Shown here: positions 1-64,000 of the stretch, piece after piece
Numbering within the stretch: position 1 is the stretch's first letter
Layout of the letters: each line of letters begins with the position of its first letter
Assembly: GCA_034423775.1 (NCBI GenBank)
Contig: CP139918.1
Span: forward strand, 1,550,001-1,614,000
DNA from: Alphaproteobacteria bacterium US3C007
GTDB lineage: Bacteria > Pseudomonadota > Alphaproteobacteria > Rhodobacterales > Rhodobacteraceae
DNA length: 64,000 nucleotides
Direction of reading: 5' to 3'
The notes under the pieces: model-generated
Told to the model about the DNA's origin: nothing
The model's input: only the letters and a program-made list of their open reading frames with translations
Databases searched by the model: none
Position numbers and translations under genes: made by a program

Positions 1-366
1 GCAAAAATGCTGGCAATAGACCGCGTGGCGTTGGAGCATACATTGAAAGAATGCCAAAGCTATGCGTCACAAGAAATTCCTGATCCCTTCGGGCGTCGTT
101 TTAAACCCGAAAAAATGCTTAAGCCGCCCTATTACGCGGTTAAAGTGACTGGAGCGCTTTTTCACACGCAAGGCGGGTTGAAGGTGAATGCGCGCGCTCA
201 GATTCAAAAGCCAAATGGTATAGCGTTTGAAAATATCTTTGCCTGCGGCGGAGCTGCCTGTGGCGTGTCAGGCCCGGATGTATCGGGCTATTTGTCGGGC
301 AATGGATTGTTAACCGCGTTGAGCCTTGGTGAGATTGCAGGGCGCTTTGCAGGAGGGCGTGTTTAA
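1..366 (+). CDS. FAD-dependent dehydrogenase, C-terminal part (5' end outside window)
   Basis: The frame is open from the first base, so this is the last ~121 residues of a longer protein. The sequence has the C-terminal cap of the succinate dehydrogenase/fumarate reductase flavoprotein superfamily: a stretch where substrate and flavin meet (FHTQGGLKVNARAQI), then the FAD-binding end (IFACGGAACGVSGPDVSGYLSGNGLL). Family members oxidise or reduce carboxylic acids or steroids using FAD. The substrate cannot be read from this fragment. Tricarballylate dehydrogenase-like or generic FAD-binding dehydrogenase are both possible. Family assignment is fairly sure, substrate unknown. Confidence 0.75.
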   Translation, partial: AKMLAIDRVALEHTLKECQSYASQEIPDPFGRRFKPEKMLKPPYYAVKVTGALFHTQGGLKVNARAQIQKPNGIAFENIFACGGAACGVSGPDVSGYLSGNGLLTALSLGEIAGRFAGGRV

Positions 367-558
367 AAACTTAGCCGTTACCATCGAAACGGGTCTCCGA
401 TTAGCATAGTGTATTCGCGGATCTCGAAGAGAGTACGCATTTGAGCATCATTTATTATCTTTGAGTTTGAACGTCGATTTTTACCCTTAAAAACAATTGC
501 AAAAAAAATAAAAACCAGTCAGCCTTACATCTTAAACTTTCATGCAAGGGGCGCAAAA

Positions 559-1251
559 ATGAAGATTATTTGGTTGGGCCATGCATCTTTTAAAATAGAG
601 ATCGCGCAGCAGGTTTTATTGATTGATCCGTGGCTCACTGGAAACCCCATTTTGCCGGAAGAAAAGCATGCAGAGGCGATACAGGGCGCCACCCATATTT
701 TGCTAACGCATGCACATTTCGATCATATCTGCGATACGCTGCCGATCGCGAAGGCTAAAAATATACCTATTGTCGGGCAAGTTGATCTGATCAGTCATTG
801 GGTGAAAACCGAAGCAATCGAAGGTATCGGGTTTAATAAGGGTGGAACAGTGATGTTGGGAGATGTTGCTGTAACGATGGTGCATGCGGTGCACAGCTCA
901 ACAATTTCTGGGCAAGGTGGGCCTCACTGTGTTGGAAGCGAATGTGGATTTATGATCTCTGCTGAAGGGCACACGATTTATATTTCTGGTGATACGGATG
1001 TGATGGCTGATATGCAGATTTTTAATGATCTTCACGCCCCCGATATCGGCATCTTATCGGCGGGCGGGTATTTCACCATGGATATGAAGCGCGCAGGCTA
1101 TGCAGCTGCAAAATTTTTTGATTTTCAAACTATTATTCCCTGCCATTACAAAACGTTCCCAGTTCTTGAGCAATCTGCGGATAATTTGATTAAGGCGGTT
1201 CCAAATGCGCGGGTGATTGAGCCCGAGCTATTGGTTCCTATTCATATTTAA
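559..1251 (+). CDS. UPF0173 family metal-dependent hydrolase
   Basis: A 230-residue protein of the metallo-beta-lactamase fold, the usual length for the UPF0173 family. The zinc-binding signature THAHFDH lies at residues 50-56 (H51, H53, D55, H56), followed by a later GDTD motif near residue 145 and a C-terminal CHYKTFP histidine, which together build a two-metal site. The cellular substrate of UPF0173 proteins is not established. The gene stands alone: 190 bp follow the upstream flavoprotein gene and almost 900 bp of degraded sequence follow it. The start is the ATG after the purine-rich CAAGGGGCG, a plausible ribosome-binding site. Confidence 0.85.
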   Translation: MKIIWLGHASFKIEIAQQVLLIDPWLTGNPILPEEKHAEAIQGATHILLTHAHFDHICDTLPIAKAKNIPIVGQVDLISHWVKTEAIEGIGFNKGGTVMLGDVAVTMVHAVHSSTISGQGGPHCVGSECGFMISAEGHTIYISGDTDVMADMQIFNDLHAPDIGILSAGGYFTMDMKRAGYAAAKFFDFQTIIPCHYKTFPVLEQSADNLIKAVPNARVIEPELLVPIHI

Positions 1252-1332
1252 ACTTCCCGCAGTGCGCGCTTTATGTGCAATTACTGGTCGCTTAGATAGC
1301 TATTATAACGTGTTAAATAAGACGGCTGGGTC

Positions 1333-1434
1333 ATGCTGAAAATGCGGATACTCTTAAACTGCAAGACATGCGGATCGTCTTTGCTCAGTTCATTTTCTCA
1401 CCATCCAAGCTTTTGCAATTGCGGAGGTGATTAA
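1333..1434 (+). CDS. 33-residue zinc-ribbon-like small protein or gene fragment
   Basis: The short frame opens with MLKMRILLNCKTCG and ends in HHPSFCNCGGD. Its two cysteine pairs, CKTC and CNC, plus a histidine pair are spaced like a zinc ribbon. Small proteins with an NCxxC...H...C.CG pattern are common in phage and alphaproteobacterial accessory DNA, but usually run on for another 20-40 residues, whereas this one stops right after CGGD. It may therefore be a truncated copy. There is no clear ribosome-binding site. I cannot name a function. Confidence 0.3.
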   Translation: MLKMRILLNCKTCGSSLLSSFSHHPSFCNCGGD

Positions 1435-1439
1435 AATGC

Positions 1440-1990
1440 TTTGCGCTGGGCAGAGGCCCTGCGTTTATGTCGGCGAAAGGTATTTTTGGCTGGATTGTGG
1501 GTGATGATCTTTTCACCTGCCAGATCGTCAAAAAACGTGAAACCGCTTGCATGCTTTGGCTGGCAGCTGATGGCTGGGCTTTGATTTTTGGTGACTATGG
1601 GGGGACGTAAATTTACCTATCGCGCGCCCTGTGATTTGTGATGGGAAGAGGGTTTTTTGAATGCCCAACTCGCGTAACATCTTCTTCGAATGCATATGTT
1701 CTTCGTGTTTATGCTTTGAGGCATGGCTCAAGATCTTCTATTTAGCTTTACCAAGCTTCAGTCTCAGCGGCATTTGTTGAAACCCTTAATGTCAGGTTTC
1801 AACAGTTTTGCGCGGCAGAGTTGCTGCTGGATCTTCACCATTGCTGACTTTAGCCTTGAGCTGCGCAACGCGCAGGCGGGCTTCGTGAGGCGAGAGCAGG
1901 GGAGGATTGCGCAAATGAGAGGTACCCACTGACATAGAAATACACAACGCGGTTTCGCTCATTATAATTACACGCAGGTTTTCGGGCGGG
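1440..1990 (-). pseudogene. Degraded tyrosine-integrase-like remnant
   Basis: Read on the minus strand, 1801-1920 encodes EARLRVAQLKAKVSNGEDP within a longer open segment. This closely resembles the segment in the N-terminal domain of P4-type tyrosine integrases where an 'EAR...A...L...G.DP' pattern is conserved. The frame stops soon after (VET then TGA) and upstream protein-like sequence lies in another frame, so the gene is broken. Segments nearer 1440-1620 still look coding in fragments (for example FFDDLAGEKIITHNPAKN) but I could not anchor them to the integrase catalytic domain. It lies about 2.7 kb from tRNA-Ala, on the 3' side where such integrases insert. The exact ends are a guess. 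Confidence 0.4.
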
Positions 1991-2133
1991 GTTTTGGCCC
2001 GTGGTGGGATGCGGGGCGCTGTGACGGGTGCTTAATGTTACTTTTATGTATTTTCAACCGGGGCCATTGTTAATTCTGATTTCATAAAGGTCTCCTTTGG
2101 GTTATTATTGCACAAAATCAAGGGAGAAAAAGG

Positions 2134-2586
2134 TTGAAACATCAAGGTTCTTGTCTTTGTGGTCAGTTTCAATTCGAAAGCGACCTAGACCCAATGTTGA
2201 TTATTCAATGCAATTGTATGAATTGCCGGAAATTATCGGGCAGCTATCAGTTAGGCTGCTTATATGCGGTTACGGAGATCACGCAATCCGGTGAAACGGA
2301 TATCTATCAGTTTGAAGGTGGCAGTGGTTATTTGAATACGGCGCATTTTTGTAAAAAGTGTCATGTTCGTTGTAAAACCCATCCTGCGCCTGAAGTGATG
2401 GAAGGCATGGTTGGCATTCCATTAGGGCTGTTTAACACAGCAAAAGACCTGTCGCCAAAAGCCGAAATCTGGACATCAGAGAAGCTACCATTTCTTGGAA
2501 CAGATCAATGCATTTCAGAAAGTTTTGAGGATAGCGGTATCGCAGAGCGTCTGATGGCGATGTTAGAAAAGATGGAAGATCGCTAA
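2134..2586 (+). CDS. GFA/CENP-V-type zinc-binding family protein
   Basis: A 150-residue protein with the cysteine layout of the Gfa (glutathione-dependent formaldehyde-activating enzyme)/CENP-V fold: C7 and C9 in GSCLCG, then C26, C28 and C31 in QCNCMNC, and a later CKKCHVRC cluster near residue 70. In that fold the cysteines bind two zinc ions. Most members have no proven enzyme activity, so formaldehyde handling should not be assumed. Translation starts at TTG, placed 9 bp after AAGGGAG. The gene is followed after 6 bp by a small secreted-protein gene. Base composition is AT-rich relative to core genes in the window, suggesting acquisition. Confidence 0.75.
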   Translation: MKHQGSCLCGQFQFESDLDPMLIIQCNCMNCRKLSGSYQLGCLYAVTEITQSGETDIYQFEGGSGYLNTAHFCKKCHVRCKTHPAPEVMEGMVGIPLGLFNTAKDLSPKAEIWTSEKLPFLGTDQCISESFEDSGIAERLMAMLEKMEDR

Positions 2587-2592
2587 GAAAAT

Positions 2593-2976
2593 ATGCCTAC
2601 TCCAATCATCTGGTTTTTGATGGCGCTCGCTCTGTCGCTGCCGCTATGCGTGTCAAGCAAAGCTGTTGCAGGCGCGCATGCGTTAGAACTGGCTTTGGAG
2701 ACGTGCAATAACACAGAAGCTTTTGCAAAATTTGTTATAGAAAAAAGAAACGGCGCGAGACCTTTTAGCTATTATAACCGCATAGAACTGGGAAGCCCTG
2801 CCGCCTGGGAAATAATCATGGATGCCTATGAAGCACGGGTGGTGACCGGATTTGAAGAAAAGCAAAACCTGGCTTTAGAGTTCTCTCAAAAATGGTTTGA
2901 GCAATGCGTCGCGCTTAGTTGTAGCGGGTTTTGGGAAAATCTTGAGGCTGATTTGCAGCGCGTCTGGAGCGACTAG
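2593..2976 (+). CDS. Small secreted hypothetical protein
   Basis: The 127-residue product begins with a clear signal peptide: MPTPIIWFLMALALSLPLC, then a likely signal peptidase I site near VAGA (about residue 26-28). The mature part is about 100 residues, contains three cysteines (one near the start in LETCNN, two in QCVALSCSG) and ends in an acidic helix. I do not recognise the family. It starts 6 bp after the GFA-type gene and is probably co-transcribed with it. Its end lies 1 bp from the end of the minus-strand small-gene string, so the two units converge. Confidence 0.5.
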   Translation: MPTPIIWFLMALALSLPLCVSSKAVAGAHALELALETCNNTEAFAKFVIEKRNGARPFSYYNRIELGSPAAWEIIMDAYEARVVTGFEEKQNLALEFSQKWFEQCVALSCSGFWENLEADLQRVWSD

Positions 2977-2977
2977 T

Positions 2978-3163
2978 TCATTCGGCTATCTGCTGCTCGC
3001 TTTTCATTCTGATATGGCGGGTTGGAAGATAGGCTTTACTGCTGCCAACGATTTTTAAGTTTTCGTTCGCATCGAGATATTGCTGAAGTTTTTGCTCGCT
3101 TTTAAAGGCCATATCAAAAGCATCGCCGTTTCGTTCATTCAATAGTGTGTAATTCAACATCAT
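2978..3163 (-). CDS. Small hypothetical protein, fourth gene of a microprotein operon
   Basis: I take the start at the double ATG preceded by CAGGAG, giving 61 residues beginning MMLNYTLLNERNG. A longer upstream frame exists but would lie over the preceding gene. This start overlaps the stop of the preceding gene in an ATGA, typical of translational coupling. The product is soluble and charged, with a central segment KLQQYLDANENLKIVGSSKA that looks like a compact alpha/beta protein. It has no cysteines. I do not recognise the family. Context is the only clue: it is the last of four consecutive very small genes on this strand. Confidence 0.55.
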   Translation of the reverse strand: MMLNYTLLNERNGDAFDMAFKSEQKLQQYLDANENLKIVGSSKAYLPTRHIRMKSEQQIAE

Positions 3164-3354
3164 AAATCTCCTGTCTTGGTGGGCGCGTTGACCTCTAACT
3201 CGGCGGTTATTTGGGCTTTTAATAGCATGGCTTTCACCATTTTCTCGGTGCTTGTCAGCGCGCTCCAATCGATGGTATTTGGTGCGCACATTCCGCAATC
3301 GCAAGGCGTTTGATCGCGACCTGAAAACCCACGGAAAGAATCGGTTGGAATCAT
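3160..3354 (-). CDS. Small CxCxxC protein, third gene of a microprotein operon
   Basis: A 64-residue protein starting MIPTDSFRGFSGRDQ and carrying a tight CDCGMC cluster (C18, C20, C23) followed by a hydrophilic helix (LTSTEKMVKAMLLKAQITAE). Three closely spaced cysteines suggest metal binding or a redox-active site. Its ATG directly abuts the TAA of the upstream gene and its TGA overlaps the next start, so it is embedded in a translationally coupled series. I do not recognise a family. With the CDGSH-like first gene of the string, two of the four products are cysteine-rich. Confidence 0.5.
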   Translation of the reverse strand: MIPTDSFRGFSGRDQTPCDCGMCAPNTIDWSALTSTEKMVKAMLLKAQITAELEVNAPTKTGDL

Positions 3355-3555
3355 TTAACCCGCTCTCTCATGCGCTAGGTCCAATTGTAAAAACTGCGCC
3401 AAATATTCTCCGGAGCGTGTCAGTCCATTTGTCTCGTCAAAATAGCCAGATAAACGCCCGTAATGCATCGCTTGCTCTCTGTCTGTATTCTTTGTTTTTT
3501 TAAAACAATGCTGCAGAACCACCTCTGTGCTTTTGATGTTGCTATATGCGTTCAT
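3355..3555 (-). CDS. Small hypothetical protein, second gene of a microprotein operon
   Basis: Start chosen at the ATG preceded by AAGGGAAAT, giving 66 residues beginning MNAYSNIKSTEVVLQHCFKK. An open frame extends upstream over the first gene of the string, but the ribosome-binding site and the short neighbours favour the shorter form. The protein is hydrophilic with one cysteine and a segment MHYGRLSGYFDETNGLTRSG. I do not recognise the family. The stop codon directly abuts the ATG of the next gene. Confidence 0.5.
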   Translation of the reverse strand: MNAYSNIKSTEVVLQHCFKKTKNTDREQAMHYGRLSGYFDETNGLTRSGEYLAQFLQLDLAHERAG

Positions 3556-3592
3556 ACTATTTCCCTTAAGGTTGACGATGCGATTGGTCGGT

Positions 3593-3721
3593 TCAAGCCG
3601 CGTCTTTTTTTGCAGCCTGTTTCGCGTCCCAGGCGGCTTTCTTTTCAAGGTACTGATCTTCATCCAGCTTGTGCCAGCCAACACATTTTCCGGTTGGCGA
3701 ACGACCACAATTGCAACTCAT
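3593..3721 (-). CDS. 42-residue CDGSH-like small protein, first gene of a microprotein operon
   Basis: The frame, too short for routine gene calls, encodes a protein that begins MSCNCGRSPTGKCVGWHKL and ends in a lysine/alanine-rich helix. The pattern C3-x-C5-x2-S8-x4-C13-x-G-x-H17 closely matches the CDGSH iron-sulfur motif (C-x-C-x2-S/T-x3-P-x-C-D-G-S/A/T-H), one residue shorter between the serine and the third cysteine and with valine in place of aspartate. True CDGSH proteins bind a 2Fe-2S cluster through three cysteines and the histidine, all of which have counterparts here. Cluster binding is inferred. The gene precedes the next one by 37 bp and heads the string. Confidence 0.55.
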   Translation of the reverse strand: MSCNCGRSPTGKCVGWHKLDEDQYLEKKAAWDAKQAAKKDAA

Positions 3722-3915
3722 ATTCATCTCCATTTTCTCAGGGCTTAGCTTTGCTCCAAAGCGCGTGTTTTCACCCTCGACCCCTGCTACATCTTACATA
3801 GAATACGCCAGCGATAAGATTTTGGATCATTTATCGCTCTGGCGTTGTGTATCTTAGGCAATCAAATTAAGTTTGCGAAAAACTGGAACTTGAAGCTTTT
3901 ACAAAAGGTGTGACG

Positions 3916-4278
3916 TTGGAAATTAAAGGAAAGATTGTTGAATTATTGCCCTTAAAATCGGGGCAATCGGCCAATGGTGAATGGCGCAAACAAGAATATG
4001 TTTTGGAAACGGACGCTAATTATCCCAAAAAGATTTGCTTTATGGCTTGGGGTGATAAAATTGACCAGTTCAATATTAACAAGGGTGACCAAGTAGAAGT
4101 TTCTATCGATCTTGAAAGCCGGGAATATAATGGCCGTTGGTACACGGATGTGAAAGCCTGGAAAGTATCCAAAGATGGTCAGGGTGCTGACGGTCCGGGA
4201 CGCTTTGACAATCAAGATGCTTACCCTCCAGCGCAATCTGGCAGCGGGTCTTTTGAGGATGATGAAATTCCCTTTTGA
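3916..4278 (+). CDS. DUF3127 protein, OB-fold SSB-like with acidic tail
   Basis: The 120-residue product matches the DUF3127 family: an N-terminal MEIKGKIVELLPL strand, a central KQEYVLETDANYPKKICF segment, and a GDQVEVSIDLESREYNGRW motif, followed by a linker rich in glycine, serine and proline and a final DDEIPF. The fold is expected to be an OB barrel. The tail closely resembles the acidic tip of single-stranded-DNA-binding proteins that recruits partners, so a ssDNA-related role is plausible but unproven. I prefer the TTG start at 3916, because AAAGG lies 7 bp upstream and the family begins with MEI.GKI; a GTG at 3910 is the alternative. The family is best known from Bacteroidetes, so transfer is likely. 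Confidence 0.75.
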   Translation: MEIKGKIVELLPLKSGQSANGEWRKQEYVLETDANYPKKICFMAWGDKIDQFNINKGDQVEVSIDLESREYNGRWYTDVKAWKVSKDGQGADGPGRFDNQDAYPPAQSGSGSFEDDEIPF

Positions 4279-4681
4279 TGGGCCTATCCTCGCATCCGCA
4301 GAGAGAAGGCAGCGCCGCTTTCAATAGTGCGCTGTCGCAAAGTGGATTTGCTTTATGTTTTTTTGAGGGCTGGGCTGTGTCCAAGCCTTGGTTACATGGG
4401 CGGTTTGAACCGTGCGCTCTGATGATCGGATGTGTTGAAATTGATGCGATCACACGGGCAGCGTTTTTAATCAAGCGCGCAAGCTGCTTTTTGCAGCATT
4501 GAAGAAAAGTGAGGGCGGTGTTCTGCCGCGCCCTCGAGGTCGGGGCAAATTGTTCGATGGGCCGCCTGCACCATAATAATGGGCAAGATGAACCGGGTGT
4601 TGCTGTGGAATATCAACCAAGCCACCCCAAAGATCTTAACCGCTTCGCGCGCAACATTAATTTTTTTGTAAATAGTTGTTT
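4279..4681. other. 403-bp intergenic stretch
   Basis: No supported gene. An open frame from 4275 to 4502 on the plus strand lacks a ribosome-binding site and recognisable protein features. The stretch contains one good inverted repeat (4511-4535), described separately, and otherwise nothing I can interpret. Confidence 0.5.
4511..4535 (-). terminator. Hairpin, possible terminator downstream of tRNA-Ala
   Basis: GAGGGCG (4511-4517) pairs with CGCCCTC (4529-4535) across an 11-base loop. On the minus strand it is followed by CACTTTTCTTC, a modest T-rich tract, which fits a terminator for transcription leaving the minus-strand tRNA gene about 150 bp away. The T tract is interrupted, so this is tentative. 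Confidence 0.3.
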
Positions 4682-4757
<76 letters not shown>

Positions 4758-4840
4758 GTTTAAAACAGGTTTAAATGCTGTCTAGGCAAAGCAGGGGGCG
4801 TTATCAAGGTTAAATTCCGCCCCATGCTATTTTCTTTATG

Positions 4841-5167
4841 TCAGCTATCGTCATCCGATGACATATCTGCGATTTCCTCCAAAGGAACCGTATCTTCTTC
4901 GTCATCTTCTAGGATGTCATCCGCCAGATTAACTTCTACATCATCGGCGTCTTCTTCCAGAACGATATCTTCTGATTCAAGCTCTGCTTCTTTATCGCGC
5001 ACCGTCGACATATCTGCGGCATCTGCTGCGATCATGCGGTTTTTATTTTGATCCAGCTCTACAACTTCATTCGTGTAGGGGCTGACGATGGGCGATTTGT
5101 TCAGGTCATAAAACCGTTTGCCTGTCGTGGGGCAAACACGTTTTACACCCCATTCTTCTTTTGGCAT
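4841..5167 (-). CDS. TIGR02300 (FYDLN acid) family protein
   Basis: A 108-residue protein with a short basic N-terminal domain (EWGVKRVCPTTGKRFYDLNK) followed by a very acidic tail ending SSDDDS. The family name comes from the FYDLN motif, seen here at about residues 19-23. It is widespread in Alphaproteobacteria; its role is unknown. The N-terminal part resembles a half zinc-ribbon (one cysteine, C12). The gene is monocistronic, on the same strand as and upstream of tRNA-Ala in transcription order, 83 bp away. The family call is secure and the function is not. Confidence 0.9.
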   Translation of the reverse strand: MPKEEWGVKRVCPTTGKRFYDLNKSPIVSPYTNEVVELDQNKNRMIAADAADMSTVRDKEAELESEDIVLEEDADDVEVNLADDILEDDEEDTVPLEEIADMSSDDDS

Positions 5168-5295
5168 GTGCTCTTCTTTCTAAACTTTTATCTTGCGAAA
5201 TATCTGGGGCAACTGCCATAACCAAGCCATCGTGTCAAAGGCTTTAAGCCCGAAAAGCGGTACAAAGGTCATCTTTCGTTAAAAACGGGTCAAAT

Positions 5296-5988
5296 ATGCG
5301 CGCGATAATACTGTCTGGCCGGTCCGATATTGTTATTCAAGTGAAACGATCGGCACGCTCTAAGCGGCTGAGCCTCCGGGTCTCCTCGCTAGACGGGCGG
5401 ATCACATTAACCGCACCGCCAAAAGTACCAGAACGCCAATTACAAGCCTTTATCGCGGAAAGAGAATCCTGGCTGCGCCAGAACCTAGATAAACTGCCTG
5501 GGCCAAGCGCGATTGCGCTGGGCAACAGCCTGCCCATTCTGGGTGTTGAGCATCAGATCGCCAGCGGCGCCAGCCATCGCGTTTCTCATGGTGGTGGCGT
5601 TGTGCAGGTACCCTTTGACAAGCCCAAACCTGCCGCGCGGTTGCAGGGCTATTTAAAGGCTTTGGCGCGCGATCATCTGGTGGAAGAATCGGATAAGTTT
5701 GCGGCCCGTCTTGGTATGGAATATGCGCGGTTAAGTTTGCGCGATACGAGGTCGCGCTGGGGCTCTTGCACCCAAGATAAAGCCCTTATGTATTCCTGGC
5801 GGTTGGTTTTGGCGCCCTTTGACGTATTGTCTTATGTGGCGGCGCATGAGGTGGCGCATTTGAAATTTATGGATCATTCAGCGCAGTTTTGGGATCAGGT
5901 TGGTGATTTATATGGTGAGTATGAGGCGCCGCGCGCTTGGTTAAAGGCGCAGGGCGCCAGTTTGCATCGCTTTCAATTTGTTGATTGA
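5296..5988 (+). CDS. YgjP-type M48 metallopeptidase-fold protein (DUF45)
   Basis: A 230-residue protein of the YgjP/DUF45 family. The zinc motif HEVAH is at residues 184-188, followed by DHSAQFW, which supplies a third ligand region, and upstream is the conserved TRSRWGSCT segment (about 151-159). The fold is that of SprT/M48-type zinc peptidases; E. coli YgjP has been reported to act on UTP, so the natural reaction need not be proteolysis. ATG at 5296 gives the usual length; the typical conserved part begins near residue 14. Transcribed divergently from the FYDLN-family gene, with 128 bp between them. Confidence 0.85.
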   Translation: MRAIILSGRSDIVIQVKRSARSKRLSLRVSSLDGRITLTAPPKVPERQLQAFIAERESWLRQNLDKLPGPSAIALGNSLPILGVEHQIASGASHRVSHGGGVVQVPFDKPKPAARLQGYLKALARDHLVEESDKFAARLGMEYARLSLRDTRSRWGSCTQDKALMYSWRLVLAPFDVLSYVAAHEVAHLKFMDHSAQFWDQVGDLYGEYEAPRAWLKAQGASLHRFQFVD

Positions 5989-6018
5989 CCTTTGGATTAT
6001 TTGTGATCACACAACCCT

Positions 6019-6669
6019 ATGAGGAACGCTTTTAAAAAAACTGATGCGGGCGCCTCCGCGCATGAGCACGTTTATCGCGGGCTTCGCAGCCGTATTATGC
6101 ACGGTCAGGTCAGTCCGGGTACGCCGTTGACGCTGCGCGGGGTGGGGCAAGAGTTCGGTGTGTCCATGACGCCCTCGCGTGAGGCCATTCGCCGCTTGGC
6201 GGCTGAAGGGGCGTTGTCGATTTCGGCATCGGGCCGTATTTCAACGCCCGAATTGAGCAATGAGCGGATTGAAGAGCTTGCAGCGCTGCGCGCCTTGATC
6301 GAGGTTGAGCTGGCGAGCCGGGCGTTGCCGCGGGCGCATTTGGCGCTGATTGACCGTTTGGAGGCAATCAACGGATTCGTTGCTGCGGCCGTTATCGAAG
6401 AAGATGCGGTGGCTTATATTCGCACCAATCTAGAATTTCATCGCACGCTTTATTTGCGCGCGCAGGCCCCGGCTATGCTGGCGATGGCGGAAACGGTCTG
6501 GCTGCAATTGGGGCCCACGATGCGCGCGCTATACGGGCGCCTGCGTCGCAAAGAGCCGCCCCATTTTCACCGCGTTATTTTGGAAGCGTTAAAATCGGGT
6601 GATGAGCCCAGTTTGCGCATTGCAGTTCGCTCGGATGTCACCAAAGGCCTAAGGATGCTTAAGGCTTAA
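6019..6669 (+). CDS. GntR family transcriptional regulator, FadR/FCD subfamily
   Basis: 216 residues: an N-terminal winged helix (YRGLRSRIMHGQVSPGTPL, recognition helix GVSMTPSREAIRRLAAEG) and a C-terminal all-helical FCD ligand domain beginning NERIEELAALRALIEVELA and including the metal/ligand-site histidine segment EFHRTLY. FCD regulators usually sense carboxylic acids and repress neighbouring catabolic or transport genes. No dedicated target is adjacent: accA is convergent and the upstream gene is the YgjP-type protein, so the regulon is unclear. Its last codons and stop lie in a 7-bp tandem repeat shared with the end of accA. Confidence 0.85.
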   Translation: MRNAFKKTDAGASAHEHVYRGLRSRIMHGQVSPGTPLTLRGVGQEFGVSMTPSREAIRRLAAEGALSISASGRISTPELSNERIEELAALRALIEVELASRALPRAHLALIDRLEAINGFVAAAVIEEDAVAYIRTNLEFHRTLYLRAQAPAMLAMAETVWLQLGPTMRALYGRLRRKEPPHFHRVILEALKSGDEPSLRIAVRSDVTKGLRMLKA

Positions 6670-6684
6670 GGCTTAAGGCTTAAG
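6657..6684. repeat. Tandem repeat, four copies of GCTTAAG
   Basis: Four perfect head-to-tail copies of the 7-mer GCTTAAG. Each unit contains TTAA, so it supplies a TAA stop on both strands. The stop of the GntR gene (6667-6669) and the stop of accA (6680-6682) both fall in the array, which forms the whole junction between the two convergent genes. Confidence 0.95.
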
Positions 6685-7642
6685 CGCTGAGGCGCGAGGA
6701 TCCCAACGCTAAAAATTTTTCGCGCCGATGTTTGATCAAAGCGTTTCGATCTTTGCCGGCTAAATCTTTCAGAACTTTGGCAATCGTCGTCTTAACATTG
6801 GCAAGCGCGGCATCGGGATCACGATGCGCCCCGCCCATTGGCTCAGAGATGACGTGATCATTCACGCCCAGCTTGGTGAGATCTTGCGCCGTTAGACGCA
6901 AGGCTTCTGCCGCCTCGCGCATTTTTTCCGAGTCCTTCCAGAGGATTGAGGCGCAGCCTTCCGGGCTGATCACAGAATAAATCGAATGCTCTAGCATCGC
7001 CAAAGCATTGGCTGTGGCAAAGGCCACCGCGCCGCCCGATCCGCCTTCTCCGATCACCACGGAAATCACTGGAACGCCGATTTGCAAACATTTTTCCGTT
7101 GAGCGGGCGATGGCTTCAGATTGTCCGCGCTCTTCGGCGCCTTTGCCAGGATAGGCCCCCGGAGTGTCGATCAAGGTGATCACCGGCAGATTAAACTTAT
7201 CAGCCATATCCATCAGCCGGATCGCTTTGCGATATCCCTCTGGGCGTGCCATGCCGAAATTACGCGCGATCCTGCTTTTCGTATCATTGCCTTTCTCATG
7301 GCCGATCACCACCACAGGCATGTCTTCAAACCGCGCCAAACCTCCCATCACGGCATGATCATCGGCAAAATTCCGATCGCCGGCCAAAGGCGTGAACTCG
7401 CTGAACAAGGCCTTGATGTAATCTTTACAATGGGGCCGCTCCGGATGCCGGGCCACTTGACATTTGCGCCAGGGGGTTAGGCTTTTATATAGATCTTTCA
7501 ACAAGGCTTCGGCCTTGGCATCAAGCGCTTGGGCTTCGTCTTCTATATCCATTTCCTCATTTTGGCGCGCCAATGCGCGCAATTCTTCCGCTTTGCCTTC
7601 AATTTCTGCCAAAGGTTTTTCAAATTCGAGGTAATGGGTCAT
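6680..7642 (-). CDS. accA: Acetyl-CoA carboxylase carboxyltransferase subunit alpha
   Basis: 320 residues, the normal AccA length. AccA with AccD transfers the carboxyl group from carboxybiotin to acetyl-CoA, giving malonyl-CoA for fatty acid synthesis. The N-terminal coiled helix ([20 protein letters not shown]) and the crotonase-fold core with the conserved [16 protein letters not shown] segment and GEGGSGGA oxyanion/CoA loop are all present. As is usual in Alphaproteobacteria it is separated from accD and accBC. It is preceded by 191 bp without a gene and ends in the tandem repeat. Confidence 0.97.
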
Positions 7643-7833
7643 TCAGCTCTCCTAAAGCCGCGCAGGTACGTCGCGCGCCAAAAGCAATCAATCAGACAGC
7701 CCAGACCCGCTGCGTTGAGCTTTAGCATTCTCCTGCGCTAAGTTTCAAGCATTTGCGTGCTCTCAGCGCGGCCGCGCCGAAGCGGGCATATGCACGGCAC
7801 AATGGCTTTAAACTGTGGTCTTAAACTGTGGCT

Positions 7834-8793
7834 TTAAAACGCGGCGATCATTTCGGCTTGGTGCACGATGACCTCGGCTTGCTTGATCGACGCGATATCT
7901 ACCAACCGGCCTTTATAAACCGTTGCCCCTTCGCCATTGGATTTGGCAATTTGCATAGCGTCTAATATGGCGCGGGCTTCCCTGACATCGTCTTCGGACG
8001 GGGTAAATACCTGATTGGCTAAGGCAATTTGTTTGGGATGGATCGCCCATTTTCCAACCATGCCTAAAGTGGCAGAGCGTTTGGCTTGCGCAATGAAACC
8101 GGCATCATCGGAAAAATCTCCAAACGGCCCGTCGACGGGCAAGATCCCATGCATGCGGCAGGCCGCAACGATTGCGGATTGGGCCCAATGCCAAGGGTCT
8201 GACCAATAGCGTTGATCCTGATGCTGCATGTAATAATTTTCTTGTGTGCCCCCAATGCCAGTTGTGGCCATCCCCATCGAGGCTGCAAAATCTGCGGCGC
8301 CAAGCGACATGGCTTGCAACCGCGGGCTGGCAGCGGCAATTTCTTTTACATTTGAAATCCCCGCAGCGCTTTCGATTATCACCTCAAAGGCGATTGGCTT
8401 TTCGCGGCCCCGCGCCGTTTCAATCGCGCTGACCAAAGCATCAACGGCATAAATATCAGCGCCATTCCCAACTTTTGGGATCATAATCTGGTCAAGCCGC
8501 GGTCCGGCTTGTTCCAACAGATCCACCACGTCGCGATACCAATAGGGCGTATCAAGGCCGTTGATCCGCACAGATAGAGTTTTTTGTCCCCAGTCCACGT
8601 TAGCAAGAGCGTCTATGACATTGGTGCGCGCGCTGTCTTTATCCGAGGGCGCAACTGAATCTTCCAAATCAAGGTTGATCACATCTGCCGCGCTGCTGGC
8701 CATTTTTGGAAACAGCGCCGGGCGCGAGCCTGGGCCAAAAAGCTGGCATCGATTGGGGCGGGCTACGGGGGCCGGTTGCAAACGAAATGACAT
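7834..8793 (-). CDS. mcl1: L-malyl-CoA/beta-methylmalyl-CoA lyase
   Basis: 319 residues of the HpcH/HpaI-CitE superfamily. It matches the Rhodobacter Mcl1 type, which cleaves malyl-CoA to acetyl-CoA plus glyoxylate and beta-methylmalyl-CoA to propionyl-CoA plus glyoxylate in the ethylmalonyl-CoA pathway. Visible landmarks: FGPGSRPALFPKMASSAAD at the N-terminus, INLDLEDSVAPSDK with the acidic metal ligands, FEVIIESAAGISN (catalytic-site glutamate) and LGAADFAASMG (aspartate). The gene is monocistronic with a 234-bp divergent promoter region shared with the dipeptide epimerase operon. A second glyoxylate-consuming route, glycine cleavage, is encoded 3 kb away. Confidence 0.92.
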   Translation of the reverse strand: MSFRLQPAPVARPNRCQLFGPGSRPALFPKMASSAADVINLDLEDSVAPSDKDSARTNVIDALANVDWGQKTLSVRINGLDTPYWYRDVVDLLEQAGPRLDQIMIPKVGNGADIYAVDALVSAIETARGREKPIAFEVIIESAAGISNVKEIAAASPRLQAMSLGAADFAASMGMATTGIGGTQENYYMQHQDQRYWSDPWHWAQSAIVAACRMHGILPVDGPFGDFSDDAGFIAQAKRSATLGMVGKWAIHPKQIALANQVFTPSEDDVREARAILDAMQIAKSNGEGATVYKGRLVDIASIKQAEVIVHQAEMIAAF

Positions 8794-9027
8794 GATATGA
8801 ACCTCACAGAAAGTAATGATATTTCAAATTACACGCCGTATTGGTTATTTTGTTACTTTTTAAATTGCAAGCTTATTTTGCAGATGCAGCATAATGGGAA
8901 TGATCGCGGTGGAATGCGGTTCCATTTTTTTATTTATATGGCTTAAATATGGGTTCAGAACTGCATCCTGGCTGGCAAAAGCGGGCGAAATTTTTTATTC
9001 TTTGGGCGCGCGATAGGGGGCGCATCA

Positions 9028-9996
9028 ATGCAGGTGATGACAGCGCATCAAGACCGGTTTCCTTTGTCGCGGGTGTTTCGTATCGCCCGTGGGCAACGAG
9101 ACAGCGCGCAGGTGATCACGGTAAATGTTGAGAAGAATGGCGTATCGGGGCGCGGTGAAGGCCTGCCTTATGCACGATATGGCGAAACGCCGGCCTCGGT
9201 TCTGGCACAGATCCGCGCATTGCCCAACGATATAGCGCTTGAAGGCTTATCGCAGGCCTTGCCCCCCGGCGCCGCGCGCAATGCGGTGGAATGCGCGCTT
9301 TGGGATCTGCAGGCCAAACAGCGAGGCTGCCGGGTTTGGGATTTGCTAGGCATAGCGGCGCCACAACCGGTGATTTCGGCGCTGACTATTTCGCTTGATA
9401 CGCCAGACGCCATGTTTCAACAGGCGCTGAAACATGCCCATCACCCGGTGTTGAAAATCAAACTGGGCGCTGAAACGGATCTGCCCCGCCTGCAGGCTGT
9501 GCGCAAGGCCGCGCCGCAATCCGATATTATCATTGATGCTAATGAAGGCTGGAGCGCAGACGGCTATCTGGCTTTGCTGCCGGATTTACAGGCTGCGAAG
9601 GTGCAATTGATCGAACAGCCTTTGCCTGCAGGCGATGATGACGCTTTGCGCAATTTGCCGCGCCCGATTGCCCTTTGTGCAGATGAAACCTGCCATGACC
9701 GGCGCAGCCTTGCGGCATTGAAAGGCAAATATGACATGGTGAATATCAAACTGGATAAAACCGGGGGGCTGCAAGAAGCCTTGGCGTTGCGCGCGGCGGC
9801 GCAAAAACAAGGGTTTGGCATCATGATCGGCTGCATGGTTTCAAGCTCATTGGCAATTGCTCCTGCGACTTTGTTGACCCAAGGCGCGGATATGATTGAT
9901 CTTGACGGGTCTTTGTTTTTGGCAGAAGACCGACAAAATGCTTTAATTTATGATGAAAAAGGCCTGCATCCCCCGCAAGCTGATCTTTGGGGATAA
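9028..9996 (+). CDS. L-Ala-D/L-Glu (dipeptide) epimerase, enolase superfamily
   Basis: 322 residues. The N-terminal capping domain is followed by the TIM-barrel with the epimerase set: LKIKLGAE (the KxK acid/base lysine), IIDANEGW (first metal ligand), LIEQPLP (second), ALCADET (third), and VNIKLDKTGG with the other catalytic lysine. This arrangement is that of the muconate-lactonizing subgroup acting on L-Ala-D/L-Glu, a muropeptide breakdown step. It is followed 18 bp later by a D-amino-acid aminotransferase, which supports a role in recycling peptidoglycan peptides. An ATG 9 bp downstream is an alternative start. Confidence 0.85.
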   Translation: MQVMTAHQDRFPLSRVFRIARGQRDSAQVITVNVEKNGVSGRGEGLPYARYGETPASVLAQIRALPNDIALEGLSQALPPGAARNAVECALWDLQAKQRGCRVWDLLGIAAPQPVISALTISLDTPDAMFQQALKHAHHPVLKIKLGAETDLPRLQAVRKAAPQSDIIIDANEGWSADGYLALLPDLQAAKVQLIEQPLPAGDDDALRNLPRPIALCADETCHDRRSLAALKGKYDMVNIKLDKTGGLQEALALRAAAQKQGFGIMIGCMVSSSLAIAPATLLTQGADMIDLDGSLFLAEDRQNALIYDEKGLHPPQADLWG

Positions 9997-10014
9997 CCCG
10001 AAAAGGAGAGTAAG

Positions 10015-10878
10015 ATGAACCGGATTGTTTATGTGAATGGGGCTTATATGCCCGAACAAGAGGCAACCGTGTCAATCTTCGATCGGGGCTTTTTAATGGC
10101 GGATGGTGTTTATGAGGTGACCTCGGTCTTACAGGGTAAATTGATCGATTTTGAAGGCCATGCGCAACGGCTTAAACGCTCATTAGATGCGCTGGATATG
10201 GCAATGCCAATGCCGATTGATGAGTTGCTTGGCGTGCATCGTGAATTGGTTGCGCGCAACGGGATCGAAGAAGGGATGATTTACTTGCAGGTAACGCGGG
10301 GTTCGGCGGGCGATCGCGATTTTGCCTTTCCTGATCCAGAAGAAACACCCGTGACCTTGGTAATGTTCACGCAAAACAAACCAGGCCTTGCCGATAGTCC
10401 TGCGGCAAAAACCGGAATTAAAGTGATCAGCATCGATGATATTCGCTGGGGCCGCCGCGATATCAAAACGGTGCAATTGCTATACCCGTCAATGGGAAAA
10501 ATGATGGCGAAAAAAGCGGGTGCTGATGATGCATGGATGGTTCAAGACGGTTTCGTTACTGAAGGCACCAGCAACAACGCCTATATCGTGAAAAATGGTC
10601 AGATCATCACGCGGGCGCTGTCAAATGATATTTTGCACGGCATCACACGCAGCGCTGTTTTGCGCTTTGCCGAAGAAGCGCAAATGGAGCTGGTGGAGCG
10701 TAATTTTACCATCGATGAGGCGCAAAGCGCGGATGAGGCTTTTGTAACCTCGGCCAGTACTTTTGTGATGCCCGTGGTTGAAATCGATGGGCAAACGCTG
10801 GGCGCGGGCATGCCCGGACCAATCGCGGCGCGGCTGCGTGAGATTTATTTGGAAGAAAGCCTCAAACAGGCGATTTAG
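10015..10878 (+). CDS. dat: D-amino-acid (D-alanine) aminotransferase, class IV
   Basis: 287 residues, the normal size of PLP-dependent class IV aminotransferases. The sequence opens VYVNGAYMPEQEATVSIFDRGF with the usual DRGF motif, has the PLP-lysine region DIKTVQLLYPSMGKMMAKK, and the cofactor-phosphate segment EGTSNNAY. These features fit D-amino-acid aminotransferases, which move amino groups between D-alanine, D-glutamate and keto acids, rather than branched-chain BCAT. A strong AAAGGAG site precedes the ATG. Likely one operon with the upstream dipeptide epimerase; together they can degrade or rebuild D-amino acids from cell-wall peptides. Confidence 0.88.
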   Translation: MNRIVYVNGAYMPEQEATVSIFDRGFLMADGVYEVTSVLQGKLIDFEGHAQRLKRSLDALDMAMPMPIDELLGVHRELVARNGIEEGMIYLQVTRGSAGDRDFAFPDPEETPVTLVMFTQNKPGLADSPAAKTGIKVISIDDIRWGRRDIKTVQLLYPSMGKMMAKKAGADDAWMVQDGFVTEGTSNNAYIVKNGQIITRALSNDILHGITRSAVLRFAEEAQMELVERNFTIDEAQSADEAFVTSASTFVMPVVEIDGQTLGAGMPGPIAARLREIYLEESLKQAI

Positions 10879-10919
10879 CGCAGCTCAGCGCGCGCTGCGC
10901 TCAAAAACAGGTGTGCAAG

Positions 10920-11483
10920 CTAAAGAAGGGTCAGCTGAAAGCTGTGTAGCAGAGCGGTGATCGCCGAATTTTCAGCTGCGCTGATGTGCTGATGCCGGGG
11001 ATAAAGCGGCGCGGCGCGATCATCCAAAACGGCGCAATTCCAATCTGTGCTTGCCATAAAACGTTTGGCTCCATCCAGACCGAAAACAGTCAAATAGCCC
11101 TGTAAAACAACATCGAGATAGCTGCGCAGGATCGGTACGGTGCAGGGGCGGGTGGGGGATGTGATTGGGGGCACGGCATAAACCGCGCAGGCGCTCTCAT
11201 GGGCTGCGTGGTCGCCCTTATAGATCGCGGCGAGAGAGCTTAAACGATCATAACCCGCTTCTCTGGCATCCAAACCGGGCCATTGCTGCGGCTCGACGCG
11301 TGCCAATAAGCCGTCAATAATATCGCCCTCGCTGCGGCGAATGCTTAAAAATGCGTGATCTGTTGCTTCTATTTGGCACCAATATCGCCGCCATCCGCTG
11401 AGCCTCGCGGGGTTTGGAGCAAGAAAATCATGCGTCGATGCGTTTACCAGGCTGCCATATCCAAAAACACAATCTTGTATCAT
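10920..11483 (-). CDS. Gamma-glutamylcyclotransferase-like (AIG2/GGCT fold) protein
   Basis: 187 residues beginning MIQDCVFGYGSLVNASTHDF. The YGSL motif is the substrate-binding loop of the gamma-glutamylcyclotransferase fold, and the following ARLSGWRRYW segment and acidic DGLLARVEP region agree with that fold. Members cyclise gamma-glutamyl amines or glutathione to 5-oxoproline; the substrate here cannot be told from sequence. The gene converges on the D-amino-acid aminotransferase gene and is divergent from the gcv operon with its riboswitch in between. Confidence 0.75.
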   Translation of the reverse strand: MIQDCVFGYGSLVNASTHDFLAPNPARLSGWRRYWCQIEATDHAFLSIRRSEGDIIDGLLARVEPQQWPGLDAREAGYDRLSSLAAIYKGDHAAHESACAVYAVPPITSPTRPCTVPILRSYLDVVLQGYLTVFGLDGAKRFMASTDWNCAVLDDRAAPLYPRHQHISAAENSAITALLHSFQLTLL

Positions 11484-11589
11484 GCGCGTACCTTTGCCAT
11501 TTGCGGTTGCAAGTTTAAAATCCGTTTAGATCTGGCCGCGCGTGTGAAGTAAATGCTTGTTCTGTCACCGTAGCTGGATTATGGTATGT

Positions 11590-11755
11590 TCATCAGAACG
11601 GGAGAACTGGATAAACCAGTGCCGAAGGAGCAACCGCCCCCGGAAACTCTCAGGCAGCAGGACCGCTCTGAACAACAGAACTCTGGAGAGAGATGCGCAA
11701 GCATCGGCCGAAGGGATAGCGATCTCAGGCAAAAGGACAGAGGGGGCATCATGGT
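11590..11755 (+). promoter_or_regulatory. Tandem glycine riboswitch
   Basis: Two glycine aptamers in series. The first (about 11597-11675) has the conserved GCCGAAGGAGCAA core and the GGAAACTCTCAGGCA...GGACCG half. The second (about 11680-11753) has GGCCGAAGGGATAGC and ATCTCAGGCAAAAGGACAG. A short linker joins them. The element lies 80 bp upstream of gcvT and reads in the same direction, the standard place for glycine-activated expression of the glycine cleavage system. No obvious long terminator stem follows, so control may be at translation or through rho. Confidence 0.95.
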
Positions 11756-11827
11756 ATGGGCAGTTTTGCCTATGCGTCACAGGATGCCGGTCGTTTCAAC
11801 GCAGATGATATGCCGGTCAACACGTAG
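11756..11827 (+). CDS. Possible 23-residue leader ORF between riboswitch and gcvT
   Basis: ATG at 11756 opens a short frame (MGSFAYASQDAGRF and on, ending DMPVNT then TAG) that stops 9 bp before the gcvT start. Its amino acid composition looks protein-like, but there is no glycine run expected of a classic attenuator peptide (only two glycines) and the Shine-Dalgarno is the riboswitch's own GAGGGGG about 9 bp upstream. It may be a leader peptide or chance. Confidence 0.25.
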   Translation: MGSFAYASQDAGRFNADDMPVNT

Positions 11828-11836
11828 AAGGTTGCG

Positions 11837-12964
11837 ATGACCGAAGAATTACGGCGCACAGCGCTTTATGACTTACATGTCAGACACGGGGCCAAAATGG
11901 TGCCGTTCGCGGGCTATGAGATGCCCGTGCAATACCCGATGGGGGTGATGCAAGAACATCTTCATACGCGCGGCAAGGCCGGGCTTTTCGATGTCAGCCA
12001 TATGGGGCAGGTGATTTTGCGCGAATCAAGTTACGAGGCCACCGCTATGGCGTTGGAAAAACTGATCCCGATGGATGTGCTGGGCTTGCCTGTGGGGCGG
12101 CAGCGATACGGGCTGTTGACCAATGAGGAAGGTGGTCTGCGCGATGATTTGATGTTCGCGAATCGCGAGGATCACATTTACATGGTGGTCAATGCGGGCT
12201 GCAAAGAGGCCGATATTGCCTATATGCGCCAGCATCTTGAGCCGGAGGTCACGCTTAAAGAATTATCCAACCGGGCTTTGCTTGCCTTGCAGGGCCCGTT
12301 GGCGCAGGCGGTTTTGGCCGAGCATCACCCTGCTTTTGCGTTGATGGCTTTTATGGATGTGGCAACCTTGCCCTTGGCGGGCGCTGAATGCTGGGTATCG
12401 CGCTCTGGCTATACCGGTGAGGATGGGTTTGAAATTTCTGTGCCAGAAAGCGCGGTTCACGATGTGGCAAATGCGCTGTTGGACAATCGCGATGTTGCGC
12501 TGATCGGTCTTGGCGCACGCGACTCGCTGCGCCTTGAAGCCGGGCTTTGTTTATACGGGCAAGATATCGATGCACAAACCAGTCCGGTTGAGGCGTCGTT
12601 GGGCTGGGCGGTTCAAAAGGTCCGCCGCTCTGGCGGTGCCCGCGCGGGCGGTTTTCCAGGCGCAGCGCGTATTTTGGCCGAATTTCCACAGGCCATCGTG
12701 CGCAAACGCGTGGGCTTGAAACCGCAGGGCCGGGCGCCGATGCGCCATGGCGTGGCGCTCTATGACAGCGCTGAAGGCGGCGCGGCGCTCGGCGAAATCA
12801 GCTCGGGCGGGTTTGCGCCAAGCCTCAATCACCCGGTGGCGATGGGCTATGTGCCCGTTACCCATGCCGCGGTTGGAACGCTTTTATACGGTGAGATGCG
12901 CGGCAAACGATTGCCGATTGAAGTTGTGGACCTGCCATTTGTGGCTGCCAATTTTAAACGATAA
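11837..12964 (+). CDS. gcvT: Glycine cleavage system T protein (aminomethyltransferase)
   Basis: 375 residues, full length. The T protein takes the aminomethyl group from lipoylated H protein, releases ammonia and passes the one-carbon unit to tetrahydrofolate as 5,10-methylene-THF. The N-terminal LYDLHVRHGAKMVPFAGYEM and the VSHMGQ segment are typical, as are SRSGYTGEDGFEI (folate site) and the RDSLRLEAGLCLYG motif. First gene of gcvT-gcvH-gcvP, with 19 bp to gcvH, controlled by the glycine riboswitch upstream. Confidence 0.97.
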   Translation: MTEELRRTALYDLHVRHGAKMVPFAGYEMPVQYPMGVMQEHLHTRGKAGLFDVSHMGQVILRESSYEATAMALEKLIPMDVLGLPVGRQRYGLLTNEEGGLRDDLMFANREDHIYMVVNAGCKEADIAYMRQHLEPEVTLKELSNRALLALQGPLAQAVLAEHHPAFALMAFMDVATLPLAGAECWVSRSGYTGEDGFEISVPESAVHDVANALLDNRDVALIGLGARDSLRLEAGLCLYGQDIDAQTSPVEASLGWAVQKVRRSGGARAGGFPGAARILAEFPQAIVRKRVGLKPQGRAPMRHGVALYDSAEGGAALGEISSGGFAPSLNHPVAMGYVPVTHAAVGTLLYGEMRGKRLPIEVVDLPFVAANFKR

Positions 12965-12983
12965 AAACTGAGGAGAGATAACG

Positions 12984-13343
12984 ATGAAATTTACCGAAGA
13001 GCATGAATGGCTGCGCGTTGAAGATGATGTGGTGGTGGTTGGCATCACCGAGCATGCCAGCACGCAATTGGGCGATGTGGTGTTTGTTGAGCTTCCCGAA
13101 GAAGGCACCACCGTTTCAAAGGATGATGAAGTGGTGGTGATTGAAAGCGTAAAAGCTGCTTCTGATATCCTATCTCCGCTGGATGGCGAGATTGTCGAGG
13201 TGAACCAAGCCCTGATGGATGAACCATCGATGGTGAATGATGATCCATTGGGCGCCGCTTGGTTTTTCAAAGTCAAAGCGGATAATCCCAGCCAAATGGA
13301 TGAATATATGGATGAGGCCGCGTATAATAAGCTGATCGGCTGA
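12984..13343 (+). CDS. gcvH: Glycine cleavage system H protein (lipoyl carrier)
   Basis: 119 residues. The lipoylated lysine is K57 in [10 protein letters not shown], with the usual sandwich-fold glycine HEWLRVEDD...GITEHA at the N-terminus. The H protein shuttles the aminomethyl arm among the P, T and L proteins. A strong AGGAGAG precedes its ATG. Second gene of the operon; the L protein (dihydrolipoamide dehydrogenase) is not encoded here and is presumably shared with the keto acid dehydrogenases. Confidence 0.97.
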
Positions 13344-13434
13344 GGTCTTGCGCGCGGTCTGCGCGCGATGAATTTTCGTGGTGCCTCACCTGTTTTGGCA
13401 CCGCTGCTGAAACCTATGAAAACTGGAGTGTCTC

Positions 13435-16284
13435 GTGCCTTTTACCCCAACTGACTACCTGCCTTATGACTTTGCAAATCGCCGCCATATTGGCCCATCG
13501 CCGCAGGAAATGCAGAACATGCTTGGGCTGCTTGGGTGCGATACGCTGGATGCGTTGATCGATGATACGCTGCCCAAATCGATCCGCCAAAGCCAGCCAC
13601 TTGATTTTGGCAAGGCCAAATCTGAGCGCGAGCTTTTGCATCACATGCGCTTGACCGCGTCAAAAAATAAAGTGCTTAGCAGCTTGATTGGGCAGGGCTA
13701 TTACGGCACCGTTACGCCGCCGGTGATCCAGCGGAATATTTTAGAAAATCCGGCATGGTATACGGCCTATACCCCCTATCAGCCAGAAATCAGCCAAGGC
13801 CGTTTGGAAGCATTGTTAAATTTTCAAACCATGGTCACCGATTTGACCGGGCTTGAAATTGCCAATGCCTCGCTGCTGGATGAAGCGACGGCTTGCGCGG
13901 AAGCGATGACAATGGCGCAACGCGTTGCCAAATCAAAAGTCAAAGCGTTTTTCGTGGATGAAAATTGCCATCCGCAAAATATAGCCGTGATGCAAACCCG
14001 GGCCAAACCTCTGGGGATTGAGGTGATTGTAGATGCGCCTGAACGTATGGTTGCGGATCAGGTATTTGGCGCGATTTTTCAATATCCGGGCACCTATGGG
14101 CATGTGCATGATTTCACGCAACCGATTGCTGATTTGCATGCGGCAAAAGCCATCGGAATAATCTGCGCAGATCCGCTGGCGTTGACGCTTTTGAAAGAGC
14201 CGGGCGCAATGGATGCCGATATCGCCGTTGGCAGCACGCAGCGCTTTGGCGTGCCGGTTGGCTATGGCGGGCCGCACGCGGCCTATATGGCCAGCAAAGA
14301 AGCTTATAAACGGGCCATGCCCGGGCGCATTGTGGGCGTATCGATCGACAGCCATGGGGGCAAAGCCTATCGCCTGTCTTTGCAAACCCGTGAGCAACAT
14401 ATCCGCCGCGAGAAAGCCACATCAAACGTCTGCACAGCGCAAGCGCTGTTGGCGGTGATGGCGTCCTTCTACGCGGTGTTTCATGGCCCTGAAGGCCTGA
14501 AAGCGATCGCGCAGCGGATCCATCGTAAAACCGTGCGGCTGGCCAAAGGCTTGGAAGCTGCGGGGTTCAAAGTAGAGCCGGAGGCGTTTTTTGACACGAT
14601 CACCGTAAATGTCGGGGTACTGCAAAAAACGGTGATGCAGGCCGCAGTGGCCGAAGGGGTTAATTTGCGCGCCGTGGGCACGGATAAAGTGGGCATCTCG
14701 CTGGATGAACGGACGCGCCGCGCCACCACTGAAGCGGTGTGGAGGGCCTTTGGAATCACCCATGCAGATGATGATTTAAGCCCCGATTATAGGGTGCCAG
14801 AAACCTTGCATCGACGCAGTAAATATTTGGAACATGATGTGTTTCATATGAATCGCGCGGAAACCGAGATGATGCGGTATATGCGCCGTTTGGCCGATCG
14901 TGATCTGGCGCTAGACCGGGCGATGATTCCCTTAGGCTCCTGCACGATGAAGCTGAATTCAGCGGCTGAAATGATGCCGGTAAGCTGGCGCGAATTCTCC
15001 TTGCTGCATCCGTTTGCGCCAAAAGACCAGGCGCTGGGCTATGAAGAAATGATTGCGGATCTATCGGATAAATTGTGCCAAATTACCGGCTATGATGCGA
15101 TTTCAATGCAGCCGAATTCAGGCGCGCAAGGGGAATATGCGGGTCTATTAACGATTGCAGAATATCACCGGTCGCGCGGTGAGGGGCATCGCAATATCTG
15201 CCTTATTCCAACCTCAGCGCATGGCACTAACCCGGCCAGCGCCCAAATGGTGGGCTGGACGGTTGTGCCGGTCGCCTCGGCTGAAAACGGCGATATTGAT
15301 GTTGCAGATTTTAGAGCCAAAGTGGAACAGCACAGCCAGGATTTGGCAGGTTGCATGATCACCTATCCCTCAACCCATGGCGTGTTTGAAGAAACCGTGC
15401 ATGAAGTCTGCGGGATCATTCATCAACATGGCGGCCAGGTCTATATCGATGGCGCGAATATGAACGCGATGGTTGGCCTGTCGCGCCCGGGGGATTTGGG
15501 CGGTGATGTTAGCCATCTCAATTTGCACAAAACCTTTTGTATTCCCCATGGCGGTGGCGGGCCGGGCATGGGCCCAATTGGCGTGAAAGCGCATTTAACG
15601 CCGCATCTACCTGGGCATCCAGAGGGCGAAGGCGAGGTGGGGCCGGTCTCTGCAGCACCATTCGGCTCGCCGTCATTGTTACCAATCAGCTGGGCCTATT
15701 GTTTGATGATGGGTGGCGAAGGCCTTACCCAAGCTACGCGGGTCGCGATCTTAAATGCCAATTACATCGCCAAACGGCTCGAAGGCGCGTTTGATGTTTT
15801 GTATAAAGGTCCAACGGGCCGTGTGGCGCATGAATGCATTTTAGATGTACGGCCCTTTGCCGATAGCGCTGATGTGAGCGTGGACGACATTGCCAAACGC
15901 CTGATCGATTGCGGATTTCACGCGCCAACGATGAGCTGGCCGGTTTCGGGCACGCTGATGGTTGAGCCGACGGAATCTGAAACAAAAGCCGAGCTGGATC
16001 GCTTTTGTGATGCGATGCTTGCGATCAGAAGCGAGATTGCCGAGATCGAGGCAGGCCGCATGGATCCGACGAATAACCCGCTGAAAAATGCACCGCATAC
16101 GTCGAATGATCTGATTGGCGATTGGGATCGCCCGTATAGCCGCGAGCAAGGCTGCTTCCCGCCCGGCGCGTTCCGCGTTGATAAATATTGGCCACCGGTG
16201 AACCGCGTCGATAATGTTTACGGGGATCGCAATCTGGTTTGCACCTGCCCGCCAATGTCAGATTATGCGCAAGCGGCAGAATAA
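13435..16284 (+). CDS. gcvP: Glycine dehydrogenase (decarboxylating), P protein
   Basis: 949 residues, the fused single-chain P protein. It decarboxylates glycine with PLP and loads the aminomethyl group on lipoyl-H. The PLP lysine is in [20 protein letters not shown] in the C-terminal half, and the N-terminal half has the [20 protein letters not shown] core of the inactive paralogous domain. Translation starts at GTG, which follows a weak CTGGAGTG site. Last gene of the operon, 91 bp after gcvH. In this organism it can turn glycine, including that made from malyl-CoA-derived glyoxylate, into one-carbon units. Confidence 0.97.
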
Positions 16285-16387
16285 GGCCTTGATTTTCTAA
16301 GCCCGCGCTTGGCGCCGCTGAACTGTTTGTTTGGCGGCGGCATCGAGTCTTATTTATGGTGGCGCAGTTAGAGACTTGAACCCTGAT

Positions 16388-16404
16388 TGGGAACGTGGTT
16401 TCCA
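16388..16404. promoter_or_regulatory. Possible operator upstream of xylB
   Basis: The 17-mer TGGGAACGTGGTTTCCA is an inverted repeat of 7-bp arms with one mismatch around GTG, lying 27 bp before the xylB start. The arms resemble LacI/ROK-type sugar-regulator operators. No such regulator is in the window, so the assignment rests on position and symmetry only. Confidence 0.35.
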
Positions 16405-16431
16405 TAAGCTGAGACTTATCTGGGGGCGCAG

Positions 16432-17892
16432 ATGGACGCATGCTTTCTTGGGATTGATTTGGGTACGTCGGGGCTTCGGGCGTTGCTAGTCACGAAATCG
16501 GGTGAAATCCTCGGCGAAGGAGAGGCGCATTATAGCGTTTCAAACCCGGCCAATGGCTTTAGCGAACAGGATCCCGCAGATTGGATTTCAGCGTGCCAAG
16601 TTGCCTTGGGTGCGTTGCGGCAAGCTTTCCCAGAAGCATATCGCAGCGTTGCTGGTATTGGCGTGGCTGGGCATATGCATGGCGCGACTTTGATTGACGC
16701 CGACGGCGCTGTGCTGCGACCTTGCATTTTATGGAATGACACGCGCAGCCATGCCGAGGCCGCCGCATTAGATGCTGTGGAAAACTTGCGCGCCTTATCC
16801 GGTAATATTGTTTTTCCCGGCTTCACCGCGCCAAAATTAATGTGGGTTGCGCGGCATGAGCCTGAGATCTTTGCCAAAATAAAGCGCGTTTTGCTGCCCG
16901 CCGCCTATCTCAGTTTTTGGTTAACCGGTGAAGCTGTGGCAGATCTATCAGATAGCGCCGGTACCGCGTGGTTGGATGTGGGGGCGCGCGATTGGTCGCC
17001 GGCGCTTTTGGCGGCCTCTGGCATGAAATTGGATCAGATGCCACGGTTGGTCGAAGGCTGTGCTTGCGCGGCTAAGCTGCATTCCGCGCGCGCCGCCGAA
17101 TTGCATTTATCACCAGCGGTGCAAGTTGTCGGCGGAGCGGGAGATAATGCCGCGGCCGCCTGCGGGGTTGGGGCCCTTGATGAGGGCGATGGTTTTGTTT
17201 CTCTGGGGACTTCGGGCGTTTTACTCGCCGCGCGCGATGGCTACGCACCTCTGCCGGCTTCGGCGGTGCATACATTTTGCCATGCGGTGCCAGATCGCTG
17301 GTACCAGATGGGGGTCATCCTTTCGGCCACGGATAGTTTGAACTGGCTGTCAAATATAACGGGCTGCAGCCCTGCAAAGATGACGCAGGCCTTGGGTAAG
17401 ACGCTTACAGGCCCTTCAGATGTGAAATTTTACCCCTATCTTTCGGGGGAGCGTACGCCGCATAATGATGCGCAAATCCGCGGAGGCTTTGCAGGGATTG
17501 GGCATCGCACCTCTCAGCAGGATATGACGCAAGCGGTTTTGGAAGGTGTCAGTTTTGCGTTGCGTGATTGTCTTGAGGCGTTGCGAAAAACCGGTGCGAA
17601 TCCACAATCCCTTCTGGCGATTGGCGGGGGCACAGCGTCTGATTTTTGGCTGCAAACGCTGGCAACCGTTTTGAATGTGCCGCTTGACCTGCCCAAATCG
17701 GGTGAGTTTGGCGCGGCGCTTGGCGCGGCGCGCCTTGCCATCGTGGGAATCACCACACAGGCCCCTGAACAGGTGATGACAAAACCCGAAATTGCCCACC
17801 GCATCCTGCCAAATGCGGCGCTACAAACAGAATATGAAAAAGCCTATCGCCATTTCGCGACCCGGTTTGAATATGTGAAGGAGTTGCAATGA
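16432..17892 (+). CDS. xylB: Xylulokinase
   Basis: 486 residues of the FGGY carbohydrate kinase family, phosphorylating D-xylulose with ATP to xylulose 5-phosphate for the pentose phosphate pathway. The N-terminal phosphate-binding loop [15 protein letters not shown], the substrate-side GVAGHMHG and WNDTR motifs, the [14 protein letters not shown] insert and the ATP-site [12 protein letters not shown] are all present. It overlaps xylA by 4 bp (ATGA), so the pair is translationally coupled. No sugar transporter is adjacent, so xylose uptake is encoded elsewhere. Confidence 0.95.
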
Positions 17893-19196
17893 CACATGCG
17901 TTTTTTGAAGGGTTTTCGCCCATAAAATATGAAGGTTCGAACAGCACGAACCCGATGGCGTTTCGACATTATAATCCCGACGAAGTGGTGCTGGGTAAGC
18001 GGCTGGAAGATCACTTGCGCTTTGCGGTTGCTTATTGGCACAGTTTTGCCTGGGAAGGCGGCGATCCCTTTGGTGGCCCGACGTTTGAGCGGCCGTGGCA
18101 CCCACAAAATTCGATGGAAAATGCGCGTCTGAAAGCCGATATCGCTTTTGATATGTTTGCGCTTTTGGGGCAGCCCTATTTTTGTTTTCACGATGCGGAT
18201 ATTCGCCCCGATCAAGGCAATTTTGCCGATAATTTGGCAAGTTTGAACGAGATCACCGATTATATTGGCGCTAAAATGCAAGCGGGGGGGCCGAAATTGC
18301 TTTGGGGCACTGCGAATATGTTCAGCCATCGGCGCTGGATGGCCGGGGCTTCCACCAATCCTGATCCTGATATGTTCGCTTTTGCGGCGGCAACGGTCAA
18401 ATCCTGCATCGATGCCACGCATAAACTTGGCGGAGAAAACTACGTTTTGTGGGGGGGGCGCGAAGGTTATGAAACCCTGTTGAACACCGATTTGGGCGCA
18501 GAACTGGACCATATGGGGCGGTTTTTGAACATGGTTGTCGATTACAAACATAAAATTGGTTTTAAAGGCACCATTTTGGTGGAACCAAAACCGCAAGAAC
18601 CCTCGAAACATCAATATGATTATGATGCGGCCACATGTATCGGTTTTTTGCGCAAATACGGGCTTGAAAATGAGGTGAAACTCAATCTCGAGCAAGGCCA
18701 TGCCATCCTTGCGGGGCATTCTTTCGAACATGAGTTGGCTGTGGCGGCGGCCGAAGGCATGCTGGGGTCGATCGATATGAACCGCAATGATTACCAGTCG
18801 GGCTGGGATACGGATCAATTCCCCAATAATGTTCCCGAAGTGGCGCTGGCCTATTATCATGTACTAAAAAGCGGTGGTTTCGGCACGGGCGGTACGAATT
18901 TTGACGCGAAATTACGGCGCCAATCCCTAACGGCTGAAGACCTGCTGGCCGGCCATATCGGCGCGATGGATATTTGTGCGCGCGGCTTGAAAGCCGCCGC
19001 GGCGATGTTGGAAGATGGCGGATTGGAAACGGCCTTGAAACAGCGCTATGCGGACTGGCAAACGCAAGAGGCGCAAAACATGCTGGCCAGTGATTTTGAT
19101 CAAATCACCGCGCGTGTTTTGAACGAGGGTATCAACCCAGAACCGAAATCAGGGCGACAAGAGGTTTTGGAAAATTACGTCAACCGGTTTGTGTAA
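17889..19196 (+). CDS. xylA: Xylose isomerase
   Basis: 435 residues, class II length. It interconverts D-xylose and D-xylulose using two divalent metals. The catalytic [10 protein letters not shown] (histidine and aspartate), the [16 protein letters not shown] metal-ligand block and the [16 protein letters not shown] segment are clear. It overlaps xylB by 4 bp and is the last gene of that two-gene operon. The order xylB-xylA is the reverse of E. coli. What follows is a repeat-bearing, gene-poor stretch. Confidence 0.97.
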
Positions 19197-19218
19197 ATCG
19201 CAGGGCGCCTTAAAACTG

Positions 19219-19437
19219 CTAATGCTTCTGATTAAACGCTTTTGGCACCCAGCCAACATCCTGCCGGTTCCAAAACCTGTTGGGATTGTCGATATCGGCG
19301 CCTCGTATATGCAGTGTTCTGAGGCAGTTCTGAATGAAAATTACGGGCTCTTCGTAAGGATGTGCCTGATAAATTGCAGTTACCACCTCCTTTAGGATGG
19401 TGTCCGATTGTTCGAAAAAAAGCAAAACTTGATCCAA
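19219..19437 (-). pseudogene. Fragment of a small protein with NIF3-like AHPYEEP motif
   Basis: The frame reads EVVTAIYQAHPYEEPVIFIQ and then TLHIRGADIDNPNRFWNR, conserved-looking sequence through its stop. AHPYEEP is the hallmark of the NIF3/YqfO C-terminal alpha/beta domain (COG3323-like), suggesting a small stand-alone protein of that fold. The only available start is a TTG two codons after an in-frame TAA, with no good ribosome-binding site, and the expected ~20-30 N-terminal residues are missing. The 7-mer array lies just upstream. I read it as a gene that lost its 5' end; a functional 72-residue protein cannot be excluded. Confidence 0.45.
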
Positions 19438-19470
19438 GGGTACTTACACAGCCTGATCTGTCGTAAAATT

Positions 19471-19519
<49 letters not shown>

Positions 19520-19754
19520 AAAGTATTTCAGACCCTCCGCAAATATGAAGCTAACCGACTCGTACGCCTCCCAATTCAATGCGCTTTTGCTGAACACATC
19601 CATCACCTAATGCTTTGTATTATGCTGCAATTTCTCCAACGTTATGCTTAAGCCGGCTCTGGGCGAAAACCGGCCTATCCTGTTTTGAAAAAACCTCATT
19701 CTTGATCGCCCGCCGTCAAAGCCTTTTTGCAGCTCATGGGCAGAGCCCAAGCCA

Positions 19755-20063
19755 TCAGCCTTGTGCTCGCACTTCCTGCAAAACATAATTTCTTGTTTTG
19801 AAACCGCGAGCGGGTTTCATAAACCCTTTGCCCAAAAGCGATTTGAATGCACGATGATACGTGGCGTGCGAAATATCGCGCGCCAAAGTATGGCGGGCAA
19901 GATCATGCGCCACAAACTCTCCATCTTCACCGGCTACGTCGGTTGCTGCATATAAGATATCGCGCTCGGTTTGGGAAAGCGTATGCAGACCCTCATTCTT
20001 TTCCATATCTTTAATCATGGCGCGCAAATGAATTAATTGTGTGTAATGTCTCAAACTGGTCAC
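19755..20063 (-). CDS. Small winged-helix (MarR-like) DNA-binding protein
   Basis: With a GTG start at 20063 the product has 102 residues, beginning VTSLRHYTQLIHLRAMIKDM. The core TLSQTERDILYAATDV...FVAHDLARHTLARDISHATYHRAFKSLLGKGFM is a helix-turn-helix followed by a wing (GFKTRNYVL), as in MarR-type regulators without the dimerisation helices. An ATG further in (MIKDMEKN) would give 88 residues. An upstream extension in the frame is hydrophobic and phenylalanine-rich and I consider it non-coding. No target is adjacent; the neighbouring pyrimidine locus has its own regulators. Confidence 0.6.
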   Translation of the reverse strand: MTSLRHYTQLIHLRAMIKDMEKNEGLHTLSQTERDILYAATDVAGEDGEFVAHDLARHTLARDISHATYHRAFKSLLGKGFMKPARGFKTRNYVLQEVRAQG

Positions 20064-20423
20064 CCTAAAAAACAAAAAAAATACTAGAACGAGGCTAAAA
20101 TAGACGCCTCTCAAACTGAGCTTTACAGAAGAAAAAAGCAAAAATAAGGCAGAAAACCTGTCGGGATGAGAAAAATGAAAATTTTTCGCTGGCGGCGGGA
20201 TCAGGACTGTAGAGCTGCGCGTGTTGAGATGCTTGATCGGCGCAGGGCAGGCGTAAAATTCGCCCGAGAAGAGAAGGCACGAACGCGCATCATACGCGGT
20301 GCGGCTGCCCCCTTTGCTTGGCCGTTATATGTGATAAAAAATGGCCAGCTGCGTTATGAACTGCGCAGCTGGCCGAAGTGAAAAACCTTTGCATGGCCAT
20401 TTCTGGCCGCGTGTTTTCAGGTT
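20064..20423. other. 360-bp intergenic stretch
   Basis: No supported gene. The plus-strand frame 20166-20381 is arginine-rich, lacks a ribosome-binding site and runs through a terminator hairpin. The only clear element is the terminator at 20335-20374 ending the minus-strand transporter operon. Confidence 0.6.
20335..20374 (-). terminator. Rho-independent terminator of the pyrimidine transporter operon
   Basis: GGCCAGCTGCG (20343-20353) and CGCAGCTGGCC (20364-20374) form a perfect 11-bp stem with a 10-base loop. On the minus strand the stem is followed directly by ATTTTTTATC. It lies 50 bp past the stop of the substrate-binding protein gene, the last gene of the operon. Confidence 0.92.
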
Positions 20424-21413
20424 TTACTTAAGGGCTTTATCGGTGATTGCGTGTGTCCAAGCACCGCTTGGTTTGGCGGTGATCACCGGATCTGACCCGC
20501 CTGCCATCAAGGTTGCGACTGTGCGCTCATAGTCGGCGGGGTCCAACGTGCCGTTTGAGCCGGCGGTGAGTTTTGCAATTTCTCCCATCATGCGCACTTG
20601 ATGTGCCTCGGTTTGGGCGCCTGATTCATCATTGTCCAGCACGATATTTGCCGCTTCAGCCGGGTTGGCTTCTGCGTATTTCCAGCCCTTCATCGAAGCG
20701 CGTACGAAGCGCACCATCTTATCCGCAAAAGCAGGGTCTTGCAGATTGTCTTCCAACGCATAAATGCCATCCTCCAATGTGGCCACGCCCTGGTCTTCAT
20801 ATTTGAATGTGATCAGCTCATCTTCGGACACACCGGCATCCAAAACCTGTCCAAATTCATTATAGGTCATGGTGGAAATGCAATCGGCTTGGCGTTGCAA
20901 CAGCGGATCAACGTTGAAGCCTTGACGCAACACGGTAACCCCATCATCGCCGCCCTCGGTGGAAATACCTTCCTGGCTCATCCAGCTTAAGAATGGGTAT
21001 TCATTGCCATAGAACCACACACCGATGGTTTTGCCTTTGAAATCGGCGGGGCTTTTGATCCCTGTATCTTTCCAGCAGGTCAGCATCAAACCTGAGCTTT
21101 TAAAGGGCTGGGCAATATTCACCACGGGTAGGCCTTTTTCGCGCGCGGCCAAGGCAGAGGGCATCCAATTCAGCATCGCATCAGCGCCGCCGCCAGCCAG
21201 AACTTGCGGGGGGGCGATGTCGGGCCCACCTGGTAAAATTGTGACATTCAGGTCTTCCGCTGTGTAAAACCCTTTGTCCAACGCCACGTAGTAGCCAGCA
21301 AATTGGGCCTGCGTCACCCATTGCAATTGCAGCTTTACATCATCGGCGGCTTGCACGGTGGTGGCTGCGGCTGCAGCCATCAGCGCCAGGGCACTTGATA
21401 GAATGGTTTTCAT
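20424..21413 (-). CDS. ABC transporter substrate-binding protein, NMT1/THI5-like
   Basis: 329 residues with a signal peptide (MKTILSSALALMAAAAATTV, cleavage near QAAD) and a mature NMT1/THI5-type periplasmic binding fold: LQLQWVTQAQFAGYYVALDK, ILPGGPDIAPPQVLAGGGAD and GKTIGVWFYGNEYPF. These proteins bind pyrimidine-like or sulfonate ligands, for instance the thiamine pyrimidine precursor. Here it is the last gene after dihydropyrimidinase, amidase, ATPase and two permeases, so uracil, thymine or a dihydropyrimidine is the likely ligand (inferred from context). A strong terminator follows. Confidence 0.85.
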   Translation of the reverse strand: MKTILSSALALMAAAAATTVQAADDVKLQLQWVTQAQFAGYYVALDKGFYTAEDLNVTILPGGPDIAPPQVLAGGGADAMLNWMPSALAAREKGLPVVNIAQPFKSSGLMLTCWKDTGIKSPADFKGKTIGVWFYGNEYPFLSWMSQEGISTEGGDDGVTVLRQGFNVDPLLQRQADCISTMTYNEFGQVLDAGVSEDELITFKYEDQGVATLEDGIYALEDNLQDPAFADKMVRFVRASMKGWKYAEANPAEAANIVLDNDESGAQTEAHQVRMMGEIAKLTAGSNGTLDPADYERTVATLMAGGSDPVITAKPSGAWTHAITDKALK

Positions 21414-21456
21414 CGTTTTTCTCCTAGTTGGTTTTGGTCGTTTATCATTTTCTCTG

Positions 21457-22305
21457 CTACGAGCCTCTTTGCGAGGGGTGCCAAAAGGTGACCCCCTTTT
21501 CTATTATTGCGACGGCGCCATAAAACGCGCTTCCCGCCAGCGCAGCGACAACGATTTCTGCCCAGACCATATCAAGCGCCAATTGCCCGACAGAGGCGGA
21601 AATTCGAAACCCCATTCCCACGACGGGTGAGCCGAAAAACTCGGCAACAATGGCGCCGATCAGCGCTAGCGTGGTTGAAATTTTTAACCCGTTAAACATA
21701 AATGGCATCGCGGCGGGTAGCCGCAATTTTAAAAACGATTGCGCCGGGCGCGCGGCGTATGTGTGCATTAAGTCACGTTGCATGGCTGTGGTTTCGCGCA
21801 ATCCGGCGACGGTGTTCACGAGCATTGGGAAAAACACCATGACCACCACCACTGCGGCTTTCGATTGCCAGTCAAAGCCAAACCACATCACTAAAATTGG
21901 CGCGGTACCAATGATTGGAAGCGCCGCGATAAAATTTCCCACGGGTAACAGCCCTCGGCTTAAAAAATCAAACCGGTCCACCAGAAATGCGGTGAGAATC
22001 GCGGCGCTGCAGCCAATCAGATATCCGCGCAGAGCGCCTTTGAGAAAGGTTTGTACAAAGTCTTTCCAAAGAATTGCCAGATTATCTGCCATAGTGTCGA
22101 CCACCAAGGAGGGTGGTGGTAAAATCACCAAAGGCACGTTGAGGCCGCGCACCAGCATTTCCCAAACCAGCAATAAGGTCAGGCCAAACAACGTTGGTAC
22201 GATCACTTTGACCAATCGCGTGCCGGAGGCGGTGCCATTGGCCAATTTGACATTGAGCGTCCAAGCCGCGATCCAGACCACAATGCTGAAAAAAACAATG
22301 CTCAT
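21457..22305 (-). CDS. ABC transporter permease (SsuC/ThiX type), second of two
   Basis: 282 residues with about six membrane segments and the BPD_transp_1 coupling loop (AARPAQSFLKLRLPAAMPFMF). It is most like permeases of the NitT/TauT family that pair with NMT1-type binding proteins. It overlaps the other permease gene by 4 bp and precedes the substrate-binding protein gene by 43 bp. The two permeases share the xxPxSLLKLRLPAxxP pattern and probably form a heterodimer. An N-terminal hydrophobic extra segment (MSIVFFSIVVWIAAWTLNV) precedes the usual core. Confidence 0.85.
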   Translation of the reverse strand: MSIVFFSIVVWIAAWTLNVKLANGTASGTRLVKVIVPTLFGLTLLLVWEMLVRGLNVPLVILPPPSLVVDTMADNLAILWKDFVQTFLKGALRGYLIGCSAAILTAFLVDRFDFLSRGLLPVGNFIAALPIIGTAPILVMWFGFDWQSKAAVVVVMVFFPMLVNTVAGLRETTAMQRDLMHTYAARPAQSFLKLRLPAAMPFMFNGLKISTTLALIGAIVAEFFGSPVVGMGFRISASVGQLALDMVWAEIVVAALAGSAFYGAVAIIEKGVTFWHPSQRGS

Positions 22306-23219
22306 GACATTCCCATTTTTTTCAACGTGAGTCTTTGAACCACTCCAACCAGCGCCACCAAACTGGCGGCTACAATCGCGGCCATGAACAAAGCCGACCA
22401 GATTTGCACGGTCTGCCCATAATAGGATCCGGCCAAGAGGCGGGCCCCCAAGCCGCGCACGGCGCCAGTGGGCAATTCGCCAACAATCGCCCCAACCAAG
22501 CTGGCGGCAATTCCAATTTTTAGCGATGCAAAAAGATAAGGCAACGAGGCGGGCAGGCGCAATTTCAGCAGGCTTTGAGGCGCAGAACTGTTATAAGTCT
22601 TCAACAAATCAAGCTGCATCCGATCAGGGCTGCGCAATCCTTTCACCATTCCAACGACCACGGGGAAAAAGCTCAGATAGGCGCTGATAAAGGCTTTCGG
22701 CAGTAGGCCTTGGATGCCTATAGAATTCAGCACCACGATGATCATCGGTGCAATGGCCAAAATCGGAATGGTTTGCGAGGCGATTGCCCAAGGCATCACA
22801 CTCATATCCATCGCCCGGCTATGCACAATCCCCACGGCAAGCAAAATACCCATGCCGGTGCCGATTGCAAAGCCAAGCAAGGTAGCGCTCAGGGTGATCC
22901 ATGCATGAAACACCAGGCTTCGCTTCGAGGTTATTTTTTTCTCAACCGTGGTTTTCCAAAGCTCGCTGGCCACTTGATGGGGCGCAGGAAGCCGCGGGCG
23001 GTCTTGCGAAAAGGTTGCCGCGATGGCGAAACTATTCGTCGCCACAAGCCCAATAGCCGAGAGATCCCGCCGCTCTTTTGCACCGGCCGGAACCACGTCA
23101 GCTCCCGTGCGCTCGGCGGTGGTGAGAGCAGATTTTATATTCATCGGCACCACGGCCACATACCAAGCGGCCAGCAAAGCCAATATAACCGTTAGAATGG
23201 GCAGCAGCTTTTGTGTCAT
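22302..23219 (-). CDS. ABC transporter permease (SsuC/ThiX type), first of two
   Basis: 305 residues. A membrane anchor (LLPILTVILALLAAWYVAVV) is followed by a ~60-residue periplasmic-looking stretch, then the standard permease core with the coupling loop NSSAPQSLLKLRLPASLPYLF. It overlaps the ATPase gene and the other permease gene by 4 bp each, giving a tightly coupled ATPase-permease-permease block. The role is transport of the substrate caught by the NMT1-like protein. Confidence 0.85.
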   Translation of the reverse strand: MTQKLLPILTVILALLAAWYVAVVPMNIKSALTTAERTGADVVPAGAKERRDLSAIGLVATNSFAIAATFSQDRPRLPAPHQVASELWKTTVEKKITSKRSLVFHAWITLSATLLGFAIGTGMGILLAVGIVHSRAMDMSVMPWAIASQTIPILAIAPMIIVVLNSIGIQGLLPKAFISAYLSFFPVVVGMVKGLRSPDRMQLDLLKTYNSSAPQSLLKLRLPASLPYLFASLKIGIAASLVGAIVGELPTGAVRGLGARLLAGSYYGQTVQIWSALFMAAIVAASLVALVGVVQRLTLKKMGMS

Positions 23220-23998
23220 TCTGCGTCATGCCCCGCGCGAAGGCCTTCGCGCACCCGTTGCGCGATCGCGATAAATTCTTCTGAATCGCGAATATTCAGC
23301 GGACGTTCCTCTGGCAGGCTGCTCTCGATCACATCCGTGATGCGCCCCGGGCGCGGTGACATGACAACGATTTTTGTGGATAGATACACCGCTTCGGGAA
23401 TCGAATGGGTGACAAATCCGATGGTTTTATGCGTGCGCTTCCAAAGTTTGAGCAATTGCTCGTTCAAATGGTCCCGCACGATTTCATCCAGCGCTCCGAA
23501 AGGTTCATCCATCAAGAGGATATCGGCATCAAAAGCCAAGGCTCGGGCGATGGAGGCACGCTGCTGCATCCCGCCTGACAATTGCCATGGAAATTTCTTT
23601 TCAAAATCGGACAGTTCGACCAGTTCCAGCACGTTTTTTACCCGCTCGGCCTGTTCGGCTTTGCTAAACCCCATGATTTCAAGCGGCAAGCGGATATTGC
23701 CGCCAATGCTGCGCCAAGGGTAAAGGCCTGCGGCTTGAAACACATAGCCATAGGCGCGCGCTTGGCGCGCGGCGCTTGGCGACACGCCATTGACGGTGAT
23801 GTTGCCGCCAGTAGGCTGTTCGAGATCCGCCATTACCCGCAAGAACGTGGTTTTGCCGCAGCCTGATGGGCCAATAAAGCTGACAAATTCCCCTTTTTTT
23901 ACATCAAGGCTCACGTTTTTCAGCGCATGAACAGCACCATCCCCCGTTGCAAATGTAAGGGATAAATCTTTGGCGGAGATCACTATTTCCTGCGCCAT
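23216..23998 (-). CDS. ABC transporter ATP-binding protein (SsuB/TauB type)
   Basis: 260 residues. Walker A GPSGCGKTT, signature LSGGMQQRASIARAL, Walker B ILLMDEPFGALDE and the switch histidine VTHSIPEA are all present. It energises the two adjacent permeases. The family (NitT/TauT) matches the NMT1-like binding protein. Its start is 72 bp after the stop of the dihydropyrimidinase gene, so the transporter and the catabolic enzymes are probably co-transcribed from the promoter near 26.9 kb. Confidence 0.92.
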   Translation of the reverse strand: MAQEIVISAKDLSLTFATGDGAVHALKNVSLDVKKGEFVSFIGPSGCGKTTFLRVMADLEQPTGGNITVNGVSPSAARQARAYGYVFQAAGLYPWRSIGGNIRLPLEIMGFSKAEQAERVKNVLELVELSDFEKKFPWQLSGGMQQRASIARALAFDADILLMDEPFGALDEIVRDHLNEQLLKLWKRTHKTIGFVTHSIPEAVYLSTKIVVMSPRPGRITDVIESSLPEERPLNIRDSEEFIAIAQRVREGLRAGHDAE

Positions 23999-24070
23999 TT
24001 TAGGGGGTTTCTACTTGTGGCAAAAACATATTGTCCTTTCGCTGGTCTTTCGACGGGCTCTCCTCGCTTT

Positions 24071-25531
24071 TTAAATCCCGGCTGGAATATTCATTGGATC
24101 GCGATGGATTTGTTTTGGGGCTGTTAGGGCTTTCCATTTGCTTAAGGCCGCATTGGCATCTGGGAAGGCAGGGCGGGGTACGAAGCGGCCGCGGCCAGGA
24201 TTGGGTTGGCTGTTTTGGCCCCAGGCCCAGATTACATCGCCGCGGCTGATCGTAAAGCGCGATTGGGCGCTGACATTGAAGCCCTCAAACACATTATAAT
24301 CCAAGATGGAATGATGGTTTGAGACGCTGATGGTTTTGGAAATTTTTGGATCCCAAACCACAATATCGGCATCTGCACCCTCTACAATCGCACCTTTCTT
24401 TGGATAGATATTCAGAATTTTTGCAATGTTGGTGCTGGTGACGGCCACGAATTCGCTGGGTGTCAATCGTCCGGTTTCAACGCCCTCCGTCCATAGAACC
24501 GCCAAACGCTCTTCCAGCCCGTTTGAGCCATTTGGAATCAAGCAGAAATTATCCTTGCCCATCAGTTTTTGTTCGCTCGTAAAGGCGGCATGATCGGTGG
24601 CCACAACTTGTAAAGAGCCTGATTGTAAGCCGGCCCAAAGGCTGGCCTGATGCTCTTTATTACGAAATGGCGGTGACATCACGCGCCGCGCCGAATGCAT
24701 CCAATCACCCTTGAAATACTCGCTTTCATCCAAGGTTAGGAATTGTGCCAACGGCTCGCCATAGACGCGCATGCCTTTTTGGCGCGCCCGCCGGATCGCT
24801 TCATGGGCCTGCTCGCAGCTGACATGCACCACATAAAGCGGCACGCCGGCTGCATCCGCGATGGTGATCGCGCGATTTGCGGCTTCACCTTCGAATTCAG
24901 GCGGACGGGAATAGGCATGGCCTTCGGGCCCTGTTATACCTTGCTCGAGCATTTGCTGCTGCATATCGGCCACCAAATCACCGTTTTCGGCATGCACCAT
25001 CGGCAGTGCTCCGATTTCCTTACAGCGTTTAAAGCTGGCAAACATTTCATCATCTTCAATCATCAGGGCGCCTTTATAGGCCATGAAATGTTTGAACGAG
25101 TTGACCCCCATATCAACCGCATCTTTCATCCCGTTGAAGATCTCTTCATTCCAGCCGGTGATCGCCATATGATAGCCTACATCCGAACAGATTTGAGGCG
25201 CGGATTTGCGGTGCCATTCATTGATTGCGTTTTTGATCGAGCCATCTGCCCCTGGCAGGCAGAAATCCACCACCATCGTTGTGCCGCCTACGGCGGCGGC
25301 CCATGTGCCCGTTTCAAAGGTTTCGGCGGCAGTTGTGCCCATGAAGGGCATTTCAAGATGCGTATGCGGATCAATTCCGCCAGGAATCACATAGGCGCCA
25401 GCTGCATCGATATATTCATCGCCGGCCAGATCTTCACCGATTTGTTTGATGGTTTCGCCTTCGATAAGGACATCCGCCTTCCAGGCGCGGTCGGCCGTGC
25501 AAACGGTTCCGCCTTTGATCACTTTGCTCAT
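24071..25531 (-). CDS. hydA: Dihydropyrimidinase (D-hydantoinase)
   Basis: 486 residues, a cyclic amidohydrolase that opens 5,6-dihydrouracil or dihydrothymine to N-carbamoyl-beta-amino acids. The first metal pair is in GIDPHTHLEMPFMG, the bridging carbamylated lysine in FKHFMAYKGALM, further histidines in MVHAENGD and VVHVSCEQAH, and the metal aspartate in VATDHAAF. Second step of reductive pyrimidine degradation. It lies 23 bp after the amidase gene and upstream of the ABC transporter genes, one operon. Confidence 0.95.
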   Translation of the reverse strand: MSKVIKGGTVCTADRAWKADVLIEGETIKQIGEDLAGDEYIDAAGAYVIPGGIDPHTHLEMPFMGTTAAETFETGTWAAAVGGTTMVVDFCLPGADGSIKNAINEWHRKSAPQICSDVGYHMAITGWNEEIFNGMKDAVDMGVNSFKHFMAYKGALMIEDDEMFASFKRCKEIGALPMVHAENGDLVADMQQQMLEQGITGPEGHAYSRPPEFEGEAANRAITIADAAGVPLYVVHVSCEQAHEAIRRARQKGMRVYGEPLAQFLTLDESEYFKGDWMHSARRVMSPPFRNKEHQASLWAGLQSGSLQVVATDHAAFTSEQKLMGKDNFCLIPNGSNGLEERLAVLWTEGVETGRLTPSEFVAVTSTNIAKILNIYPKKGAIVEGADADIVVWDPKISKTISVSNHHSILDYNVFEGFNVSAQSRFTISRGDVIWAWGQNSQPNPGRGRFVPRPAFPDANAALSKWKALTAPKQIHRDPMNIPAGI

Positions 25532-25554
25532 CTTGGTTCTCCTTTTGCGCGCGG

Positions 25555-26805
25555 CTACTCTGTTATGACGGCAGTTTCGACAACCGCATGAAACAGCACA
25601 TCGGTGCCCGCTGTTGCCCAGTCTTTTGATATATCTTCGGCTTCATTATGGCTGAGCCCATCGACGCAGGGGCACATGATCATAGCGGTTGGGGCCACTT
25701 GATTGACCCAGCAGGCATCATGCCCGGCACCCGAAATGATATTCCTGTGGCTATAGCCCAAGCGCTCTGCGGCGTTGCGCACAGCGCTGACGCAGTCCTC
25801 GTCAAAGGCCACCGGATCAAATCCGCCAACTTTTTCAAACGCCACTTCAAGCCCCATATCATCGCAAATTTGCTGCGCTCCGGTTTTCAGGCGGGTTTCC
25901 ATATCTTCGATGACCGTTAAATCGGGGCTGCGGAAATCGATTGTAAACACAACCTGCCCTGGGATCACATTTCGTGAATTGGGAAACACATCAATATGGC
26001 CCGCTGCCCCCACGGCATCAGGGGCATGGCTCAGCGCGATCTCATCGACCAAATTCAAGACCCGCGCCATACCAAGCCCGGCGTTTTTGCGCATTGGCAT
26101 TGGAGTAGAGCCGGTATGGGCGTCTTTGCCGGTAATGGTCACTTGCGTCCAGCTCAGGCCCTGACCATGCGTAACCACGCCGATATCCACGCCTTCGGCT
26201 TCTAAAATAGGCCCTTGTTCGATATGCAATTCGAAAAACGCATGCATTTTGCGCGCGCCCACCGCTTCTTCACCGCGCCACCCGATGCGGGTGAGCTCAT
26301 CGCCGAAGGATTTGCCATCACTATCGGTGCGGGCATAGGCCCAGTCTTGCGTATGGACACCAGCAAATACACCCGAGGCCAGCATGGCCGGCGCAAAGCG
26401 GGTGCCTTCTTCATTGGTGAAATTGGTAACAACGATCGGGTGTTTCGTGCGAATGCCAAGATCATTGAGGCTTCGAATAATCTCTAAACCGCCCAAAACA
26501 CCTAACACCCCGTCATATTTGCCGCCCGTGGGCTGCGTGTCCAGATGTGAGCCGACATAGACCGGCAAAGCATCGGGGTCGGTTCCGGGGCGCATGGCAA
26601 ACATATTTCCCATCTGATCCACGCCCATGCTGCAGCCTGCTGCATCACACCATTTTTGAAACAGATGGCGCCCCTCGCCATCTTCGTCGGTGAGGGTCTG
26701 GCGATTATTACCACCCGCGACCCCGGGTCCAATTTCAGCCATATCCATCAGGCTGTTCCAAAGCCGGTCGCCATTGATCTTTAGGTTTTCTCCGGGTGCG
26801 GCCAT
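25555..26805 (-). CDS. N-carbamoyl-beta-alanine amidase / M20 hydantoinase-carbamoylase
   Basis: 416 residues of the M20 peptidase-fold amidase family. It hydrolyses N-carbamoyl-beta-alanine (or the thymine product) to the beta-amino acid, CO2 and ammonia, the last ring-degradation step. Metal-site motifs are VGSHLDTQPTGGKYDGVLGV, TNEEGTRF and LHIEQGP, and the dimerisation domain with DAHTGSTPM. First gene of the minus-strand operon hydrolase-dihydropyrimidinase-ABC. Allantoate amidohydrolase is the nearest alternative; the adjacent PreTA and HydA favour the pyrimidine role. Confidence 0.9.
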   Translation of the reverse strand: MAAPGENLKINGDRLWNSLMDMAEIGPGVAGGNNRQTLTDEDGEGRHLFQKWCDAAGCSMGVDQMGNMFAMRPGTDPDALPVYVGSHLDTQPTGGKYDGVLGVLGGLEIIRSLNDLGIRTKHPIVVTNFTNEEGTRFAPAMLASGVFAGVHTQDWAYARTDSDGKSFGDELTRIGWRGEEAVGARKMHAFFELHIEQGPILEAEGVDIGVVTHGQGLSWTQVTITGKDAHTGSTPMPMRKNAGLGMARVLNLVDEIALSHAPDAVGAAGHIDVFPNSRNVIPGQVVFTIDFRSPDLTVIEDMETRLKTGAQQICDDMGLEVAFEKVGGFDPVAFDEDCVSAVRNAAERLGYSHRNIISGAGHDACWVNQVAPTAMIMCPCVDGLSHNEAEDISKDWATAGTDVLFHAVVETAVITE

Positions 26806-26998
26806 CTGTGCCTCCTTTTGCCATGCTGCGCGTTTCGCACATCACAGCCGTTTCGAACATCTATGATCAAGGTCGCGCAACATGCGTATCGTTTGGCGTG
26901 TTTCAAACAAACGCTTGCTGGTGCCAAAGCCCCGATCGGTTGGTAATTCGCAGACTTTTTAATTTGCGATTGCTCTGTTAAACTCGAGCGTAACACGG

Positions 26999-27014
26999 TT
27001 GACCATCTAGTCAA
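26999..27014. promoter_or_regulatory. RutR-type operator between the divergent pyrimidine units
   Basis: TTGACCATCTAGTCAA differs by one base from the RutR consensus TTGACCAnnTGGTCAA. It sits between the divergent amidase operon (minus) and the tandem rutR-type genes (plus), 45 bp before the first regulator start. In E. coli RutR releases this site when it binds uracil. Control of both directions is inferred from position. Confidence 0.8.
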
Positions 27015-27059
27015 GATTGTTTCTTTTGCAGCGAATGACTTGGGCTCCAGATTAAGAAA

Positions 27060-27695
27060 GTGCTTATTTTGAAAGCGGCAAAAGCGCATATTCGAGCGGA
27101 AAATGAACGGCTGATTCTGGAAGCGGGCGAGCGTATCTTTGCGCAGCACGGATTTCGCGGCGCAACCATGCAAATGATTGCGGATCAGGCGGGCCTTCCC
27201 AAAGCCAATCTGCATTATTATTTTGATTCAAAAGAAAAACTATATCGCTGTGTCGTTGAGAAAATTTTTGAGATCTGGTTGCAAGCGGCCAGTAGTTTTG
27301 AAAATTCGGATGAACCGAAAGAGGCGTTAAAACTCTATATTTATGAAAAGATGCAAATCAGCCGCCGGCATCCTTATGGATCAAAAGTCTGGGCCAATGA
27401 GGTGATGCAAGGCGCGCCTATAATTCAGGATTTTCTAGAAACGCAGTTGCGCAGCTGGACGGATGGGCGCATCGAAAGTATTCAAGCGTGGATCGCAGCA
27501 GGAAAAATTCGATCGGTGGAGCCGCGTTGGGTGATGTATATGATTTGGGCGACAACGCAGCATTATGCTGATTTTGGGCATCAGATAGAAACCTTGAACG
27601 CGGATGCGCCGCTTAGCGAGGCGCAATGGGAGGCGGCCAGCGAGACGGTGTTTGAGGTGATTTGGAACGGCTTGGCACCCAAACAGAGCTTATGA
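27060..27695 (+). CDS. TetR family regulator, RutR-like paralogue
   Basis: 211 residues with a GTG start. The N-terminal helix-turn-helix (GERIFAQHGFRGATMQMIAD, then AGLPKANLHYYFDSKE) is followed by a RutR-type ligand domain: YEKMQISRRHPYGSKVWANE and WVMYMIWATTQHYADF. The second regulator gene overlaps it by ATGA. The two are clearly related but divergent, so they may bind different effectors or form heterodimers; both are inferred. A TTG nine bases downstream (MKAAKAHIR) is an alternative start. Confidence 0.85.
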   Translation: MLILKAAKAHIRAENERLILEAGERIFAQHGFRGATMQMIADQAGLPKANLHYYFDSKEKLYRCVVEKIFEIWLQAASSFENSDEPKEALKLYIYEKMQISRRHPYGSKVWANEVMQGAPIIQDFLETQLRSWTDGRIESIQAWIAAGKIRSVEPRWVMYMIWATTQHYADFGHQIETLNADAPLSEAQWEAASETVFEVIWNGLAPKQSL

Positions 27696-28318
27696 GCAAA
27701 ACAACCTCTCCCTCAAAGCCGCAAACGCGGATTCAAAAACGCAATATCATGATCATTCTTGATGCAGCGCTCGAGGTGTTTTCAACCTATGGGTTTCGGG
27801 GCACCACACTGGATCAAATCGCGCGTCAGGCGGGCTTGTCAAAACCCAATGTGCTCTATTATTTTGATGGCAAAGAAGCGATCCATTTGGCGTTGCTGAG
27901 CCAGCTTTTGGAAACCTGGCTGGATCCGCTGCGCGCGATTGACCCGCAGGGCGATCCCAAAACCGAATTGATGCGCTATATCCGCCATAAGTTGCAAATG
28001 TCGCGCGACTTTCCCCGTGAGAGCCGGTTATTTGCCAATGAAATCGTGCAAGGTGCGCCGCGTATGCAGGTTTTTTTACAAGGGGATCTGCGAGATTTGG
28101 TTGATGAAAAAGCCGCCGTGATCCAAGCTTGGATGAAGGATGGCAAGCTCACTCAGTTGGATCCGTTTCATTTGATTTTTTCGATTTGGGCGCTGACCCA
28201 GCATTATGCCGATTTTGAAGCCCAGATTCGCTTGGTGCGCGGTTCTAATATCGCGCAACCGCATGATGGGTCAGAAGATTTTTTGGATCAGGTGTTTCAA
28301 AAACTCCTGACCCCTTAA
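27692..28318 (+). CDS. rutR: TetR family regulator RutR (pyrimidine-responsive)
   Basis: 208 residues from the ATG that overlaps the preceding stop. It aligns by eye along its length with E. coli RutR: TYGFRGTTLDQIARQAGLSK, then NVLYYFDGKEAIHLALL, YIRHKLQMSRDFPRESRLF, and FHLIFSIWALTQHYADF. RutR senses uracil and controls pyrimidine catabolism. Here it sits between the two halves of a reductive pathway rather than beside the Rut pathway. The gene ends 5 bp from the end of preA on the other strand. Confidence 0.9.
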   Translation: MSKTTSPSKPQTRIQKRNIMIILDAALEVFSTYGFRGTTLDQIARQAGLSKPNVLYYFDGKEAIHLALLSQLLETWLDPLRAIDPQGDPKTELMRYIRHKLQMSRDFPRESRLFANEIVQGAPRMQVFLQGDLRDLVDEKAAVIQAWMKDGKLTQLDPFHLIFSIWALTQHYADFEAQIRLVRGSNIAQPHDGSEDFLDQVFQKLLTP

Positions 28319-28323
28319 TTCTT

Positions 28324-29628
28324 TTACTCTGCCGCCTGCGCGCTTGGATTGTTTGGATGTTGTGTCCAATTCAAAGGTTCTGGTGTGATCACCCGGTTGG
28401 TTCGCTCATCCAAAGCGCCAATGGGAAGCGTTTCCATTGTGATACAATCTTCGACAGGGCAAACATTCACACAGAGATTACACGCCACGCATTCATCATC
28501 CTTAACCTCAAACACCCGATCGGCACTCATCGATATCGCTTGATGGCTGGTATCTTCGCACGCCGCGTAGCAGCGCCCGCATTGAATGCAATCTTCTTGG
28601 TTGATCCGCGCTTTGGTCACATGATTGAGGTTGAGATATTGCCAATCGGTGACTTGGGGAACGGCTTTGCCGATGAAGTCGTCTACCGCGGTGTACGATT
28701 TTTCATCCATCCATTCAGACAGGCCCGAAATCATCTCTTGCACGATTTTGAACCCATAGGTCATTGCAGCCGTGCAGACTTGTACATTGCCCGCCCCCAA
28801 AGCCATAAATTCAGCCGCATCGCGCCAAGTTGTAACCCCACCAATCCCTGAAATTGGCAGGCCTTGGGTATCTGCATGACGGGCGATCTGCGCCACCATA
28901 TTCATCGCAATCGGTTTCACGGCAGGCCCGCAATAGCCACCATGGGTGCCCATGCCGTCAATCGTTGGGGTTGGGGCCATGACGTCCAGATCCACACCTG
29001 TGATCGAGGTAATGGTGTTGATCAGACTGACCGCATCCGCGCCACCGCGCATGGCGGCCTGCGCCGGTTGGCAAATATCGGCAATATTTGGCGTTAGTTT
29101 TACGATACAGGGCATCCGGCTATGCTGTTTGACCCAGCGCGTGACCATTTCCACATATTCGGGTACTTGGCCCACGGCAGATCCCATACCGCGCTCGGCC
29201 ATACCATGCGGACAGCCAAAATTCAGCTCTAGCCCATCGGCTTCGGTATCTTCGACATGCGCCAAAACGGCTTTCCACGCTTCTTCCTCGCATGGCACCA
29301 TCAACGAGACGATCAGGGCGCGATCCGGATAATCGCGTTTCACCGATTTGATTTCTTGCAGATTGATTTCCAAAGGCCGGTCGGTGATCAGTTCAATATT
29401 ATTGAGGCCCAGAAGGCGGCGATCCGCGCCCCATATCGCGCCATAACGCGGCCCGCTGACATTCACAATCGGAGGGCCCTCTGAGCCGAGGGTTTTCCAA
29501 ACCACGCCCCCCCAGCCGGCTTCAAACGCCCGGCGGACATTGTATTCTTTATCCGTCGGTGGCGCTGAGGCCAGCCAGAAAGGGTTGGGAGATTTGATGC
29601 CAATAAAATTGCTGGTTAAGTCTGCCAT
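28324..29628 (-). CDS. preA: NAD-dependent dihydropyrimidine dehydrogenase subunit PreA
   Basis: 434 residues: an FMN-binding barrel related to dihydroorotate dehydrogenase (FIGIKSPNPFWLASAPPTD, ELNFGCPHGM, VKLTPNIADI, SGIGGVTTWRDA), then a C-terminal domain with two 4Fe-4S motifs, CIQCGRCYAAC and CVACNLCVNVCP. With PreT it reduces uracil and thymine to the 5,6-dihydro forms using NADH, or runs in reverse. It follows preT by 48 bp in one operon. Confidence 0.95.
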   Translation of the reverse strand: MADLTSNFIGIKSPNPFWLASAPPTDKEYNVRRAFEAGWGGVVWKTLGSEGPPIVNVSGPRYGAIWGADRRLLGLNNIELITDRPLEINLQEIKSVKRDYPDRALIVSLMVPCEEEAWKAVLAHVEDTEADGLELNFGCPHGMAERGMGSAVGQVPEYVEMVTRWVKQHSRMPCIVKLTPNIADICQPAQAAMRGGADAVSLINTITSITGVDLDVMAPTPTIDGMGTHGGYCGPAVKPIAMNMVAQIARHADTQGLPISGIGGVTTWRDAAEFMALGAGNVQVCTAAMTYGFKIVQEMISGLSEWMDEKSYTAVDDFIGKAVPQVTDWQYLNLNHVTKARINQEDCIQCGRCYAACEDTSHQAISMSADRVFEVKDDECVACNLCVNVCPVEDCITMETLPIGALDERTNRVITPEPLNWTQHPNNPSAQAAE

Positions 29629-29676
29629 CGTGTATATCCTTTCCTTGCCGCCTGTTAAAAGCGGCGTCTCGGGGCG

Positions 29677-31011
29677 TCAGCCCATAAGCGTTTGATGAAT
29701 GCTCTCGGCGGCATCGCGGCCTTGCGCCACTGCGGTCACTGTCAGATCATCGCCGCCCGCGGCGCAATCCCCTCCGGCCCAAACTTTAGGATGTGAGGTT
29801 TGGCCATTTTGGGAAACCGCGATTTTTCGCCCCTCAAGTGTTAGGTCTGCCGGGGCGTCATGTAAAGTTTGCCCAATTGCCTTGAATACTTGATCTGCGG
29901 CCAGCCGAAAGGTTTCACCTGTGCGTTCAAGGCCCTTTTCTGAACTTCGCGTATAGGCGAATTCAACTTCGCGCACGGTGCCATTGCCATGCACTGCGAC
30001 CGGTTCTGCATTGGCGATAATATTCACGCCTTTGGTGGCCGCCAAATCCTGCTCATACAGCGAGGCATTCATTTGTGCGCGCCCCCGTCGATACACCAGA
30101 TGGACATGCTCTGCCCCCAGCAGTTTTGCCTGCACCGAAGCATCCACCGCGGTCATTCCGCCCCCGATCACCACGATATTGCGGCCTATTTCAAGCGCGG
30201 CCAAGTTCTCTGATTGGCGTAATTCATGGATGAATTCGACCGCATTTTCGACGTTGTCAATCTGCTCTGAGGGCAGCCCAAGCGCGTTCACGCCGCCAAG
30301 CCCCATACCCAGAAAAACGGCGTCATGATCCTCAAGCAGCTGCGGTAATTGTAGCTCTTGACCAAGCCGTTGGCCCAGATGCAGCTGAATGCCTCCGATT
30401 TGAAGCAACCAATCCACTTCGGCAGCCGCAAAATCATTGGTCGATTTATAGGCGGCAATGCCAAATTCGTTCAAACCACCGGCTTTTTGCTGGGCGTCAA
30501 ACAGGCTAACGTTATGGCCATGCATCGCCAAGCGATGCGCGCAGGCCAACCCGGCGGGTCCAGCGCCAATCACGGCGATTGTTTTGCCAGTTTCTGCGGC
30601 CCGCTTAAACGGGTGGGTGCCTGTATCCATCAGACTGTCTGTCGCATAGCGTTGTAAACGCCCGATCTCGACCGGCTTTCCCTCTGCGGCTTCGCGCACG
30701 CAGGCCTCTTCGCATAACGTTTCTGTTGGGCAGACTCGGGCGCACATACCCCCAAGGATATTTTGCGTTAATATGGTTTTCGCCGCTGCATCCGCTGTGC
30801 CAGTGGCGATTTGGCGAATGAATAGGGGAATATCAATATCGGTGGGGCAAGCGGTTATGCAGGGCGCGTCATAGCAAAAATAACAGCGATCTGCGGCCAC
30901 CAGCGCCTCGTGCCCATCCAAAGCGGGATGCAGATCAGAAAAGTTCTGGTGATAGGCCTCCGCGCTGAGGCGATGTGTTGCAATGCCGGATTCAGAATGC
31001 GAGTGTGACAT
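29677..31011 (-). CDS. preT: NAD-dependent dihydropyrimidine dehydrogenase subunit PreT
   Basis: 444 residues. The N-terminal Fe-S domain has CYFCYDAPCITACPTDI and GGMCARVCPTETLCEEAC. The FAD-binding GAGPAGLACAHRLA and NAD-binding VIGGGMTAVDASVQAKLLGA Rossmann motifs follow. PreT passes electrons from NADH to PreA. Together they correspond to one chain of mammalian dihydropyrimidine dehydrogenase split in two. It is the first gene of preT-preA; a RutR-like palindrome lies 54 bp upstream of its start. Confidence 0.95.
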   Translation of the reverse strand: MSHSHSESGIATHRLSAEAYHQNFSDLHPALDGHEALVAADRCYFCYDAPCITACPTDIDIPLFIRQIATGTADAAAKTILTQNILGGMCARVCPTETLCEEACVREAAEGKPVEIGRLQRYATDSLMDTGTHPFKRAAETGKTIAVIGAGPAGLACAHRLAMHGHNVSLFDAQQKAGGLNEFGIAAYKSTNDFAAAEVDWLLQIGGIQLHLGQRLGQELQLPQLLEDHDAVFLGMGLGGVNALGLPSEQIDNVENAVEFIHELRQSENLAALEIGRNIVVIGGGMTAVDASVQAKLLGAEHVHLVYRRGRAQMNASLYEQDLAATKGVNIIANAEPVAVHGNGTVREVEFAYTRSSEKGLERTGETFRLAADQVFKAIGQTLHDAPADLTLEGRKIAVSQNGQTSHPKVWAGGDCAAGGDDLTVTAVAQGRDAAESIHQTLMG

Positions 31012-31064
31012 GCTGCTCTTTCCTTAAGTCTAACGGGTGCTGAATGGTGGCACATAATAAAAAT

Positions 31065-31080
31065 TTTATCAATTGGTAAA
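31065..31080. promoter_or_regulatory. RutR-like operator upstream of preT
   Basis: TTTATCAATTGGTAAA matches the RutR consensus TTGACCAnnTGGTCAA at 11 of 14 defined positions and keeps dyad symmetry (CAATTG centre). It lies 54 bp before preT, within the 141-bp gap to the divergent exporter gene. Weaker than the site at 26999, but in the right place for coordinated control of preTA. Confidence 0.5.
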
Positions 31081-31152
31081 AAAATTGAAGAATCAAAGCT
31101 GATTTGGGCTATGCTGCCCGCAGTTACTGCGAAAACGGAATGAAGGTTAAAT

Positions 31153-32058
31153 TTGCACAAAACCACTTTATACGCGCATGCGAGCATGGTTTTGTTTTCG
31201 CTTTTGGTTGCCGGGTCGTTTCCGATCGGGCAAGTGATCGCCTATCAGATCGATCCAATCGCGCTGACTTTTCTGCGGTTTTTGCTCGCCTCTGTTCTAC
31301 TGGGCGCGTTTTTAGCCTGGCGTGGCGCGTTTCGAAGCGCTGATTTTTGTCTTTTGTGGCGCTACCTTCTATTGGGGGGCAGCTTTTCCTTTTATTTTAT
31401 TTTTATGTTCGAGGCGCTGGAAACTGCAACGCCGGTAGCGACTTCAAGCATTTTCACGTTGATGCCCTTCATTGCAATCTGCTTGGACCGTGCGTTTTTT
31501 GCCAAGCGTGCAGGGTGGCCGCTGCTGCTGTCTTTGCTGCTTGGCGCGTGGGGCGCCTTGATTGTTGTGTTCAGAGGCGAGCTTTCCAACCTTCTGGCGC
31601 TTAGTCTTGAGCGTGGCGAGGGGCTGTTTTTTCTGGGCACAGCGGCGCATGCGTTTTATGCGGTGATGGTGCCAAAGCTGCGTCGTGGAGAATCTGCGCT
31701 GGTGTTCAGCTTCGGCGTGATGGTGGCGGCAACCCTATTGATTTTTATCGCAGCGCCGCGCCCGATTTTGGCGCTTGATGTGACACAATTGGGGGTGCCA
31801 GTTTATTGGTCTTTGGTATATCTGGCTATTTTCGCAAGTATTTGCAGTTTCAGTTGTTTAAATTACGCCTCTGCCTATTTGTCGAGCGGCCAACTGACCG
31901 CCTATACATTTTTAACACCGTTTTGGGTGGCCTTGCTTGGTCTGCAGTTTTTGGAACAAAAAATTGCGCCATATATGATGGTGGGCGGCAGCTTAATTTT
32001 GATCAGTTTGATTTTCCTGCTTCTTTCAGGCCGGCAAAAGGGGCAGGCGAAACCGTGA
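31153..32058 (+). CDS. DMT superfamily transporter (EamA domains)
   Basis: 301 residues, about ten membrane helices in two EamA repeats. The first repeat starts ALYAHASMV-like (TTLYAHASMVLFSLLVAGSF) and the second near GLFFLGTAAHAFYAVMV. Members export amino acids, nucleobases or other metabolites. The start is a TTG after GAAGGTTAAA. It is divergent from preT and close to the RutR-like site, so a link to pyrimidine export is possible but speculative. Confidence 0.85.
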   Translation: MHKTTLYAHASMVLFSLLVAGSFPIGQVIAYQIDPIALTFLRFLLASVLLGAFLAWRGAFRSADFCLLWRYLLLGGSFSFYFIFMFEALETATPVATSSIFTLMPFIAICLDRAFFAKRAGWPLLLSLLLGAWGALIVVFRGELSNLLALSLERGEGLFFLGTAAHAFYAVMVPKLRRGESALVFSFGVMVAATLLIFIAAPRPILALDVTQLGVPVYWSLVYLAIFASICSFSCLNYASAYLSSGQLTAYTFLTPFWVALLGLQFLEQKIAPYMMVGGSLILISLIFLLLSGRQKGQAKP

Positions 32059-32186
32059 AACGGCTTAGCCGGGCGCGCAAAAGGGGGGTATGTCAAGACT
32101 GCGCACGGGCGCTTTGTCCAGTGTGAAGCATACTGCAGTGAAGCATGGCTGCGCCTTGTTTTTTGACGCGTTGGGGGCGGGGTGCT

Positions 32187-33221
32187 TTAGCTGAGCCAGG
32201 CGTTTAGCTGTGAAGTCTTGAGCGGGGCGCGGACCCGCGCGCGCTGCAATTCGATCAAACCAAGCGTTGTCCAGCCTACGAAATTGGTTTCAATAGGCTC
32301 GGCGCGCAAAGCGGCTTTCAGCGCCGTTTCAACTTGCCGGCGGTCTTTTTTCGCCATGGGCGCTGGATCAATCACGATTTGTCCGCCAAGGCCACGCAGC
32401 CGAAGTTGGCGCGGTAAATCGCGCGCCATGGCTAGATTTGTTTTTAATCCTGTTGCGGGTGATCCATCGCTGCCTGTATCCACATCCACGGCGGTAAAAG
32501 CCCGGGTTTGCTCGATATAATAACGCCCCTGCGCGATGGGGGTGTCGGCTTTGGCTAGGTCGCCAAGCTGATCCAGCACGCCGTAATCGGCAAAACAGCC
32601 ATCATGGGTAATAATCTCGGCCGGCTCTGACCAATCCCGCCAGGCTTGCAGGTGCACGCCATCTGCGGCCGCCAAGCATAGCGGGGTACTTGACGTCTGC
32701 TCTGATATCTCTTGAGCGCGCGCCAGCATGGTTTCGGCATCGTCTAAAATATCTGTATCGTTACCCTCGGCGCAGGCTGATCGCAAAATCATTCCCATCT
32801 CCAAAGGCCCCAACGCGTCATGTATCAGGGCCTGCAAAGCCTCGCGCCGTTCCTCATCGCGAATGCTGCGCGAAACGTTCAATCCGGGTGCCTTTGGCGT
32901 GACAATAACATAGCGGCTTTTGAACAAGAGCTTGGTGGTCACCGGAATGGCTTTCCCTGGCTCTGCATAGCCGGTCACTTGTACATTCAGCGCTTGGCCT
33001 GGGGCCAATCCTTTAATCTGGCGCAAAAATGCCGAGCCATCGGGGGTGCGCAGGAACATACCGCCTTGGCCTTTCACAGGCCGGTCCGCAATTGCGCGAT
33101 AGACCGTGCCGGGGGCGGGGCCGATGCCTTCAAATAAAAGGTCTTCTAAGCGCCCATCCAGCAGTTTTGCGGCCGCCGGCCGACCGCCTAAATGGTCAAG
33201 TAAAATCAAACGCCCGATCAT
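32187..33221 (-). CDS. Ribonuclease E/G family protein (short form)
   Basis: 344 residues from the ATG that overlaps the maf stop; an upstream frame extends further but would lie inside maf. It keeps the RNase E/G catalytic half: a degenerate S1-like N-terminal part, [17 protein letters not shown], the metal-binding aspartates in [11 protein letters not shown] and [11 protein letters not shown]. It lacks the zinc-link cysteines and the long C-terminal scaffold, so it is not the main degradosome RNase E. This short type next to maf and infA is typical of Rhodobacterales. Substrate RNA unknown. Confidence 0.85.
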
Positions 33222-33796
33222 GATATGCCCTGATATACCGGGTAACCGGCGCTTTGCAGCAACGCTGCGGTTTCGGCGAGTGGTAGGCCCATTATGGCGC
33301 TGAAGGACCCGCTGATCCAAGGGATAAAGGCCGCCGCCGGCCCTTGAATGCCATAGCCGCCGGCTTTGCCGCGCCAATCATCACTGTCTAAATAGGCCTG
33401 TTTTTCTAGCTGTGACAAGGGCTTCATTTTGACTGCGCTTTGCACCTCTTTTTGCCAAATCTTTTCACCTTGTCGTAGAGTGATTGCGGTGATCACGCGG
33501 TGGCGGCGCCCAGAAAGTGCGGATAAAAACCGGTCTGCTTCTGCGCGGTCTGTCGGCTTTCCCATGATCCGCCGCCCAAGCGCCACGGTTGTATCGCCGC
33601 ATAAAATCATATCGCTTGGATCGGCTGCAATCGCCTGGGCTTTAAGCAAGCTGATGCGGCGGCAATAGGCCCGCGGCAGCTCGGTTTTCAGCGGCGTTTC
33701 ATCCACATCGGGCGGCATAATCGCATCCGCGCGCAGGCCAATCTGGGCCAACAACTCTTTGCGGCGCGGGCTTGCAGATCCAAGAATAAGCCGCAA
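33218..33796 (-). CDS. maf: Maf family nucleotide pyrophosphatase
   Basis: 192 residues. The N-terminal [18 protein letters not shown] is the Maf signature. The catalytic [19 protein letters not shown] segment and the [18 protein letters not shown] segment near the end agree. Maf proteins hydrolyse dTTP/UTP or modified nucleotides, acting in nucleotide-pool house cleaning. Overlaps the RNase E/G-like gene by ATGA and lies 5 bp after infA, forming infA-maf-rng. Confidence 0.93.
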
Positions 33797-33801
33797 GGTT
33801 G

Positions 33802-34020
33802 TTATTTGAACCGGTAGTTGATGCGCCCTTTGGTCAGATCGTAAGGAGTCATTTCAACTTGTACCTTATCACCTGCCAAAACCCGAATACGGTTCTTGCG
33901 CATTTTTCCTGCCGTATGTGCGATGATCTCATGGCCGTTTTCAAGCTCGACCCGAAACGTCGCATTAGGCAAGAGTTCCTTAACGACACCTGGAAATTCG
34001 AGCGTATCTTCCTTGGCCAT
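33802..34020 (-). CDS. infA: Translation initiation factor IF-1
   Basis: 72 residues from the ATG following AAAAGGAGAG, a length invariant across bacteria. The S1-like OB fold is clear: [20 protein letters not shown], the conserved [19 protein letters not shown] and [10 protein letters not shown] end. IF-1 binds the ribosomal A site during initiation. An upstream in-frame ATG would add 17 residues that do not belong to the family. First gene of the infA-maf-rng operon. Confidence 0.98.
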
Positions 34021-34071
34021 GGTCTCTCCTTTTAATCCGTTACGCCCTAGCAACAAGCGCCGCTCTCCCAT

Positions 34072-34403
34072 GAAGCTATTTTGCCTTTAATTCAAGCCTT
34101 CAATCGCATCTGCCGCAGATATGTTGCCTAAGCGCATCGTATTCAGGCCTATTTTGGGCATGAGGACGGGTTTATCGGCGTTTTCCCATAATGACCTGTC
34201 GCTTTACCGCAACCGGCGCCTTTGCATTAGGTGCTTTGCCGCGCCATATGGAAAAGCCCTTGATTTATTACAAAAAACCCAGCATACACGCCACGCGACG
34301 TTATTTCTATCGACCTACTGCTCCAAACGGCCAGTCTTTCGATCTTGTTCTGACTGAGCCGAGCTGCCGCATGATGTGGGCAGATAATTTAGGAGATGAC
34401 CCA
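34072..34403. other. 332-bp intergenic stretch, 5' region of the cold-shock gene
   Basis: Lies between divergent infA and the cold-shock gene. An open frame continues upstream of the cold-shock ATG to 34191, but the ribosome-binding site at 34391 and protein length show that the ATG at 34404 is the start. A long untranslated leader, usual for cold-shock genes, probably fills part of it. No other element is clear. Confidence 0.5.
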
Positions 34404-34610
34404 ATGGCAACTGGGACAGTAAAGTGGTTCAACAACACCAAAGGCTACGGCTTTATCGCCCCCGATGGCGGCAGCAAAGATGTTTTCGTGCATATTTCTG
34501 CGGTAGAACGGTCAGGACTGACCGGCTTGGCCGACAATCAGAAAGTGACCTTTGACATCGAACCCGGCCGTGATGGCCGCGAGGCAGCGGTGAACATCTC
34601 TGTCGCATAA
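34404..34610 (+). CDS. cspA: Cold-shock protein
   Basis: 68 residues starting [20 protein letters not shown], a canonical CspA-type OB fold. Both nucleic-acid motifs are seen: KGYGFI (RNP1) and VFVHIS (RNP2). It binds single-stranded RNA or DNA and acts as an RNA chaperone. An AGGAGA site is 8 bp before the ATG. Followed by a strong GC hairpin at 34631. Confidence 0.97.
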
Positions 34611-35015
34611 GCGCAGAGTGATGAGAATTCCGAGCGCCCGTTAGGGCGCTCGTGCACAGTCTGAAGGTTGAAAACGTCGCTTTTCCGGCGCTGGTAGATA
34701 TAGCTAAACCTTCAATATTTACGCCCATCATTTTATCATTAGACGGCTTGGCTTCGGGGTTCTTTGCCACTGGCTCCGGATGGTTTTTATGTTTTTCATT
34801 TAGTTTCAATGCAGCTCCGCATAGAAACATACAGCCCAGAGAAACTTGCTGTGAGGGCGTGGTCTAGCGCGGGTTTCAGGGATGCTATAGTTTCATCGAC
34901 ATCGCGACCTTGACGAAGAGGCTTTTGAATGCCCCATCTGTTTGAGGTTTAGCGCCAGCCCATCGCATGTTACAAATGAAGACAGCTGTCGTATTAAATA
35001 TGGAAGGGCTCGTTT
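34611..35015. other. 405-bp intergenic stretch
   Basis: Begins with the hairpin behind the cold-shock gene. Frames on both strands (34652-34867 plus; to 34830 minus) have no ribosome-binding sites or recognisable protein features. Nothing else is clear. Confidence 0.5.
34631..34652 (+). terminator. Hairpin downstream of the cold-shock gene
   Basis: CGAGCGCCC (34631-34639) and GGGCGCTCG (34644-34652) form a perfect 9-bp stem with a GTTA loop, 20 bp past the stop. There is no T tract after it, so it may act as a 3' stabiliser or a rho-assisted terminator. Confidence 0.5.
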
Positions 35016-35885
35016 ATGTCTGAAAAATCGGATCGCAGCGATAGCGTGTCCTTTCCTCGGCAGATCGCGGATAGGATTATTCAAGCAATACGGCTTGCGG
35101 CGCAGCAGGAAATCCTACCTCATTTTCGCGCTTTGCAGCCAGAGCAGATTGCGCAAAAATCCGATGCGTTGGATTTGGTGACAACGGCTGATTTGGCCTC
35201 TGAAGCTTTGATCACAGAGGCTTTGTCAGCTTTGTTCCCTGATGCACTTATCATCGGGGAAGAGGCCGTTGCGCGCAGCCCCGGGCTTTTGGATAATATC
35301 GAATCTGCCCCTTTATGCTTTATTATAGATCCTATCGATGGCACGTGGAATTATGCCAACGGATTGGCGACCTTTGGCGTAATAGTTGCCGCAACGCGGT
35401 TTGGGCAGCCTATTTTCGGCCTGCTCTATGATCCGTTGCAAGATGATTACATGATCGCTGAGCAGGGCGTGGAAGGCGCGGGGTTTGTGGCCTCTTGCGG
35501 CGCCAAAAAATCGCTCAAAACCTCAGTCGGGGGCGCGCTGAACCAGCTAAATGGTTTCATCCATCTCTATCAAGTGCCTGCCCCGAAACAGGCACGGCTT
35601 GCTGCTTGCTTGCCGCATTTTGGGAATATGTCAAATTTGCGCTGTTCCTGCCATGAATACCGTCTTCTGGCGCAAGGGAGTTTCGATTTTTGCCTGGCCG
35701 GAATCGTGAAGCCTTGGGATCATGCTGCAGGGGTTTTGATATGCCAGAAAGCCGGTGGTTATGTGAAAATGCTTGATGGTCGGGAATATTCTGCTGCCCA
35801 TAAAGACGGATATTTGCTGGCCGCTTGCGATCGGGCAACATGGAATAGATTACAAGAGCTGTTTGCGTTTTTACTCACGCCATGA
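35016..35885 (+). CDS. Inositol monophosphatase family protein
   Basis: 289 residues of the Li-sensitive phosphatase fold. Metal and catalytic motifs are IIGEEAV, FIIDPIDGTWNYANG and the later IVKPWDHAAGVLICQKAGG. The motifs are complete, so it should be active on a sugar or inositol phosphate, or 3'-phosphoadenosine phosphate; the substrate cannot be told. The C-terminus is a little longer than usual. Followed after 102 bp by slyX. Confidence 0.88.
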   Translation: MSEKSDRSDSVSFPRQIADRIIQAIRLAAQQEILPHFRALQPEQIAQKSDALDLVTTADLASEALITEALSALFPDALIIGEEAVARSPGLLDNIESAPLCFIIDPIDGTWNYANGLATFGVIVAATRFGQPIFGLLYDPLQDDYMIAEQGVEGAGFVASCGAKKSLKTSVGGALNQLNGFIHLYQVPAPKQARLAACLPHFGNMSNLRCSCHEYRLLAQGSFDFCLAGIVKPWDHAAGVLICQKAGGYVKMLDGREYSAAHKDGYLLAACDRATWNRLQELFAFLLTP

Positions 35886-35987
35886 TGCTTGTAAGCTGCG
35901 AAAATACTTCGCCCGCGTGCCGAAGGGCCTTTTGTTAGCGGTGCCGCGCGGCTAAAATATAAAAATGGATGATGCGAAAAAAGGAAT

Positions 35988-36212
35988 ATGATGGAACAGG
36001 AAGCTGCCGCATTCGCGGCCCGTTTGGAAGGGCTAGAAGTGCATCTGGCCCATATCAGCAAGGCCAATGAGGATCTTTCGGATATGGTGGCGCAGCATCA
36101 AAAAGATTTGGCGCGCTTGGCTCGTATGGTTGAAATGCTCGCGGCGCGCGAAGCAGAGCGTGAGGCGCAAGGCGCGGAAGTGATCGCGGATGCGCCACCT
36201 CCGCATTATTAA
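35988..36212 (+). CDS. slyX: SlyX family protein
   Basis: 74 residues, nearly all coiled coil: ARLEGLEVHLAHISKANEDL and MVAQHQKDLARLARMVEML, ending with a PPPHY tail that is conserved in SlyX proteins. SlyX function is unknown. The start is the ATGATG after AAAGGAAT. Usual position in many proteobacteria, a short stand-alone gene. Confidence 0.9.
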   Translation: MMEQEAAAFAARLEGLEVHLAHISKANEDLSDMVAQHQKDLARLARMVEMLAAREAEREAQGAEVIADAPPPHY

Positions 36213-36290
36213 ATGCAAATTTTATTTGTCAGATCTTTGTTGGTCCTTTAGGTTCCACATGTCCACAAGGGATAAAAGGCAGTACTCGTT

Positions 36291-37718
36291 ATGAAATATC
36301 AGTTCCTATTGGTTTCACTGTTTGGCGCGCAATTGGCGTTGTTAAGCCCTGTTGTGGCGCAGAACGCCAGCGTGGTGACCAAACAATATGATGATGGCGG
36401 CGTCTATGAGGGAACTTTTAAGAATGGCTTGCAGCATGGCACCGGAACCTATCGCCTGCCCAATGGCTATGAATATACGGGCACTTGGACAAATGGTGAA
36501 ATATTGGGCGAAGGCGTGGCAAATTTTCCAAATGGGTCGGTCTATGAAGGCAGCTTTGCCAAAGGTAAGCCCGAGGGCCAAGGTAAGATCACCTTTGCCG
36601 ATGGCGGTACCTATTCTGGCAGTTGGGCTGACGGTAAAATAACCGGATCCGGCATCGCAACCTATGCCAATGGATCAATTTATGAAGGCGCCTTTCGAAA
36701 CGCCATGCATCATGGTCGCGGTGTGATGACGAACCCGGATGGGTATCGTTATGAAGGGGATTGGGTAGATGGTGTAAAGGAAGGTACCGCGGAAATCGCG
36801 TATCCCGATGGCGCCATTTACAAAGGTGCGATCGTGCGCGGGGCGCGCGAGGGGCGCGGCGTGTTGGAAATGTCAGAAGGTTTGATTTTTGATGGCATTT
36901 GGAAAGATGGCGAAATAACAGGCCTTGGCAAACTTATTCAGCCAAATGGCGATATTTATGAAGGTATGCTGGTGGCTGGGCGCCGTCAGGGCCCGGGCCG
37001 GGTAACTTACGCCAATGGCGATATCTATGATGGCAATTTTGAAGCCGACCAACGCCAAGGGTTGGGGCAATTTATCGGCACCGATGGCTATGAATATAAT
37101 GGCAATTGGGAAGATGGCCAAATCAAAGGCGATGGCAAAGTGATTTATCCCGACGGATCGGTCTATGCCGGTGCGTTTGAAGCAGGCTTGGCAAACGGTC
37201 TTGGTAAAATCGACTACCCGGATGGCTCAAGCTATCAGGGCGAATGGAGTCAAGGCGTGATTGAGGGCGAGGGGCTGGCCACCTACGCCAATGGCATCAC
37301 GTATAAAGGCGGGTTCCAGAATGCAAAAAATCATGGCATGGGGGTGATGACCTATACAGATGGCTATACCTATGATGGCATGTGGCAAGAGGGTATGCGG
37401 CATGGGTCCGGCAAGGCCACATTTGCCGATGGTATGGTGTATGAGGGCGATTATGTTGACGGGAAGCGCAACGGCAAAGGCAAAATAACGCTTGCCGATG
37501 GGTTTACTTATGAAGGCGATTGGCAAAATGGCGAGATCACCGGAAACGGTGTGGCAACCTATGCCAATGGGGATGTCTATGAAGGCAATTTTGTAAAGGG
37601 CAAGCGGCAAGGGGAAGGCACGATCACCTTTGCAACGGGCCAAGAGCAAACGGGCGAATGGAAAAATGGCGCCTTGGTTGCCACGGATAAAGACGGCGTT
37701 GTCGAGGAAGAAAATTAA
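36291..37718 (+). CDS. Secreted MORN-repeat protein
   Basis: 475 residues. A signal peptide (MKYQFLLVSLFGAQLALLSP, cleavage near VAQN) is followed by about seventeen tandem MORN repeats of ~23 residues with the pattern YEG.f..G...G.G....dG..Y.G.w, covering residues ~35-460. MORN repeats form a long beta strand-rich solenoid and mediate binding to lipids or protein partners. The export signal places it in the periplasm or cell surface. The C-terminus is acidic and has no anchor. Partners unknown; neighbours (slyX, photolyase) give no clue. Confidence 0.9.
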   Translation: MKYQFLLVSLFGAQLALLSPVVAQNASVVTKQYDDGGVYEGTFKNGLQHGTGTYRLPNGYEYTGTWTNGEILGEGVANFPNGSVYEGSFAKGKPEGQGKITFADGGTYSGSWADGKITGSGIATYANGSIYEGAFRNAMHHGRGVMTNPDGYRYEGDWVDGVKEGTAEIAYPDGAIYKGAIVRGAREGRGVLEMSEGLIFDGIWKDGEITGLGKLIQPNGDIYEGMLVAGRRQGPGRVTYANGDIYDGNFEADQRQGLGQFIGTDGYEYNGNWEDGQIKGDGKVIYPDGSVYAGAFEAGLANGLGKIDYPDGSSYQGEWSQGVIEGEGLATYANGITYKGGFQNAKNHGMGVMTYTDGYTYDGMWQEGMRHGSGKATFADGMVYEGDYVDGKRNGKGKITLADGFTYEGDWQNGEITGNGVATYANGDVYEGNFVKGKRQGEGTITFATGQEQTGEWKNGALVATDKDGVVEEEN

Positions 37719-37822
37719 ACCTTCCCTATAAGATCGCGGCGTGCTTCATCATCAAGCAGGCAGCGCGCACCCATTGTTTCGAAAGGGTGGCGCAGGCTCG
37801 GATCTGCTACACCATATTTGCG

Positions 37823-39352
37823 TTAAACATGGTCCCCTTTGCGCAGGCGCGTTAAAAAGCCTGCGGCATCGCTGAGCACGGTTTCTTTGCGCGTCTCATC
37901 CATGCGTGCCCATGTGCGGTACATTTGTGCCATCCGAGGGTTCTTGGCAAACTTTTCCTCGTTCCGCAGAAGAAAATCCCAATATAACAGGTTAAACGGG
38001 CAGGCGGATTCGCCAGTTTTTTGCGCGACCTTATACGCGCATGTCTTGCAATAATCTGACATGCGATTGATATAGGCGCCCGAGCTGACATAAGGTTTTG
38101 AAGCGATAATGCCGGCATCTGCAAACTGGCTCATTCCGATCGTATTGGGCGCCTCGACCCATTCAAACGCATCTACATAAACCGCAAGATACCATTCATG
38201 GACCGCGTGCGGATCAATGCCAGCCAAAAGCGCAAAATTGCCAGTCACCATCAGGCGTTGAATATGATGCGCGTAGCCTTCGCTGTGAGTTTGAGCAACT
38301 GCTTTTGAAAGGCAATTCATTTTTGTTGCGCCGTCCCAGTAAAACTTGGGCAATGGGTGAGAATGGTTCAAGGCATTGCGCGTCGTATAATCTGGCCCTT
38401 CATGAAAATAGATCCCGCGCATATATTCGCGCCACCCTATGATCTGGCGAATGAACCCTTCAACGGCGTTTAACGGCGCCAAACCCGCCTGCCAGGCGGC
38501 TTCAGCCGCCTGGCACACCTCTATCGGGCTCAGCAATCCAATATTCAAATAAGGCGATAAAAACGCGTGATATAAGAATTTATTGTCGTTCAGCATCGCG
38601 TCCTGATAATCGCCAAAACTTACCAAAGCATCGTGAATAAAGCGATCCAATGCTTGCAAGGCCTGGCTGCGATCTGTGGCAAACCAAAACCCCTCGGTGG
38701 TTCCAAAATGGCCTGAAAAGCGCCGGTCTACCAGATCGATTACCTGCTGCGTAAGCGCATCGGGTTCGAATTTTTTAGGCCCGGCATAGGTGATGTCTTT
38801 CGGCGCTGCTTTGCGGTTGTCATGGTCGAAATTCCATTTGCCGCCCGCTGGCAGCCCTTCTTCCATTAAAAAACCGGTTTTGCGGCGCATATCGCGGTAA
38901 AAATATTCCATCCGCAGGGCTTTGCGCCCTTCTGCCCAGCGATCAAACTCAGCATGGCTGGCGATAAAGCGATCATCCTGCAGCAGGGTCACATGCAAGG
39001 GCAGCGCCTCAAAGGCTTGGATAACCCGCCATTCAGCGGGTTCGGTCACAACCACTTGATCCGTGCCAGCCAAAGCGGCTTGGCGCAAAACCTCGCCGCT
39101 CAGGCTGCCGCTATTTTGGGCATCCTCCAGTTGCGTATACGCAACGTGCCAACCCTCTTGCCTGAGTTGCGTCGCAAATTTGCGCATTGCGGCCAAGATC
39201 AGCACAATCTTTTTAGGATGATGCGGCACGTAACCGGTTTCATCACTGACTTCGGCCATCACGATTAAATCGTTGGCTTTATCCGCTTGCTTTAGGGCCG
39301 CAAGATTATGCGAAAGCTGATCGCCCAGAATAACAACGAGCTTTTTCACCAT
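37823..39352 (-). CDS. Iron-sulfur bacterial cryptochrome/photolyase (FeS-BCP, (6-4) photolyase type)
   Basis: 509 residues, the size of PhrB/CryB proteins. The four cysteines expected to hold a 4Fe-4S cluster are visible: one in KMNCLSKAV, two in YCKTCAYK, one in SACPFN. The FAD domain shows WREYMRGIYFHEGPDY and NTIGMSQFADAGIIASKPYV; the N-terminal domain (LVVILGDQLSHNL) is the antenna-chromophore domain, lumazine in known members. Members repair (6-4) photoproducts or regulate photosynthesis genes. The start overlaps the stop of the SDR gene by 7 bp. Confidence 0.92.
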   Translation of the reverse strand: MVKKLVVILGDQLSHNLAALKQADKANDLIVMAEVSDETGYVPHHPKKIVLILAAMRKFATQLRQEGWHVAYTQLEDAQNSGSLSGEVLRQAALAGTDQVVVTEPAEWRVIQAFEALPLHVTLLQDDRFIASHAEFDRWAEGRKALRMEYFYRDMRRKTGFLMEEGLPAGGKWNFDHDNRKAAPKDITYAGPKKFEPDALTQQVIDLVDRRFSGHFGTTEGFWFATDRSQALQALDRFIHDALVSFGDYQDAMLNDNKFLYHAFLSPYLNIGLLSPIEVCQAAEAAWQAGLAPLNAVEGFIRQIIGWREYMRGIYFHEGPDYTTRNALNHSHPLPKFYWDGATKMNCLSKAVAQTHSEGYAHHIQRLMVTGNFALLAGIDPHAVHEWYLAVYVDAFEWVEAPNTIGMSQFADAGIIASKPYVSSGAYINRMSDYCKTCAYKVAQKTGESACPFNLLYWDFLLRNEEKFAKNPRMAQMYRTWARMDETRKETVLSDAAGFLTRLRKGDHV

Positions 39353-40011
39353 GGCACTGGTTTTCCTGCCCAGTCAAAAAACTGGCCTGTTTTATCGGGG
39401 CCAAGACCCTCAAGTACGGATAAGAGGTTAAGAGCGGCTTGGGCTGCAGGAACCGAAGGATGCCGGCCTAGATATTTGGCGGTGAAGGGCGTTTGCACTG
39501 TGCCTGGATGCAGGGCGACACAAACTGCCTGTTTATGCGTTCGGGCCAACTCGATGGCGCCGGTATGGATGATTTGGTTTAATGCGGCTTTTGCCGCGCG
39601 ATAGGAATACCATCCGCCGATTTTATTATCCCCGATCGATCCAACCCTTGCGGATAAGGCCGCAAACTGGCTTGGGCGGTCTTTTGGCAACAGGCGTGGT
39701 GCGTGTTTCAAAATCAATGCAGGGCCAGCGGCGTTCACTATAAACTGTTCGACAAGCGCCGATTGAGTCAGCTGAGATAAGGCTTTTTCGGGGCGTGCGC
39801 CGTTTATTTCCAAAGCACCACTGGCCACGAGAATTGCGTCAAAGGGCCCGCTTAGGGCGGATAACTGCCCCTCTATGCTTGCCTCATCGCTCAGATCTAA
39901 GCCGGTATCTCGCCGGGACAGGCCCGTAACCTTTGCTCCGCGCGCTTCTAGCGTGCCTTGCAGCGCATGGCCTATACCGCCGCTATTTCCAATTAAAAGT
40001 ATCGATTTCAT
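39346..40011 (-). CDS. Short-chain dehydrogenase/reductase (CsgA-like)
   Basis: 221 residues, short SDR. The cofactor loop is IGNSGGIGHAL and the catalytic YSYRAAK (Tyr-x3-Lys) with an upstream serine in ALSARVGSIG. Size and C-terminal HPGTVQTPFTAKYLG resemble the C-factor group found beside photolyase genes in roseobacters. Substrate unknown. Translationally linked to the photolyase by a 7-bp overlap, which suggests a shared function or light-linked expression. Confidence 0.88.
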   Translation of the reverse strand: MKSILLIGNSGGIGHALQGTLEARGAKVTGLSRRDTGLDLSDEASIEGQLSALSGPFDAILVASGALEINGARPEKALSQLTQSALVEQFIVNAAGPALILKHAPRLLPKDRPSQFAALSARVGSIGDNKIGGWYSYRAAKAALNQIIHTGAIELARTHKQAVCVALHPGTVQTPFTAKYLGRHPSVPAAQAALNLLSVLEGLGPDKTGQFFDWAGKPVPW

Positions 40012-40131
40012 AGCTATTAACTAGAAGAGCCAACGGGCAGTTCAAGGGTAGGCAAAGCGCGGCCTTTGGCTTGCTCATTCTTAGAGGCTGGGCTACACCG
40101 CGCATCAAACGCCCAGATCAGGATGGACGGT

Positions 40132-41604
40132 ATGGCCAAAGTGAAGAAAACCCCGCGCCCCAAGGCGCAAACCCCAAAAGGGTTTCGAGATTATGCAGGC
40201 GCCGAGGTGGCGCAACGCGATGCAATGCTGGGCCAAATTGCAGAGGTTTATCACCGCTACGGGTTTGAAGTGCTGGAAACCAGCGCGGTGGAAACGGTCG
40301 AGGCTTTGGGCAAATTTCTGCCAGATGTAGAGCGCCCGAATGCGGGAGTTTTTGCCTGGCAGGAAGAAGAAGGGGATTGGCTGGCCCTTCGGTATGATCT
40401 GACGGCGCCCTTGGCACGCTATTACGCACAGTTTCGCAATGAGTTGCCAAGCCCGTTTCGGCGCTATGCGATGGGCCCGGTTTGGCGCAATGAAAAGCCA
40501 GGCCCCGGGCGGTTTCGGCAATTTTACCAATGCGACGCTGATACAGTGGGCTCAGCAAACGTGGCGGCGGATGCCGAAATTTGCAGCTTGTTGGCAGATA
40601 CGCTGGAAACCGTTGGCATTCCGCGTGGGGATTACCTCGTGCGGGTGAATAATCGCAAGATTTTAAATGGGGTTCTAGAAACGGCAGGGTTGATCGAAGG
40701 TGAGGATCGGGATGCCGTTCTGCGCACAATCGATAAATTTGACAAGATCGGTGCTGCAGGTGTGCAAGAGCTGCTTGGAAAGGGCCGGTTAGACGCGTCA
40801 GGAGCCTATATTGACGGGGTAGGATTAAGCGCTGATCAAGCGGCTCCAGTGGTGGCCTTTTTAACGTCAAAAGGCGCAGATGGGGGGGCAACTTTGCGCA
40901 ATTTGCGCGAGGCAATCGGCGCGTCAGCGATTGGGTTAGAGGGGATAGCTGAACTGGAAACAATGGCAGCTCTGTTTACAGCCTCTGGTTATGGGCCCGA
41001 GCAAATCGAAATTGATCCTTCGGTGGTGCGTGGCTTGGGCTATTATACCGGCCCGGTTTTTGAAGCTGAACTGACCTTTGAAATACTGGATGAAAAGGGC
41101 CGTAAGCGGCAATTTGGATCCGTGTCTGGCGGCGGGCGTTATGACGATTTGGTCAAACGCTTCACCGGCCAATCGGTGCCGGCCACGGGCGTATCGATCG
41201 GGGTGGATCGTTTGCTCGCCGCGCTGCGCGCAAAAGGGCGGCTTTCCAGCGCTGGGCGGGGGCCGATCGTGGTGACGGTGATGGATCGGGACAAGATGTC
41301 TGCCTACCAGGCTTTGGCAGCAGAATTGCGCGGTGCGGGCTTGCGCGCCGAAGTTTATTTGGGCAATCCCAAAAACTTTGGCAATCAGTTGAAATATGCC
41401 GATCAACGCGACGCACCGATTGCGATTATTGAAGGTCAGGATGAGCGGGAGCGCGGCGTTGTACAGGTTAAAGATTTGGTGCTGGGGGCGCAGATTGCCA
41501 AAAATGCCACGTTGGATGAATGGAAAGACCGCCCCAGTCAATATGAGGTTGCGCGCGGCGATATGCTGGCGAAGATCCGCGAAATTCTAGCTGGGCAAGG
41601 GTAA
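40132..41604 (+). CDS. hisS: Histidine-tRNA ligase
   Basis: 490 residues from the ATG reading [20 protein letters not shown]; upstream in-frame ATGs would only add unrelated sequence. Class II motif 2 ([35 protein letters not shown]) and motif 3 ([13 protein letters not shown]) are present, as is the histidine-A region [13 protein letters not shown]. It charges tRNA-His. First of a hisS-hisZ-hisG block; its TAA overlaps the hisZ ATG by one base. Confidence 0.97.
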
Positions 41605-42692
41605 TGCAGAGCGCGCAAGACAGTTTGCAAGAAGCGCAAAGGCTACACCAGTATTTTCAGGCGCTGGGGGCACAAGATGCGCAAGTGCAGGTGCTGCAAC
41701 CGGCGGAAATACTTCTGGATCTATATGGAGAAGATATTCGAAGCCGCGCTTATGTGACGCCTGATCCCTTGCGCGGCGATATGGTGTTGCGGCCTGATTT
41801 CACCGTGCCAGTGGTGCAGCAACATATGGCGAATGCTTTGATGCCGGCGCGTTACACCTATTCTGGTAAAGTGTTTCGGATGCAGGAAAGCGATGCCTTG
41901 CGGCCGAATGAATATATTCAAGTGGGTTATGAGCTGTTCGAACAGGGGGATCCTGCGGTCGCTGATGCCGAAGTGTTTTTGGCGATTGCAAAAGCGCTGT
42001 CTGATTTGCCGCTTCGGATTGCCACGGGCGATATCAACCTGCTCAGCGCGGCTGTGCGGGGGTTGAATACAACAGCCGCGCGCAAAGCCGCCTTGATGCG
42101 CCATTTATGGCGTCCGCAACGGTTTCGGGCGCTTTTGAAACGTTTTGCCTCGGCATCTGCTGACCGCAAAGCGCAAAAACAAAAGCTGTTCACCTCGGAT
42201 CCATTTGCGCAATGCGGCCCCCAAATTGGCTTGCGCGGCAAAGGGGAAATTGAACATAGAATACAGGCATTGCGCCACGAGGCTGAGACCCCGGCTTTGT
42301 CTGAAACTGAAGTGGATTTACTGGAAGCGTTGTTAAAAATCAAAGAAAGCTGTCCCTATGCGCTGGCGCAGTTGCGCGATCTAGTGGTTGATATGCCGGC
42401 GATTTCAACCGCGGTTGAAGGGTTTTCACGGCGCTTGAACGCGCTTGATGCAAAGGGTGTGGATGTATCGTCATTGGCGTTTGAGACCAGCTATGGGCGA
42501 AGCTCCATGGAATATTATGACGGGTTTGTCTTTGGGTTTTATGCTCAAAATGGACAAAAGGGTCTCTCCGCTATCGCCAGTGGCGGGCGATATGATGCTT
42601 TAACCAAGCAACTTGGCAAGGGCGTTACAATGCCAGCCGTTGGCGGGGTCATTCGCCCAGATTTGGTGGTTGCCTTGCGAGGTGTAGAATGA
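41604..42692 (+). CDS. hisZ: ATP phosphoribosyltransferase regulatory subunit
   Basis: 362 residues, a catalytically inactive HisS paralogue that binds the short HisG and gives histidine feedback. The class II fold is seen (LRPDFTVPVVQQHMANA, YTYSGKVFRMQ), but motif 3 and the histidine pocket are altered. It starts inside the hisS stop codon (TAATG) and overlaps hisG by 4 bp, the usual gene order of Rhodobacterales. Confidence 0.95.
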   Translation: MQSAQDSLQEAQRLHQYFQALGAQDAQVQVLQPAEILLDLYGEDIRSRAYVTPDPLRGDMVLRPDFTVPVVQQHMANALMPARYTYSGKVFRMQESDALRPNEYIQVGYELFEQGDPAVADAEVFLAIAKALSDLPLRIATGDINLLSAAVRGLNTTAARKAALMRHLWRPQRFRALLKRFASASADRKAQKQKLFTSDPFAQCGPQIGLRGKGEIEHRIQALRHEAETPALSETEVDLLEALLKIKESCPYALAQLRDLVVDMPAISTAVEGFSRRLNALDAKGVDVSSLAFETSYGRSSMEYYDGFVFGFYAQNGQKGLSAIASGGRYDALTKQLGKGVTMPAVGGVIRPDLVVALRGVE

Positions 42693-43381
42693 GTTTGCGA
42701 TTGGGAGTCCCCTCCAAGGGGCGGCTGATGGAGAAAACTTTTGCCTGGTTCGGGGCACATGGCATTATGCTCTCGCGCAGCGGGTCCGAACGCGAATATG
42801 CCGCCGAAGTGCACGGTATCGACGGGTTGGAATTGGTTTTGTTATCCGCAGGCGAAATACCACGCGAGTTGCAAGCTGGGCGCATCCATTTGGGTGTAAC
42901 CGGAACCGATCTTATCCGCGAAAAGCTGGTCAATTGGGAGCAGCGGGTGGAACCGCTGGTTGAATTGGGCTTCGGGCATGCCGATCTGATCATCGCTGTA
43001 CCGGATTGCTGGGTGGATGTGGAAACGGTAGATGATCTTGATGGCGCGGCCGCGGCCTTTCGCCAAACCCACGGATTTCGGCTGCGGATCGCCACAAAAT
43101 ATCATCGTTTGGTGCGGGAATTTCTACGCGGTGCTGGCGTGGCTGATTATCGTTTGGTGGACAGTCAAGGCGCCACAGAAGGCACGATAAAGCATCAAAC
43201 GGCGGAGGCCATCGCCGATATAACCTCGAGTGGGGAAACGCTGCGGGCCAATCACCTGCGCATTCTGCAAGACGGGTTGGTGCTGAAATCGCAGGCCACG
43301 CTGTTTCGCGCCCGCGGCGAGCTATTGAACCCGCAGAGGGCTGAGGTGTTAGAGGCATTGAAAGCCCGCTTGCAGCTTTAA
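42689..43381 (+). CDS. hisG: ATP phosphoribosyltransferase, short form
   Basis: 230 residues, short-form HisG, which needs HisZ. It joins ATP and PRPP in the first step of histidine synthesis. The N-terminal LGVPSKGRLMEKTFAWF, the PRPP loop DSQGATEGTIKHQTAEAIAD and the middle HLGVTGTDLIREK match. The C-terminal regulatory ACT-like domain of long forms is absent, as expected. It ends 4 bp inside the end of the convergent DUF1489 gene. Confidence 0.96.
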   Translation: MSLRLGVPSKGRLMEKTFAWFGAHGIMLSRSGSEREYAAEVHGIDGLELVLLSAGEIPRELQAGRIHLGVTGTDLIREKLVNWEQRVEPLVELGFGHADLIIAVPDCWVDVETVDDLDGAAAAFRQTHGFRLRIATKYHRLVREFLRGAGVADYRLVDSQGATEGTIKHQTAEAIADITSSGETLRANHLRILQDGLVLKSQATLFRARGELLNPQRAEVLEALKARLQL

Positions 43382-43809
43382 AACACTCCGATATCGGCCA
43401 AAGCCCCCGCCAATTCGACGGGCAAATCCTCTTCGTCTTGACGGTTGCCAGGCAAATCGGCTGGCGCCTGCTCGGGTTTTAAATAGCGCCATCCTTGGAA
43501 GGGGCGCTTTTGCGCCAAATGGGTGCGGATAATCTCGGGGTCAAGCACGATGGCACAGCGCCTGATGCCGTCTTCGCGATATATTTCATCCAGGCGCAAA
43601 ATTTTTTGACGACATTGCAGCTGCCCTTTGATGACCCAGTAGATCGAGCCCCCTTTGAGCAAATCCGCCTCGCGTTTGGGCCACATCCGCGTGACATGGC
43701 GGGGCGCTCCATCTTCAGCTTGCGCGCGCTTCGTGGCCTGCCAGGCGCGCAGATCCTCAACGCCTTCGCTGCCAACGCTCAATTTTACCAGATGGATTAA
43801 ACCTGCCAT
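43378..43809 (-). CDS. DUF1489 family protein
   Basis: 143 residues from the ATG reading MAGLIHLVKLSVGSEG, the usual start in the family; an upstream ATG adds four residues. The conserved HVTRMWPKREADLLKGGSIY and IKGQLQCRQKIL blocks are present. The family is widespread in Alphaproteobacteria and has no known function; the fold is thought to be soluble alpha/beta. It converges on hisG. Confidence 0.9.
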   Translation of the reverse strand: MAGLIHLVKLSVGSEGVEDLRAWQATKRAQAEDGAPRHVTRMWPKREADLLKGGSIYWVIKGQLQCRQKILRLDEIYREDGIRRCAIVLDPEIIRTHLAQKRPFQGWRYLKPEQAPADLPGNRQDEEDLPVELAGALADIGVF

Positions 43810-43972
43810 TTGATTTCCCAAAACTACCTGAACCGTAAGTTAACTTTTTCAGATGATTTGGCAAGTTGACCTGACGCAGATGCCGCTTTAGGCTAGAGGC
43901 CCCGTGAGTGATAGTCATCCGCCGCGTTGCCCTTTTGGAAGGCGCGGCTGCACATAAGCCAAAGGATCTGAT

Positions 43973-46234
43973 ATGAGCCGATTTTCTGCGCCGATTGCCG
44001 AACAGATTTGGGATATGAAATATCGCTTGAAAACGGCGGATGATGAACCGATCGATGCTTGCGTTGAAGAAAGCTGGCGGCGCGTTGCCAAGGATCTGGC
44101 CCGCGTTGAGGCGGAGCCCGGTATTTGGGAGGAAAAATTCTACGCTGCTTTGGAAGATTTTAAATTTTTGCCCGCCGGGCGGATTGCCGCTGGCGCCGGG
44201 ACGCAGCGCAAAGTCACGCTGTTCAATTGCTTTGTGATGGGCACGGTGCCCGATGATATGGGTGGTATTTTTGATATGCTCAAGGAAGCCGCGCTGACCA
44301 TGCAGCAGGGCGGAGGGATCGGGTATGATTTTAGCACGATCCGCCCCAAAGACGCTTTGGTCAAGGGCGTGGCTGCAGATGCATCGGGGCCGCTCTCGTT
44401 CATGGATGTCTGGGACAGTATGTGCCGCACCATTATGAGCGCGGGATCGCGCCGTGGCGCGATGATGGCCACATTGCGCTGTGATCACCCCGATATTGAA
44501 GATTTTATTGCTGCGAAATCGGATCCGGCACGGTTGCGCATGTTCAATGTTTCGGTGCTGGTGACGGATCCGTTTATGGCGGCGGTGAAGGCGGATGATG
44601 ACTGGGATCTGGTGTTTGAGGGGCGAATTTACAAAACGCTTTCGGCGCGCAAGCTCTGGGATCAAATTATGCAATCGACCTACGAGTTCGCCGAGCCAGG
44701 AGTGATTTTCATAGATCGGATCAATCAGGCCAATAATTTGAGCTATTGCGAAACCATCGCAGCCACAAACCCCTGCGGAGAACAACCTTTACCACCCTAT
44801 GGGGCCTGTTTGCTGGGCTCGATCAATCTGGCGCGCCTGGTAGAGGCGCCCTTTGAACGCGGCGCGCAATTAAGTGCGGCGGCGCTTCAGGATCTGGTGG
44901 CAACCGCTGTGCGGATGATGGATAATGTGGTGGATGCCTCAAATTTTCCGCTTGAGGCGCAGGCGCTTGAGGCGCGCAATAAGCGCCGGATCGGGCTTGG
45001 GGTGACCGGCTTGGCCGATGCGTTATTGATGCTTGGCTTGCGCTATGGCTCCGAGGCAGCGGCGCGGCAAACCGAAGATTGGTTGCACGCGATCGCGCGC
45101 GCCGCCTATCTGGCCTCGGTGCAATTGGCCAAGGAAAAGGGCGCGTTTCCGCTCTTTGAGGCAGATCCTTATCTGGCCTCGGGCGCGATGCAGGGAATGG
45201 ATGAGGATGTGCGCGCCGAAATTGCAACGCATGGCATTAGAAACGCTTTGCTCACATCCATCGCCCCAACCGGCACTATTAGCCTTTATGCCGGCAATAT
45301 CAGTTCGGGGATTGAGCCGGTTTTCGCCTATGCCTATACGCGCAAAGTGCTGCAAAAAGACGGATCGCGCAGCGAAGAAGAAGTTGTGGATTACGCCGTT
45401 CAAATGTGGCGCGATAAATTCGGTGATGCCGATCTGCCCGATTATTTTGTCAACGCGCAAACCCTTGCCCCAAAAGATCACGTAAAAATGCAGGCGGCGG
45501 CGCAAAAATGGGTGGATAGCTCAATCTCGAAAACCATCAATTGCCCCGAAGATATCAGCTTTGAGGCGTTCAAAGAAGTCTATAGCGCCGCCTATGAAAG
45601 CGGCTGTAAAGGCTGCACGACCTATCGACCCAACGCGGTGACGGGCTCGGTGCTAAGCGTGTCTGAAAGCAGCGAGACCACGCCCGAAACCGATCAGGGC
45701 GCCGAGGTGATCTATATGTCCGAGCCGCTGGACCGCCCGCAGGCCTTAGAAGGGCAGACCTATAAGTTGAAATGGCCCGATAGCGAGCATGCGATTTATC
45801 TCACGGTGAATGATGTGGTGGTGAATGGTCACCGACGCCCGTTTGAAGTGTTCATCAATTCGAAAAACATGGAGCATTTTGCATGGACGGTGGCGCTGAC
45901 GCGGATGATTTCCGCCGTGTTCCGGCGCGGGGGCGATGTGTCTTTCGTGGTGGAAGAGCTGAAGGCCGTGTTTGATCCGCGCGGCGGCGCCTGGATCAAG
46001 GGCAAATATATCCCCTCGATTCTGGCGGCGATTGGCGGCGTTTTGGAAACCCATATGGTGGCGATCGGATTTTTGGAAGGCGAAGGGCTGGGGCTCAAGC
46101 AAGATCCGCAGGCCGTGATGCCGGCAGGGGCCTCGGGCAAGGGCAAAGCCTGTTCCAGCTGTGGGCAATATGATTTGCGCATGGTGGAAGGCTGCATGAC
46201 CTGCGCCAGTTGCGGCTATTCCAAATGTGGCTGA
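43973..46234 (+). CDS. nrdJ: Adenosylcobalamin-dependent ribonucleoside-diphosphate reductase, class II
   Basis: 753 residues, the shorter (NrdJ/Z) type. It makes deoxynucleotides with adenosylcobalamin as radical source, needing no oxygen and no separate radical subunit. The catalytic pieces are FNCFVMGTVPDD (redox cysteine), GGGIGYDFSTIRP, NPCGEQPLPPYGACLLGSIN (active-site cysteine and glutamate) and PTGTISLYAGNISSGIEP. The C-terminal tail has a CSSCGQ...CMTCASCGYSKCG cysteine block for reduction by thioredoxin. Upstream sequence shows no cobalamin riboswitch that I can recognise. Monocistronic. Confidence 0.95.
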   Translation: MSRFSAPIAEQIWDMKYRLKTADDEPIDACVEESWRRVAKDLARVEAEPGIWEEKFYAALEDFKFLPAGRIAAGAGTQRKVTLFNCFVMGTVPDDMGGIFDMLKEAALTMQQGGGIGYDFSTIRPKDALVKGVAADASGPLSFMDVWDSMCRTIMSAGSRRGAMMATLRCDHPDIEDFIAAKSDPARLRMFNVSVLVTDPFMAAVKADDDWDLVFEGRIYKTLSARKLWDQIMQSTYEFAEPGVIFIDRINQANNLSYCETIAATNPCGEQPLPPYGACLLGSINLARLVEAPFERGAQLSAAALQDLVATAVRMMDNVVDASNFPLEAQALEARNKRRIGLGVTGLADALLMLGLRYGSEAAARQTEDWLHAIARAAYLASVQLAKEKGAFPLFEADPYLASGAMQGMDEDVRAEIATHGIRNALLTSIAPTGTISLYAGNISSGIEPVFAYAYTRKVLQKDGSRSEEEVVDYAVQMWRDKFGDADLPDYFVNAQTLAPKDHVKMQAAAQKWVDSSISKTINCPEDISFEAFKEVYSAAYESGCKGCTTYRPNAVTGSVLSVSESSETTPETDQGAEVIYMSEPLDRPQALEGQTYKLKWPDSEHAIYLTVNDVVVNGHRRPFEVFINSKNMEHFAWTVALTRMISAVFRRGGDVSFVVEELKAVFDPRGGAWIKGKYIPSILAAIGGVLETHMVAIGFLEGEGLGLKQDPQAVMPAGASGKGKACSSCGQYDLRMVEGCMTCASCGYSKCG

Positions 46235-46418
46235 GTTACTGTGGTTCTCGCTTTGATGTTTGAGGCGAGTTAGCGCGGTTCTGCCAATCAGCAATGCGCA
46301 AACTCACGGCCCAGTGCGCTGTGTTCAGGCGCGCTAATATCAAAGCGCCGGTTTGCCCTGCCCTAAAACGGCCATTATTCTTTGCTTTAACTGATGCGTT
46401 TTTAACGAGTGTTGGTTT

Positions 46419-46874
46419 ATGCGGTATATTTTCATCTTGGCGCTTTGCGCATTAATGGGTTGCGAGGAAAAAGAGGTAATCGAACCTTTGGCCATTACGC
46501 CGTCCGGTTGGCCCGAGGCTATTTTTAAAAACAAAAGCCGAAAATCGCTATCCGAAACCTTTGCTGTCACTTGCGCTAAGATTGGCGCGACGATTGTCGA
46601 AGAATCCGAAACCCGCGTGAAATGCGATAAAAATATTTCCGAAGGCGTGAAAAGCTGGGGCCGCGCGTTTCTGGGCACGGGCCATTCCAGCGATATCCAT
46701 GTCTATATTCAATTTAATCTGATCAAACGCGGCGCGGATACGCATGTGTAAGTGCTTGAATGGATGCAGCTGCAAATGCCAAGGGGGCAGATCCGGCGCA
46801 AAGACTATAATACGCCTTATTACAATAATGATGCGCAAGCCTATTTGTATAAAATTGGGGGGCAGCCGGTTTAA
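46419..46874 (+). pseudogene. Lipoprotein gene with internal stop codon
   Basis: The ATG opens a lipoprotein: MRYIFILALCALMGCEEKEV with a lipobox ending at C15. The frame stops at TAA 46749-46751, after GADTHV, giving 110 residues. But the same frame continues as convincing protein right after the TAA: VLEWMQLQMPRGQIRRKDYN then TPYYNNDAQAYLYKIGGQPV and a second stop at 46872. A single C-to-T change (CAA or CAG to TAA) explains the break; the original would have been 151 residues. I do not recognise the family. A sequencing error or a functional short form cannot be excluded. Confidence 0.65.
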
Positions 46875-47125
46875 CCGCCCTGCGGTTTTGGACTGGCCCC
46901 GAAATGCTGACGCATCGGGCGATCCAATTGCCCCGCCATTATGCCACCCTTTACCACATCCAAAATGGTGATCTCCAAGCCTTGGCCATCGGCGCTGGGG
47001 CGCGACTCGACCTCTGTATGCGAGGCTTGATTGTAAATATTTACCTTCATCCCGCCCAGCGCTTGCGCGCCGCCGCTGCCGCCCACCAGCCCGCCGGTTG
47101 CAAGCCCGCCTAACGCCTTTTTCAA
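46871..47125 (-). pseudogene. C-terminal fragment of a phage tail tape-measure protein
   Basis: The frame encodes a glycine-rich stretch (GGLATGGLVGGSGGAQALGG) followed by MKVNIYNQASHTEVESRPSA, then LEITILDVVKGGIMAG and a short basic tail. The order Gly-rich segment, 'VNIYN' strand, 'LEITILD-V...' helix and variable tail is the typical C-terminus of lambda-type tape-measure proteins, which otherwise run to many hundreds of residues. No other tail gene is nearby, so this is a prophage relic. The last few codons overlap the end of the lipoprotein pseudogene on the other strand. Confidence 0.5.
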
Positions 47126-47161
47126 ACTGGCCTTTCGCGGCGCTGCAAATTACAACACAGC

Positions 47162-47761
47162 ATGGCTAAACACACGGAAGATTTCAAAATTGAGGCGCTG
47201 CTTGAGTGCAGGCTTTGCGCAGATCAATTCGCCGCAACGCAAAATGCGCATCAGCCAAGGCCGGTTTTTCAGGGCAATCCGCGCGCGAAAATTTTAATCG
47301 CAGGGCAGGCGCCGGGCGCGCGGGTGCATCGCTCGGGCGTTCCGTTTAGCGATCCCTCGGGTGATCGATTGCGGGCGTGGATGGGGCTTGCGCCCGACCA
47401 ATTTTATGATCCAGAGCGTATTGCGATTTTACCAATGGCGTTTTGCTTTCCGGGCTATTCCGCGCAAGGCGCCGATTTGCCACCGCCCAAAATCTGCGCG
47501 GCCACGTGGCGCGCGCAAATGCTTGCCCGTTATCCAAACCTCGAACTGCAGCTTCTGGTGGGGGGCTATGCGCAGAAATGGCATTTGAACACCAAGGCCA
47601 GTTTGGGGCAGGTGATGGCGCAGTGGCGCCGCGACCTACCGGCAATTTTACCCTTGCCGCACCCGTCCTGGCGCAATAATGCGTGGCTCAAGAAAAACCT
47701 GTGGTTTGAAGCCGATCTGCTGCCCGAGTTGCAGCGGCGCGTGAAGGAGCTGATGCGATGA
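47162..47761 (+). CDS. Uracil-DNA glycosylase superfamily protein
   Basis: 199 residues of the COG1573-like UDG fold. The glycosylase motif 1 region is ILIAGQAPGARVHRSGVPFS and the DNA-intercalation motif 2 is LPHPSWRNN. The cysteines seen in family 4 iron-sulfur members are only partly present (C17 and C20, ECRLC), so cluster binding is doubtful and activity on uracil is unproven. It overlaps the sseB-like gene by ATGA. Might be DNA repair or act on another base lesion. Confidence 0.8.
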   Translation: MAKHTEDFKIEALLECRLCADQFAATQNAHQPRPVFQGNPRAKILIAGQAPGARVHRSGVPFSDPSGDRLRAWMGLAPDQFYDPERIAILPMAFCFPGYSAQGADLPPPKICAATWRAQMLARYPNLELQLLVGGYAQKWHLNTKASLGQVMAQWRRDLPAILPLPHPSWRNNAWLKKNLWFEADLLPELQRRVKELMR

Positions 47762-48549
47762 GCGTTGAAACGCCGCTTGATCGGGCGCATGCCAAGATGC
47801 AATCTGCATCTGACCAAGATGCGGCGCTATTGGGCTTTTATGAGCGGCTGGCGGATGCCGAATTGTTTTTGCTGCTGACGCAGCCGCCGGTTGGAGAAGC
47901 GGTAGAGCCAGAGATTTTCGATCTGCAAGAGCATTCTTATGTTTTGGTTTTTGACCGTGAAGACCGGCTGTCAGAATTTACCGGCCAAATTTCACCCTAT
48001 GTGGCGCTTTCCGGGCGCGCGGTTATCGCGATGCTGGTGGACCAAAAGCTTGGCCTTGGGGTGAATTTAGACGTGGCCCCCTCGCAAATGCTTTTGCCGC
48101 CCGAGGCGATTGGCTGGTTGTCGCAAACATTGGCGCAAACAGCCGAGGAAGTCTCGCTGCAGCCTATGGCGTTTTATACGCCCTCCGATATTCCGCAAGC
48201 GGTCTTGGAAAGTTTGGATAGCAAATTGGTGTCTGCGGCGGGTCTGGTGAAACAGGTTTGGCTGACCTCTGTGACCTATGCGGGGGATCAAAGGGGCCAT
48301 CTTTTGGCGTTTATTGACGCGGTTGCCGGGGCCGAGCCAGCGCTGACAACGGCGGCGCAAGAGGCGCTGACCTTTTCTGGTATCGAGGCGGGCAGCATCG
48401 ATGTGGGATTTTTCACCTCAGAGGATAAAGTGTATAAAACCTTATCGGCGCATGGGCTTAGGTTTGATTTACCGCAGCCAGAGCCAGCGGTGGCGCAAAA
48501 CCCATCAGCGCCGGGCCGCGACCCCGCCAAGCCGCCGATTTTGCGTTAA
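47758..48549 (+). CDS. SseB family protein
   Basis: 263 residues with an N-terminal SseB-type domain (FYERLADAELFLLLTQPP, and YVLVFDREDRLSEFTG, VALSGRAVIAMLVDQKLGLG). The function of stand-alone SseB proteins is unknown; the domain also occurs in type III secretion translocon protein SseB, with no sign of such a system here. Coupled to the preceding UDG-family gene. The stop overlaps the convergent response regulator stop in a TTAA. Confidence 0.8.
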   Translation: MSVETPLDRAHAKMQSASDQDAALLGFYERLADAELFLLLTQPPVGEAVEPEIFDLQEHSYVLVFDREDRLSEFTGQISPYVALSGRAVIAMLVDQKLGLGVNLDVAPSQMLLPPEAIGWLSQTLAQTAEEVSLQPMAFYTPSDIPQAVLESLDSKLVSAAGLVKQVWLTSVTYAGDQRGHLLAFIDAVAGAEPALTTAAQEALTFSGIEAGSIDVGFFTSEDKVYKTLSAHGLRFDLPQPEPAVAQNPSAPGRDPAKPPILR

Positions 48550-49268
48550 GCGGGCTTGGGGCTCTGCGTCACCCATTTGACATCGCTTAAAAAAATATAT
48601 CCGGCCCCGTAAATGGTTTTGATCAGCTGCGGGTTTTTTGGGTCTTCACGCAATTTTGTGCGCAATCGCGAGATCCGAACATCCATCGCCCGATCGAAAC
48701 TTTCACTGGCCCCGCCGCCCAGCGTTTCCTGCATTTGGGCGCGGCTTATCAAGCGCTTGGGGCTTTGTAAAAACATTCGTAACACTTCGGATTCAGCGTG
48801 TGAAAAGGGGGTTTCAAGCCCATTTTCATCTTCCAGACTATAGCGATCGAAATGCGCCACCCAAGTTGAAAAATAGGCGCTGGTACCTGTATGCGCGCCG
48901 GTGCGATCTTGGCGCAGGCGGGCGCGAATGCGCGCCACCACTTCGGCCGGATCGAACGGCTTAATGATGTAATCATCCGCGCCCAACTCTAAACCTGTAA
49001 CCCGATCTTGAACCTGCGCGCGCCCAGAAATAATGATCACCACCGCCCCTTTTTCAAGCGCCAAGCGATGCACCAGCGTTAACCCGTCGCGGTCAGGCAG
49101 GCTGAGATCTACCAAACAGACATCGGGTGTGGCCGTTTTCAGCGCGGCTTCAAATTCGGTGGCGCGCGAAAAACTAATGGTGCGAAACCCGGCATCCTCT
49201 AAGGCTTTGACCAACATGGCTCTGATTTCAGGTTCATCATCGAGAATAGACACCAAAGGAAGAGTCAT
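48546..49268 (-). CDS. Response regulator, OmpR/PhoB family
   Basis: 240 residues: an N-terminal receiver (VSILDDEPEIRAML, phospho-aspartate in VCLVDLSLPDRDG, switch lysine in IIKPFDPAEV) and a C-terminal winged helix (FSHAESEVLRMFLQSPKRLI, and RAMDVRISRLRTKLREDPKN). It overlaps the histidine kinase stop by ATGA. With the hybrid kinase upstream it forms a phosphorelay, probably acting on the divergent CoA-ligase/ABC transporter operon (inferred from position). Confidence 0.92.
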   Translation of the reverse strand: MTLPLVSILDDEPEIRAMLVKALEDAGFRTISFSRATEFEAALKTATPDVCLVDLSLPDRDGLTLVHRLALEKGAVVIIISGRAQVQDRVTGLELGADDYIIKPFDPAEVVARIRARLRQDRTGAHTGTSAYFSTWVAHFDRYSLEDENGLETPFSHAESEVLRMFLQSPKRLISRAQMQETLGGGASESFDRAMDVRISRLRTKLREDPKNPQLIKTIYGAGYIFLSDVKWVTQSPKPA

Positions 49269-51181
49269 AAAGAGGGCCCGCCGGATAAAATCGTTTCAAG
49301 GGTGCGTTGTGAAAACGGTTTGGACAAAACGGGCGCTAAAGTCAAAGCATCTTGATGCAATGGATCTGCAATCGGCAGCGATGTCATGAAAATCAATTCA
49401 GCCGATGGGTGCGGGCGCGCTTTGGCAAGCGCGGTGCCGTTTTCATCACCCTCAAGGTTTAAATCGCATAAAATCAGCGCAATATCGGGCAAGTTTTGGC
49501 ACAGGTCTAAGGCTTCGCTGACCGAGCTGGCTTCAATTACCAAATGCCCAAGATCCGTCAGCATGACGCGCATATCTTTTCGCAAACTGGGATCATCTTC
49601 AACAATCAAGACCATCGCTTTATGGGGCATTGCGGGCACTTTTCGCAGCGGTAAGCGCAATTGTGCACGGGCACCAGAAAAGCTATTGCTAAGCCGCAAA
49701 TCACCCCCGGCGAGCTTGGCGGCATCATAAACCATGGTCAGACCAAGCCCGTTCCCATCAAGGCCTTTGGTCGTGTAAAACGGGTCTAAGGCGTGCTTTA
49801 AGGCTTTTGCGCTAAATCCAGATCCTGAATCCGTGACGATAAAATCGAGCCAGATATCCGCCACAGGGCGGATTGAAAGCTTGATCCGCCCTCCCGCGCC
49901 ACAAGCGTCTTTGGCATTTAGAATTAGATTGAGCAGCGCATCCTGAAGCATCCCAGAATCAAGAAAATACGCTTCATCCGGCACTGTGTTGTGGATTTTC
50001 AAAATGATGCTTTTGGGCAGCGCAGCCTCAGCCAATGGAAGCAGTTTTTCAAGAAGCGCCTCAATATGCGTTGGTGTCGGGTTTAAATTGCGGGTTCCTG
50101 TCATGTCGCCAATCGTGTTCAGCAGGCTTCCGCCGCGGGTTGCCGCAGTTTTGGTGGCCTCGATCAAGGCCAGTGATTCTGCATCATGCACGCGGCTGGT
50201 GAGCCGACTTTGTGCGCCCAAAATAATGGTAAGGAGGTTTGCAAAATCATGCGCCAAACCGCTGGTCAGCTGAGCGGCAAGTTCGCGTTTGGCGACCTGT
50301 TGCAAGGCGTTGCGCGCTTGCGTTTCCTCGGTGATATCCATCGACAGGATATAAGCGCCTTCGATGCCCGTTTCTTTTACATCAGGCGTGAAGGCCACGC
50401 GAATGCGCCTGGCGCTGAGATCATCGGTGAATTCCAGCACGCTTGGAGTTCCCAAAAACGCTTCGCGTAATTTTGGCGAAATTTGATTATAGGTGGGCGC
50501 GCCGAGCACCTCGGAAATAGGCCGGCCAATAATGTCATTCGGTCTGTCCGGCAACACCATAGATAGACGCCGATTGGAATACCGATAGCGCCCCTGGCGA
50601 TCCACATGCGCCACATGGGCCGGAATCATTTCGCTTGTCAGGCGAGTGCGCGATTCGATTTCTGTAAGTTCGCGCTTGGCTTCCTCGAGCGCTGCGATAC
50701 TGGACTCTAATTGCCGATTTTTCGCGGCCAGTTCCTCTGAATAGGATAAAAGCTGGTCTGAAAGCTCTTCAGAGCGCAGGCGCAATAAGTTTTCTTGTTT
50801 TTTTGTTTGGGTTATGTCGGTGTAGACGGTGACCCAACCGCCTTGCGGCAAAGGGGCGCCTTCGATGCTGATCACTTGCCCATTGGCGCGGATACGTTCT
50901 ACGTAATGCGGCTCGAAGGCCTTTGCGATATCAACCTTTTCCTGAATAAAGGCTTCCGCATTTTCAACATCACCATATTCTCCGCTTTCAACCAAATAGC
51001 GGATCGTGTCTTCAAATTTAGCGCCCGGTGTTGTTAGGGATTTAGGAAGGTTAAACATTTCCCCGTGGCGTTGATTGCACAAAGCAAGCTCAAGATCTTT
51101 GTTATAGATCGACAGCGCTTGTTGAATCAAATTTAGCCCCGCCTGCGTCATGGCATTGGGATCGGTAAAGCGCTGCTCCAT
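49265..51181 (-). CDS. Hybrid sensor histidine kinase (PAS, HisKA, HATPase, receiver)
   Basis: 638 residues, soluble with no membrane segment. Two PAS-type domains come first (about residues 12-120 and 190-290: SIYNKDLELALCNQRHGEMF; HVDRQGRYRYSNRRLSMV) with a coiled coil between them. The phospho-accepting histidine is in LAHDFANLLTIILG. ATPase N, G1 and G2 boxes are NLILNAKDACGAGG, VTDSGSGFSA and GNGLGLTMV. A receiver domain ends the chain (IVEDDPSLRKDM, ILCDLNLEGDE). A cytoplasmic signal is sensed, unknown which. First gene of the kinase-regulator pair. Confidence 0.92.
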   Translation of the reverse strand: MEQRFTDPNAMTQAGLNLIQQALSIYNKDLELALCNQRHGEMFNLPKSLTTPGAKFEDTIRYLVESGEYGDVENAEAFIQEKVDIAKAFEPHYVERIRANGQVISIEGAPLPQGGWVTVYTDITQTKKQENLLRLRSEELSDQLLSYSEELAAKNRQLESSIAALEEAKRELTEIESRTRLTSEMIPAHVAHVDRQGRYRYSNRRLSMVLPDRPNDIIGRPISEVLGAPTYNQISPKLREAFLGTPSVLEFTDDLSARRIRVAFTPDVKETGIEGAYILSMDITEETQARNALQQVAKRELAAQLTSGLAHDFANLLTIILGAQSRLTSRVHDAESLALIEATKTAATRGGSLLNTIGDMTGTRNLNPTPTHIEALLEKLLPLAEAALPKSIILKIHNTVPDEAYFLDSGMLQDALLNLILNAKDACGAGGRIKLSIRPVADIWLDFIVTDSGSGFSAKALKHALDPFYTTKGLDGNGLGLTMVYDAAKLAGGDLRLSNSFSGARAQLRLPLRKVPAMPHKAMVLIVEDDPSLRKDMRVMLTDLGHLVIEASSVSEALDLCQNLPDIALILCDLNLEGDENGTALAKARPHPSAELIFMTSLPIADPLHQDALTLAPVLSKPFSQRTLETILSGGPSL

Positions 51182-51375
51182 GGTGATGTCCTTCGGTTAC
51201 GCCAAAGGGAAACGTGAAACATGCGAAAAAACAAGGGGCTGCTCAAAAAAAACTACTGATTGAAACAATTTGTAAGATTTCAGAAATTATCAAGAAACGA
51301 TTGTCGCGCAGGGTTCTGTTTGAACAGAAAAGACGGCAAAAGCCGCAGCCCTGTTCGCAAGGGAGGATAAACATT

Positions 51376-53346
51376 TTGACACAGACGTCACAGGCGCTTG
51401 ATGATCTGCGCTCTTTGCCACATTTGCTACGCAGAAATGCCAGCCGGTTTCCTGATCGCCCTGCCTTGCGGGAGAAGGAATTGGGTATTTGGCAAACCTG
51501 GACATGGGCGCAGGCCGAGCGCGAGATCACGAATATGGCATTGGGCTTGATTGAGCTTGGCGTCAAAGAGGGCGATTATGTTGCTGTGATCGGGCGCAAT
51601 CGCCCCTATATTTACGGATCACTTGTGGCCGTTCAAATGGCGGGCGCTGTGCCCGTGCCGCTCTATCAAGACGCTGTGGCCGAAGAAATGTCGTATGTTT
51701 TAGAACATTGTGGCGCGCGGTTTGTGATTGCAGGCGATCAAGAGCAGGTTGATAAAGTTCTTGAAATTCAAGATGATTTAAAGGATTTTGAACATCTCAT
51801 TTATCTCGATGCGCGGGGCATGCGCAAATACGATCACAGCAGATTGCATGATTTAAGAGCGCTGCAGCAAAGCGGTCTGGCTGCGGCTGACGGTTTGCAA
51901 AAAGAGCTCGATTCCCGTGTTGAGGCGCAAACCTTTGAGACAACATGCGTGATGCTTTATACATCAGGCACGACGGGTAAGCCCAAAGGGGTTGTGTTAA
52001 GCAACCGAAATATCATTATTTCGGCAAAGAATGCCTGTGAATTTGATGGGCTGAAGGAAACCGATAGCTTGCTGTCTTATCTGCCGATCGCGTGGGTGGG
52101 CGATTTCATTTTCTCGGTCGGGCAATCTTATTATGCGGCCTTGTGCATAAATTGCCCTGAAAGCCAGGAAACGGTTCTGTCTGATTTGCGTGAAATCGGA
52201 CCTAGCTATTATTTTGCGCCGCCGCGGGTTTTTGAAAGCATGCTCACGTCGGTGGTGTTGCGGATGCAGGATGCAAGCCGCATCAAGCAAGGCCTGTACC
52301 GATATTTCATGGCGCACGCCAGCAGGGTGGGTCAGGATATTCTGGATGGCAACGCGGTTTCGGCTTTGGATCGCTTGACCTATCTGATTGGTGATGCGGT
52401 CATTTACAGCCCACTTAAAAACGCGCTTGGGCTTAGCCGGGTGCGCGTTGGATATACCGCAGGCGAGGCTATCGGGCCTGAAATATTTGATTTCTTCCGC
52501 TCTATGGGGATCAATCTGAAGCAGCTTTATGGGCAAACGGAAGCGTCGGTTTTTGTAACTGTCCAACCTGATGGGCAAGTTTATTCGGATACGGTTGGGG
52601 TGCCCGCGCCGGATGTTGAAGTGAAAATCGCGGAGAGTGGAGAGGTGTTCTATCGATCGCCTGGGGCCTTTGTCGAATATTATAAAAGCCCTGAAAGTAC
52701 GGCCGAAACGAAAGATCCCGAAGGTTGGGTGGCCACGGGGGATGCGGGCTTCTTTGATCCTGACAATGGTCATCTTAGAATTATTGATCGCGCAAAAGAC
52801 GTTGCTAAAATGACTGATGGTTCAATGTTTGCGCCGAAATATGTGGAAAATAAACTGAAATTTTACCCAAATATTTTGGAATGCGTGGTGTTTGGTGCGG
52901 GACGAGATCGGTGCATGGCCTTCGTGAACATCGATCTGGCCGCTGTTGGAAATTGGGCCGAGCGCAATAATATTGCCTATTCAAGCTATCAGGAATTGGC
53001 GGGCCACCCAGAGGTGCTGCGCGTCATCGAGGGCCATATCGAAGAGGTGAATGTTAAAGTTGCGCAGGATGCGATGTTATCGGGCTGCCAAGTACATCGG
53101 TTTTTGGTGCTTCATAAAGAGCTGGATGCGGATGATGGGGAAATGACCCGCACGCGCAAAGTGCGCCGCAAGGTGATTTCAGAAAAATTCTCGGATCTGG
53201 TTGAGGCGCTTTATAACGGCGCTCAGGATGTGTTTACCGAAACAGAGGTCACCTATGAAGATGGGCGAAAAGGTAAAATTTCGGCCACTCTGGAAATTCG
53301 AGATGTCAAAACCGTAGCGGTCTCGGGCCGCATCGCGGCAGAATAG
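51376..53346 (+). CDS. AMP-dependent acyl-CoA ligase (long-chain type)
   Basis: 656 residues starting at TTG, with GGGAGGA 9 bp upstream; a longer frame to 51214 would add an unrelated basic stretch. Adenylate-forming motifs are YTSGTTGKPKGVVLS (P-loop), YGQTEASVF and GWVATGDAGF. The size and ELGIWQTWTWAQAEREI start resemble the long-chain fatty-acid ligases that head Liv-type transporter operons in roseobacters. It activates the substrate brought in by the following ABC transporter (inferred). It is divergent from the kinase-regulator genes. Confidence 0.9.
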   Translation: MTQTSQALDDLRSLPHLLRRNASRFPDRPALREKELGIWQTWTWAQAEREITNMALGLIELGVKEGDYVAVIGRNRPYIYGSLVAVQMAGAVPVPLYQDAVAEEMSYVLEHCGARFVIAGDQEQVDKVLEIQDDLKDFEHLIYLDARGMRKYDHSRLHDLRALQQSGLAAADGLQKELDSRVEAQTFETTCVMLYTSGTTGKPKGVVLSNRNIIISAKNACEFDGLKETDSLLSYLPIAWVGDFIFSVGQSYYAALCINCPESQETVLSDLREIGPSYYFAPPRVFESMLTSVVLRMQDASRIKQGLYRYFMAHASRVGQDILDGNAVSALDRLTYLIGDAVIYSPLKNALGLSRVRVGYTAGEAIGPEIFDFFRSMGINLKQLYGQTEASVFVTVQPDGQVYSDTVGVPAPDVEVKIAESGEVFYRSPGAFVEYYKSPESTAETKDPEGWVATGDAGFFDPDNGHLRIIDRAKDVAKMTDGSMFAPKYVENKLKFYPNILECVVFGAGRDRCMAFVNIDLAAVGNWAERNNIAYSSYQELAGHPEVLRVIEGHIEEVNVKVAQDAMLSGCQVHRFLVLHKELDADDGEMTRTRKVRRKVISEKFSDLVEALYNGAQDVFTETEVTYEDGRKGKISATLEIRDVKTVAVSGRIAAE

Positions 53347-53357
53347 GGCGGGCAGAG

Positions 53358-54176
53358 GTGTTGGATAGTCAGGTAACGCAAACCACGGCTGATGGGCGTA
53401 AAATCGGCGGTGTCATGATGGAAATGAAAAATATCACCCTGCGCTTCGGAGGCGTGGTGGCGATCAAAGATATTTCATTTGATATTCTTGAAGGCGAGAT
53501 CCGCGCAATTATAGGGCCCAACGGCGCCGGTAAATCATCAATGCTTAACGTGATTTCTGGATTTTACCATCCGCAAGACGGTGAAGTTTGGTTTCATGGG
53601 AAAAAACGGCCTGCGGTGAAACCTTATGAAGTGGCCCGGCAGGGCATCGCGCGCACATTTCAAAATATTGCGCTGTTCGAAGGGATGACGGTGCTGGACA
53701 ATGTGATGACGGGCCGGTTGACGCAGATGAAATCGGGCGTGTTTCAACAAGCGCTTTGGTGGGGTGCTGCCGAGCGCGAAGAGCTGGAAAATCGAGAGAT
53801 CTGTGAAAAGGTAATTGATTTCTTGGAAATTCAATCGATCCGCAAAACCCCTGTGGCGCGTTTGCCTTATGGTTTGAAAAAGCGCGTAGAGCTGGCCCGT
53901 GCGCTGGCCTCTGAGCCAAAGCTGCTGCTGCTTGACGAGCCGATGGCCGGCATGAATGTGGAAGAAAAAGAAGATATGTCGCGCTTTATTCTGGATGTGA
54001 ATGACGAATTTGGCACTACGATTGCGCTTATTGAACATGATATGGGCGTGGTGATGGATTTGTCTGATCGCGTGGTCGTGATGGATTATGGGCGCAAAAT
54101 TGGCGATGGCACACCGGATGAGGTGCGCAACAATCAAGACGTGATTGATGCGTATTTAGGGGTGAGCCATGATTGA
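53358..54176 (+). CDS. livG: Branched-chain-type ABC transporter ATP-binding protein LivG
   Basis: 272 residues. Walker A GPNGAGKSS, signature LPYGLKKRVELARA, Walker B LLLLDEPMAGMN and the switch histidine IEHDMGVV. The extended linker and MKNITLRFGGVVAIKDISFD make it LivG-like, one of a heterodimer with LivF. It starts 11 bp after the CoA ligase at GTG. Although the family is named for branched-chain amino acids, operon mates suggest carboxylic acid substrates. Confidence 0.92.
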   Translation: MLDSQVTQTTADGRKIGGVMMEMKNITLRFGGVVAIKDISFDILEGEIRAIIGPNGAGKSSMLNVISGFYHPQDGEVWFHGKKRPAVKPYEVARQGIARTFQNIALFEGMTVLDNVMTGRLTQMKSGVFQQALWWGAAEREELENREICEKVIDFLEIQSIRKTPVARLPYGLKKRVELARALASEPKLLLLDEPMAGMNVEEKEDMSRFILDVNDEFGTTIALIEHDMGVVMDLSDRVVVMDYGRKIGDGTPDEVRNNQDVIDAYLGVSHD

Positions 54177-54242
54177 GACCTGCGCGCGATTGGATGCCAT
54201 GAAACCGATGTGTAACTTTGCACAGTCTGAAAGGACAATCTG

Positions 54243-55229
54243 ATGCCAGAACAGGTGATTTTTGGAATGGAAGTGTTTTTGAACGGCCTGATGGCGGGCG
54301 TTCTCTATGCTTTAGTGGCGCTGGGGTTTGTGTTGATTTACAAAGCATCGGGCATTTTCAACTACGCTCAGGGCGTTATGGCGCTGTTTTCAGCCATGAC
54401 CTTGGTGGGCATGATGAACGGGCAAGTGCCCTTCAGCCATTTGATCAACGCTGTGTTTGGCACCGATATCCATCATTTCGGTTGGCATTTACCCGCGCTT
54501 ATCGGAATTTTGCTGACCATTGCGATTATGGTCTTGCTCGCCTGGCTTGTTCAAAAAATCATTTTCAAACATTTGGTCAATCAGGAACCGATTATCTTAT
54601 TCATGGCAACGATTGGTCTGGCCTATTTCATGGAAGGTTTTGGCGACCTGATGTGGGGGGGAGAGATTAAAAAGCTAGATGTTGGCATTCCCCAAGGGAT
54701 CAATCTTTGGATAGATGAAGCGACGTATAATATATTTGATTACGGCTTTTTCATCGACAATCTGGATATTTTTGCAACCATCGTTGCCGCTATTCTGGTT
54801 TTGGCATTGGTCGCCTTCTCTCAATATACGAAACAGGGCCGCGCGATGCGCGCCGTGGCCGATGATCACCAGGCGGCCTTGTCGGTTGGAGTGTCTTTGA
54901 ATTTTATCTGGGTAATGGTCTGGTCGCTGGCTGGATTTGTGGCTCTGGTTGCCGGAATTATGTGGGGCACAAAATCCGGGGTTCAATTCTCGCTTTCTTT
55001 GATCGCGTTGAAAGCCTTGCCGGTGTTAATGCTGGGGGGATTCACGTCAATCCCGGGGGCGATCGTGGGCGGTTTGATCATCGGTGTGGGCGAGAAAATG
55101 TTTGAGTTTCTGGTTGGCCCGTTGATCGGGGGCGCAACTGAAAATTGGTTTGCTTATGTTTTAGCCCTGTTGTTTCTCGTCTTTCGGCCACAAGGCCTAT
55201 TTGGCGAAAAAATTATCGAAAGGGTTTAA
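54243..55229 (+). CDS. livH: Branched-chain-type ABC transporter permease LivH
   Basis: 328 residues with about eight membrane helices. The LivH-type signature is GLMAGVLYALVALGFVLIYK, with GIFNYAQGVMALF and the coupling segment TKQGRAMRAVADDHQAALSV. One of two permeases; LivM follows after 3 bp. Follows livG by 66 bp. Confidence 0.92.
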   Translation: MPEQVIFGMEVFLNGLMAGVLYALVALGFVLIYKASGIFNYAQGVMALFSAMTLVGMMNGQVPFSHLINAVFGTDIHHFGWHLPALIGILLTIAIMVLLAWLVQKIIFKHLVNQEPIILFMATIGLAYFMEGFGDLMWGGEIKKLDVGIPQGINLWIDEATYNIFDYGFFIDNLDIFATIVAAILVLALVAFSQYTKQGRAMRAVADDHQAALSVGVSLNFIWVMVWSLAGFVALVAGIMWGTKSGVQFSLSLIALKALPVLMLGGFTSIPGAIVGGLIIGVGEKMFEFLVGPLIGGATENWFAYVLALLFLVFRPQGLFGEKIIERV

Positions 55230-55232
55230 ATC

Positions 55233-56309
55233 ATGTTGTATCGCGAAGCCGGTGATTTCAAAACCACCTATAAAGAAGACAACCAAACCTTTCCGATCAA
55301 ATTTGACCGTTACCGGTATTATTTTGTTTTGATCGTAGCCTTTTTGATTATCCCGTTTTGGATAAATGATTATTGGGTGAATGCAATTTTCCTACCCTTC
55401 CTGATCTATTCGATTGCCGCGATTGGGTTAAATATCTTGGTAGGTTATTGTGGGCAGGTTTCGCTGGGAACTGGCGGGTTTATGGCGGTAGGCGCCTATG
55501 CGGTGTATAAATTAATGACGGCTTTTCCAGATGTGAGTATTATGATCCACGTCGTGCTGGCAGGTGCGATCACCGCTTGTGTGGGTGTGTTATTTGGGCT
55601 GCCCTCGCTGCGGATCAAAGGCTTTTACCTTGCCGTCGCAACATTGGCGGCGCAATTTTTCCTCGTCTGGATATTTAACCGGGTTCCTTGGTTTTATAAT
55701 TATTCAGCCTCAGGGCAGATCAATGCGCCCGAGCGCACATTTTTTGGCGTACCCGTCACCGGGGCCAATGCCGATAGCTGGGCGACCTATCTCTTTTGCT
55801 TAATCATCTTAACCGTCTGTGGCATTGTCGCCCGCAATTTGACGCGAGGCTCGATCGGTCGAAAATGGATGGCGATCCGGGATATGGATATTGCGGCCGA
55901 GATCATTGGAGTGAACCCGCTCAGCGCAAAACTTTCGGCTTTTGCGGTTAGTTCTTTCTTCATTGGCATATCCGGGGCGTTGTTTTTTGGGGTGTATCTG
56001 GGGGCTGTTGAAGTGGGCGAAGCCTTTGGGATCAATAAATCCTTTTTGGTGCTGTTCATGATCATTATTGGCGGGCTTGGATCAATTTTTGGCAGCTTTG
56101 CAGGCGCTGCATTTCTCGTACTTTTGCCGGTCTTATTGAAAAATCTGTTTGTAGCCGGTTTGGGCTGGCAACCAGATCTTGCCACGCATCTTGAGTTTAT
56201 GATCGTCGGTGGCTTGATCATTTTGTTCTTGGTGGTTGAGCCGCATGGCATCGCTCAATTATGGCGGCTTGCAAAAGAAAAACTGAGACTTTGGCCGTTT
56301 CCGTATTAA
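55233..56309 (+). CDS. livM: Branched-chain-type ABC transporter permease LivM
   Basis: 358 residues with about ten membrane helices. LivM traits are AAIGLNILVGYCGQVSLGTG, LPSLRIKGFYLAVATLA and the coupling segment RGSIGRKWMAIRDMDIAAEI. An N-terminal stretch of ~30 hydrophilic residues (YREAGDFKTTYKEDNQTF) precedes the first helix. Second permease of the heterodimer. Confidence 0.92.
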   Translation: MLYREAGDFKTTYKEDNQTFPIKFDRYRYYFVLIVAFLIIPFWINDYWVNAIFLPFLIYSIAAIGLNILVGYCGQVSLGTGGFMAVGAYAVYKLMTAFPDVSIMIHVVLAGAITACVGVLFGLPSLRIKGFYLAVATLAAQFFLVWIFNRVPWFYNYSASGQINAPERTFFGVPVTGANADSWATYLFCLIILTVCGIVARNLTRGSIGRKWMAIRDMDIAAEIIGVNPLSAKLSAFAVSSFFIGISGALFFGVYLGAVEVGEAFGINKSFLVLFMIIIGGLGSIFGSFAGAAFLVLLPVLLKNLFVAGLGWQPDLATHLEFMIVGGLIILFLVVEPHGIAQLWRLAKEKLRLWPFPY

Positions 56310-56385
56310 GCGTTCAAAGGAGAAATTACCATTGAGGCTCTCGCCTCTAAAAGACCAACGTCGGATAAAAATGGGAGGAAAACCG

Positions 56386-57669
56386 ATGAAATTTAAACTT
56401 CTAGCTGCTGCAGCAAGCAGTATAGCTATGGCAACCCCGGTCCTTGCAGATTTGGTTTTGCCGTGGATGTCATATCGTACTGGACCCTACGCGGTTGCCG
56501 GTATTCCATTGGCGGATGGATATGCTGATTACCTAACGCTGCTGAATGAGCGCGATGGTGGTATTGGCGGTGTTCCGGTTCGTTTGCTGGAATGCGAAAC
56601 CGGATATAACACCGAAAAAGGTGTGGAATGTTATGAATCAACCAAAGCGGAAGGCTCTTTGGTGTATCATCCCTTAAGCACCGGTATTACGTATCAGCTA
56701 ATCCCCAAAGTAACAGCGGATGGTATCGCGCTGCACAGCATGGGGTACGGGCGGACATCTGCCGCAAACGGGAAGATATTTTCCAATATTTTCAATTATC
56801 CAGCAAATTACTGGACGGCGGCATCAGCTGGGGTGAATTATCTGCTGAATGAAAATTCTGGTAGCCTTGACGGCAAGCATATCGCGTTGCTGTATCACAA
56901 CTCAGCCTACGGCAAAGAGCCTATTCGTACGCTGGAAGAGCTTTCTAAAAAGCATAAGTTCGAGCTGACATTGATCCCGGTTGATCACCCTGGCCAAGAG
57001 CAAAAGTCACAATGGTTGCAGATCCGCCGTGAACGCCCTGATTATGTGATCATGTGGGGCTTTGGCGTGATGAACCAAGTTGCCATTCAAGAAGCGGCAA
57101 ATGTGCGCTTCCCGATGGAAAACTTCATCGGAAACTGGTGGGCTGGCGCAGAACATGATGTGATCCCAGCAGGGGATGTTGCAGATGGCTATAAGTCATT
57201 GGTGATGAATGACACAGGCAGCGATTTTGACATCTATGCGGATATCCAAAAATACGTTGTTGATGCCGGAAAGGCAGCAGGAGCGGGGGATAATCTGGGC
57301 ACCGTGATGTATAATCGGTCGCTTTACATGGCGTTTTTGACCCATATGGCGATTGTGAAAGCGCAGGAAATCACTGGAACGGCAGATATTTCTCAGGCTG
57401 ATATGATCAAAGGCATGGAAGCGTTGGACATCACCGACGCGCTGATGGCGGAGCATGGATTGGCCAATGTTGGTCCGGCCTTCTCTGTATCATGCGAAAA
57501 CCATGGTGGGCCCGGCCTTGGCGCTGTGTCGCAATGGGATGCAAGCGCAGGAAAATGGAAGCTGATTTCTGGCTATCTTGAGGCGGATATGGGTTTGATC
57601 AACCCGCTAATCCAAGCGGATTCACAAGCGTTCGCCAAAGAAAATAACATCTCCGAAAGATGTAACTAA
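56386..57669 (+). CDS. ABC transporter substrate-binding protein, type 1 (Peripla_BP_6)
   Basis: 427 residues from the ATG after GGGAGGA; an upstream in-frame start adds residues that do not look like a signal peptide. Signal peptide MKFKLLAAAASSIAMATPVL, cleavage near LAD. The mature fold has WMSYRTGPYAVAGIPLADGY and ECETGYNTEKGVECYE, the LivJ/LivK class I binding fold, at 400 residues longer than amino-acid binders and closer to those taking aromatic or aliphatic acids. Ligand unproven. A hairpin follows its stop. Confidence 0.88.
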   Translation: MKFKLLAAAASSIAMATPVLADLVLPWMSYRTGPYAVAGIPLADGYADYLTLLNERDGGIGGVPVRLLECETGYNTEKGVECYESTKAEGSLVYHPLSTGITYQLIPKVTADGIALHSMGYGRTSAANGKIFSNIFNYPANYWTAASAGVNYLLNENSGSLDGKHIALLYHNSAYGKEPIRTLEELSKKHKFELTLIPVDHPGQEQKSQWLQIRRERPDYVIMWGFGVMNQVAIQEAANVRFPMENFIGNWWAGAEHDVIPAGDVADGYKSLVMNDTGSDFDIYADIQKYVVDAGKAAGAGDNLGTVMYNRSLYMAFLTHMAIVKAQEITGTADISQADMIKGMEALDITDALMAEHGLANVGPAFSVSCENHGGPGLGAVSQWDASAGKWKLISGYLEADMGLINPLIQADSQAFAKENNISERCN

Positions 57670-57677
57670 ACCAGTTG

Positions 57678-57710
57678 AACGGCTGCAGGTATTGCAGCCG
57701 TTCATTCTTT
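57678..57710 (+). terminator. Hairpin between the binding protein gene and livF
   Basis: AACGGCTGCA (57678-57687) and TGCAGCCGTT (57693-57702) form a perfect 10-bp stem with a 5-base loop, followed by CATTCTTT. The T tract is short, so it may be a partial terminator that lets some transcripts reach livF, or a 3' stabiliser giving more binding protein than ATPase. Confidence 0.65.
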
Positions 57711-57724
57711 ACAAAGGTGACACA

Positions 57725-58549
57725 ATGGTTGTTGAAACTGAAAAGTCAGAAGTGCTTTTGGACGTGAACAATATAGAGGTGATCTATAATCACGTAATTT
57801 TGGTTCTGAAAGGTGTGTCGCTTGCCGTTCCAAAAGGTGGGATCGTGGCGTTGCTTGGCGGAAATGGGGCCGGCAAAACCACCACTTTGAAAGCGATTTC
57901 AAATCTTTTAAATTCTGAGCGCGGCGAAGTGACAAAAGGCTTTGTCAGCTATCGCGGGGCTGAAATTCACGGCGCAGATCCGGCGGATATGGTTAAGCGT
58001 GGCGTGATTCAAGTGATGGAAGGGCGGCATTGTTTTGAGCATTTGACCGTCGAAGAAAATCTGTTGACTGGCGCTTATACGCGCAGCGATAGCAAAGCCG
58101 ATATCCAAGCCGATTTGGATATGGTCTATACGTATTTCCCGCGTTTGAAAGAGCGCCGCAAATCCCAAGCTGGCTACACGTCTGGTGGCGAACAACAGAT
58201 GTGTGCAATTGGCCGTGCTTTGATGTCGCAACCTGAAACTGTTTTGCTGGATGAGCCGTCTATGGGGTTGGCGCCGCAATTGGTGGAAGAGATTTTTCAA
58301 ATTGTACGAAATTTAAATGAAAAGGAAGGGGTGACCTTCCTTCTGGCTGAGCAGAATACCAATGTCGCGCTGCGCTATGCGCATTATGGGTATATTTTAG
58401 AATCTGGCCGTGTGGTCATGGATGGACCGGCTGCGGAATTGCGCGAAAACCCTGATGTGAAGGAATTTTATCTGGGCATGTCGGATGAGGGCCGCAAATC
58501 CTTTCGCAATGTGCGCAGCTATCGGCGGCGCAAGCGGTGGTTAAACTAA
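57725..58549 (+). CDS. livF: Branched-chain-type ABC transporter ATP-binding protein LivF
   Basis: 274 residues from the ATG after AAAGGTGAC. Walker A GGNGAGKTT, signature TSGGEQQMCAIGRAL, Walker B TVLLDEPSMGLAPQ and AEQNTNVALRYAHYGYIL. The C-terminus extends beyond the usual LivF with an arginine-rich tail (NVRSYRRRKRWLN), which is unusual. Partner of LivG. Confidence 0.92.
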   Translation: MVVETEKSEVLLDVNNIEVIYNHVILVLKGVSLAVPKGGIVALLGGNGAGKTTTLKAISNLLNSERGEVTKGFVSYRGAEIHGADPADMVKRGVIQVMEGRHCFEHLTVEENLLTGAYTRSDSKADIQADLDMVYTYFPRLKERRKSQAGYTSGGEQQMCAIGRALMSQPETVLLDEPSMGLAPQLVEEIFQIVRNLNEKEGVTFLLAEQNTNVALRYAHYGYILESGRVVMDGPAAELRENPDVKEFYLGMSDEGRKSFRNVRSYRRRKRWLN

Positions 58550-58657
58550 CCTCAATTTTAAGGGGTAACTGTAGGGCCGCCAGCCAATGTGCGGTTTGGT
58601 AAAAATTATCATGATTGGGCCTGCCGAAAAGAGCAGGCCAGGATCTGGAGTGTAAAC

Positions 58658-59875
58658 ATGCGCTATTACGACGGCCTTGAAACCCAAACATCAGAGCAGC
58701 GTGCCGCCTATATTGCAGAGGCTTTGCCCGCACAAATTGCCCATGCCAAGCAATTGCCGGGCTATGCGGATCGGTTCGAGCGGGTGACGGCCAGCGAGAT
58801 TACGGATGTACAGGCATTGGCGACTCTGCCAGTTTTGCGAAAATCAGAATTAAGCAATGCGCAAAAGCCGGGAAATATTTTAGGCGGATTTGTCCAAAAA
58901 CCCCTCTATGAATTCAGTCACATATTCCAATCCCCGGGCCCCCTTTATGAACCTGGCGGCACCGGGCATGATTGGTGGCGCATGGGCCGGTTTTTGCATG
59001 CGGCTGGCATTGGGCGGGGGGATATCGTTCAGAACTGTTTTGGCTATCATTTAACCCCTGCCGGAATGATTTTTGAAAATGGCGCGCGGGCGGTCGGGGC
59101 TGCGGTTTTACCGGCGGGCGTCGGACAAACCGATCTGCAGGTGCGCGCTGCGGTTGATATTGGCACAACCGCCTATGCGGGCACTCCGGATTATTTGAAG
59201 GTTATTTTGGATAAAGCCGATGAGATGGGGGAAAGCTTATCAATCCGCAAAGCGGTTGTGGGTGGCGGGGCGTTATTTCCCGCGCTGCGCCAGGAATATA
59301 CTGATCGCGGCATCGCCTGTTTGCAATGTTATGCAACGGCGGATCTTGGCAATATCGCGTATGAATCATCCGCCCAAGAGGGTATGATTGTTGATGAAGG
59401 CGTGCTGGTGGAAATCGTGACGCCCGGTACTGGCACTCCAGTTGCGGATGGCGAAGTGGGAGAAGTTGTGGTGACGGTGCTGAACCCTGATTATCCCCTT
59501 ATTCGTTTTGCAACGGGTGATCTTAGCGCCGTATTACCCGGAAAATCACCCTGCGGGCGCAGCAATCTGCGGATAAAGGGTTGGATGGGCCGCGCCGATC
59601 AAACCACCAAAATTAAGGGTATGTTCGTGCGCCCCGAACAAGTGGCGGCATTGGTTGCCTCGCATGATGCTTTGGATCGCGCGCGCATCATTGCCCGGCG
59701 AAACGGTGCTAAGGATGAAATGATCGTGCAGCTGGAAACCACCCTATCCGCGGCCTCTGATTTTGATGGATTGGTGAAAAGTCATCTTAAGCTGACGGGC
59801 AATGTTGAGCTTGTGGCCCCTGGCAGCTTACCGCGCGATGGTTTGGTGATCGAAGATCAACGCGTATACGAGTAG
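58658..59875 (+). CDS. Phenylacetate-CoA ligase-like AMP-binding enzyme
   Basis: 405 residues from the ATG reading MRYYDGLETQTSEQRAAYIA, with CTGGAG upstream. It is a PaaK-type adenylating enzyme: YATADLGNIAYESS, IRFATGDLSAVLPG and GRADQTTKIKGMFVRPEQV are typical. It is 20-30 residues shorter than PaaK and its P-loop region is weak (SPGPLYEPGGTGHDWWRM). The likely substrate is an aryl or other carboxylic acid. Last gene of the seven-gene cluster, 108 bp after livF. Confidence 0.85.
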   Translation: MRYYDGLETQTSEQRAAYIAEALPAQIAHAKQLPGYADRFERVTASEITDVQALATLPVLRKSELSNAQKPGNILGGFVQKPLYEFSHIFQSPGPLYEPGGTGHDWWRMGRFLHAAGIGRGDIVQNCFGYHLTPAGMIFENGARAVGAAVLPAGVGQTDLQVRAAVDIGTTAYAGTPDYLKVILDKADEMGESLSIRKAVVGGGALFPALRQEYTDRGIACLQCYATADLGNIAYESSAQEGMIVDEGVLVEIVTPGTGTPVADGEVGEVVVTVLNPDYPLIRFATGDLSAVLPGKSPCGRSNLRIKGWMGRADQTTKIKGMFVRPEQVAALVASHDALDRARIIARRNGAKDEMIVQLETTLSAASDFDGLVKSHLKLTGNVELVAPGSLPRDGLVIEDQRVYE

Positions 59876-59902
59876 CATTACTGGCGCGCGCGCCTGGCTG
59901 GC

Positions 59903-61156
59903 TTAGTGCGTCGCAATCGCCGCATAGCGCGCCGGATCATAGGGGCGCATATCAATATTTGGCAAACGCCCCGTGATCAAATCTGCGATCAAGCGCCCGG
60001 TTTTAGGCCCTGCGGTTAACCCAACATGTTGGTGGCCAAAGGCGGTGTAAATCCCGCTGCTGGCCAGCTCACCGATCAGCGGCAGGCTGTCTGGGGTTGA
60101 CGGGCGAAAGCCCATCCACTCTTCGCTGCTGTCATAGGTCATCTGTGGAAAAGCCTCGGCCATGCGGCGGCGCAGCAATTGAATTGGCGCTTTGCTGGGC
60201 CCCAGTTTAATCCCGCCAAACTCGACTGTACCGGCGCAGCGCAACCCGTCTTGCATTGGGGTCACCGCAAATTTTCCAGTTGTCATCATCATCGGATTGC
60301 GCGGCATCTGTGATGGGTTTTTAAACATCACGTGATATCCGCGCTCGGTTTCCAAGGGGATATGCAGCCCTAATTTTCCCATCAACTCTTTTGACCAAAT
60401 ACCGGCAGTGATCACGGCTTTGTCACAGTCAATCGGGCCGCCTTCGGTTAAAACGGATCGTATGCGCCCGTTTTGTTTTTCAAAACCGGTGACGCTTGTT
60501 TGGCGAAACACGCCCCCTTGCGCTTCAAAGGCTTTGGCCAAAGCCGTGACATATCCCAAAGGGTTGAGAATATGCCCCTGGCCTTTCAAGATCGCCAAAC
60601 ATTGAATGGCGGGGCCCAAAGCCGGTTCGGCATCTTGCACATCGGGGCCGCTCAGAACGTTGGGCACCAGACCGGCCGCTTGTTTCAAATCCCACGCGTA
60701 GCGATCCTTTTGAAAGGCTTTGTGATCGCGATACGCGTAGCAGAATTGGCTGTCAGCGATCCAGCTTTCGGCCGAGCTGCCTTGCGACAGCGCCTTATGT
60801 TGGTCGACAGCATCCAATAAAAGCGGGCCCAAAGCCGCGCTGGCAGCTTTGGCGCTGCTGTCATTGGCCTGTTGCAGGAATTTCCAAAGCCAAGGCGCCA
60901 ATTTGGGTAGATATTGCCATTTGATGAATAAAGGGCTGGCCGGATTAAGCGCGTATTTTGGCAGCGCCTGCCAAAGATCCGGCGTGGTGACGGGCGTTAC
61001 CGCCCATTGCGCCAGCAACCCAGCATTGCCAAATGAAGCCCCCATTCCGGGCGCTGTTTTATCAATTAAAATCACCCTATGGCCGCTGCGTTGCAACCAA
61101 AGCGCGCTGGACACGCCGCAAATGCCCGCGCCGATTACCACAATCGGAAGCCCCAT
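59903..61156 (-). CDS. FAD-dependent D-amino-acid dehydrogenase (DadA-like)
   Basis: 417 residues from the ATG reading MGLPIVVIGAG; an ATG two codons upstream is possible. The FAD-binding fold is VVIGAGICGVSSALWLQRSGH, the DadA-type GASFGNAGLLAQWAVTP segment follows and GFRPSTPDSLPLIG ends the pattern. It oxidises D-amino acids (usually D-alanine) to keto acids, passing electrons to the respiratory chain. Proline or glycine oxidase-like alternatives exist. Convergent with the PaaK-like gene and divergent from gltX. Confidence 0.85.
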   Translation of the reverse strand: MGLPIVVIGAGICGVSSALWLQRSGHRVILIDKTAPGMGASFGNAGLLAQWAVTPVTTPDLWQALPKYALNPASPLFIKWQYLPKLAPWLWKFLQQANDSSAKAASAALGPLLLDAVDQHKALSQGSSAESWIADSQFCYAYRDHKAFQKDRYAWDLKQAAGLVPNVLSGPDVQDAEPALGPAIQCLAILKGQGHILNPLGYVTALAKAFEAQGGVFRQTSVTGFEKQNGRIRSVLTEGGPIDCDKAVITAGIWSKELMGKLGLHIPLETERGYHVMFKNPSQMPRNPMMMTTGKFAVTPMQDGLRCAGTVEFGGIKLGPSKAPIQLLRRRMAEAFPQMTYDSSEEWMGFRPSTPDSLPLIGELASSGIYTAFGHQHVGLTAGPKTGRLIADLITGRLPNIDMRPYDPARYAAIATH

Positions 61157-61297
61157 TGCCATTTCCCTTTATCTTTGTTCCGACTAATTCGGATTTCTCT
61201 TCAGGGTGCAATGGTTTTTTCGCCCTTCTATAAAAAATGCGCCTTTGCTGGACAAATCCTTGGCGCTATGAAAAACGACCCTCAACAGGAGATCAAA

Positions 61298-62623
61298 ATG
61301 ACCATCACACGCTTTGCCCCTTCCCCGACCGGATATTTGCACGTTGGCAATATGCGCGCTGCTTTGATGAATTACCTGATTGCGCGCAAAGATGACGGGC
61401 ATTTTATTTTACGCATTGACGATACAGATCCCGAACGCTCAAAGGAAAGCTTTGTTGAGGCGATCAAAGAAGATCTAACGTGGTTGGGCTTGCAATGGGA
61501 TCGTATCGAGCGCCAATCCGAGCGTTTGGCCGCCTATGATGCAGCGGCGCAGCGCCTCAAAGATAGCGGGCGCCTTTATGAATGTTTTGAAACCCCGGTT
61601 GAGCTGGATTTGAAGCGAAAGAAACAGCTGAATATGGGCAAGCCGCCAGTCTATGATCGCGCGGCGCTTGGATTAAGCACAGCTGAAAAAGCGGCGCTGC
61701 GCGCAGAACGGGGGCAGGGGCATTGGCGCTTTAAGCTAGAGCATCAGCGGATTGAATGGACCGATGCAATTTTGGGGGATATTTCAATCGACGCGGCCAG
61801 CGTGTCTGATCCGGTTTTGATCCGCGGCGATGGTCAATATCTTTATACCTTGGCCTCAGTTGTAGATGATATCGAAATGAAGATCACCAATGTGGTGCGC
61901 GGATCTGACCATGTGACCAACACGGCCACGCAAATTCAGATGATGCAGGCCCTTGGTGGGGATATTCCCAAATTTGGCCATCACTCGTTGCTGACAGGCC
62001 CGCTTGGCGAAGCCTTATCAAAACGGCTTGGAACTTTGGCGTTGCGTGATTTGCGTTCCGATGGCATCGTCCCTGCCGCTTTGATCAGTTTGATGGCGCG
62101 GCTGGGATCCAGCCAACCGGTCGAGCTGCAAACGGATTTGGCGGCCGTGGCTGCAGGGTTTGAACTGGCGCAGTTTGGGTCTGCGCCGACAAAATTGGAC
62201 GCGCAGGATTTGCGTCCGTTGACGGCACGTTATCTGCAAACGCTGCCGCTGCAAGAAGTGGCTGACCAGATCGAAAGCTTGGGCGTTCCCGCTGAACTGG
62301 CCGCGCAATTCTGGCAGGTGACGCGCGATAATATCACTACCTTGCATGATCTGCCCGGCTGGTGGGAGCTGTTTTCAAACGGCGCAACGCCGGTGATTCA
62401 TCCCGAGGATCAAGCGTTCGTGGCGCAAGCGATGGCTCTTTTGCCCGATGGCCCATATGACGCGCATTCATGGTCTGCTTGGACGGCAGAAGTAAAGGCA
62501 GCGACAGGGCGCAAGGGCAAAGGCTTGTTTATGCCGCTGCGTTTGGCCTTAACGGGGCAAAGCCATGGGCCAGATATGTCGGCCGTGCTGCCTTTGCTGC
62601 AAGTTATCAAAGCCAAGCCTTGA
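61298..62623 (+). CDS. gltX: Glutamate-tRNA ligase
   Basis: 441 residues from the ATG after CAGGAGA; the upstream open frame overlaps the divergent gene and is not used. The HIGH motif is in FAPSPTGYLHVGNMRAAL and the KMSKS equivalent is EALSKRLGTLALRD. VVDDIEMKITNVVRGSDHVT marks the catalytic domain. It charges tRNA-Glu (or a subset, as many alphaproteobacteria carry two copies). Monocistronic. Confidence 0.94.
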   Translation: MTITRFAPSPTGYLHVGNMRAALMNYLIARKDDGHFILRIDDTDPERSKESFVEAIKEDLTWLGLQWDRIERQSERLAAYDAAAQRLKDSGRLYECFETPVELDLKRKKQLNMGKPPVYDRAALGLSTAEKAALRAERGQGHWRFKLEHQRIEWTDAILGDISIDAASVSDPVLIRGDGQYLYTLASVVDDIEMKITNVVRGSDHVTNTATQIQMMQALGGDIPKFGHHSLLTGPLGEALSKRLGTLALRDLRSDGIVPAALISLMARLGSSQPVELQTDLAAVAAGFELAQFGSAPTKLDAQDLRPLTARYLQTLPLQEVADQIESLGVPAELAAQFWQVTRDNITTLHDLPGWWELFSNGATPVIHPEDQAFVAQAMALLPDGPYDAHSWSAWTAEVKAATGRKGKGLFMPLRLALTGQSHGPDMSAVLPLLQVIKAKP

Positions 62624-62656
62624 TTGGATAAGGTTTGGCATGTGTGACAGGCCTGA

Positions 62657-62977
62657 TTAATCGGGGGCTTTGACGTTTTCTACAAAAGCTTGCGTGAAGG
62701 CCTCTTGTTTTTCAGCGCTGGCCTCGGTTTGATGCTGGGCTTTCCAAACCTCCATCGGCATGCCGTAAAACGCTTCACGCGCTTGGTCTTTTGACATCTC
62801 GATTCCCCGGTCTTGGGCAGCCTCTTGATACCAACGCGACAGGCAGTTTCTGCAAAACCCTGCCAAGTTCATCAGGTCAATATTTTGAACATCCGGGCGC
62901 TTTTCCATCAAATGTGCGCGCAGGGCCCGAAAGGCGGCGGCGTCTAATTCAAGCTGCGTTTGATCATCCATGGTCAT
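62657..62977 (-). CDS. DUF1244 family protein
   Basis: 106 residues. The family signature MNLAGFCRNCLSRWYQEAAQ with its CxxC pair is near residues 40-60, and MSKDQAREAFYGMPMEVWKA follows. Compact helical domain of unknown function, widespread in Alphaproteobacteria; the two cysteines may bind metal. In relatives it sits near pyk, as here. Confidence 0.92.
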   Translation of the reverse strand: MTMDDQTQLELDAAAFRALRAHLMEKRPDVQNIDLMNLAGFCRNCLSRWYQEAAQDRGIEMSKDQAREAFYGMPMEVWKAQHQTEASAEKQEAFTQAFVENVKAPD

Positions 62978-63279
62978 TTCCTTTGCGAAAGACGCGGCAT
63001 AAATGCGCGCGATTTCTGTTATTTCGTTGCCAATCTCCTAACTTAGTTCCCGCTTGGCTCGCAAGCGCTTTAAAGCGATCCGCCTTTTGAATGCGGCGTT
63101 GGCCGCGGGTTGCAGCAAGGATAACGGTTGTGATTGTTGAAATTATTCGCCATAAGCGCAGCAGAAATGTTAACGCTAACAGCTTGCCTCAAACTGGATC
63201 TCTGATCTTAATTTCTTGCTGGCGGCTTGGCGGCTCGCAACGTTATAAGAGACGCCAAAGGGATTGAAGGGAATACATC
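62978..63279. other. 302-bp intergenic stretch before pyk
   Basis: Divergent promoter region for the DUF1244 gene and pyk. Short frames (a minus-strand 27-codon ORF near 63050-63150) have no support. Nothing else seen. Confidence 0.5.
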
Positions 63280-64000
63280 ATGAGACGCCTGCGCAATGTA
63301 AAAATTGTAGCCACGCTGGGGCCTGCCTCGCAAAGTTATGACATGATCCGCGCTTTACATGAAGCAGGAGCAGATGTCTTTCGGTTGAATATGAGCCATG
63401 GCACGCATGCCGAGATCGCCGAGCGTCATAAAATCATCCGCAAGGTTGAAGATGATCTTTCAAGCCCGATCGCCATTTTGGCCGATTTACAAGGCCCAAA
63501 ATTGCGGGTCGGAGAATTTGCCTCAGGCGCTGAAGATTTGGTCGAAGGAGATCGATTCCGGGTGGATCTTGATCCGGCGGCGGGAGATAAAAACCGCGTA
63601 CAACTGCCCCATGAAGAGATTTTTTCGGCGCTGAAGCCGGGGGCTCATCTGCTGGTGAATGATGGAAAAATCAAATTGAAAGTCGAAGAATGCGGCGCTG
63701 ATTTTGCCGATTGTCTGGTGTTGAACGGTGGGACGATTTCAAACCGCAAGGGCGTGAATGTGCCGGATGTGGTTCTGCCTTTGGCAGCTTTATCAGAAAA
63801 AGATCGCGCCGATTTAGATTTCGTCTGCGATTTGGGCGTGGATTGGTTGGCCTTGTCTTTTGTGCAGCGCCCGGAAGATTTAACCGAGGCGCGTGAATTG
63901 GTGCGGGGTCGCGCGGCCTTGCTGTCAAAAATTGAAAAACCTTCGGCGGTTGAGCAATTTGACGCAATTTTGAAAGTTTCTGATGGCATAATGGTGGCGC
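63280..64000 (+). CDS. pyk: Pyruvate kinase, N-terminal part (3' end outside window)
   Basis: 240 codons before the window ends. The start MRRLRNVKIVATLGPAS is the standard pyruvate kinase N-terminus, with an AGGGAATACATC spacer after AAGG. Then come GADVFRLNMSHGTH, ADLQGPKLRVGEF (barrel), the B domain and SFVQRPEDL, and the active-site lysine in LLSKIEKPSAV. It converts phosphoenolpyruvate and ADP to pyruvate and ATP. Confidence 0.96.
   Translation, partial: MRRLRNVKIVATLGPASQSYDMIRALHEAGADVFRLNMSHGTHAEIAERHKIIRKVEDDLSSPIAILADLQGPKLRVGEFASGAEDLVEGDRFRVDLDPAAGDKNRVQLPHEEIFSALKPGAHLLVNDGKIKLKVEECGADFADCLVLNGGTISNRKGVNVPDVVLPLAALSEKDRADLDFVCDLGVDWLALSFVQRPEDLTEARELVRGRAALLSKIEKPSAVEQFDAILKVSDGIMVA

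Follow-up and report, generated by a model that had tools for sequence, protein, structure and literature searches.

The window, the 64,000-nt stretch of DNA analysed here (contig CP139918.1), contains a string of four microprotein genes that on balance appear to form an operon belonging to the photooxidative-stress regulon of RpoE (sigma-E) and ChrR. The four tiny proteins are probably part of bacterial light-stress defence. The host genome (G000 below) is a single contig of 3.62 Mb. The string and its surroundings are laid out as follows:

3593-3721, minus strand: ORF1, 42 aa, CxCGRSPTGKCVGWH family
3355-3555, minus strand: ORF2, 66 aa; its family has genus paralogs, of which some follow sigma-E-type sites of their own
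3160-3354, minus strand: ORF3, 64 aa, CDCGMC...DWS, probable diverged ORF1 paralog
2978-3163, minus strand: ORF4, 61 aa (60 if started at the second ATG); seen in close relatives only
3804-3829, minus strand: putative sigma-E (RpoE/ChrR)-type promoter TGATCCAAAATCTTATCGCTGGCGTA, by sequence match
3910-4278, plus strand: DUF3127 gene, divergent to ORF1 (Pfam E 6e-36)
4682-4757: tRNA-Ala

The first-pass annotation had described four consecutive minus-strand ORFs (42, 66, 64, and 61 aa) joined throughout by abutting or overlapping start and stop codons, and had suggested that this compact string could be a small operon. The four ORFs and the operon reading are borne out, as are two of the junctions: the TAA of ORF2 directly abuts the ATG of ORF3, and ORF3 and ORF4 share a 4-nt ATGA overlap. 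The coupling does not extend to ORF1 and ORF2, which neither abut nor overlap but are separated by 37 nt. The near-CDGSH pattern CNCGRSPTGKCVGWH in ORF1 and the CDCGMC cluster in ORF3 are both present. The neighbour called SSB-like is the DUF3127 gene, which also has a PHROG match, to a family of single-strand DNA binding proteins (E 4e-20). Past the other end of the string, a 127-aa ORF (2593-2976, plus strand; phrog_2315, E 1e-6) is convergent with ORF4, the two stop codons lying one base apart. Elsewhere in the window we noted a glycine riboswitch (11589-11675, plus strand) upstream of an ORF at 11837 that by eye is glycine-cleavage T-like, and a gene for a photolyase-related protein (37823-39352, minus strand; DPRP, Pfam) adjoining a gene at 39346-40011 that by eye is SDR-like.

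The four ORFs are real genes under purifying selection. The sister genome G002 aligns to the window with 91% nt identity over 8.3 kb, and we reached this conclusion because the four frames are kept gapless in that alignment with dN/dS values (Nei-Gojobori, own script) of 0.07 for ORF1 (41 codons, the G002 stop codon being omitted), 0.19 for ORF2, 0.15 for ORF3, and 0.11 for ORF4. The corresponding values for neighbouring genes are 0.02 (accA), 0.07 (DUF3127), 0.12 (the 127-aa ORF), 0.14 (GFA gene), and 0.45 (FYDLN gene). Relatives of ORF1 and ORF3 in other genomes also show mainly synonymous differences, with ratios of 0.07-0.24 where computable. The alternative that the ORFs are spurious or decaying could draw on an in-frame TAG after 22 codons of ORF1 in G002 and on the four having no Pfam or NCBIfam match; it is already contradicted by the low ratios, here and in the relatives, and by the absence of indels, and we regard it as extremely improbable. 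The earlier claim that these are real genes is upheld, the TAG in G002 being the exception. Its description of the surroundings as decayed accessory DNA is right as to accessory (strong ORF3 and ORF4 matches were found only in G000 and G002 among 41 genomes), but decay is seen only in the ORF1 of G002.

We next compared loci of the ORF1 family. Among species genomes, ORF1 relatives are encoded in 116 of 293 pattern stretches, from which 80 bacterial loci were kept for further comparison. The recurring core of the operon is ORF1 plus ORF3: in seven of the 80 other genome loci (L077, L078, L086, L089, L093, L102, and L104) an ORF1 relative is followed immediately by an ORF3 relative, the two genes spaced by 1-2 nt in six of them and overlapping by 4 nt in L104, whose neighbours differ by eye from those of the other pair loci. 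L091 carries an ORF1 of the ORF1-ORF3 branch without ORF3. The suggestion that all four genes might be repeated neighbours elsewhere is correct for this pair; the full four occur only in G000 and G002. ORF3 is most simply explained as a diverged duplicate of ORF1, because the ORF3 profile reaches intermediate, divergent ORF1 paralogs (among ORFs gathered for this analysis, E 2.8e-5 to 2.6e-4); a direct comparison of the two family profiles is weak (P 0.029). ORF2 belongs to a separate family with paralogs in all three genus genomes (G000, G001, and G002), and a wHTH-type Pfam model is weakly matched by five of 12 family members (best E 0.033). An ORF upstream of the paralog in L012 was considered as an ORF2 relative and rejected (score 5.1). 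ORF4 is matched weakly by the T4 goF family of PHROG (best E 0.002; three of six close members match).

The putative promoter before ORF1 is exactly TGATCC(N15)GCGTA, with 82 nt between the end of the site and the ORF1 ATG. The same sequence is given as the RpoE promoter of Rhodobacter sphaeroides in the study of Pos19 (PMC5036791). There is only one exact TGATCC-N16-CGTA in the 64-kb window, and the exact site precedes ORF1 in G002 as well. Sites of at least 9/10 were found at all seven ORF1-ORF3 loci elsewhere (six exact, the seventh 9/10), a count that is not independent of discovery, the motif (TGATC[CT]-N16-CGTA) having first been spotted by eye in ORF1-ORF3 upstreams. The promoter scan covered 75 of the 80 bacterial loci, the ORF1 gene of the other five not being recognised by the motif search. 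Best scores were 9 or more at 11 loci (six exact, five with one mismatch), 8 at none, and 7 or less at 64, which have no such site; all six exact sites belong to ORF1-ORF3 loci. The 64 loci speak against the sigma-E reading, as do 17 of the 80 with a LysR gene within 3.5 kb instead. Letter-shuffled upstreams reached at least 9/10 in 0.24%.

Because the motif was found in these upstreams, independent tests of the promoter weigh more. Support of this kind comes from the published RpoE promoter, rpoE, rpoH, the paralogs, and the loci L308 and L309. In each of the three genus genomes, one ORF1 paralog lies behind an exact site at -109; the other two copies of ORF1 in G000 score 7 and 6 of 10. Among the genus paralogs of ORF2 the scores are 10 (L035), 9 (L038), 8 (L034 and L036), 7 (L037), and 6 (L039), and exact sites also precede the ORF2 relatives in L281, L308, and L309. 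In whole genomes the pattern occurs 15 times in G000, 10 times in G001, and 15 times in G002, against 0, 1, and 2 occurrences of the backwards control. Since base counting expects ∼7 in G000, several of its 15 sites are probably chance hits. Plausible targets lie behind eight of the 15 sites (rpoE, rpoH, a DUF2177 gene, ORF1, the ORF1 paralog, the ORF2-family gene of L281, a 56-aa ORF, and folE2). G001 and G002 both share six of the eight; the ORF1 site recurs in G002 only and the L281 site in neither. Both genomes also keep a ninth G000 site, located 230 nt ahead of a small lipoprotein-like ORF. Exact sites are found in all three genomes before rpoE (first ATG 15 nt after the site), before a gene encoding a sigma factor of the rpoH type (above the cut-off of NF005693), and upstream of the DUF2177 gene, and rpoE of G000 is followed by a gene for a ChrR-family anti-sigma factor (TIGR02451, E 3e-62, above cut-off). 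We consider sigma-E control of the four-ORF operon very likely. Membership in the RpoE/ChrR (ECF11) regulon rests on sequence: the promoter upstream, RpoE-ChrR encoded behind the same site, and the site kept at the operons of relatives. An RNA hairpin over the promoter was tried as a candidate and rejected (z -1.18; by eye not intact in G002).

As judged from its sequence, ORF1 is CDGSH-like and not a member of the CDGSH family. Over 94 sequences, C3, C5, G6, R7, C13, G15, W16, and H17 are invariant or at least 90% conserved, a result partly biased by the use of PTG[KN]C[VI]GW as one search pattern; the ORF1 paralog in L013 has Gly in place of His. In a comparison with 48 CDGSH segments drawn from relatives and neighbour genes, the ORF1 profile scored 21.6 (P 3.6e-4, with HHalign's own probability only 37%) and recovered the register of the CDGSH-like motif noted earlier, pairing CxCGRS with CxCGxS and CxGWH with CDGSH. 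None of 60 column shuffles reached this score (best 16.5). Against first-motif segments the score was 22.2 (P 3.4e-4), and against second-motif segments 13.7. ORF1 shares with CDGSH domains (PF09360) the ligand types and their order, CxC...C...H with three Cys and one His, as an order only. The CDGSH consensus as given in PMC3174974 has 17 residues with P11, D14, and S/T/A16; the ORF1 loop is one residue shorter and all three positions are replaced. Few residues precede CxC in the aligned family rows shown, which leaves no room for the N-terminal strand, and the P motif and beta-sandwich dimer were likewise not recognised in these rows or in the AF2 monomer. That model of ORF1 is a loop plus one long helix (residues 21-41; mean pLDDT 85.7), and Pfam zf-CDGSH matched 0 of the 94 members. 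CDGSH membership was rejected because these defining residues and fold parts are absent. A Foldseek search with the ORF1 model gave no match in PDB, and its best rows in BFVD are uncharacterised uncultured-phage proteins. ORF3, for which the AF2 model is poor (pLDDT 58.6), has CxCxxC and is without the His and the third Cys position of ORF1. Also rejected for ORF1 were a SEC-C zinc motif (score 12.3, where CDGSH gave 21.6 and the best shuffle 16.5) and a P-loop/Walker A reading of GRSPTGK as GxxxxGK (the Lys is not invariant, Asn standing in 19 of 172 motif rows, in a protein of 42 aa). A resemblance to DAHP synthase, seen when PDB sequences were searched (E no better than 1.7), was taken as chance. 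ORF1 and ORF3 both carry short motifs that look metal-binding, and the earlier suggestion that the two bind metal is plausible. We take metal binding as fairly probable; a direct protective redox role is conceivable, at somewhat less than an even chance.

The distribution of the ORF1 family is patchy, because in an even draw it was found in only eight of 295 genomes of the window's family, its own genome included. The ORF1 search of 61 genomes gave three matches at E ≤ 0.01, all in the same genus. In searches of 41 genomes at E ≤ 0.1, ORF2 matched three (all genus members, with paralogs), ORF3 matched 10 (strongly in G000 and G002; one of the other eight, weak matches is a hit on an ORF1 paralog), and ORF4 matched four (strongly in the same two). 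Protein relatives of ORF1 at E ≤ 0.01 number 54, its own cluster included; eight proteins of a large database match ORF2 and seven match ORF4, their own clusters being probably among both counts. Four ORF1 copies were found in G000 with E ≤ 1e-5, and one further match had E 0.4. By label, marine Rhodobacterales make up most of the 80 kept bacterial loci, joined by SAR116, SAR86, SAR92, and further Pseudomonadota. Two loci labelled Flavobacteriia may be misbinned. In IMG/VR, ORF1 relatives are encoded in 383 of 454 matched viral-contig stretches, of which 80 were kept. The viral scans gave no relative of ORF3 or ORF4; cultured phages and plasmids gave no ORF1 match at E ≤ 1, and a viral ORF1 relative used as query against phages gave only four hits (E 4 to 7). 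As the first-pass annotation had it, no function can be named for the four: the window proteins have no family match in Pfam or NCBIfam, and the 94 ORF1-family members have none in Pfam (best E 0.025) and a best E of 0.003 in PHROG. A full-text search of the open-licence PMC library found no paper with the string CGRSPTGKC.

The neighbours of ORF1 relatives hint at a redox or light-stress theme, which is not the window's own context and is of minor support. Within 3.5 kb of the 80 bacterial loci we counted LysR at 17, GS-hydroquinone reductase (our own reading of a GST-domain protein) at 10, DoxX at nine, CDGSH-glutamate synthase at nine, DCC1-like at seven, cytochrome b561 at six, pirin at five, and YceI at three. 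These counts are by blastp to representatives picked from the same loci after looking, among related species that are not independent and contigs that are often cut. GS-hydroquinone reductase, DoxX, pirin, cytochrome b561, CDGSH-glutamate synthase, or YceI occurs at 22 of the 80. Within ±1.5 kb, and against a small control of 29 loci of convenience, LysR (18/80 vs. 0/29, one-sided P 0.002) and DoxX (10/80 vs. 0/29, P 0.04) are enriched; the other six families do not differ from the control loci. At viral ORF1 loci, FolE and QueE each lie within 3.5 kb in 33 of 80 (31 and 35 by clustering).

In Rhodobacter, the loss of the anti-sigma factor ChrR upon singlet oxygen or peroxide is described as established (PMC6852236, PMC10673084). 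By the preferred reading, either trigger would remove ChrR here too, and the freed RpoE would transcribe the operon from TGATCC-N15-GCGTA at 3829-3804. ORF1 and its probable paralog ORF3, the recurring pair, would be made together. We infer the biochemistry of the products: the compact Cys3/Cys5/Cys13/His17 site of ORF1 may bind Zn2+ or a [2Fe-2S] cluster and let ORF1 act as a small redox or thiol module, with ORF3 as a possible partner with an altered CxCxxC site. ORF2 would be a second, partly sigma-E-driven family taken into the operon, as the sites observed before its relatives suggest, and ORF4 may be a recent addition because its distribution is narrow. A bolder extension, which we think rather unlikely, is that ORF1 is the founding member of a nameless class of CDGSH-like redox microproteins, ∼40 residues long and binding a metal or a [2Fe-2S] cluster, that act against photooxidative stress in marine bacteria, were duplicated into ORF1-ORF3, and were adopted by large tailed phages (T4-like by our own reading) beside FolE/QueE to protect or supply metal enzymes in infection.

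The operon could belong to the same regulon and still make proteins that serve as adaptors or regulators and bind no more than a structural zinc, like the DUF1127 proteins of Rhodobacter. The modelled loop and helix of ORF1 has no enzyme-like features, some ORF2-family members give weak wHTH-type matches, and a 70-aa DUF1127 protein of R. sphaeroides is described as controlled by RpoH factors and RpoE (PMC10673084). Yet the near-invariant CxCGRS...CxGWH core resembles a site, and redox enzymes adjoin some ORF1 relatives; we hold adaptors less likely than redox modules, but a real minority possibility. That the string is instead phage-derived cargo, left as a moron or as the remnant of a prophage next to a tRNA gene, is improbable. 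The tRNA-Ala, the adjoining SSB-like and phrog_2315-like genes, the many viral stretches with the ORF1 family, and ORF2 relatives present as single divergent genes on two prophage-like contigs all point that way. Against it, visual inspection of the ORF lists around the string turned up no recognisable integrase or virion gene, ORF3 and ORF4 have no relatives in the viral scans, and by eye the ORF1-ORF3 pair stands among ordinary chromosomal genes in seven other genomes.

The closest known counterpart of a light-stress operon under sigma-E is the RpoE-ChrR (ECF11) singlet-oxygen regulon of R. sphaeroides with its coding sRNA Pos19, where the same TGATCC(N15)GCGTA is described before a small ORF (PMC5036791). 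G000 likewise encodes RpoE-ChrR and rpoH behind this site, but there are four genes here, of other families, and their control is predicted from the promoter sequence; that study reports Pos19 only from R. sphaeroides strains. The DUF1127 proteins of the Rhodobacter stress response are also described as small and under alternative sigma factors (PMC10673084); ORF1-ORF4 differ in having no Pfam match. Some ORF1 relatives adjoin LysR, DoxX, GS-hydroquinone reductase-like, and pirin genes, a context absent from this window. Of the Escherichia coli proteins YqjF and YqjG, we take the former to be of the DoxX type and the latter to be a GS-hydroquinone reductase. The setting of these ORF1 relatives resembles the YhaJ-controlled genes of E. 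coli, which include yqjF and yhaK and are described in connection with quinol-like compounds (PMC5031710). Beyond the earlier annotation, the analysis adds ORF3 as probable ORF1 paralog, the RpoE/ChrR-type promoter, the bacterial and viral family of ORF1, and the stop codon in the sister's ORF1. Protein families that lack a name and an assigned function are given a testable trigger (singlet oxygen via RpoE/ChrR), one of them linked also to uncultivated viruses. A multi-gene microprotein operon would be added to the extended sigma-E regulon, in which the large number of functionally uncharacterised genes is described as an acknowledged gap (PMC6852236).

Some further sites and loci were noted. 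On each of two prophage-like contigs, a lone divergent gene of the ORF2 family (L308:2730-2921 and L309:3001-3192) has an exact site at -52 and resembles a stress-driven moron. In all three genomes of the genus, TGATCC-N16-CGTA lies shortly before a gene for a GTP cyclohydrolase of the folE2 type (L263:341-1447, site at G000:C1:84847; L283; L302), which may be set beside the frequent proximity of viral ORF1 relatives to FolE. The 56-aa ORF (L282:779-949, site at G000:C1:752554) has no Pfam match, lies ∼200 nt behind its sigma-E-type site, and is kept in three genomes. ORF1 relatives in L050 and L051 have a 9/10 sigma-E-type site; photolyase, SDR, and SOUL genes are nearby in L051 (Pfam), and similar genes, by clustering only, in L050.
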